Position numbers and translations under genes: made by a program. Shown here in pieces: positions 1 through 31,657 of a DNA stretch of 31,657 nt. Under the pieces are notes generated by a model. That model was not told the DNA's origin. It did not search any database and worked only from the letters and a program-made list of their open reading frames with translations. This DNA comes from Candidatus Auribacterota bacterium (GTDB taxonomy: Bacteria > Auribacterota > JAFGBW01): positions 1 through 31,657 of the forward strand of contig JAFGBW010000011.1 in assembly GCA_016932965.1 (NCBI GenBank), in the 5' to 3' direction. Each line of letters begins with the position of its first letter. Within the stretch, counting starts at the first letter, position 1.

Positions 1-15
1 GAAAAAAGTGAATTA

Positions 16-36
16 TCTCCTTGTTCTTTAAGGAGA
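16..36 (+). promoter_or_regulatory. Hairpin that buries the helicase ribosome-binding site
   Basis: TCTCCTT (16-22) is the exact reverse complement of AAGGAGA (30-36), with a 7-nt loop. The right arm is the only good Shine-Dalgarno sequence in front of the helicase gene, 7 nt before the TTG start at 43. In RNA the stem would hide the ribosome-binding site. Whether it is used for control (temperature, translational coupling) is inference, and the sequence upstream of the window is not visible. Confidence 0.4.
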
Positions 37-42
37 ATCGAG

Positions 43-1983
43 TTGCTCAATATGGATAAAATGAAGACAAGATCGCTTAATCCTGAACAGGAGGAGGCAG
101 TGTCATGCCTCCATGGGGTCTCTCTCATCATTGCCGGGGCGGGAACCGGTAAGACCCATACCCTTATCTATAAGGTGATGGCTGCATTGGAAAAGGGGAT
201 CGCTCCTTCCTCCATTCTGCTTCTCACTTTCACCAATAAAGCTGCTGCTGAAATGCTGCGCCGCGTGGAAATGTACCGCGGATACCCTGTCCCTGAAATC
301 ACCGGGGGGACCTTTCACAGCGTGGCGGTCCGCTTGTTACGGAGGTACGGTGACCATGTTGGAATTTCGCCCCATTTCACCATCATGGACAGGGATGATT
401 CCTCTACTCTTTTAGGACAGATCAAGCGGGAATTGAATGCGGAGATCGAATCGGACTTTCCCAAAAAAACGGTTCTCCAGAGCATGGTTTCACTCCTGAG
501 GAACAAAGGCTGCTCTCTGACGGATCTTTTGGAATCCAGATATCCCCAGTGGAAATGCTATGAAGATGAACTGGAAAAGATTTTCACCAAATTCGCGAAA
601 AGAAAAAAAGACAGTCTTTCTCTGGATTTTGACGACCTCTTATGCGGGTTCCTGATGATCCTGCAAAATGAAACTATCCGCAGGGAATTGACCTCAAAGT
701 TCACCCATGTGTTTGTGGACGAGTATCAGGACACCAATAAAATCCAGGATGAAATCATCCGCGGTCTGTGTTCTTCTTCCACGAATTTGACGGTCGTCGG
801 GGATGACGCCCAGAGCATTTATTCCTTTCGCGGAGCCAGGTTCAGAAATATTCTTGATTTTCCGGATGTTTTTAAAAAATCCAGGATGTTCAAGCTCCAG
901 ATCAATTACCGCAGCACACCGGAAATCCTTGAGTTTGCCAATGCAGTCATAAAAAATAACAGCGCCCAGTTTCCGAAAAATCTGGTTTCAGGGAGCATGA
1001 AACACGGCGCAAAACCTGAAATCTACTGTTTTTTCACGGAAAAGGACCAGGGATACGCTGTGGCAGGCATGATCGCTGAACAGATTCAGAACGGCATGCC
1101 TCCTTCCAATATAGCAGTTCTTTACCGCGCCCATTTTCAGTCGCTTGCTGTTCAGCTCATTCTGACCAAGAACAACATCCCTTTTGAAATCGTCTCAGGA
1201 TTGCGTTTTTCCGAACAAGCCCATGTGAAAGATATGCTCGCTTTTGGAAGGATCATCGTGAATCCATTGGATCGTGTTTCCTGGACAAGGGTCCTGGCCA
1301 TGTTTCCGGGTGTGGGACAAAAAAGCATTGAAAAAATCCTGGAAGCTCTTCCTGCCCCTGCGGAATCCTTTTCTGTCAGCGATGTTTTTTCCAGGGTGGA
1401 TTCCTGCCTTCCTCCAAAGGCCAGATCCGCCTGGAAGAGCATTTCAGGTCTCATCCTCATGGTTCTGGAACACAGAACCGCTTCTCCGGAAGCCATCCTG
1501 GGCGCTGTTTTTGAAAGCGCTTTTTTCAATGATTATCTGGGCTCCTCCTATGAAAATACCGACCAGCGAAAGGATGATCTGAACCAGCTTATCGGATTGT
1601 CCGGCTCTTTTCCGGATATGGAATCTTTTTTATCCGAGATGTCGTTACTGTCCTCCATCGAGGAACCGGACAAACAAAAAGGCAATCGTGTTTTATTGAC
1701 CACAATCCATCAGGCCAAGGGGCTGGAGTGGGACACGGTTTATATCATCGGCCTCGTGGAAGGCCGTTTTCCCATGCACCAGACTTTTTCTTCCCTGGAA
1801 GAGATGGAGGAAGAACGCCGCCTCTTCTACGTTGCCTCCACCCGCGCCAAAAAAGAGCTCACCGTCACTTTCCATACCATCGATGAAAACGCTCGCAGCG
1901 GTTCCTATTACTTGAAACCCAGCCGCTTCATCACCGAACTGGATTCCTCCCTGTATTCCTTTCATGACTGCCGGAGGTATTGA
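43..1983 (+). CDS. UvrD/PcrA/Rep-family ATP-dependent 3'-5' DNA helicase
   Basis: Superfamily 1A DNA helicase, which unwinds DNA 3' to 5' in repair or replication restart in the cytoplasm. All family motifs are present in order: Q motif (LNPEQEEAV), Walker A GAGTGKT with Lys37, Walker B VDEYQD with Asp226/Glu227, motif III (GDDAQSIYSFRGA), motif IV (QINYRST), motif V (TIHQAKGLEWD) and motif VI (EEERRLFYVASTRAK). At 646 residues it is shorter than typical UvrD/PcrA (about 720) and close to Rep, so the exact orthologue is left open. The TTG start at 43 is chosen because AAGGAG lies 7 nt upstream; ATG codons at 52 and 61 are possible but too far from it. It appears intact and is followed by a hairpin-rich gap rather than by another gene on the same strand. 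Confidence 0.93.
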   Translation: MLNMDKMKTRSLNPEQEEAVSCLHGVSLIIAGAGTGKTHTLIYKVMAALEKGIAPSSILLLTFTNKAAAEMLRRVEMYRGYPVPEITGGTFHSVAVRLLRRYGDHVGISPHFTIMDRDDSSTLLGQIKRELNAEIESDFPKKTVLQSMVSLLRNKGCSLTDLLESRYPQWKCYEDELEKIFTKFAKRKKDSLSLDFDDLLCGFLMILQNETIRRELTSKFTHVFVDEYQDTNKIQDEIIRGLCSSSTNLTVVGDDAQSIYSFRGARFRNILDFPDVFKKSRMFKLQINYRSTPEILEFANAVIKNNSAQFPKNLVSGSMKHGAKPEIYCFFTEKDQGYAVAGMIAEQIQNGMPPSNIAVLYRAHFQSLAVQLILTKNNIPFEIVSGLRFSEQAHVKDMLAFGRIIVNPLDRVSWTRVLAMFPGVGQKSIEKILEALPAPAESFSVSDVFSRVDSCLPPKARSAWKSISGLILMVLEHRTASPEAILGAVFESAFFNDYLGSSYENTDQRKDDLNQLIGLSGSFPDMESFLSEMSLLSSIEEPDKQKGNRVLLTTIHQAKGLEWDTVYIIGLVEGRFPMHQTFSSLEEMEEERRLFYVASTRAKKELTVTFHTIDENARSGSYYLKPSRFITELDSSLYSFHDCRRY

Positions 1984-1996
1984 GGCGGATCATGAG

Positions 1997-2097
1997 GCAG
2001 GGAACCCGTTCTTTGTACCAAAGAACGGGTCCCCTGCACCCTCCCAAGAAATCATTGGGCGGATTGATTTTGCTTGAAACAAGAAAAATCAATCCGC
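1997..2097 (+). repeat. Composite double-hairpin repeat, copy 1
   Basis: Two strong hairpins are joined by a 21-nt linker. The first (1997-2037) has 19-nt arms with one mismatch around a 3-nt loop. The second (2059-2097) has 18-nt arms with one mismatch around loop AAA. The second hairpin's apex (CTTGAAACAAG) and the linker (ACCCTCCCAAG...ATTGG) match the reverse complement of the structure at 2229-2324, so the two are copies of one element in opposite orientation. Neither is followed by a T-run, so this is a repeat rather than a textbook terminator, although it may end helicase transcription. It fills the 355-nt gap between the convergent helicase and leuA genes; positions 2098-2228 between the copies are AT-rich with nothing recognisable. 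Confidence 0.7.
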
Positions 2098-2228
2098 GGC
2101 CATAATCTATTCGGATAAAAAGAGGGGAAAAGTATCTACTCACCCATTTCTTTCAGTCCTAGTATATCGATTTTTTTGTTTTTATTTTATATAGGATTGT
2201 TTTCGTCTCTCTTTTCAGACAATTTTAT

Positions 2229-2324
2229 GCGATTTGATTTTCTTGTTTCAAGAAAACCAAATCGCCCGATAAAAGTGTTTGGAAAAGGTGCGGAAAAACC
2301 TTTATTCATAAAGGTTTTTCCGCA
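2229..2324 (-). repeat. Composite double-hairpin repeat, copy 2 (inverted)
   Basis: Read on the minus strand this copy has the same order as copy 1. A hairpin (2289-2324, 16-bp perfect arms starting TGCGGAAAAACC) is followed by a 23-nt linker (CCTTTTCCAAAC...ATCGG) and a second hairpin (2229-2265, 17-nt arms with one mismatch, loop read as AAA). The stem sequences differ from copy 1, but pairing is kept on both arms. It lies 15 nt past the leuA stop codon on the minus strand, and the 2289-2324 hairpin could also serve as the leuA terminator. Confidence 0.7.
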
Positions 2325-2338
2325 TACCCCTCTTCCTT

Positions 2339-3988
2339 TTACAGCCGGTTCAGGGCGCTGAGGACGGCCTTAATCGAGGCGAAGCTGATATTGGGGTCGA
2401 CTCCGACACCGAAGGAGGTTTTATTCAGGCTGGAGATGCTGATATAGGCCACGGCTGAGGAATCAGACCCTTGCGAGAGGGCGTGCTCGTCATAGGATTT
2501 CAATGTTAAATCCTTTTTGATGACAGGAGAGATTCCTTTGACAAAAGCGTCAATGGGGCCGTTTCCCTGTCCCTGAAATTCGATTGTTTCTTCATGAATA
2601 ACAAGAGATGCCAGAATTTGCGTTTCTCCTTTATCCGTCATGGAGATGCTGCATTGGTTTAATGAATAGGGGGTTTTCTTCTGCAGGTATTCATTTTCAA
2701 AGACGGCTTTGATCTCTGATGGAGTCAGTTCGTTGTTTGTTTTGTCCGTGATGTTCTGGATGATTCTGCCGAATTCAGCATGCATGGGTTTGGGCAGTTT
2801 AAAGCCGAATTCCTGTTCCATGATAAAGGCCACGCCGCCTTTACCGGACTGGCTGTTGATGCGGATGATGGATTCATAAGTCCGTCCCACGTCGGCAGGG
2901 TCAATGGGCAGATAGGGAACAGTCCAGATTTTTCTTCCTTTTTGGGCTTTCATGCCCTTATTTATCGCGTCCTGGTGCGATCCGGAAAAGGCCGTATAAA
3001 CGAGGTCTCCTGCATACGGGTGGCGTTCATGCACCTGCATCTTGGTGCACTGGCTATAGATTTCTTTGATTTTATTGATATCGGAAAAATCCAAACCAGG
3101 CTCCACCCCTTGAGAAAATAGATTCAGCGCCATGGTGACCAGGTCCATATTTCCGGTGCGTTCACCGTTGCCAAAGAGCGTTCCCTCCACCCGGTCTGCT
3201 CCTGCCATTAAAGCCAGCTCACCCGCTGCCACGGCGCATCCCCTGTCATTATGCGTATGGATGCTGATGATCACGTTCTCCCGGTTGTTTATATGGCGGC
3301 TGAACCATTCGATTTTGTCCGCGTATATGTTCGGTGTGGACATTTCAACCGTGGCAGGCAGGTTCAATATCATCTTGTTATTGGCATCAGGTTTTAAGAC
3401 TGCCATGACAGCATGACAGACTTCCAGAGCGTATTCTGTTTCCGTGCCGGTAAAACTTTCAGGTGAATATTCAAAACGAACCCCGGGCATTTTTATTTCC
3501 TCTTTCAGGTGCTGCATGAGTTCAGCTCCTGTCACGGCGATATGTTTGATCTGGTCTTTATTCATGTTAAAAACCACTTCTCTTTGCAGGGCTGAAGTGG
3601 AATTGTACAAATGGACAATGGCCTTTTTCGCGCCTTTCAGGGATTCAAAGGAACGCCGGATGAGGTGTTCCCTGGACTGGGTCAGGATCTGGATGGTCAC
3701 ATCATCTGGGATTCGGTTTTCCTCGATCAGCTTTCTGACAAAGCGGTATTCGATTTCAGAGGCCGAAGGAAACCCGACTTCGATTTCCCTGAAACCGATG
3801 GAGACCAGCAATTCAAACAGGCGGATTTTTTCCTCCACGGTCATGGGTATATTCAATGCCTGGTTTCCGTCGCGCAAATCCACGCTGCACCAGATGGGGG
3901 CACGGGTGATTGTTTTTTCCGGCCATGTTCTCTCCGGGAACGGGAAGGGGGGATAGGGCTGATATTTATTTACATTCATTGTTTTCAT
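2339..3988 (-). CDS. leuA: 2-isopropylmalate synthase
   Basis: Condenses acetyl-CoA with 2-oxoisovalerate, the first committed step of leucine synthesis, in the cytoplasm. The N-terminal part is the HMGL-like TIM barrel: CSVDLRDGNQA near the start, and the metal-binding HTHND (His244, His246 from the chosen start). The C-terminal part, from about residue 420, looks like the LeuA allosteric dimer domain, ending in a typical regulatory segment (SSAVAYISI, FGVGVD). The N-terminal NKYQPYPPFPFPERTWP block is typical of the longer LeuA type. The ATG at 3988 is chosen because GGAG lies 7 nt upstream; an in-frame ATG at 4006 would add six residues with only a weak AGAAGA behind it. A leucine-rich leader peptide and terminator upstream (4197-4338) indicate transcription attenuation by leucyl-tRNA supply. 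No other leu or ilv gene is adjacent. Confidence 0.95.
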   Translation of the reverse strand: MKTMNVNKYQPYPPFPFPERTWPEKTITRAPIWCSVDLRDGNQALNIPMTVEEKIRLFELLVSIGFREIEVGFPSASEIEYRFVRKLIEENRIPDDVTIQILTQSREHLIRRSFESLKGAKKAIVHLYNSTSALQREVVFNMNKDQIKHIAVTGAELMQHLKEEIKMPGVRFEYSPESFTGTETEYALEVCHAVMAVLKPDANNKMILNLPATVEMSTPNIYADKIEWFSRHINNRENVIISIHTHNDRGCAVAAGELALMAGADRVEGTLFGNGERTGNMDLVTMALNLFSQGVEPGLDFSDINKIKEIYSQCTKMQVHERHPYAGDLVYTAFSGSHQDAINKGMKAQKGRKIWTVPYLPIDPADVGRTYESIIRINSQSGKGGVAFIMEQEFGFKLPKPMHAEFGRIIQNITDKTNNELTPSEIKAVFENEYLQKKTPYSLNQCSISMTDKGETQILASLVIHEETIEFQGQGNGPIDAFVKGISPVIKKDLTLKSYDEHALSQGSDSSAVAYISISSLNKTSFGVGVDPNISFASIKAVLSALNRL

Positions 3989-4196
3989 GGTTTTACTCCA
4001 ATTCATTGTTTCTTCTTAAGTCTGACTTAAAGATAAAAGTTTTGATTTATGAGTTAAGCAGATAAAAATATCAGCGTGGAAGGAGCGGTCCTTTAGGGAG
4101 ATGCTCTCCTGTTAAATGTTGTATAGGTCTTATCATAGATGGGTTGATTGGTTTCATGTAATCCGCCTTTTGGGTTTTGTTTATTTCGGTTCAGGC

Positions 4197-4233
4197 AAAA
4201 AAAAAGCCGCCTGCCTCATTGAGGCGGCGGCTT
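4197..4233 (-). terminator. leu attenuator: intrinsic terminator
   Basis: Read on the minus strand: 5' arm GCCGCCGCCTC (4231-4221), loop AAT, 3' arm GAGGCAGGCGGC (4217-4206) with one bulge, then nine T residues (4205-4197). This is a textbook Rho-independent terminator placed between the leucine-rich leader peptide and leuA. GAGGCG inside the leader peptide gene (4274-4269) is perfectly complementary to CGCCTC in the 5' arm (4226-4221), giving the competing antiterminator. The next 190 nt down to leuA hold a small GGAGA/TCTCC hairpin near 4097-4109 and nothing else I can name. Confidence 0.93.
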
Positions 4234-4257
4234 GATAAATCAGTTGTTAAAATGATC

Positions 4258-4338
4258 TTAAGACACAACGCCTCTGCCGGTACTCCGAAGAAGGAGCCCG
4301 GTAAGCAATAGCAGTGTGGCTGTCAGATTCATTTTCAT
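4258..4338 (-). CDS. leuL: leu operon leader peptide (attenuator)
   Basis: A 26-residue open frame upstream of leuA containing eight leucine codons: one at codon 5, a run of four at codons 9-12 and a run of three at codons 15-17. The core reads LTATLLLLTGLLL. Stalling at these codons when leucyl-tRNA is scarce would leave the downstream GAGGCG (codons 22-24) free to pair with the terminator's 5' arm. A ribosome that reaches the stop codon covers GAGGCG and lets the terminator form. The start is either the ATG at 4338 or the in-frame ATG at 4332. No Shine-Dalgarno sequence precedes either. The layout (Leu-rich peptide, antiterminator, terminator, leuA) makes the identification firm although the peptide is far too short for routine gene calling. 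Confidence 0.92.
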   Translation of the reverse strand: MKMNLTATLLLLTGLLLRSTGRGVVS

Positions 4339-4347
4339 TCTGGGGAT

Positions 4348-4376
4348 AGCTTACCCTTGATTGGTTTTAATGTCAA
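4348..4376 (-). promoter_or_regulatory. Candidate promoter for leuL-leuA
   Basis: On the minus strand a perfect -35 box TTGACA (4376-4371) is followed after 17 nt by TAAGCT (4353-4348), a weak -10 box. Transcription would start about 2-4 nt before the leader ATG, i.e. an almost leaderless message, which fits the missing Shine-Dalgarno sequence. A rival TTGACC at 4424-4419 with a poor -10 would give a longer leader. Positions 4377-4462 otherwise hold nothing recognisable. Confidence 0.4.
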
Positions 4377-4462
4377 TGGATATCTTGGTTATCAGTTAAG
4401 TTAATGACAGAAAGCCCGGTCAAGGTGATACTGAAAAGATTGTTTATTTGAAAACAGCTTCA

Positions 4463-5989
4463 TCATGCGGCGGCAGACAGATCCTGTGTTGATTGAAGTG
4501 ATACAGGAGGAGCATGATCAGCGGCTTTGATTTCATTTTGAATGATTTCAAGTCCCCAGAGGGCACTGGCAACGCTGAACGCCTGTTTGCGGCATTTTTT
4601 AGGAACGACATACAAATAGTTTTTCCCGGTTTCGTCCGTTGATGTAATGACTTCTCCATCTGTGACCTCAGGCAGGCTGCCTCCTGTTTCGCCTTCCAAA
4701 TGGGTATAAGGGTCTTTTGTGAATCTCAGAAGGTCGACTGTCATTTGTTCAAGGGCTTCTAAAGGAGACAGCGATCCGATTTTGACAGCGGACGTGAACA
4801 GGAATGGATAGATCCAGACCCATCCGGTCCCGTTATGATAAGCCTGTCTCCATTCTTCAAGGGGCGCATGTTCCGGGAAAACGGAATGAAAGGTCGCATA
4901 AGGCCAACTGGCTTGAGAGTGGTCATGGGGGATGCTCACCTTCCAGCTGGTTCTGCCATCCGGCGATGACACTTTTTCATATTGATGGGTTGGTTTGGCA
5001 AGGCTTCTCAATGAGCCGGGGAGTCGCAGACGTTCCAGGGTGGATTGTACGATTTTTTCTGCCCGGTCGCCTTTGAACAGGCCGAAATGCACGGCCAGAA
5101 TCTGGTTGCAGCGCACGGACGGATCCGGCACAGCGAATTGAGGATGCTGGACAGCGTCTGTACCCAGGATATCGTAGACAGTATCTTCGGCCTCGTTCCA
5201 GAACAATTCATTAGCGCTTTTTTCTATTTTATCAGCCACGGTTCTGTATTGTTCTTTTTGTCCGGGATCGAGTTCACTCATGACATTGGCTGCGTTGAAC
5301 ATGAGCGCCTGTATTTCTATCGGGTATCCCTGCCGTCTGGTATAATCCGTATCCATCCAGGTTGAAACCGGCGGCACGTAAACAAACCCGGTTTCTGGAT
5401 GTCCCTGAACACCTATACCGGGTTCGGAATATTTTTTGAAAATATACTGAAGGGTCTGCAGCACGGTTTTATTTTCAGCGACTTTGATGCTGAGTATGGA
5501 GGTATCCCCGCTTGACTTGATATATTGATACAGACTTTCAACAAACCATAACGGGGCATCTGAAGTATTGTAAGTGGTGTGCCAGTCTGCTCTGTTTGCG
5601 ATGACATTGGGGATCTGTCCGTAATATTCCATCCGGGCCCATTTTAGAAGGATGTGTCTGGCAGGATCCAGTCGTCTTGTGGCCACAAGCCCTAAGATTG
5701 ATATCATGGAATCCCGTCCCCATTCCATGATTTGGATCGGGTATTCAGGTCTTCCTGCTTCAATCGCCCATTCACCGCGCGGGTCCATTTTGACAAAAGT
5801 TCCCATGGACTCATCCAATGTTTCAAACAGTTCCTCAACCCGATTGCCTGTAAGATCTTCTATGGGAGATTCGGATTTAAACCGGCTGATGGTGGCAAGA
5901 TGGTCCTCTCCTTGAGAAAAGCATAAGGGAATCTCAGTAAAAAACAGAAAGACAAATACAACATAATAGATCCATTTGTTATTGCTCAT
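4463..5989 (-). CDS. Exported glycogen-debranching-like glycosidase (GDE_C/GH133-like)
   Basis: Predicted exported alpha-glucosidase of the amylo-alpha-1,6-glucosidase type, 508 residues from the chosen start. Residues 1-26 form a signal peptide with a long hydrophobic core ending near FSQ. The (alpha/alpha)6-barrel signatures are visible: EWGRDSM (Asp93), NTSDAPLWF (Asp144), WMDTDYTRRQGYPIEIQAL in the middle, and SLPEV (Glu441) near the C-terminus. The same landmarks occur in the two following genes, so the three are paralogues. The ATG at 5989 is preferred because it begins the signal peptide; the open frame extends to 6103 without signal-like features. There is no Shine-Dalgarno sequence, and a TTGACA promoter abuts the start. 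It is divergent from the next gene across about 295 nt. It lacks an N-terminal sugar-binding domain, so it is shorter than most bacterial debranching enzymes. The substrate (glycogen, starch, another glucan) cannot be read from sequence. Confidence 0.82.
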   Translation of the reverse strand: MSNNKWIYYVVFVFLFFTEIPLCFSQGEDHLATISRFKSESPIEDLTGNRVEELFETLDESMGTFVKMDPRGEWAIEAGRPEYPIQIMEWGRDSMISILGLVATRRLDPARHILLKWARMEYYGQIPNVIANRADWHTTYNTSDAPLWFVESLYQYIKSSGDTSILSIKVAENKTVLQTLQYIFKKYSEPGIGVQGHPETGFVYVPPVSTWMDTDYTRRQGYPIEIQALMFNAANVMSELDPGQKEQYRTVADKIEKSANELFWNEAEDTVYDILGTDAVQHPQFAVPDPSVRCNQILAVHFGLFKGDRAEKIVQSTLERLRLPGSLRSLAKPTHQYEKVSSPDGRTSWKVSIPHDHSQASWPYATFHSVFPEHAPLEEWRQAYHNGTGWVWIYPFLFTSAVKIGSLSPLEALEQMTVDLLRFTKDPYTHLEGETGGSLPEVTDGEVITSTDETGKNYLYVVPKKCRKQAFSVASALWGLEIIQNEIKAADHAPPVSLQSTQDLSAAA

Positions 5990-5996
5990 GTCCCAA

Positions 5997-6025
5997 TTCT
6001 TACCTTTTATATTAAGAGTTGTCAA
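5997..6025 (-). promoter_or_regulatory. Candidate promoter for the minus-strand debranching gene
   Basis: Minus strand TTGACA (6025-6020), 17-nt spacer, TAAGAA (6002-5997), then 7 nt to the ATG at 5989. The transcript would begin at or next to the start codon. Spacing and -35 are ideal, the -10 is poor. Confidence 0.4.
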
Positions 6026-6201
6026 ATGAAGGGGGTGTATATTGATTTTACAGATATGGGGAAAGACCCGGGATTTGTAAAAAAATATTTTCGGATGTTT
6101 CATCGCAAAAGCCCGTTAGGGGCGGTCCGGTAAAAAGGAATGAGTTATGCCGGGAATATACGGTGATTGACAATTATGCATAAAAAAATGATTCGGATGG
6201 A

Positions 6202-6230
6202 TTGACAAGCTCTATCCCCAATGGTAAAGA
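6202..6230 (+). promoter_or_regulatory. Candidate promoter for the plus-strand debranching genes
   Basis: TTGACA (6202-6207), 17-nt spacer, TAAAGA (6225-6230). It would give a leader of about 48 nt carrying a good AAGGGGA Shine-Dalgarno sequence before the ATG at 6285. A second TTGACA at 6167-6172 has no convincing -10. The rest of the divergent region 5990-6284 is AT-rich with no further structure noted. Confidence 0.38.
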
Positions 6231-6284
6231 TTATGACATCCTTCGTTTAAGAAAAATGATTAAATTTACATAAGGGGACTGGGA

Positions 6285-8393
6285 ATGAAATCAATATATC
6301 TTCTGTTCATAAGTCTAATGATATATTCTTTTTTTATGATACCTACTCAAGCAAAGAATACAGGGGATGAAATATCATCGGTCTCCTTTTTATCACCTCA
6401 TAGCAATACAGAAGAGTACAGCAGGGACTTATCTCAGAAAGTGGAAACATTATTACATGTGTCTGACGAAAATTTTTGGTCATTGGCATTGAATGGAAGA
6501 CCTTACGGGATTGTCGCCACCATGCCGACAAGAATAAATGAGGGGCATGCCAGACAGGAGCGTTCCCCGGGGGATTATTTTGAAGTGTATTGCAGTGTCT
6601 ATGCTCCTGAAGATTATCCTGTTGACATGCAAGTGTGGACCAATCTGCCGGATGATAAAAGTTCAGATTGGCATTCTGTCAGTATGGAAGAAATCAGGGA
6701 GTTACCCAAAGATATCATCACCCCTGCAGGGCTTCCCTCGATGCGTATTTTCCGCGCATTACTTCCAGTCCCTCAGACAACAGGCATGATTTATGGCTAC
6801 ACATTAAGAATCAAGGGAAAAGATGAACAGGATGACAGATTTATTTATCAAACCAAACAGGGCATGCAAGGAAATTTGGTCGTCGGTGTCCAATCTTCTA
6901 AAGCCGAGGATGTTATGCCTCGCAGACCTCAAACTATTTGGACAACAGTTTCCATGGAGGAAATCCTGGATTCTTTTTTAAAGGCGGCTGACACGTTTGT
7001 CAAACCGCCGGATGAAAGAGATGCCTCAGGCAATGTTGATGAAACCCTGGCACAAAAGGAAAACAGGCGCGCCCGATATGACTGGGAAATATGGGCCGCT
7101 TCCTGGGACTGGTTTTTTGAGCAGTGGGGAAGGGACACGTTTATTGCGCTTCCCGGATTATTGCTTTCAACCGGAAGATTTGACGTGGCAAAAGCCATCA
7201 TGAGGAGTTTTGGAAAATTCGAAAGGAACGGGGTTATTCCAAACCGGGTCTGGGACCCCAGGTTTCCTGAAAATTTTGAGTACAACAACGCGGACGGATC
7301 CATGTGGTTTGTCCATGCCATGTATCAATACCTGGAATACACCCATGACTGGGAGTTCATGAAGGAAATGCTTCCCACCATCAGAAATATCATGAAGCAT
7401 TATTCAGCCAATGAACAGGAGACCCAGGCAAAATACGAACGTCTGGGAGTGGAATATAAAATTTATTCAGATCCGGACAAACTGATTGTGAGCCCCCCCC
7501 AGGGAACATGGTCAGATGCGCAGATTGTCAAACCAGGCTATGTGCATACGATCACTCCCAGGAACGGAAAAGTCGTGGAGATCAATGCCCTTTTTGATTT
7601 TAATCTGCAGTTTTTGGCTTTGCTGGAACACAAGATCGGAGACAAGTCAAAAATGGAGCCTCTGCTTGAGCAGAGAAAACAGGTCAGGGAGTCTTTTAAT
7701 GAAAAATTCTGGAATGCAGAAGAAGGATGTCTTTTTGATGTGGTTGACGGAGATCCTCATGGAAAGGCCATTCGTGCGAATATGCTTTTTGCCGTAAGCC
7801 TTGGAAACATTGATGAGTCCCTGCTTGATGATGATATCCAGGGAGATGCAAGACAGGAACTGACCCGGGCTTTGCTTTCCCCTGAACGCCAGATCAGTGT
7901 GTTTGATGTGGCACACCGGGAATTATGGACCAGATACGGACCGCGTACTCTTTCAACAAGAGATTCCAATTATAAACCATTTTATCCCCAGAGAAATACG
8001 GACCCGGAGATCAAGGATCCGATGTATCACCAGGGAACGGTATGGCCCTGGCTGACCGGTCCTTTTATCGATGCAGTAAATAAGGTCATGAAATTAAAGG
8101 GATTGAGCGACGAACAAAGAAAAGAAACCGTAAAAAAATATTTGACTCCTTTAGTCTCGTTCCTCATGCATGCCAGCGAAGCCAGATCGCTTCCTGAGGT
8201 TTTTAACGGCGGAGACCCCAATGATATAGGTTTGTATCAGTATGAAAGCGGACCCAGATCACAGGCATGGAGTGTTTCCGAAGTGTTGCGGGTCATGGTG
8301 GATGCGGGAATATTCATGCCGACACCGCAGAACAAATTAGCGGTAGCAAAAAATAGAATGGGAATAGCTTCTGAAGTAGAAGAAGCAGTATAA
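6285..8393 (+). CDS. Exported amylo-alpha-1,6-glucosidase-like protein (GDE_C/GH133-like)
   Basis: 702 residues. Residues 1-23 are a signal peptide ending near TQA-KN. Residues about 60-230 form a beta-rich N-terminal domain. The catalytic (alpha/alpha)6 barrel fills about 235-680, with QWGRDTFIALPGLL (Arg283, Asp284), NNADGSMWF (Asp337), a WSDAQ / VVEINAL block in the middle and SLPEVFNGG (Glu638) followed by SQAWSVSEVLR. These correspond to the acid/base and substrate-binding landmarks of bacterial glycogen-debranching enzymes. Cytoplasmic debranching enzymes lack a signal peptide, so export suggests a role on an extracytoplasmic or imported glucan. A strong ribosome-binding site (AAGGGGA) supports the ATG at 6285. 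The next gene starts 42 nt downstream on the same strand, so the two are probably co-transcribed. Confidence 0.87.
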   Translation: MKSIYLLFISLMIYSFFMIPTQAKNTGDEISSVSFLSPHSNTEEYSRDLSQKVETLLHVSDENFWSLALNGRPYGIVATMPTRINEGHARQERSPGDYFEVYCSVYAPEDYPVDMQVWTNLPDDKSSDWHSVSMEEIRELPKDIITPAGLPSMRIFRALLPVPQTTGMIYGYTLRIKGKDEQDDRFIYQTKQGMQGNLVVGVQSSKAEDVMPRRPQTIWTTVSMEEILDSFLKAADTFVKPPDERDASGNVDETLAQKENRRARYDWEIWAASWDWFFEQWGRDTFIALPGLLLSTGRFDVAKAIMRSFGKFERNGVIPNRVWDPRFPENFEYNNADGSMWFVHAMYQYLEYTHDWEFMKEMLPTIRNIMKHYSANEQETQAKYERLGVEYKIYSDPDKLIVSPPQGTWSDAQIVKPGYVHTITPRNGKVVEINALFDFNLQFLALLEHKIGDKSKMEPLLEQRKQVRESFNEKFWNAEEGCLFDVVDGDPHGKAIRANMLFAVSLGNIDESLLDDDIQGDARQELTRALLSPERQISVFDVAHRELWTRYGPRTLSTRDSNYKPFYPQRNTDPEIKDPMYHQGTVWPWLTGPFIDAVNKVMKLKGLSDEQRKETVKKYLTPLVSFLMHASEARSLPEVFNGGDPNDIGLYQYESGPRSQAWSVSEVLRVMVDAGIFMPTPQNKLAVAKNRMGIASEVEEAV

Positions 8394-8435
8394 TTGTTAT
8401 AGAACAAAGTATTCAATCCAAGAAAAACAATAAAA

Positions 8436-11400
8436 ATGAAGAAGGCGATGCTCAACAGAATCTGTTTCAGCTCCATTCTTCTGCTTCTTTTTTATTCTTT
8501 TTGCGGTTCAATCTCTTCTGAACCGGATTCCGGATATTTTTCCCAGTCCTCTTCTTGTTTATCTCCAAAACTTCAGACCGGCTCCATCGAGCTTTTAAGC
8601 GAATTCATCGGAAACTGTCTTGGAATTTTACCGGAGGATCCTTCCGAACGTAAGCAGAAAATCGGGGAGATCGCAAGACAGCTCAGGACGTTTTATTTCA
8701 TCAAGGATATCAAGTCTGATTCAGTCACAGCAATCCGCAGGCAGGGGACAGAGGCATTCACGATTTCCGTTGAAAGCGGAAGCACGTATACATTCAGTCT
8801 CACGCTACAACCCCTTCCGTCTGAAAAACTGGTTCAGGAACTGAAACTGGATCACGGCCCTGCCCATGTGGTGAAGGCGCATGACGGTTTTTATAAATTC
8901 GACGGAACGATATACAGCACTTCAGCGAATGAACCTGTGAAAGTCAAGGTGGCGGTTAAAAAGTCACAAAAGGAAAAAGACGCTGTTTTATATGTGCACA
9001 CCGGAGAGACATTCATCCCGTTGCAGAAAGTGAGCAGCAGGGACAATACGGATTTTTATGAAACGGATCTGGTTTTTCCCCAAGCCGGGATGTACAGCTA
9101 TCAGATCATAGCCGGAGACGGGATTGATGGTGAATCAGGAAAAGTCATCAATGAACTGGTTTCCCACAAAGTCTTTGTCAAAGTGGATCCCGCATGGAGC
9201 CGGGGTGTGAATGTTTATGATTCCATTCATCTGAAGATGGTCAGGAACCCGGAAATCGGGCTGGATCCGTCCAGGTTCGGAACATTCACAGACGCCAAAT
9301 GGTTGGTGGAGCAGAAAATAAAAATAGGCTGCCAGCTGTTTAAATTTCTACCGCTGACCCATTCAGGCGGTAAGAGTCCCTATTCACCTGTCAGTTCTTA
9401 TATGCCCAATCCTGAAAACATTGATTGGAAAGAAGTAGAAGACGAGGGAGAGACCCCGGATGAAAAAGCAGGCCATTTCTGGGCGCAATACGATAAAACG
9501 GAAGAGGGAGAATATACGGAAAGACAAAGAAAATTTCGCGACTTTACTTCGAGGAATTTTGTCGTGGAGTACGCGATTTATAACACCCTGAGAGATCTGG
9601 AGCATCCCATGCCCATCACGATGGGAGGGATGCTGCTGGGCAATATCAGTATCACCTTGAATGATGCTTTTAAAGAATTGGCCCGCACCAAGCAGATGGA
9701 TAAGCTGATGCAGATTCCGCAATTCAGGACCCTTTATCGGAAGAACTTATATCTCGCGTTCAATGCCTATACGCAGTTAAAGGATTTGATTGATTTTATT
9801 CATGCAAAAGGCGGAAGGATCTGTATTGATAAGCCTTTTTTTCTGAGCAGGAACAGCGTTGAGACTTTTTTCCACAGGGAACTCATCAAATCCACTCCCA
9901 ACGGCGACATGCTGTCCCCCTCGTTCGGAAACCCCGGTGATCCGAGTTATCAATACTGGGGGGATCTGGTTTTTCCTGATTTTGAGAAAATGAAGGGGTC
10001 CCATTATGATTTTTATCTGGATCCTCTTTCATTCTGGATTGATGATCTGGGAGTAGATGCCATGCGCTGGGATGCGGCGCATTACGCGCCCCTTGAAGTT
10101 TGGGATGAACTGGGGAAAAGAATCCAGGGAAAGGACGTATATATCCTGGGAGAGCAATTGGGAGGGGCCTGGGAAAAGGACTATCCGGGTAAGATATACG
10201 GGATCCATGTTTACGAAAATAATGAGTGCAACGCCAAGGACCCGGTTAATTTTGAAAAATACCTTGAATGGGTTTGCCGGAACAGGGATTACCCCATGCA
10301 TTCCTCTCATGACAGTTTCAAGGTGGCTGATTTTGACAATGAGCATCAGCGGTACGGCTGTTTTGCTGCCGAAGATCCGAGAGAGATGCAGGTCAAGGCC
10401 GTTTTGACCCAATTTGCTATGGGGGCTCCGATTTTTGCCTTTCAGATGGGGGATGAATATTTATCAAGGCATCGTATTCATCAGCCGGGCCAGCCCAGTG
10501 AATGGAATGAACGCTCGTATTGGGACCCGGAAATCAATAAGGAAGGCCATGACATCAGTGATTATCTGGAGAAGTTGAACCGTATGAGGAAGGAAAATCC
10601 CGCGCTGCAGGAATTGAATAATTTTGAAGCCGTTGGGAACAATAAAAAGAATGAAGGAGTGTCTTCCTTTATCAGGCATTCAAAGGACAAGGAAAATATC
10701 CTGCTGACATTGAATAATCTGAGCGGCAAAGAGCACAGCGGCGAGGTATTTGTTCCTTTCGGAGATCTGGGGGTGGACGCGCGCGAGGGTTTTACCTTGA
10801 CCAATCTTTTGACCGGAGAGGAAATCGAATTCACGGCAGGAAAGAACCTGTCTCCTGATAAAAATGTCATTACGTTTACATTAAAACCCGGCGAGGCAGT
10901 CGTGTTTGAATTGAGTGCGATCAGAAGACAGAACGGCTCTTATATGGATAAATGGCTGAGAAGAAATCTTTATTCCAAATTCGGTTTTTCTGATCCCCAG
11001 ATGGATCAGCTCGTCTCTTTGGATTTATTAAACAAAGCGAATAATGATCCTGCCCGAGTGATAGCATTGCTTTCCCGTTTTTCTTTTGAGGAGATCATGA
11101 GCAATATAGGCGAACTCATAACAAGAATCACTCAGGAGGATATAGATGAGTTGACCCGGGTCTGGACTTTTGATGACAAAAACAAGGTGGCCATGCCGAA
11201 GGAAAATCAGTGGCTCCTGGTCAAGACCAAAGAAGCCAACAATACCCAGCTCGGCAGAAAAGGTAAAGACGATATTGAAGCAGCTTCGGACGCCATCAGA
11301 ATCGGGGATGAATACTACAGCCTGATCAGTCCAAGGCAGACGGGGGATTACTGGCTGACATTCACCTGGGGCCTCCGGCCTGAAAGCGTTAAATATCATT

Positions 11401-14318
11401 TAAAGGTGCTTCCAAACTTTGAAAACATCAAAGATGAGATAGTCGGGCCTGATGATTTTCCTTCGGAAATCATCACCAGGGCGGATCTGGAGAGGATTCC
11501 CGCTGATGCGGAAGTAACGCTGGCGAACGGGAAAGGCGCCATCTCCCGTATTCCATTGAGAGGCATTCATCTTGAAGGTGAAAATATGCGGGGGTATATC
11601 AGCAAATACGATGGTGAGCTTCTGGGTAATTTAAGCACCCGGTTTCCTGAAGACCGCAAGTTGATTGTGAAAGGTTCCCATGCGGTGGTGAAAATTGACG
11701 GGGTGGATCATCAGTTGAATGATTCAACCTTTTACCAGTTCCAGCGATATCCTTTCCCGGTATGGCAGTATAAAATAGGTGAAGGGGAGAACGAGGTCAT
11801 CATTGAACGCACCGTTTCCATGGTCAGGAAGGAAAACAACACGGTGTCCAACTACCGGATAGTCAAGGCTCCGCCTGGAAAGAGAGTCACATTGTATGTC
11901 CGTCCTCACCTGGCTATGCGGAGTTTCCATGAAAATACCAAGGCCTCCAGCCATGAAATGAAGGAACACTGGCAGAGAAGCTGTTGGGCTATTGATATCG
12001 GCGAGAACGGTAAGGGCGTTGGATTCAATCCTGTTGGAACGGGCTGGGGAGACAATTATAGGGGTACTTATGTCATGGCCAACAAAGGTAAATACAACAT
12101 GGATCACCACTGGTGGTTTAATGTCATGCTGCCCAAGGAAGAAGCCAGAGGGCAGGATCATACGGAAGATGTCTTTTCGCCCGGGTTTTTTGAGATTGAT
12201 CTGGGAGATGGAGAAAGTGTGGATATCTCCTCTGCCATGGCTTCCTATGATGATCAGCTGCCTCAGAACCGGGCAGGATTTTACAGCAGTCAATCCATGG
12301 AAAACAAAAGACAGGAGGAAATGGCCCGTCAGAGAAATTTATATGCCGCCATCCCCAATGTTGCGGCAAGGCAGGATGGCTTTGTCAGGAAGCTGGTGAC
12401 AGCAACAGATTTGTTTATCTGTGACAGGGATGACCATAAGACCGTGATTGCAGGATATCCCTGGTTCACTGACTGGGGCAGGGATACATTCATTGTGGTC
12501 ATGGGAATGCTCAAAGCCGGCATGTTTGAAGATGTGAAAGATATTATCCTGCAGTTTTCCCAATTCGAGGAATTCGGAACCCTTCCCAATATCATTCACG
12601 GTGAAGAAGCAGGCAACAGGGACACCGTGGACGCACCGGTGTGGATGTTTGAGATCATCAGGCAATACATGGAAATGACCGGCGAAAAAATATTAGATGA
12701 AATATTGCCCGTCAGACACAACGCAAGAGAGATCAGGGATAATCCCCGGTTTTTGGAAAAGGGGGAACTGGACTCCGTCACTTTGCCGAACTGGTTTGTG
12801 GATAACATAGAAGGGCTCCTTCCGGCGGTTTATCACGAGGAGCAGCGACAAAAACTGGAAGGCTGGGGTGATGCCCAGGCGATAAAAATGGTCAGCACCA
12901 CCACTTTTACAAAAGAACAGTTCTTAAAACTGGTTAAAGAAGAAGATCCTTCAAAGGCACTGGAAAGGCTGAATCAGTGTATTCAATGTATCCATATTTT
13001 AGCCGCATCAAAGGCGATTCAGAATGAACAGGAGAGGAACGGGTACCGGGATAATGTGTTAAATTGCATGAAAATCGTTTTAAAAAGGGATGTGAGAGGG
13101 GTTTTAAAAAGCATTGTGCAGAATTATATCAGGGGCACGCCCAACGGCATCCAGATGGACATGCAGAGCTGCCTTGTTTATTGCCCCCCGCATTATACCT
13201 GGATGGATACGAATTTTCCTGCCTGCACTCCGAGGGAAGGGTATCCATTGGAAATCCAGGCCTTATGGTGTAAAGCATTGGATTTCCTGACGGGACATGA
13301 ACCGCCAGGGGATGCACGGAATTTTTATTCAAAAACTGCGGAAACAGCCAGAAAGAGTTTCAATGACTTGTTCTGGGACGAAAAGGACGGTTATTTATAC
13401 GACAATTTAAGGGCCGCAAGAAAGGAAGGTGCGCTAGGTTCGGCCTCGCAGGCTGAAAAAGATCCGGCTTTCCGTTCCAACCAGTCCATTCCCATATTAC
13501 TGGGTCTTGTGGACAGGGAAAAGGCCCAGCGGGTGGTGACTGCCATGTATCAGAAACTCGTTATGCCTGGCGGAATCCGTTCCCTGGCTGAAGGATCCGG
13601 TTCCATTGACGGATTTGGTTTTGAGGGATGGTACGCGGGAGATGAAGATAGCAAAAGGAAGCGGGCCTATCATAACGGCACAGCCTGGACTTTTCCCCTG
13701 GCGCAATTCATGCTGGCTTATGCCAAAGCGTTTGATTATTCGAAAAAATCCATTGAAGAAATGCTGGTCTTGTTCGAAACCGTGAAGGAGCATTTAAGGG
13801 AAGCAGGTATTGGGAATATTTCTGAAATCATGGATGGAAACGCGCCGCACATAACACGCGGCTGTGATGAACAGGCCTGGGGTGCATCGGAATTTTTAAG
13901 GGCGTATATTGTGCTTAAATATGAATATCATAAAAGTTATCAGGATGCCGCTGGTAAAATGGATGAATTGATGGAGCCTCAAAACAAGAATTTTGCAGCC
14001 TGGCAGGAGGCGTTGTCAAAAATAAGCAGCCCGGTTCATTATGAGATTACTTTCACCAAAAAAGAGGGCGAACAGCAGGTATCTCTCTCCATCCCATCAA
14101 CCGGAAACCAGGAAGAAGATGCTGTTATGGCCGCTTATTATGTTAAATTATATCTGGTTCAGAACAAACTCAACTTCCGGAAAATAACTCCAGTTGAAGT
14201 CAAGTTGAACGGGGCAGTTTCATTGTCCCTGTCCGGTTCAGTCCAATCGTATCTGAAAAGAGGCTTGGCCGTTCTGGAAGGTTTCTATCAAGAAAGAATC
14301 CTCCCCGCTTCTGCCTGA
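8436..14318 (+). CDS. Giant exported GH13-GH133 fusion (bifunctional debranching-enzyme-like)
   Basis: 1960 residues. A signal peptide (about 1-28) is followed by a Ser-rich CLSPKL stretch, a helical segment and an Ig-like sheet domain (about 140-250). A GH13-type barrel then spans about 255-830: ICIDKPFF in the region I position, DAMRWDAAH with nucleophile Asp546, ILGEQ with acid/base Glu573, and SSHDSF with Asp626; its opening recalls GlgE-type enzymes. Residues about 1000-1300 resemble the GDE N-terminal sugar-binding domain (GDEYYSLISPRQTGDYWL). Residues about 1320-1870 are the GDE_C barrel: DWGRDTF (Asp1350), DTVDAPVW (Asp1399), TWMDT (Asp1591), SEIMDG (Glu1797). The last 90 residues are unassigned. 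The transferase-plus-glucosidase order echoes the eukaryotic debranching enzyme AGL, which is cytoplasmic and about 1500 residues. The ATG at 8436 begins the signal peptide but has no clear Shine-Dalgarno sequence. Activity and substrate are inference. Confidence 0.85.
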   Translation: MKKAMLNRICFSSILLLLFYSFCGSISSEPDSGYFSQSSSCLSPKLQTGSIELLSEFIGNCLGILPEDPSERKQKIGEIARQLRTFYFIKDIKSDSVTAIRRQGTEAFTISVESGSTYTFSLTLQPLPSEKLVQELKLDHGPAHVVKAHDGFYKFDGTIYSTSANEPVKVKVAVKKSQKEKDAVLYVHTGETFIPLQKVSSRDNTDFYETDLVFPQAGMYSYQIIAGDGIDGESGKVINELVSHKVFVKVDPAWSRGVNVYDSIHLKMVRNPEIGLDPSRFGTFTDAKWLVEQKIKIGCQLFKFLPLTHSGGKSPYSPVSSYMPNPENIDWKEVEDEGETPDEKAGHFWAQYDKTEEGEYTERQRKFRDFTSRNFVVEYAIYNTLRDLEHPMPITMGGMLLGNISITLNDAFKELARTKQMDKLMQIPQFRTLYRKNLYLAFNAYTQLKDLIDFIHAKGGRICIDKPFFLSRNSVETFFHRELIKSTPNGDMLSPSFGNPGDPSYQYWGDLVFPDFEKMKGSHYDFYLDPLSFWIDDLGVDAMRWDAAHYAPLEVWDELGKRIQGKDVYILGEQLGGAWEKDYPGKIYGIHVYENNECNAKDPVNFEKYLEWVCRNRDYPMHSSHDSFKVADFDNEHQRYGCFAAEDPREMQVKAVLTQFAMGAPIFAFQMGDEYLSRHRIHQPGQPSEWNERSYWDPEINKEGHDISDYLEKLNRMRKENPALQELNNFEAVGNNKKNEGVSSFIRHSKDKENILLTLNNLSGKEHSGEVFVPFGDLGVDAREGFTLTNLLTGEEIEFTAGKNLSPDKNVITFTLKPGEAVVFELSAIRRQNGSYMDKWLRRNLYSKFGFSDPQMDQLVSLDLLNKANNDPARVIALLSRFSFEEIMSNIGELITRITQEDIDELTRVWTFDDKNKVAMPKENQWLLVKTKEANNTQLGRKGKDDIEAASDAIRIGDEYYSLISPRQTGDYWLTFTWGLRPESVKYHLKVLPNFENIKDEIVGPDDFPSEIITRADLERIPADAEVTLANGKGAISRIPLRGIHLEGENMRGYISKYDGELLGNLSTRFPEDRKLIVKGSHAVVKIDGVDHQLNDSTFYQFQRYPFPVWQYKIGEGENEVIIERTVSMVRKENNTVSNYRIVKAPPGKRVTLYVRPHLAMRSFHENTKASSHEMKEHWQRSCWAIDIGENGKGVGFNPVGTGWGDNYRGTYVMANKGKYNMDHHWWFNVMLPKEEARGQDHTEDVFSPGFFEIDLGDGESVDISSAMASYDDQLPQNRAGFYSSQSMENKRQEEMARQRNLYAAIPNVAARQDGFVRKLVTATDLFICDRDDHKTVIAGYPWFTDWGRDTFIVVMGMLKAGMFEDVKDIILQFSQFEEFGTLPNIIHGEEAGNRDTVDAPVWMFEIIRQYMEMTGEKILDEILPVRHNAREIRDNPRFLEKGELDSVTLPNWFVDNIEGLLPAVYHEEQRQKLEGWGDAQAIKMVSTTTFTKEQFLKLVKEEDPSKALERLNQCIQCIHILAASKAIQNEQERNGYRDNVLNCMKIVLKRDVRGVLKSIVQNYIRGTPNGIQMDMQSCLVYCPPHYTWMDTNFPACTPREGYPLEIQALWCKALDFLTGHEPPGDARNFYSKTAETARKSFNDLFWDEKDGYLYDNLRAARKEGALGSASQAEKDPAFRSNQSIPILLGLVDREKAQRVVTAMYQKLVMPGGIRSLAEGSGSIDGFGFEGWYAGDEDSKRKRAYHNGTAWTFPLAQFMLAYAKAFDYSKKSIEEMLVLFETVKEHLREAGIGNISEIMDGNAPHITRGCDEQAWGASEFLRAYIVLKYEYHKSYQDAAGKMDELMEPQNKNFAAWQEALSKISSPVHYEITFTKKEGEQQVSLSIPSTGNQEEDAVMAAYYVKLYLVQNKLNFRKITPVEVKLNGAVSLSLSGSVQSYLKRGLAVLEGFYQERILPASA

Positions 14319-14344
14319 TGGTTTTTTCAAAACGAAAAAACCAT
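14318..14344 (+). other. Perfect hairpin at the stop codon of the giant glycosidase
   Basis: ATGGTTTTTTC (14318-14328) and GAAAAAACCAT (14334-14344) are perfect 11-nt arms around AAAAC. The hairpin begins on the last base of the TGA stop. It is AT-rich and has no T-run after it, so it could be a weak terminator or a processing site. It also makes the ATG at 14318 an unlikely start for the next gene. Confidence 0.5.
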
Positions 14345-14398
14345 TTGAAATTGTCATCCTCTTTCAATATATTGCCTTTCATGAAGTTGGGCGATTCA

Positions 14399-15016
14399 AT
14401 GAAAATGTTACCCGTAATTCCGGTCTTTTTTCTTCTTTTCTTTTTGCTTCCCCTTGAAGCTGCCAAGGTGACAAGGGTGATCAACAGGCCGGTCAATAAA
14501 TCGTTTAATCGGTCTATTATGAAGGGGGATCCAGGCACTGAAGACAGCATCACCAAAGTGAAAACAACCGAACAGATTGAAGCGGTCCTGAAACAGATTG
14601 AAGCCCAGGATATCAGACAGTACCGCTATTTAAAAAGCATCCAGACGAAATATTTCGACAAATTCCTTGAATATTTGAACAAATGGGTGAATGAATTAAG
14701 CCCTGAAAAAATGGCTGAAAGAAAACAGGACATCCAGCAAAGGCAGAAAGATCTGCAGCTTGCCATGAGAAAAGCGGTTGAATCCTACACTGGGGAACCC
14801 GACGAGACGAAAAGGCAGGAGTATAAAAAAAAGATAAAAAAAATCATGGATGAGCTGTTTTCTGTTGAACTGGAATGGGATGAAATCATGGTTCTCCTGA
14901 AGAAAAAGGAAGCGGCATATCTGGAGACCCAACTGGAAAATAAAAGGAAGGACAAGTCCTCCTTTATTGATAAAACCTGCGGCAGATTCTATTTGAAGGC
15001 TGAAGATTTTAAATGA
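14399..15016 (+). CDS. Small exported helical protein, function unknown
   Basis: I do not recognise this family. From the ATG at 14399 it has 205 residues. It starts MKMLPVIPVFFLLFFLLPLE, a signal peptide with likely cleavage after EAA. The mature part is highly charged and almost all helical (many Lys, Glu, Gln), with heptad-like stretches around TTEQIEAVLKQIEAQDIRQY and ELEWDEIMVLLKKKEAAYLE, so a coiled-coil periplasmic or membrane-attached protein is likely. The frame is open back to an ATG at 14318, but that lies inside a hairpin and would put an unusual 27-residue extension before the signal peptide. Its stop overlaps the following PilZ gene by 4 nt (ATGA), so the two are translationally coupled and probably work together. 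It follows the giant glycosidase by 80 nt. Confidence 0.72.
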   Translation: MKMLPVIPVFFLLFFLLPLEAAKVTRVINRPVNKSFNRSIMKGDPGTEDSITKVKTTEQIEAVLKQIEAQDIRQYRYLKSIQTKYFDKFLEYLNKWVNELSPEKMAERKQDIQQRQKDLQLAMRKAVESYTGEPDETKRQEYKKKIKKIMDELFSVELEWDEIMVLLKKKEAAYLETQLENKRKDKSSFIDKTCGRFYLKAEDFK

Positions 15017-15654
15017 ATGAGATTTTCCAGCCGGACGGATTCGATTACAACGGGATTGAAAGAAGAAAATATATCCGGTTTTCGTACCATTATCCGGTCC
15101 GTCACCGCAGGATGGGGGAAGATACCTATCAGGAATCTGAAAGCGATAATATCAGCCTGGGCGGCGTCATGTTTTATTCCTCAAGGAGTTATGGAGTCGG
15201 GGAAAATATCGACTTGGAACTGGATTTTCCTCTGGGAAGCGGCCACCAGATCATCGCTGTTTCAGCCATGGTATGCTGGATTCAGAAAAAAGAGATGCCC
15301 CCGTATTCATACAGCATGGGGGTTTCATTCAATTCTCTTTCTGAGGATCAGTTGCAGCAGCTTCAGACCATGGTTCAGACTTTTCTTGAATATAAACAGA
15401 AACAATTTTCCTTAGTAACGGAAGACACTCTGGAAAAAAACAAAGAGGAAGCGAGGATATTGTTCATCAAGGGACTGGAATATTTCAGAAATGATCTTTT
15501 AGATGAGGCTATAGATGCTTTTTCCCGTGTGATCCAGCTGATACCGTCTCACGCCGCGGCCTATTCTTACAGGGCCTATTCCCATGAAAGAAAAGGCGAA
15601 TCCAGGAAAGCGGAAGAAGATTACATCAAGGCCAAGGAATTGGGCGGATTTTAG
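15013..15654 (+). CDS. PilZ domain protein with C-terminal TPR repeats
   Basis: 213 residues, cytoplasmic. The PilZ domain (about 14-130) carries both cyclic-di-GMP binding motifs: RKYIR (Arg18, Arg22) and DNISLGG (Asp45, Ser48, Gly50). About residues 140-211 form two TPR helix pairs (ARILFIKGLEYFRNDLLDEA; AAAYSYRAYSHERKGESRKA), a protein-protein interaction module. The likely role is a c-di-GMP receptor that passes the signal to a partner through the TPRs. The start ATG overlaps the stop of the coiled-coil exported protein, making that protein the first partner candidate. It sits downstream of the exported debranching enzymes, which suggests c-di-GMP control of that glucan locus; this is inference. 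Confidence 0.85.
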   Translation: MNEIFQPDGFDYNGIERRKYIRFSYHYPVRHRRMGEDTYQESESDNISLGGVMFYSSRSYGVGENIDLELDFPLGSGHQIIAVSAMVCWIQKKEMPPYSYSMGVSFNSLSEDQLQQLQTMVQTFLEYKQKQFSLVTEDTLEKNKEEARILFIKGLEYFRNDLLDEAIDAFSRVIQLIPSHAAAYSYRAYSHERKGESRKAEEDYIKAKELGGF

Positions 15655-15733
15655 GAAGTGATTGACCAGATGGATGTTCAGCATAGCTTTTGGACCTCCA
15701 AAGGTTAATAGTTCTGAAAGTATCACAAATTAG

Positions 15734-15904
15734 TTTTCATCACGGAGGACACGGAAAGCACGGAGGATAGAATAAGAGAATTTCAGAGTGAACGAACCAG
15801 GTTATTGAAATATTTGTTGGATCTGCCCGCTGTCATATATCCTTGATTGAAGATCGTTTGAAGAAAAACTTTCTCCGTACTCTCCGTGTCCTCCGTGATG
15901 AAAA
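15734..15904. repeat. Nonamer-arm hairpin repeat A (CACGGAGGA type)
   Basis: Left arm 15734-15768 contains three 9-nt units (CACGGAGGA, CACGGAAAG, CACGGAGGA). Right arm 15869-15904 is its near-perfect reverse complement (read reversed: CACGGAGGA, CACGGAGAG, TACGGAGAA). TTTTCAT flanks the left arm and ATGAAAA the right. About 100 nt of unrelated AT-rich sequence forms the loop. It accounts for much of the 375-nt gap between the PilZ-TPR gene and the nitrilase gene. No coding potential. Confidence 0.8.
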
Positions 15905-15981
15905 AATATTTTAAGAATATCATTGATTATCATGCCCTATTGGGTGGCTTGTAATATATTTTAAACCGATAATCATTTAAG

Positions 15982-16000
15982 TCTCCGGCTTTGCCGGAGA
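15982..16000. other. Short GC-rich hairpin upstream of the nitrilase gene
   Basis: TCTCCGGC and GCCGGAGA are perfect 8-nt arms around TTT. There is no T-run, so on its own it is not an intrinsic terminator on either strand. It lies 29 nt before the nitrilase start and may be a leader or repeat remnant. Confidence 0.45.
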
Positions 16001-16029
16001 TAGTTAGCTGAACCAGGTAGACCTCCGCA

Positions 16030-16902
16030 ATGAAAAAAGAAGGAAAAAAGGATCAAAGAATCATTCTCTCTCTCATTCAGCATGCCTATCAGGGCAGTGT
16101 TGAAGAAAGTGTTTCTTTCATAGAAGAACAGATCAAAAAAGCCAAAAAGAACGGCGCGCAGATCGTGTGTTTGCAGGAATTGTTCAGCACGGAGTATTTC
16201 TGCCGGACGTTCAGCCAGGCTTTTTTTTCTCTGGCCCGGACAGAAAGAGGCGCATTTCTTTCGCGTTTTTCTTCTCTGGCGGCAAAATTAAAGCTGGTCC
16301 TGATCGTTCCCTTTTTCGAAAAAAAAATGGAGGGGGTTTATTATAACAGCGCCGCTGTCATTGATGATGACGGCGCTTTGAAAGGCATTTACCGGAAGAT
16401 TCACATACCGGATGACCCCGGTTTTTATGAAAAATATTATTTTACTCCCGGGGATTCGGGATACGCTGTCTTTGCCACATCTCATGGAAAAATAGCGGTC
16501 CTCATTTGCTGGGACCAATGGTTTCCTGAAGCCGCCAGGGCTGTGAGTCTCATGGGAGCGGACATCATTTTTTATCCGACTGCCATCGGTACCGTAAAAG
16601 GGGAAAAGCGCCTGGAGAAGAAATACAAGGATGCCTGGAAAACCATGCAGCGTTCTTCGGCCATCGCCAATGGAGTATTTGTGGCTTCGGTTAACCGGAC
16701 CGGCACGGAGGGGAATATTGATTTCTGGGGGTCTTCTTTTGTGTGTGGTCCTATGGGGGAAATGCTGACAAAGGACCCCGGAAGGAACCAGGTCATTGTC
16801 AGTTGCGAGATCTCTCTGGATGCGATCAAGGAAACAAGACTGACATGGCCTTTTTTCAGGGACCGGCGTGTGGATACCTATGAGGGATTGCTGAAAAAAT
16901 AG
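16030..16902 (+). CDS. aguB: Carbon-nitrogen hydrolase, N-carbamoylputrescine amidase-like
   Basis: 290-residue cytoplasmic nitrilase-superfamily enzyme. It has the full catalytic triad: Glu50 (CLQELF), Lys123 (YRKIHIPDDP) and Cys160 (LICWDQWFPEAAR). The sequence YRKIHIPDDPGFYEKYYFTPGD and the closing WPFFRDRRVDTYEGLLKK are typical of N-carbamoylputrescine amidases, which release putrescine, CO2 and ammonia in the arginine-agmatine route. The usual partner, agmatine deiminase, is not in this window, so the substrate is by family resemblance only. No strong Shine-Dalgarno sequence precedes the ATG at 16030 (CAGGTAG is about 10 nt upstream). The stop lies 10 nt before the next start, with that gene's GGGAG immediately after the stop codon, so the two are coupled. 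Confidence 0.86.
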   Translation: MKKEGKKDQRIILSLIQHAYQGSVEESVSFIEEQIKKAKKNGAQIVCLQELFSTEYFCRTFSQAFFSLARTERGAFLSRFSSLAAKLKLVLIVPFFEKKMEGVYYNSAAVIDDDGALKGIYRKIHIPDDPGFYEKYYFTPGDSGYAVFATSHGKIAVLICWDQWFPEAARAVSLMGADIIFYPTAIGTVKGEKRLEKKYKDAWKTMQRSSAIANGVFVASVNRTGTEGNIDFWGSSFVCGPMGEMLTKDPGRNQVIVSCEISLDAIKETRLTWPFFRDRRVDTYEGLLKK

Positions 16903-16912
16903 GGAGCCGTTC

Positions 16913-18382
16913 ATGAATTTGTTCTGGAAGACGTTGGAGCCTTTTTCATCCCCTTTTCTTCTTCTTTTTTTTCTTCTGTTTTTTCATGCTGTCAACAGAA
17001 GCCGGTTTTCATACCCGTTCCGCCTGTTTATTCTTGCTGTGATGACGGGGATACTGTATTTCGCGTACAGCTCCCTCGGCATCAATGAGGATTGGCTGCT
17101 TTTCCTGAAGCGTCTCAATTCCCCTTTTGTTCTTGCCTTATCGCTCTTGGTGGTTCCGGCTGTCATTTTATACGGAAAAAAAATATATCCCCTTTTCCTG
17201 ATTGTTCCGATATTTTTCCTGGAACTGGCAATATGGAAAATCTGTTCGTCTGATCCCTTATCAGGGGGGTTCCACTGGTTCAGAATCCCTTGTGAATATC
17301 TGATCATGGGGGTGGTTTCTTTTCTGGTGATATTGTCTTTTTTTCTTTCGGTGGACACGTTGAGGAAAGGGGCGCGGATCACGTTTTTTATTCTGCTCAT
17401 ATACGGGGGATTTGTTTTTCGCCAGGATGAAAGCGACTATCAATTCATGTTGACGAGGAGAGGGGAAGCCATAAAGGGGAAATTCAACGCGGTTGAAACC
17501 CATCCGGTTTTAGGAAGCGAAAACGCTTTGTCGTATTTGCCTTCTGCACCCTGCCGGTTCAGTGCTGACGGCGGATATGTGCAGGGCTGCGTGATGGAGC
17601 TCTTACAGCGGATATACCAGTTTGATGATACCAAATCCATGAGCAGTCATCCGGGGTTTACGGCTTTTCTGTCCATGATTTTGTCCGCGCTATTATTTCT
17701 GATTCTTCTGCATTTGATCGGCGCCAGGTTCTGGTGCGGATGGATTTGTCCCTTGAGCACTTTGGGAGACCTCCTGGACACATTGAGAAGATGGGTCCGT
17801 TTTCCGCATTATAAACCTCCTGAAAAGCTTAAAATGTCTTTTTTTTATTCCGGTTTTTCATGGGGAGTGTTGGGGCTTTTATTGGCGAAAGCCTACGCTA
17901 AGCTGGGTCCTGACGGAACCCATCTGGGATGCAGAATCCCTTTGTATCCTTTTTGCAGGCTTTGTCCGGGGCAACTCGTCTGTCCTGCGGCTTCCAGGGG
18001 ATGGGAAGGCCATTTTTCTCTGCCGGGGATGGAATGGATGTTCGGGCTTTTTAAAATCGGGGCCGTGACACTTCTGACCGTCTATCTATTGAGTTTTTTA
18101 GCAGCCCGAAGACTCTGGTGCCGGTTCTGTCCCATGGGCATGATCGGGGGGCTTTTTAACCGGGTATCTTTGTTGCGTTTGTCTAAAAACAGCACGAATT
18201 GCAGCGGATGCGGAACCTGCAATGAAGTGTGTCCCATGAACATTCATCATGTGCAGGAGGAGATGAAACAAAAAAATGTCTCGCATTTTGATTGTCTTTT
18301 ATGCTTGAAATGCGTGACGCATTGTCCGAAAAAGAAATGTCTTTCCCTGGAATTCTGCGGTAAGGTGATCAAGGAATCGTGA
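16913..18382 (+). CDS. Membrane polyferredoxin, NapH/NosR-like 4Fe-4S protein
   Basis: 489 residues. The first 160 residues hold several membrane segments, a periplasmic stretch follows (about 160-240), then further membrane helices with cysteine motifs typical of the NapH/CcoG/NosR group. Visible motifs are WCGWICP (Cys275, Cys279), CRLCPGQLVCPA (Cys348, Cys351, Cys357), WCRFCPMG, and two ferredoxin-like clusters near the C-terminus (CSGCGTCNEVCP and CLLCLKCVTHCP). The protein should move electrons across or along the inner membrane through two or more 4Fe-4S clusters. No FMN-binding domain or nitrate/nitrous-oxide reductase gene is near, so the electron acceptor is unknown. Translation appears coupled to the nitrilase gene upstream. 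The dehydratase-like gene 264 nt downstream belongs to a family that needs low-potential electrons; a link is speculative. Confidence 0.85.
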   Translation: MNLFWKTLEPFSSPFLLLFFLLFFHAVNRSRFSYPFRLFILAVMTGILYFAYSSLGINEDWLLFLKRLNSPFVLALSLLVVPAVILYGKKIYPLFLIVPIFFLELAIWKICSSDPLSGGFHWFRIPCEYLIMGVVSFLVILSFFLSVDTLRKGARITFFILLIYGGFVFRQDESDYQFMLTRRGEAIKGKFNAVETHPVLGSENALSYLPSAPCRFSADGGYVQGCVMELLQRIYQFDDTKSMSSHPGFTAFLSMILSALLFLILLHLIGARFWCGWICPLSTLGDLLDTLRRWVRFPHYKPPEKLKMSFFYSGFSWGVLGLLLAKAYAKLGPDGTHLGCRIPLYPFCRLCPGQLVCPAASRGWEGHFSLPGMEWMFGLFKIGAVTLLTVYLLSFLAARRLWCRFCPMGMIGGLFNRVSLLRLSKNSTNCSGCGTCNEVCPMNIHHVQEEMKQKNVSHFDCLLCLKCVTHCPKKKCLSLEFCGKVIKES

Positions 18383-18440
18383 ATGAATAATAAACCTCTA
18401 GGACCTGATCGCCTTGCCACTACAGATTTTTTATTTTTAT

Positions 18441-18548
18441 ATTACCATGAAGGACATGAAGAACATGATGACTCTCAAATGACGAACTTAAAATCTCAAA
18501 TTACAGGCGTCCAGCCTGTTTTCCGTTCATGCTCTTCATGGTTAATAA
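18441..18548. repeat. Nonamer-arm hairpin repeat B (CATGAAGGA type)
   Basis: Left arm (from 18441) holds 9-nt units CATGAAGGA, CATGAAGAA, CATGATGAC after ATTAC. Right arm 18526-18548 is the reverse complement of the same kind of sequence (read reversed: AACCATGAAGAGCATGAA). A nested hairpin ACAGGC/GCCTGT lies in the loop. Architecture matches repeat A, with CATGAA replacing CACGGA on both arms. The 263-nt gap 18383-18645 holds only this element. Confidence 0.72.
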
Positions 18549-18645
18549 TTTTTTCATGTATTTTGTGGTTCTAACTTTATAAAAGATAATGGTTTCTTGA
18601 TCCTTTTTTATGGATAGTAGAAGGTTATAAACAAGAAATTTATTT

Positions 18646-19908
18646 ATGTCTCCGCAATTTGACAGACTATATCCGGTTCAGCCAGCGGGCGATAAAATCT
18701 CTTCTGTAGTGTCTGCTAAACAGCATGAAACGGAGGAGGCTGAACTGCGTTTTATGAAAACGTTCGCGAACAGGCCTTCCAATATCGGTTTTTTTGAAAG
18801 CATTGTCACAGAAAAAATGTTCAGCAAAAAGACCGTCCCCCGGGTGGGCTATTTCTGCCGTTTTATTCCTGAGGAAATCATCTGGGCTCTCGGAGCTGAG
18901 CCGGTGCGCCTCGATTGCGGGAACAACGCGCTTGTTCCTGTCGGGGAAGAGGCCCTTTGCGGAGGCATCTGTCCCGTCGCCAAGGCATCATTCGGGATGT
19001 TCATGATGAAGGATTCCCTGGCTTCGTCCTGCGATATTCTGCTTTTGACCGCCGCCTGCGATGCCAAGAAAAAACTGGGGGAAATCTTTTCAGATTCAAG
19101 GCCGGTCTTTGTTCTGAATCTGCCGCCTGAAAAAAACCAGACTCTATACGCCGATTTTGTTTTATCGGAAATTTTTCGGCTGGTTGTTTTCCTGGAAAAG
19201 AAATTGAACGTGAAATTATCAGCAGGAAAACTTCAATCCGCCATTGAAATGACGAAAGAAAGATACAATCTCGTCATGGAAATCAGTCAAATGAGGATGC
19301 AGAACCCGTCCCTTCTTTCCATTCATGATTTTTATCTGATCATCCAGTCTTCAAGTTTTTATCCGGTTCCTTTTTCAAAATGGCTTTCTGAAACAAGAGC
19401 CGTCTGCAGGGAAATGAGGCTGTCCAAACTGCCTGCGGATAAAGCCGTCCTGAGACTGCTTTTAACCGGGGTTCCCGTGATTTTTCCCAACTTCAAAGTA
19501 TTGAACCTCATCCATGAAGCCGGGGCAGAGGTTGTGGCGGATACCCTGTGTTCCGGGATCCAGTCTTTTTCAGACAGGATCATCCTGGATGAATTGGATA
19601 GAAAATCCTTATTGAGGGCCTTGCTGAATCGTTCGGTTTTTGCTTCCCTTTGCCCCTGTTTTATTTCCCAGACTTGGAGAATCAACCGGATTCTGGAGCT
19701 TCTGTCTGAAATCCGTATTGATGGAGTCCTTCAATATTCGTTCAAGTCCTGCCAGCTGTTTGACATGGAAGATTACCGGATAGAAAAGATATTAAAGGTA
19801 AAAGGGATGCCCTATTTGAATCTTTCCACTGACTACAGCCCTCATGATTCTGAGCAGCTGAGAATCCGTCTCGAGGCTTTTTTCGAAATGATTTATCGTT
19901 CCAGATGA
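18646..19908 (+). CDS. 2-hydroxyacyl-CoA dehydratase family protein (HgdB/FldC/YjiM-like)
   Basis: 420 residues, cytoplasmic, predicted to bind an iron-sulfur cluster. Family landmarks are PRVGYFCRFIPEEIIWALGA (Cys71), LDCGN (Cys91), CGGICPVAKASFG (Cys105, Cys109), SSCDILLLTAACDAKKKLGE (Cys129, Cys138) and CPCF near the C-terminus. Dehydratases of this family use a ketyl-radical mechanism and an ATP-driven activator (HgdC/BadF type); the single-subunit relatives such as YjiM have no proven reaction. The activator gene normally lies next door. Here only its first codons survive immediately downstream (19905-20006). No second dehydratase subunit is present, so this is more likely a YjiM-like orphan than a complete amino-acid fermentation enzyme. 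The ribosome-binding site is weak (AAGG about 20 nt upstream). Confidence 0.83.
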   Translation: MSPQFDRLYPVQPAGDKISSVVSAKQHETEEAELRFMKTFANRPSNIGFFESIVTEKMFSKKTVPRVGYFCRFIPEEIIWALGAEPVRLDCGNNALVPVGEEALCGGICPVAKASFGMFMMKDSLASSCDILLLTAACDAKKKLGEIFSDSRPVFVLNLPPEKNQTLYADFVLSEIFRLVVFLEKKLNVKLSAGKLQSAIEMTKERYNLVMEISQMRMQNPSLLSIHDFYLIIQSSSFYPVPFSKWLSETRAVCREMRLSKLPADKAVLRLLLTGVPVIFPNFKVLNLIHEAGAEVVADTLCSGIQSFSDRIILDELDRKSLLRALLNRSVFASLCPCFISQTWRINRILELLSEIRIDGVLQYSFKSCQLFDMEDYRIEKILKVKGMPYLNLSTDYSPHDSEQLRIRLEAFFEMIYRSR

Positions 19909-20006
19909 TTAGGATGTCGGCTGGAATTGACATCGGGGCCGCTACGATGAAATGCTTGCTCAGCGCGGTTTTCCTTGTCGGGCTGAAAAAACAGGTGGTT
20001 GAATGA
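19905..20006 (+). pseudogene. Remnant of the dehydratase activator ATPase (HgdC/BadF family)
   Basis: A frame beginning at the ATG that overlaps the dehydratase stop codon (19905; another in-frame ATG at 19914) reads SAGIDIGAATMKCLLSAV and ends at TGA 20004-20006 after about 33 codons. GIDIGAAT-K is the phosphate-binding motif that opens BadF/BadG/BcrA/HgdC activators, and the position right after a dehydratase gene is where the activator belongs. A complete activator needs about 250 residues including cluster-binding cysteines; none of the remaining sequence up to 20605 encodes them. I read it as a deleted gene. Confidence 0.68.
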
Positions 20007-20110
20007 TCATCCAGTAAACTGCCATCACTGGTTTTGATTAATCCGGTAAACCACCGGCACAGCCTTTGGACTGGCAAAGTTTGACAGATACGGAAGTATT
20101 TAAAATTAAT

Positions 20111-20323
20111 TTCACCACGGAGGACCGACTCAAAACCTTTTATGGCGGAGAGGGACAACGAAGTCGCCTAAAAAGGCAAGGGCAGGATGCCCGCAGTCCC
20201 ACGCACGAAGGAAGTAAAGTAAATTTTTATATGATATTGAAAAATGTGTTGCCATTGTCGATTGATTTATATTTTATCATGATCATTGTTTTTATTATTA
20301 CCTTTCGTGTTCTTCGTGGTGAA
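20111..20323. repeat. Nonamer-arm hairpin repeat C, interrupted
   Basis: Left arm TTCACCACGGAGGAC (20111-20125) pairs imperfectly with the right arm 20301-20323 (read reversed: TTCACCACGAAGAACACGAA). The left arm appears interrupted: 20126-20200 is a different, GC-richer block with two small hairpins (GCCT/AGGC at 20166-20177 and GGGCA/TGCCC at 20180-20192), after which another CACGAAGGA unit resumes at 20203. It lies in the 600-nt gap after the activator remnant. No protein is supported here. Confidence 0.6.
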
Positions 20324-20341
20324 GGAATTTGAATAACAAAA

Positions 20342-20358
20342 CATGATCCAAGATCATG
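20342..20358. other. Short perfect hairpin or operator-like palindrome
   Basis: CATGATC and GATCATG flank CAA in the gap before the exported glycosidase gene. It could be a regulator-binding site or a small RNA stem; nothing else identifies it. Confidence 0.35.
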
Positions 20359-20410
20359 CCCCTGCATTGAGCCGGTAACTTTTTGAAGCTTTCTCTTTTG
20401 GTGGGGGTAA

Positions 20411-20461
20411 CTGATTTAACCGTGAAGTAGTGAAAATACTTGGCGGTCAGTTTTATTTTAT
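20411..20461 (+). terminator. Terminator-like hairpin in the glycosidase leader
   Basis: ACCG (20419-20422) and AAGTA (20425-20429) pair with TACTT (20437-20441) and CGGT (20444-20447), with a 2-nt internal bulge on each side and loop GTGAAAA. An outer CTG/CAG pairing (20411-20413 with 20448-20450) may extend it. It is followed by TTTTATTTTAT. It lies about 145 nt upstream of the exported glycosidase start, so it could end readthrough from upstream or act as an attenuator in that gene's leader. Confidence 0.45.
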
Positions 20462-20478
20462 GATAAAAAAATCTCTTT

Positions 20479-20528
20479 GACTGTTTGTACCTGAAGGATC
20501 AGGAAGGGGATAATTGTAACAAACAGTC
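20479..20528 (+). other. Structured leader hairpin before the exported glycosidase
   Basis: GACTGTTTGT (20479-20488) and ACAAACAGTC (20519-20528) are perfect 10-nt arms. Inside lies a second stem CCTGA/TCAGG with loop AGGA, giving a branched or stacked fold. It sits about 78 nt before the start codon. It matches no riboswitch class I know. Confidence 0.5.
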
Positions 20529-20605
20529 GAGAAGGAAGTTAGGATTATTTTAAGGAAGGAAAAAAAGATGGGGACGCTAACCGTAAAAAGAATTGGAGTG
20601 AATCG

Positions 20606-22291
20606 ATGAGATATTTTGTCAGCATACCCCTTTATATAATGGTTTTTTTTCTTATCCTTGGAGTGATCCGGCCTCTTGAAATAAAGGCGGAATCGGCTTC
20701 CATCAAGGTTAAAAAGGACTGGTTTATCGTTAACGGGGAGCGTTTTCTGATCAAAGGAATAGGTTATTCCAATTGCCGTCCTCATGAGCAGCCCAATACA
20801 AAACGAATTGATCTGGAACAGGAGAGAAAGGAATTTGCCATTATCAAGGCGGCGGGATTCAATACCTTGCGGACATGGAAACCCATGACACTGGAGGAGC
20901 TTAAACTGGCCAATGAATTCGGGCTGTATGTTATTCAGGGAATGTGGATTGAATACCAGCAGAATTTTACCGACCCTGAAAGGGTGACTCAGATTGTGGA
21001 GCAATTAAAACCCATCGTCAAAGAGAGCTCCCAGGCGCCCAATGTTTTGATGTATGTAGTTGGAAATGAACCCCAGCCTGCCCAGGTGTTTTCAGTCGGG
21101 CATAAAAATACCAACGATTTTTTTAAGCTGTTACGGGATCAGATCAAGCAGCAGGCCCCTCATGCAGTTGTTACCATGTCCAACTGGGTTCAGTCGGATT
21201 TCTTAGACGATTACATGTGGGACGTGGCCGCTTTTAATATTTATATTTATAATCCTGAATCCGTTAATCACGCGATGGGATACAGGGGATATGTCAACTG
21301 GCTTAAAAACACCCGTGCTCCGAAAAGGCCTCTCATCAATACAGAGATGGGGCTTTCCACTTCCAAAGGCGGAATAGGACTTTGGGGTTATGGAGGAAAC
21401 TCCGAGGTGGAACAGCAGGAAGGGGTTCTATACATGTACCGCGAAGCTTTCAACGGAGGCGCAACAGGGGCCTGTGTTTTTGAATGGATAGACGAATGGT
21501 GGAAAAATTTCAATCACGGTTCCGACTGGGACGTCCATGAACCGGCTGATCCGGAGGAATGGTTTGGGATCTGCTATTACGATGAAAACGGGGAACTTCA
21601 GAAAAAACCGGTTTATAGTGCCCTGCAGGAGTTCAATCAGGCCATTTGCGTCACCCCGAAAGATTCTGAGAAAGTCAGTAAAAGCAGCCCCGTGGAAATT
21701 TATACGGAGGAAGATATAAAGGAAGTGTCTGTCAGCGTGGGGATAAACCAGGACTGGGACTGGATACCGTTGAAGCGTGCCTCTCCGCATTGGTTTACAG
21801 GGAAATTGAACGTGAAAAAGATGCCGGACGGGAAAACCGAGCTCAGAATAAAGGCCAAAGCCAAAACCAATATGGAATACGTGAAAAAACAGGTGATTTA
21901 TATTGATAATGCCAGGAAGATGGATGAGCCTTATCAGGTTTCAGTGAGTCTGAGCGAGCATGTCGTCTATACCAATAACCGGACAACCCCGATCAAGCTG
22001 ATGTTTGATGTCACGAACGCGAAAAAGAAAAAAGTCGCTGGAGAGACTGTTACTTTTTCCATCTATGAGCCTGTTCTCAATCAGAAGCTCAAACTGTCCA
22101 AAATAACAGATAAAAACGGCAGGGTGGAGCATGTTTATTTGTTGAACGAGGAGGGGGTCCTCACAGTGGCCGCAGGTGTTGTTGCCTATCCCTCAGAGGC
22201 CAAAGGCGTTACAGATACAACCTATCTGGTTAAGAGCGGGGATTGCAAACATGTCTACATTTATTATGAAAAGGAAGGGGGAAAAAGATGA
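20606..22291 (+). CDS. Exported clan-A glycoside hydrolase-like protein (GH2/GH5-type TIM barrel)
   Basis: 561 residues. Residues 1-28 are a signal peptide (core LYIMVFFLILGVI). The barrel covers about 35-350. It opens with FIVNGERFLIKGIGYSN, as in GH2 TIM-barrel domains, and has AAGFNTLRTW on an early strand, the acid/base candidate Glu155 in VVGNEPQ, and the nucleophile candidate Glu247 in INTEMG. ACVFEWIDEWWK completes the clan-A pattern. Residues about 355-560 are two beta-sandwich domains, the second resembling an Ig-like or carbohydrate-binding fold. The ATG at 20606 has GGAG 7 nt upstream. The stop overlaps the next gene by 4 nt, so the two glycosidases form a coupled pair. The family and substrate are not certain: beta-glucan, mannan or a cell-surface glycan are all possible. 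Confidence 0.8.
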   Translation: MRYFVSIPLYIMVFFLILGVIRPLEIKAESASIKVKKDWFIVNGERFLIKGIGYSNCRPHEQPNTKRIDLEQERKEFAIIKAAGFNTLRTWKPMTLEELKLANEFGLYVIQGMWIEYQQNFTDPERVTQIVEQLKPIVKESSQAPNVLMYVVGNEPQPAQVFSVGHKNTNDFFKLLRDQIKQQAPHAVVTMSNWVQSDFLDDYMWDVAAFNIYIYNPESVNHAMGYRGYVNWLKNTRAPKRPLINTEMGLSTSKGGIGLWGYGGNSEVEQQEGVLYMYREAFNGGATGACVFEWIDEWWKNFNHGSDWDVHEPADPEEWFGICYYDENGELQKKPVYSALQEFNQAICVTPKDSEKVSKSSPVEIYTEEDIKEVSVSVGINQDWDWIPLKRASPHWFTGKLNVKKMPDGKTELRIKAKAKTNMEYVKKQVIYIDNARKMDEPYQVSVSLSEHVVYTNNRTTPIKLMFDVTNAKKKKVAGETVTFSIYEPVLNQKLKLSKITDKNGRVEHVYLLNEEGVLTVAAGVVAYPSEAKGVTDTTYLVKSGDCKHVYIYYEKEGGKR

Positions 22292-24177
22292 GATCATCCG
22301 TCAAATGGTTATGCCTTATTTTCATGATTTGTTCCTGTGGTTTTGCTGAACCGTTGTTTAAACAGAATGACGAAGGCACGGAATTCCCTGTGGATTATTC
22401 TCAATACGGGGAATTCAAAAATATGGGAACATCTGAGTATGAATATGTCGTCAAGGACGATATGCTCCTGGCCAAGGCAACAGGGGACGGGATTTTCCCG
22501 AATAATTTCACCATTTACTACGATCCCGCATATAAACAATTGACAGCCGAACGCCGTCTTCAGGGTTCCATATGGGATCTGGTCAATACGGCCGATGTCC
22601 AGGCCTGCTATATCAAATGGGCCATTGAAGAAAATGAAGAACCCGGGGTCAAGCAATTTTATATCGCGCATAATCTGGAACGGGCGGGGTTGCTCAAACA
22701 AGCGGTCAAAGCCTATTATGCCTGCGTGGTGCATTTTCCCCGTTCAGTCGGATGGACATACTGGATGACACCCTGGTATGTCGGGCCCACCTGCATCAAC
22801 ATCATTGAATTCCTGCTTCGTGAACATCCTGAAATCGGATGCACCCTGGTTGATGCGGATATTTTTGTGGAAAACGGCTTTGATAACGACGTCAGCAATG
22901 ACATCTATACCATCAATCCCGGAACAATCGTTAAAACGGAAACAATCAAGAAAAATCCGAAATCACCGGGTAAAGTGGTTCAGACATTAGGCGGGGAGTA
23001 TGGCAAAGTGGTTCAATATGAAAACGGCGACTGGCAGTTTATGATGGAAGGACGGCCTGTTCTCGTCAAATCTATTTCCTATCAGCCCGAGCCTGTCGGC
23101 CAGTCTTATGACGAGGGAACCATGGCAGATTGGATGAAATATGACACCAATGAAAACGGCCTTCCGGATTCCCCTTTGGAAGCCTGGGTGGATAAAAACG
23201 GTAATAATGTTCAGGATCCGGACGAACCCAATGTCGGGGATTTTCAGCTCATGAAGGAAATGGGGACCAACTGCATCCGTTTGTATCATCATTCCACCAA
23301 CAAGGAGCTGTTGAAGACGGCTTATGAAAAATACGGTTTGTATTCGATGATGGGAGACTTGCTCGGCATGTATTGTGTCGGGTCCGGCGCAGCCTGGGAT
23401 GACGGAACGGATTATACGAATGAAGAACAAAAGAAAAACATGCTGGAAAGCGTGAAGAAAATGGTGGAGGAGTATAAGGACGAACCCTATGTCTGCATGT
23501 GGGTATTGGGAAACGAGAACAATTACGGCGGTGTTTTCGGCCATACCGGAGGCGTCGGGAACGCGGGGCAGAAACCGAATGAATATTATGCCTTTGTGAA
23601 TGAAGCAGCGAAATGGATCAAGTCCGTGGACAAGAATAGACCTGTTGCCATCTGCAACGGGGATCTAGGGTTTTTGAATATTTTTGCCAGGCAATGCCCG
23701 GATGTGGATATTTATGGTATCAATGCTTACCGGGGAAAACACGGTTTTGGAAGGAGTTTATGGTACTGGGTAAAGAAGATGATCGACCGGCCTGCCATCA
23801 TCATGGAATATGGATGTCCGGCCTTTCACGAGGGGCAGCCTTTTGAAGTGGCGTTTGCCGAACAAATGGAGTATGACGAAGGATGCTGGAAGGATATCGA
23901 ATACAATTCCTATCTGGGAGAAGGAGCCGGAAACGCGATAGGCGGGGTTTTATTTCAGTGGGTGGACGGCTGGGCCAAGTCAGGGCAGCCTCCCCGGTAT
24001 TCTCCATCTGTTCATGAAACCATCGGCCAGTGGCCCGGACCCTTCCCGTCGGGATGGAGTTATGAGGAATGGTTTGGCATCTGCGGACATGGAAACGGGA
24101 CAAAGACGCCGATGATGCGTGTCCTGCGTCCAGCGTATTATAAATACAAGGAATTGTGGAATCGATCCGCTTCTTAA
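22288..24177 (+). CDS. Exported or lipid-anchored clan-A glycoside hydrolase-like protein
   Basis: 629 residues. The N-terminus WLCLIFMICSC could be a lipoprotein signal (Cys at the end of ICSC) or an ordinary signal peptide cut after GFA. Residues about 30-230 are a helical region with TPR-like character (QFYIAHNLERAGLLKQAVKA). The TIM barrel spans about 255-615: Glu410 in LGNENN as acid/base and Glu507 in IMEYGCPAF as nucleophile, with VLFQWVDGW near the end. An acidic loop pair at residues 286-313 (DTNENGLPD, DKNGNNVQDPDE) looks like calcium-binding loops inserted in the barrel. It is translationally coupled to the gene before it (ATGA overlap), and a strong GGAAGGGGG ribosome-binding site precedes the ATG. 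Both proteins share the EEWFGIC motif near the barrel end, so they are distant paralogues. Substrate unknown. Confidence 0.8.
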   Translation: MRSSVKWLCLIFMICSCGFAEPLFKQNDEGTEFPVDYSQYGEFKNMGTSEYEYVVKDDMLLAKATGDGIFPNNFTIYYDPAYKQLTAERRLQGSIWDLVNTADVQACYIKWAIEENEEPGVKQFYIAHNLERAGLLKQAVKAYYACVVHFPRSVGWTYWMTPWYVGPTCINIIEFLLREHPEIGCTLVDADIFVENGFDNDVSNDIYTINPGTIVKTETIKKNPKSPGKVVQTLGGEYGKVVQYENGDWQFMMEGRPVLVKSISYQPEPVGQSYDEGTMADWMKYDTNENGLPDSPLEAWVDKNGNNVQDPDEPNVGDFQLMKEMGTNCIRLYHHSTNKELLKTAYEKYGLYSMMGDLLGMYCVGSGAAWDDGTDYTNEEQKKNMLESVKKMVEEYKDEPYVCMWVLGNENNYGGVFGHTGGVGNAGQKPNEYYAFVNEAAKWIKSVDKNRPVAICNGDLGFLNIFARQCPDVDIYGINAYRGKHGFGRSLWYWVKKMIDRPAIIMEYGCPAFHEGQPFEVAFAEQMEYDEGCWKDIEYNSYLGEGAGNAIGGVLFQWVDGWAKSGQPPRYSPSVHETIGQWPGPFPSGWSYEEWFGICGHGNGTKTPMMRVLRPAYYKYKELWNRSAS

Positions 24178-24241
24178 CACTGAGCGGATTCATGAGCAGA
24201 CCGCCGGATGACAAGGAGGCGGATTTGAAAAGGGGTGCTCT

Positions 24242-24931
24242 TTGGATTCTGAAAACAAAGAGATCATCACGGATCAGAATTTTATCAGAAAATATCTGGT
24301 CACTGGAGAGAGTCTCTTTGTCTTCATCAAAATCGGCACATCTTATCAATTCGATAAAACCTATGTTTTTTCCTGTGACGAGGAGCGTTTTCTTATTCAG
24401 AGGCCGTATCAAAAGGGTCAGCGTGTTATTCTCACTCCTGGAATGGAGTTCTTTTTTAAATTATTTCCTTTTGAGGGATATTTTGAATTTTCCTGTATTT
24501 GCGGGGAAATCCTGACTTTCAAAGGCAAAGAATGCCTTGTTTTTCCTTATCCGTCCAGCCTCACCCGGATTCAGCGCAGGCAGGCGTTTAGGGTGCCCAT
24601 ATCTCTTCCGGGTAAATTCGTCATCAAAAGTTCCAGTTGTTTTATTCATGATGTCACGGTGACGGATTTGAGCGTTGCTGGAGCGCGTATCTCGGCCAAC
24701 TTCAATGTGACGGCGGATTCGGAAGGAACACTCAGTTTTCTGTTTCCCGTACAGCCCCCCGTGACTTTTTCGGTTCCTGTGAGGATTCAGCGTGCTCAGA
24801 AGATAACAAATGAAAGGAGTAATTACGCTTTTTCCTATGGTCTGCTTTTTCTATCGCTCACTTCGGTCCAGGAAAAAATATTGAGCCGTTATGTGAATGA
24901 GGTCCAGCTCCGCCATCATTTGAGTAGATAA
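24242..24931 (+). CDS. YcgR-like PilZ domain protein (c-di-GMP receptor)
   Basis: 229 residues, cytoplasmic. The N-terminal beta-rich part (about 1-105) resembles the YcgR/PilZN flagellar-brake-like domain. The C-terminal PilZ domain has QRRQAFRVP (Arg113, Arg117) and DLSVAGARI (Asp142, Ser144, Gly147), both c-di-GMP binding motifs. The TTG start at 24242 is chosen because AAGGGG lies about 7 nt upstream and the frame is closed by a TGA only about 30 nt before it. It follows the exported glycosidase pair by 64 nt on the same strand and is likely in their operon. No flagellar gene is nearby, so the domain name should not be taken as proof of motility control. Confidence 0.83.
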   Translation: MDSENKEIITDQNFIRKYLVTGESLFVFIKIGTSYQFDKTYVFSCDEERFLIQRPYQKGQRVILTPGMEFFFKLFPFEGYFEFSCICGEILTFKGKECLVFPYPSSLTRIQRRQAFRVPISLPGKFVIKSSSCFIHDVTVTDLSVAGARISANFNVTADSEGTLSFLFPVQPPVTFSVPVRIQRAQKITNERSNYAFSYGLLFLSLTSVQEKILSRYVNEVQLRHHLSR

Positions 24932-25058
24932 TAGTTTTTCATTTTCCGCTTTATTCTTAAATCCCGATTCATGCGCATCCGTTTTTATTTTTTAACGCAT
25001 CCTCTTTGATTCAAGATCAGAGTCATGCCGGATAATAGTGATTCGGCTAAATAGTCCT

Positions 25059-25086
25059 TTGTTTTTTCACCCGCATAAGCTATACT
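25059..25086 (+). promoter_or_regulatory. Candidate gcv promoter
   Basis: TTGTTT (25059-25064), 16-nt spacer, TATACT (25081-25086), about 30 nt before the gcvT start region. The -10 is good, the -35 poor. The gap 24932-25122 has no glycine-riboswitch core that I can recognise. Confidence 0.35.
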
Positions 25087-25122
25087 TAAATTCCTTTTTT
25101 AAGATTTTGAAAGACGTGCTTC

Positions 25123-26223
25123 ATGGGTGAAACAGCTAAAAAGACGGTTTTGTATGAAGAGCATCTCGCTCTGCATGCAAAAATGGTGGAATTCAGCGGG
25201 TTTCTCATGCCGGTTTCCTATGATTCCATCATCCAGGAACATCTTTGTGTCCGGCAGCATGTCGGGATTTTTGATATCTCGCACATGGGTCAGATCTCCG
25301 TTCGCGGAAAAGACGTTTTTTCTTTTCTTCAATATCTTATCCCGAATAATCTCAGCCATTTGACGAATGGAAAAATTCTTTATTCCGCTCTATGCAATGA
25401 ACAGGGAGGGATCGTGGATGATATTTTAGTCTATCAGAAGTCAAAGGAAGATTATCTGATTGTCGTGAATGCCTCCAATACGCACAAGGATTTTCAATGG
25501 ATTGCATCCCAGGCAAAGAGGTATTCCGGTTCAAAGGTGGCGGATATCACCCCAATATTTGCCTTTTTTGCCGTGCAGGGGCCCCAATCCCTTTCTCTCA
25601 TGGAAAAAATAGGTTTCAAGGTCAGTTCTCTCGGGTACTATCATTTTGTTGAAACAAAATTTGAAAATGATCCAGTGCTAATTTCCCGTACGGGTTACAC
25701 AGGAGAGGATGGATTTGAAATCCTTCTTCCCAAAGCCTTGGCTGTTTCTTTATGGAATCGATTTCTCAAGGAAGGAGCTCCTTTTCAAGTAAAGCCCATT
25801 GGTCTGGGAGCCCGGGACACCTTGAGGCTGGAACCCTGTTTTTCACTTTACGGACATGAATTGTCTGATTCCATCACTCCTTTGGAGGCGGGGATCGGCT
25901 GGACCGTGGATTTTTCCAAGGAAGATTTTATCGGTAAAACCGGGCTCCTTAACAATCCCGGAACGAGACGGTTGGTTGGTTTTGAAATGCTTGACAAAGG
26001 CATCCCCAGGAACGGTTACCCGGTTTATAAAAACGGCCAAAAAATAGGTGTTGTGACCAGCGGATCCTATCTGCCTTCCCTTGGAAAAAATATGGGGCTG
26101 GCATTGGTAGAAGGAACCAATGATATCGGAATCCCGATTGAAGTGGAAGTAAGAGCAAACCGGCTGAAAGCGGTTACGGTCAAAAAACCTTTTTATGTCC
26201 CGTTAAACAGAAGAAAGAAATAA
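25123..26223 (+). CDS. gcvT: Glycine cleavage system aminomethyltransferase (T protein)
   Basis: 366 residues, the normal GcvT length. It transfers the aminomethyl carbon from lipoylated GcvH to tetrahydrofolate, releasing ammonia, in the cytoplasm. Recognisable blocks are YDSIIQEHLCVRQHVGIFDI near the start, ISHMGQISVRG, the GGIVDDILVYQ segment, SRTGYTGEDGFEILLP, the GARDTLRLEPCFSLYGHEL folate-site region and TSGSYLPSLGKNMGLALV near the C-terminus. First gene of the cluster gcvT-gcvH-gcvPA-gcvPB. The ribosome-binding site is weak (GAAAGA). The gap to gcvH is 171 nt and contains an inverted repeat element. Confidence 0.96.
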   Translation: MGETAKKTVLYEEHLALHAKMVEFSGFLMPVSYDSIIQEHLCVRQHVGIFDISHMGQISVRGKDVFSFLQYLIPNNLSHLTNGKILYSALCNEQGGIVDDILVYQKSKEDYLIVVNASNTHKDFQWIASQAKRYSGSKVADITPIFAFFAVQGPQSLSLMEKIGFKVSSLGYYHFVETKFENDPVLISRTGYTGEDGFEILLPKALAVSLWNRFLKEGAPFQVKPIGLGARDTLRLEPCFSLYGHELSDSITPLEAGIGWTVDFSKEDFIGKTGLLNNPGTRRLVGFEMLDKGIPRNGYPVYKNGQKIGVVTSGSYLPSLGKNMGLALVEGTNDIGIPIEVEVRANRLKAVTVKKPFYVPLNRRKK

Positions 26224-26269
26224 TTCGTTTTCAATAGGTCAGTTATGCTTAAAGAATAAAAATATCAGA

Positions 26270-26371
26270 AACCACGAAATGCACGCAAGACACGAAAATG
26301 GAAAGATTTTTTTTAAATTACGTTCAGTAATTTTGATTATTAATTTCGTGCTTTTCGTGTATTTCGGGGTT
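26270..26371. repeat. Nonamer-arm hairpin repeat D (CACGAAANN type) inside the gcv cluster
   Basis: Left arm (26270-26300) has units CACGAAATG, CACGCAAGA, CACGAAAAT. Right arm 26342-26371 read reversed gives AACCCCGAAATACACGAAAA and then GCACGAAATT. An inner hairpin AAATTAC/GTAATTT lies in the loop. It fills most of the gap between gcvT and gcvH, ending about 11 nt before the gcvH ribosome-binding site. Confidence 0.78.
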
Positions 26372-26394
26372 AAAAAATCATAAGGAGTTTGCCT

Positions 26395-26769
26395 ATGTCC
26401 TCATCTGTCCCGGAAGACCTCAAATATACCCAGACCCATGAATGGGTGCGTTTCAATGGATCTAAAGCTGTTGTCGGCATCACGGATCATGCCCAGCATG
26501 AATTGACGGATATTGTTTTTGTCGAACCGCCGAAAACCGGAAAAATTTTTGAGGCGGGTAATGTTGCGGCGGTAGTCGAATCAGTCAAGGTCGCATCCGA
26601 TATTTATGCGCCGGTTTCCGGAACGGTCACTTCCGTCAATACAGAACTGGAAAAAAATCCCGGCCTCATCAACAGCGATCCTTACGGCAAGGGATGGATT
26701 TTTGAGCTTGAAACAACCGATACGGGAGAAAATCTGCTGGACGCTGCTTCCTACGGGAAGCTGGTGTAA
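26395..26769 (+). CDS. gcvH: Glycine cleavage system H protein
   Basis: 124 residues. It is the lipoyl carrier that shuttles the aminomethyl group among P, T and L proteins. The lipoylation site is Lys65 in ESVKVASDIYAPVSG; THEWVR near the N-terminus and NSDPYGKGWIFELE in the C-terminal half are classic. The ATG at 26395 has AAGGAG 7 nt upstream; a TTG two codons earlier is not needed. It lies between a hairpin repeat upstream and a heptamer array downstream. The lipoamide dehydrogenase (L protein) gene is not in the window. Confidence 0.97.
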   Translation: MSSSVPEDLKYTQTHEWVRFNGSKAVVGITDHAQHELTDIVFVEPPKTGKIFEAGNVAAVVESVKVASDIYAPVSGTVTSVNTELEKNPGLINSDPYGKGWIFELETTDTGENLLDAASYGKLV

Positions 26770-26781
26770 TGAGGATGTTAA

Positions 26782-26830
26782 ATCAAGAATCAAGAATCAA
26801 GAATTGAGAATTAAGAATTTAGAATTGGGA
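26782..26830. repeat. Tandem heptamer array
   Basis: Seven head-to-tail 7-nt units: ATCAAGA three times, then ATTGAGA, ATTAAGA, ATTTAGA, ATTGGGA. Positions 1, 2, 5 (mostly), 6 and 7 are constant while the middle varies. It occupies the gap between gcvH and gcvPA and ends 18 nt before the gcvPA start, just upstream of its GGAGAGG ribosome-binding site. Confidence 0.85.
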
Positions 26831-26847
26831 ATGAAAGCGGAGAGGCC

Positions 26848-28182
26848 ATGCATTTTACTCCTCATTCGGAATCCATTATTGAAGAAATGCTGAAGACCAT
26901 CGGGGTCTTGAATTTCGAAGAATTGATCCGGACCGTACCGTCTCAAGTCCGCTGCAGGGAAAACTGGGATGAGCCCGGATTGAAAGAATCCGATGTCCGG
27001 AAGAAATACAGGAATCTCGCCGAGGAAAACGAACCGGTGACCCGCATCCAGTCTTATCTGGGTGGGGGAGTCTATGAGCATTTTATTCCGTCTGTTGTGA
27101 ACCATCTGGCTTCAAGGCCGGAATTCGTCACCTCGTACACCCAGTATCAGCCGGAATCGAACCAGGGAATGCTGCAGGGTTTGTTCGAATATCAGACCCT
27201 TTTATGCCGGCTGACCGGCATGGATGTATCCAATTCCTCCCACTATGACGGGGCCACTTCTCTGGCGGAAGCCGTGCTGATGGCTCTCCGGAACAAACCC
27301 GGAAAAATATTGTATTCCAAATATCTCCATCCCCATTATACGGAAGTGTTGAAAACTTACCTCTTCAATGACCGTTCTTGTTTGTTTGAAGTGACGCCCT
27401 ATGAAGGGACCATGACCGCCGAAGCTTTTCCAAAGGAAGAGGAAATCTCCGCCGTGATTGTACAGAGCCCCAATTTTTTAGGAATCATAGAAGACATGAT
27501 TTCACTTTCTGAATGGGCGCATGCCAGGGGAGCCGTCCTCATCGCGGTGGTCAATCCTGTTTCCCTTGGAATGCTGGAAGCGCCGGGAAATCTGGGTGCT
27601 GACATGGTGGTGGGAGAGGGACAGCCTCTTGGAAATTCTTTGAGTTTTGGAGGCCCGTATTTTGGATTCATGTGCGTTAAAAAGGAATGGATGAGGAAGA
27701 TGCCCGGCAGGATTGTCGGCCAGACCGCAGACAAAGCCGGAAGGCGTGGCTTTGTTCTCACACTGCAGACAAGGGAGCAGCATATCCGGCGTGAGAAGGC
27801 GGTTTCCAATATTTGTTCGAATGAAGCCCTGTGCGCCCTGAGGGCGGCCATTTATCTGGCTTATCTGGGGGAGACAGGCTTTAAAAATCTCAGTGAGGAA
27901 TGTTTTGAGAAAGCCCATCTCCTTCAGGAGAAACTTTCTTCCATCCCCGGACTTGTTCCCGTGTATAACAAGCCTTTTTTCAATGAATTTGCCGTCAGGA
28001 TCAAACATAAGAAGATCGCGTCTGTCCTTTCCAAATTGAGGAGAAATCAGATTGCCGCAGGTATCCGTTTGAATCAGTTTTACCATGACCATGCCAATGA
28101 CTTTTTGATCGCGGTTACGGAAACCAAAACAGCTGAAAATTTGGATTATTATTATGAAATCATGAAAGAGGTCCTTGCATGA
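26848..28182 (+). CDS. gcvPA: Glycine dehydrogenase (decarboxylating) subunit 1
   Basis: 444 residues, the usual size of the N-terminal half of split glycine decarboxylase. With GcvPB it decarboxylates glycine and loads the aminomethyl group onto lipoylated GcvH. Typical blocks are FIPSVVNHLASRPEFVTSYT followed by YQPESNQGMLQGLFEYQ, LTGMDVSNSSHYDGATSLAE, the GEGQPLGNSLSFGGPYFGF segment and LQTREQHIRREKAVSNICSN. The PLP lysine lies in the other subunit. GGAGAGG precedes the ATG. The stop overlaps gcvPB by 4 nt (ATGA), so the subunits are made together. Confidence 0.97.
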   Translation: MHFTPHSESIIEEMLKTIGVLNFEELIRTVPSQVRCRENWDEPGLKESDVRKKYRNLAEENEPVTRIQSYLGGGVYEHFIPSVVNHLASRPEFVTSYTQYQPESNQGMLQGLFEYQTLLCRLTGMDVSNSSHYDGATSLAEAVLMALRNKPGKILYSKYLHPHYTEVLKTYLFNDRSCLFEVTPYEGTMTAEAFPKEEEISAVIVQSPNFLGIIEDMISLSEWAHARGAVLIAVVNPVSLGMLEAPGNLGADMVVGEGQPLGNSLSFGGPYFGFMCVKKEWMRKMPGRIVGQTADKAGRRGFVLTLQTREQHIRREKAVSNICSNEALCALRAAIYLAYLGETGFKNLSEECFEKAHLLQEKLSSIPGLVPVYNKPFFNEFAVRIKHKKIASVLSKLRRNQIAAGIRLNQFYHDHANDFLIAVTETKTAENLDYYYEIMKEVLA

Positions 28183-29648
28183 AGGTTCCGCTTTCAGAAC
28201 AGCTTCTTTTTGAGAAAGCCGCATCCGGGTCCGGCCAGTTTTCTGCTGAACATTCTTTGCTGAACAGGGAGAAGCTGGTCAGCAGGGTGCCTTCGTTTTT
28301 CTTAAGGAAAAACGAAATCGGTCTTCCGGAGCTGAGTGAGCGCGATTTGGTGATGCATTATACGCGTCTGGCCGGCCGTATGTTTTCGGTGGACAGTCAT
28401 TTTTATCCTTTGGGTTCCTGCACCATGAAATACAATCCGAAAATTTCCGAAGACGTAAGCTCCGAGGAAGGATTCCAGTATGCGCATCCTTTTCAGAATG
28501 AAGACGATGTTCAGGGCTGTCTGCAGATGATGCATGAACTGGAACAGCGTCTCAATGTCATTTGCGGAATGGACGCCTTTACGTTACAGCCCTCTGCAGG
28601 AGCGCACGGGGAATTGACGGCTTTATTGATAGCCAGAAAATATTTTAAGGACAGGAAAGAGGAACGCATTAAGGTGGTGGTGCCTGATTCCTCGCATGGC
28701 ACGAATCCGGCTTCAGCCTCGCTGTGCGGTTTTCACGTGGTGACGATCCCCTCTTTAAACGGCGAGGTGGACATGGCTGCCCTTGAAAGAGAATGCACTT
28801 CTGATTTGGCGGTCTTCATGCTCACCAATCCCAATACAGCGGGTTTGTTTGAAAAAAACATCGTTTCCATCTGTGAAAAGGTCCATTCAGCGGGCGGTTT
28901 GACCTATTATGACGGAGCTAATTTAAACGCATTGATGGGGATTGCCAGGCCCGGGGACATGGGGTTTGACCTCCTGCATGTCAATCTTCATAAAACCATG
29001 GCCACTCCTCACGGCGGGGGCGGTCCCGGTTCAGGTCCGGTCGGGGTCAAGGCTCATTTGGTTTCTTATTTGCCTGTGCCTTTTGTGGAAAAGAAAAAAG
29101 ACGATGTTTATAAATGGTCCTATAAAAGGCCCGGCACCATCGGGATGATGAAATCATTCTGGGGGAATTTCGGTGTGGCCCTCAAAGCCGCTGTTTACTG
29201 CGATGCCCTGGGATTTTCCGGGTTAAAACAGGCCTCACTCACAGCCGTGTTGAATGCGAATTATCTGAAGAAAAAATTGGAAGACACGTTCACGGTTCCT
29301 TTTAATGAACTCTGCATGCATGAGTTTGTCATGACACCTCACCCGGAAAAAAGCCCTGCCAAGACCCTCGATATGGCCAAACGTCTTTTGGATTTCGGCA
29401 TACATGCCCCTACAGTTTATTTTCCCCTGACTGTCAAGGAGTCCATGATGATCGAACCAACCGAAACAGAGAGCAAAGATACCCTTGATGAGTTTGTTTC
29501 GGTCATGATGCAGATAGCGGATGAGGCCAGGAATCAGCCTGAAAAACTGCATGACGCTCCCCTTACGACCTATCGTCAAAGGCTGGATGAAGTCCGTGCG
29601 GCCAGAAATCCTGTTTTAAAATACGGGGACCCTGTTGATCCTGCGTAA
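28179..29648 (+). CDS. gcvPB: Glycine dehydrogenase (decarboxylating) subunit 2
   Basis: 489 residues, the C-terminal half of split P protein and the part that binds pyridoxal phosphate: Lys272 in NLHKTMATPHGGGGPGSGP. Other family blocks are FYPLGSCTMKYNPKI, LQPSAGAHGELTALL, VPDSSHGTNPASASLCGF and YDGANLNALMGI. It is translationally coupled to gcvPA and is the last gene of the cluster; a nonamer-type inverted repeat follows 32 nt after the stop. The split PA/PB form is usual in Firmicutes, thermophiles and many candidate phyla, unlike the fused enterobacterial GcvP. Confidence 0.97.
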   Translation: MKVPLSEQLLFEKAASGSGQFSAEHSLLNREKLVSRVPSFFLRKNEIGLPELSERDLVMHYTRLAGRMFSVDSHFYPLGSCTMKYNPKISEDVSSEEGFQYAHPFQNEDDVQGCLQMMHELEQRLNVICGMDAFTLQPSAGAHGELTALLIARKYFKDRKEERIKVVVPDSSHGTNPASASLCGFHVVTIPSLNGEVDMAALERECTSDLAVFMLTNPNTAGLFEKNIVSICEKVHSAGGLTYYDGANLNALMGIARPGDMGFDLLHVNLHKTMATPHGGGGPGSGPVGVKAHLVSYLPVPFVEKKKDDVYKWSYKRPGTIGMMKSFWGNFGVALKAAVYCDALGFSGLKQASLTAVLNANYLKKKLEDTFTVPFNELCMHEFVMTPHPEKSPAKTLDMAKRLLDFGIHAPTVYFPLTVKESMMIEPTETESKDTLDEFVSVMMQIADEARNQPEKLHDAPLTTYRQRLDEVRAARNPVLKYGDPVDPA

Positions 29649-29680
29649 AGAGTAATTAAGGCACGCTGAAGAAATCCTTA

Positions 29681-29809
29681 TTCACCACGGAGGACGCGGA
29701 GATTTAATCTTTTCTTAAGTTCATGAATAAACTTTGGAACCTGGATTCTGCTGTCAAACAGCAGAATGACTTTCCCTCCTCCGTGTCCCCTGTGAGCTCA
29801 GTGGTGTAA
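29681..29809. repeat. Nonamer-arm hairpin repeat E after gcvPB
   Basis: Left arm TTCACCACGGAGGACGCGGA begins at 29681. Right arm 29775-29809 read reversed gives TTACACCACTGAGCT, CACAGGGGA, CACGGAGGA. A nested perfect hairpin ATTCTGCTGT/ACAGCAGAAT with a 3-nt loop (29745-29767) lies between the arms. Its place makes it a possible end point for gcv transcription. The remainder of the gap up to 29879 shows nothing further. Confidence 0.72.
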
Positions 29810-29879
29810 TTTCCTTCCTTTACTTCACTTGGATTTTAGCTAGTTCATTTTCAAATAATATCGCGGAAATTCTATACCC

Positions 29880-29897
29880 TTTTTGTTCCAACAAAAA
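29880..29897 (-). terminator. Weak terminator-like hairpin after the right-edge gene
   Basis: TTTTTGT and ACAAAAA (7-nt perfect arms, 4-nt loop) lie 10 nt past the stop codon of the minus-strand gene. The stem is AT-rich and carries its own T-run in one arm. Assignment is positional. Confidence 0.35.
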
Positions 29898-29907
29898 TGA
29901 TTCACGA

Positions 29908-31657
29908 TCAGGCGGCGGAACTCAGTAATTCTGCCTGACTGGAAGAAGGCTGCAGACTGTCAATGAACCCAGAGTAACGTAATCGGATCAAGCTGTTGGC
30001 GGCGTTCCAGGCATAGGCATTATCCACATGGTGGGCGAGCGGCATATAAATGTAAGGGGTGCCCGGATAAGGCCATTGGGCGGTTTGACCAAATCCTTCG
30101 GGTCCTATGATGGCAGGAAGGCCGAATTCAGGAGAGCAGAGATTGTTTAAAGTCAGCACGGAATTTCCTGCTTCCGCATAGAGGGTGTCTGCAATATCAG
30201 GGTATCCTTCTTCAACGGCAAATTCAGAAGAATCCAATAAGGCTGAAGCGTTATTTCCGGTCAACTCAGTCCATACAGGCATGAGTTCGTTATGCTCGAG
30301 ACCGTCCGCATGAAATTGTTTTAAAAGAGCGTGCGAAATAGTCGTGGTTGTTTCACCGGGATTGACGCTCCAGTTGTAGGTCACATTATCAACACCCCAG
30401 GTGGCATTCGTCCAGGTATCATTGGACAAAACCCATTCTGCTGTGAAAAGGGCATCCAAAAGACTTTGCGTTTCCGGCTGGATGGCATCAGAATAATTAT
30501 AATATAAACGATGTGCCAGTTTGCGGAATTCCACCTGTCCCTCTGCACCCTCCCAGTTCGCCAGACTCCATACAGGAAGCCCATTCGGGTCAAATGCAAA
30601 CGTGGCGGCATCTGCACCGGTATAACGGGCCCAGGCTGAAAAAATATCTTCTGCGGCCCTCAAATAGACCATATTTGAGGCGGTATTTAAATCATACAAC
30701 GACAACAGAAGCTGGGCAAAACGGGAATTTTCTTCAGGATTGGCAAAATCATCTGAATAAGGGGTCTGTCTGTAAACCGTGTACGTTGTGGTTTGATGAG
30801 GGACGGACAAGGTCCATGCAGAGGGCGAAACAGCATTTCCCATAATCGCGTTTACCAGGTTTTGAACAGCGTTCTGAATCTGTATGACCAGGCCTGCATC
30901 CTCAATTTTTTCGGATAACAATAACAATCCCTGTCCGAGTTTAGCCAGGGGGCCGAGCATGGGCATTTCCACTCCTCCGGAATTGCCGTAGGCGCTGTCC
31001 CAGGTGTTGTCGATGTTCTGAAGGGTCAGCAGGATTTCAACCTGGGTTAATATTTCATCTATTTCCTGGGAGTTCAGATCATCAAAGTTGGGAACAATGT
31101 AATCCTCCAATAACACTCCGAAATCATAAATATAGCATCTGGATAATGATGATCCCACATTGGAATCAACAGGAACACTCTGAGAAGGGTCGCCGGGCAA
31201 TCCCTGATTATAATAACTGCTTAAAAGTCCCAGGGCATTTTTTCTGTCCGGATTCAAAAGCCACTGCCTGCATATGACCTCAGAGGTTTTCGTTTGTAAT
31301 TCTAAAGCAGCATCTACGATAGGATCGCCTGTTGCAGGATCTGATGTCCTGGAACAGTCATCGACAGGATCAGTCCCTCCTGTTCCTGTACCGCCGGTAT
31401 CTGTTGGGCCTGTACCGCCAGTATCAGTGGGTCCTGTGCCACCAGTGTCGGTTGGCCCGGTACCACCAGTGTCAGTGGGTCCTGTTCCGGCGGTATCATC
31501 AGGGATAACATTTCCGGTTCCGCCATCATCGGTTTGTCCTGTTCCGGCGGTATCATCAGGGATAACAGGCCCGGTTCCGCCATCGTCGGTTTGTCCTGTT
31601 CCGGCGGTATCATCAGGGATAACATTTCCGGTTCCGCCGTTAGAATCAACAGGCTCA
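29908..31657 (-). CDS. Secreted or surface protein with Gly/Thr/Asp repeat linker, partial
   Basis: The frame is open from the right edge of the window to a TGA at 29908-29910, giving 582 visible residues; the start is outside. Visible parts in order: a repeat linker (19-residue units such as NVIPDDTAGTG then QTDDGGTG, followed by four PTDTGGTG octamers), a short DPVDDCSRTSDPATGDP stretch, and a C-terminal domain of about 470 residues. That domain is rich in Trp, Tyr and Asn and predicted largely helical (LGPLAKLGQGLLLLSEKI; RFAQLLLSLYDLNTASNMVY), which could be an alpha/alpha-toroid like many polysaccharide-active proteins. I do not recognise the family. A short, low-complexity-linked, Asp/Thr-rich architecture indicates an extracellular protein. 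A TTG at 31257 could be mistaken for the start, but the same frame continues upstream through the linker. Confidence 0.72.
   Translation of the reverse strand, partial: EPVDSNGGTGNVIPDDTAGTGQTDDGGTGPVIPDDTAGTGQTDDGGTGNVIPDDTAGTGPTDTGGTGPTDTGGTGPTDTGGTGPTDTGGTGTGGTDPVDDCSRTSDPATGDPIVDAALELQTKTSEVICRQWLLNPDRKNALGLLSSYYNQGLPGDPSQSVPVDSNVGSSLSRCYIYDFGVLLEDYIVPNFDDLNSQEIDEILTQVEILLTLQNIDNTWDSAYGNSGGVEMPMLGPLAKLGQGLLLLSEKIEDAGLVIQIQNAVQNLVNAIMGNAVSPSAWTLSVPHQTTTYTVYRQTPYSDDFANPEENSRFAQLLLSLYDLNTASNMVYLRAAEDIFSAWARYTGADAATFAFDPNGLPVWSLANWEGAEGQVEFRKLAHRLYYNYSDAIQPETQSLLDALFTAEWVLSNDTWTNATWGVDNVTYNWSVNPGETTTTISHALLKQFHADGLEHNELMPVWTELTGNNASALLDSSEFAVEEGYPDIADTLYAEAGNSVLTLNNLCSPEFGLPAIIGPEGFGQTAQWPYPGTPYIYMPLAHHVDNAYAWNAANSLIRLRYSGFIDSLQPSSSQAELLSSAA
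31384..31626 (-). repeat. Coding tandem repeats (57-nt and 24-nt units)
   Basis: On the minus strand three 57-nt units start at 31626, 31569 and 31512 (peptide NVIP/PVIP-DDTAGTG..). The last runs into four 24-nt units starting at 31479, 31455, 31431 and 31407, each encoding PTDTGGTG. Copies differ mainly at synonymous third positions. The array continues toward the window edge (GGTGNV is preceded by DSNG). Confidence 0.88.

Follow-up and report, generated by a model that had tools for sequence, protein, structure and literature searches.

Three neighboring genes of a Candidatus Auribacterota bacterium, here called A, B and C, probably encode enzymes for the indirect debranching of a branched alpha-1,4/1,6-glucan (glycogen or starch fragments) outside the cytoplasm, the glucan being either external or periplasmic. 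The largest of the three proteins, C, combines a putative glucanotransferase with a debranching-type glucosidase and could carry out both debranching steps by itself. That the substrate is an alpha-glucan is suggested by family membership and conserved residues, and the activities and division of labor among A, B and C are likewise predictions from sequence. The sequence-only reading had placed three open reading frames at 4463-14318 of the window (the whole stretch of 31,657 nucleotides that was analyzed), where they were indeed located, together with two further genes downstream:

4463..6103, minus strand: gene A, stand-alone GDE_C (GH133-type) protein (Pfam GDE_C, E=4.9e-54)
6104..6284, no strand: A-B intergenic gap of 181 bp, within which both promoters are presumed to lie
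6285..8393, plus strand: gene B, 702 aa, with predicted signal peptide, N-terminal part and GDE_C barrel (Pfam, E=2.8e-77)
8436..14318, plus strand: gene C, 1960 aa, with GH-H barrel, GDE_N and GDE_C (Pfam, AlphaFold, Foldseek)
14318..15016, plus strand: gene D, 232 aa, charged and helical-looking, with predicted signal peptide (no Pfam match; PADLOC matches marginal only)
15013..15654, plus strand: gene E, PilZ-TPR protein (Pfam PilZ, 1.7e-14, and TPR)

The assignment of all three proteins to the GDE_C barrel, proposed earlier from the letters alone, was borne out by Pfam, which placed them in the debranching-type (GH133) family far above chance (E=5e-54, 3e-77 and 5e-74 for A, B and C; scores of 184, 261 and 250 bits, with the cut-off at 21). 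The WGRD, D-x-x-W (DAPLW in A, DGSMW in B, DAPVW in C) and (S/P)E(V/I) (PEV, PEV and SEI, respectively) landmarks of that reading are present in each protein, and a further catalytic acid, the Asp of a TW(M/S)D motif, was absent from its list. When a profile built from B and 20 relatives was aligned to the Candida glabrata debranching enzyme (CgGDE) and human GDE (E ~1e-53 to 1e-55), counting along the alignment equated the WGRD Asp with CgGDE D1078, the TW(M/S)D Asp with D1241 and the (S/P)E Glu with E1492. Mutagenesis and structure showed these CgGDE residues to be needed for, or to line, the glucosidase site (PMC4837477). The corresponding acids, in the same order, are D131/D251/E479 in A (546-aa numbering), D284/D411/E638 in B and D1350/D1591/E1797 in C, and the three columns were invariant in 12 aligned proteins. 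Structure prediction agreed with this picture for B, the barrel of which spans residues 271-669, while residues ~20-215 of its N-terminal part were poorly modeled; the best Foldseek match of the AlphaFold model (pLDDT 69.5) was CgGDE.

Protein C is organized as a predicted signal peptide, an 'SSSCLSPK' stretch, an unassigned N-terminal part, a beta-sandwich, a GH-H glucanotransferase-like barrel (~281-800), GDE_N (1057-1262), GDE_C (1325-1822) and a C-terminal extension of ~130 aa, with an insert of ~110 aa in GDE_C at ~1432-1543. Residues D546, E573 and H625-D626 were invariant among 16 homologues, and D546, E573 and D626 correspond to the residues that serve in clan GH-H as nucleophile, acid/base and transition-state residue. 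The domain matched the GH77 profile PF02446 with 53.4 bits against a cut-off of 25, a match confined to profile positions 12-266 of 465. A Foldseek search with its AlphaFold model (residues 120-885) instead gave GH13-type enzymes as the top 50 matches, with GlgE first and neopullulanase among them, so that GH77 was not the closest fold. Because the sequence profile indicates GH77, the fold search GH13, and the pLDDT of the model is only 70.8, the transferase is referred to simply as a member of clan GH-H. With a glucanotransferase-type and a GH133 domain in one chain, C is predicted to be bifunctional.

Signal peptides were called with our own heuristic, which scores hydrophobicity and a cleavage site, rather than with SignalP. 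B and C scored positive from their first ATG; A did so only when read from an internal ATG (5989), which gives the 508-aa protein of the sequence-only reading, while the 546-aa reading from the ATG at 6103 lacks an N-terminal hydrophobic core. The shorter form is more likely the true start, and with it the earlier statement that each of the three begins with a signal peptide stands. The same heuristic found signal peptides in D and in two GH2_C proteins of the window and none in LeuA, the PilZ-TPR protein, the CN-hydrolase, HGD-D, GcvT or either half of GcvP. A, B and C thus appear to be exported from the cytoplasm. That export is unusual for debranching enzymes, as had been suggested, agrees with a survey of 82 GDE_C homologues, from which proteins with cut-off N-termini had been omitted: only four were signal-positive (L065, L066, L068 and L109, the last doubtful), and none was among the eight archaeal-type enzymes, seven of which come from the phylum of the window. 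In longer stretches, the Omnitrophota GH77-GDE_C proteins L217, L222, L225 and L226 have starts that look signal-peptide-like by eye.

Two sequence patterns were observed beside these N-termini. A short L(A/S)P stretch follows soon after the signal peptide in 6 of 46 sampled proteins with a signal-peptide-like start, compared with 2 of 120 others; carriers are C (~38-46, SSCLSPKLQ), B (~34-39, FLSPHS), L065, L066, L198, L214 and L215 (751-3018). The adjacent Omnitrophota genes L225 and L226 have a post-signal stretch in common (LPxPG ... RGLxVxPxxP), as though a single domain tied to export had spread across several proteins.

B and C are separated by 42 bp, C and D overlap at TGATG and D and E at ATGA, and this tight packing suggests that B, C, D and E form one operon, probably closed by gene E, with A divergent. 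The true start of D probably lies further inside, at MKMLPVIPVFFLL..., and gene E is a possible c-di-GMP receptor. The divergent promoter around which the cluster had been described was upheld as far as the gene orientation and the 181-bp gap are concerned, but promoter-like matches in the gap region (23) did not exceed those in shuffled sequence (19.3 +/- 4.8), and the idea of a conserved promoter between A and B was dropped. Further out lie genes of housekeeping or unrelated function (UvrD, LeuA, CN-hydrolase, a ferredoxin-type protein, HGD-D, GcvT and GcvP) and two exported GH2_C-type proteins. The latter are adjacent TIM-barrel proteins at 20606-24177 whose genes overlap by 4 bases and are followed by a PilZ gene; a separate reading frame that runs out of the window (29908-31656, minus strand) bears TGGTGP/DTGGTG-type repeats and matched nothing in Pfam. 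Among the window reading frames scanned, none had a recognizable binding module, and neither a transporter nor a SusC/D pair was recognized; the locus thus differs from Sus-like starch utilization systems, in which SusC/SusD stand beside the hydrolases.

The relationships of the three barrels were less uniform than had been supposed. In a tree of 78 rows (quick search, midpoint root), B grouped with nine GDE_C domains of long or giant Omnitrophota proteins (SH-aLRT 99), whereas A and C fell within a clade of bifunctional fusions (support 92), close to four proteins of Omnitrophota, of which three have a predicted signal peptide. Because B and A/C lie on separate branches of the family and C is predicted to be bifunctional, the proposal of three paralogues of one kind acting stepwise was not supported. 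Tandem duplication of one ancestor was rejected on the same separation, in a quick search in which A is long-branched. The very long branch of A (2.54) suggests that its specificity may have changed, and A is the least certain of the three in role. The affinity of B is also apparent in pairwise identities, which were mostly 42-48% to the long or giant Omnitrophota reading frames compared and ~27-36% to stand-alone GDE_C proteins.

GDE_C was found at E<=1e-15 in 47 of 384 Omnitrophota genomes, in 27 of which it lies in an open frame of >1380 aa and in 12 in frames of >5000 aa, with a maximum of 38,661. Two of these giants were examined for domain content. L217 (G114:C7:158000-177999), a minus-strand reading frame of >6600 aa with a signal-peptide-like start, contains within its first 5000 aa sigma-70 region 4 matches, GH77, GDE_C, DUF3417 and alpha-glucan phosphorylase, a single chain that brings together the steps of glycogen phosphorolysis. 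In L216 (G133:C26:1-20000), GH77 and GDE_C precede GGDEF, a glycosyltransferase and several methyltransferase domains, a mixture that makes its cellular location hard to infer. A contig profile scan yielded 80 loci, many of them encoding fusions, in Verrucomicrobia, Desulfobacterota, Lentisphaerae, Planctomycetota and Acidobacteria as well as in Omnitrophota, and Pfam confirmed six of these, each from another group. The GH13-GDE_N-GDE_C fusions L070, L073, L074, L116, L140 and L144, from several bacterial phyla, run contrary to a 2016 statement that the GH13-GH133 fusion had never been observed in bacteria; weak hDGE_amylase matches were seen in five of eight fusions scanned. Within the phylum of the window, genomes of group g27 encode a GH13-GDE_N-GDE_C protein of 1366-1463 aa without a signal peptide, next to a glucan phosphorylase-like gene, joined in a single genome by a glycogen synthase-like gene (both read by eye), while GDE_C is absent from the window's two same-order relatives. 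At E<=0.01, the fetched loci contained no relatives of the N-terminal part, insert or C-terminal extension of C, of the N-terminal part of B, or of D.

In its own genome (92.6% complete), GDE_C occurs at this locus only. Elsewhere are one clear GlgA, one GlgP, two full GH77 proteins (MalQ-like) and about a dozen GH13 matches, taken from sequences read by eye to include GlgB, two GlgX-like proteins, TreY, TreZ and TreS; on contig C284, an exported GH13 alpha-amylase adjoins a TonB-dependent receptor. Because an ordinary glycogen set is thus present, A, B and C are considered additional to it. Contamination of the genome bin was not supported: with genome composition sampled as 20 stretches, the tetranucleotide distance of the window (0.126) lay within the 0.064-0.213 of the sampled contigs (one stretch of GC 0.03, probably masked, left out), and LeuA is 65-66% identical to proteins of two same-phylum genomes, compared with 29-30% for two same-order genomes.

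In the mechanism proposed, the GH-H domain of C would shift short alpha-1,4 chains off a branch; the alpha-1,6-linked glucose left over would be hydrolyzed by the C-terminal GH133 barrel of the same protein. B and A would act as exported single-domain glucosidases that remove the same type of stub, giving one transferase for three glucosidases at the locus. The linear chains and glucose released in this way would undergo further cutting outside by the separate exported alpha-amylase and then be imported, whereupon the ordinary cytoplasmic GlgP/GlgX/MalQ set would handle them.

Other roles were weighed against extracytoplasmic debranching of this kind. PilZ domains are linked with c-di-GMP control of surface polysaccharides, and the presence of a PilZ-TPR gene at the end of the operon, together with the region 20606-24931, where another PilZ gene follows two more exported proteins that resemble TIM-barrel glycosidases, could mean that A, B and C remodel an extracytoplasmic alpha-glucan of the cell itself (a capsule or periplasmic glucan) rather than external food. 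However, no glycosyltransferase, flippase or polymer exporter was recognized in the window, and GH133 enzymes have been described as catabolic (PMC11046441), so that this alternative is considered unlikely. A giant protein of Velamenicoccus has been proposed to degrade the surface polysaccharides of target cells (PMC10066038), and the position of B in the tree beside GDE_C domains from long and giant proteins of Omnitrophota, as well as the union of GH77, GDE_C and alpha-glucan phosphorylase behind the signal-peptide-like start of L217, would fit a comparable use of exported debranching enzymes in predation on, or scavenging of glycogen from, other cells. Nevertheless, the Omnitrophota group that was searched does not include the organism of the window, the window itself shows no sign of predation, and the giants are mosaics that also include GGDEF, methyltransferase and sigma-region-4 domains, making their role hard to infer; a predatory or scavenging function is accordingly rated as quite improbable.

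It is also conceivable that A, B and C stay in the cytoplasm despite their hydrophobic N-termini and are redundant debranching enzymes for glycogen there, since nearly all other family members lack a signal peptide and the relatives of C in family f16 adjoin cytoplasmic GlgP and GlgA. All three genes and the operon member D nevertheless carry N-terminal segments missing from the cytoplasmic relatives, and the genome possesses a separate glycogen set, which leaves very little room for this explanation.

The domains involved are already known, as is the bifunctional layout from eukaryotes; in bacteria this layout is, on present data, widespread and apparently little noted, no description of it having been found in the literature searched, which did not extend to subscription papers or preprints. 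The exported versions and the A-B-C arrangement likewise appear to be undescribed in that literature. Several bacterial phyla have GDE fusions, and the fusion of this window looks exported. It may tentatively be suggested, with rather less confidence than the function of the locus itself, that Omnitrophota and this lineage possess an undescribed extracytoplasmic branch of glycogen debranching, based on exported bifunctional transferase-glucosidases, the modules of which occur as separate genes or as parts of giant proteins, sometimes with alpha-glucan phosphorylase. The earlier view that the locus matches no described type needs qualification: Omnitrophota encode apparently exported proteins of the GH77-GDE_C and GH77-GDE_N-GDE_C types, but the three-gene arrangement was found nowhere outside this genome among the loci searched.

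Among known systems, the eukaryotic enzymes (CgGDE and human AGL) resemble C in having a glucanotransferase domain followed by a GH133 barrel in one chain, and the three acids of CgGDE are kept in A, B and C. With intact D546/E573/D626 and GDE_C, C is laid out like the bifunctional enzyme of eukaryotes, but it looks exported, its transferase matches GH77/GH13 instead of hDGE_amylase, and GDE_N serves as the linker domain. C is predicted to work like the eukaryotic enzyme while standing outside its equivalog family (TIGR01531, 43.4 bits against a cut-off of 1399.55). The archaeal-type GDEs (TIGR01561) and stand-alone Omnitrophota GDEs have the GDE_C barrel in common with the three proteins and no signal peptide in those checked, and A, B and C scored 117, 191 and 188 bits against the TIGR01561 cut-off of 364. 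Bacterial GH13-GDE_N-GDE_C fusions (~1370-1570 aa; Verrucomicrobia, Desulfobacterota, Planctomycetota, Acidobacteria and others) have the domain order of C, which is 31-32% identical to two of them; unlike C, they mostly lack a signal peptide and have a typical GH13 (PF00128) transferase. Omnitrophota L065 and L066 share with C the predicted signal peptide, post-signal 'LSP', GH77 match, GDE_N and GDE_C (27-28% identity over the long N-terminal part and ~41% over the last GDE_C part), with no A or B homologue adjacent in the fetched flanks. Finally, the GH77-GDE_C module that recurs in long and giant proteins of Omnitrophota has a transferase domain similar to that of C and a barrel close to that of B; in the window, the corresponding domains reside on separate proteins of ordinary size. 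For giant Omnitrophota reading frames, few annotated domains have been described (PMC10066038), and the recurrence of this module assigns a testable enzyme function to some of them.
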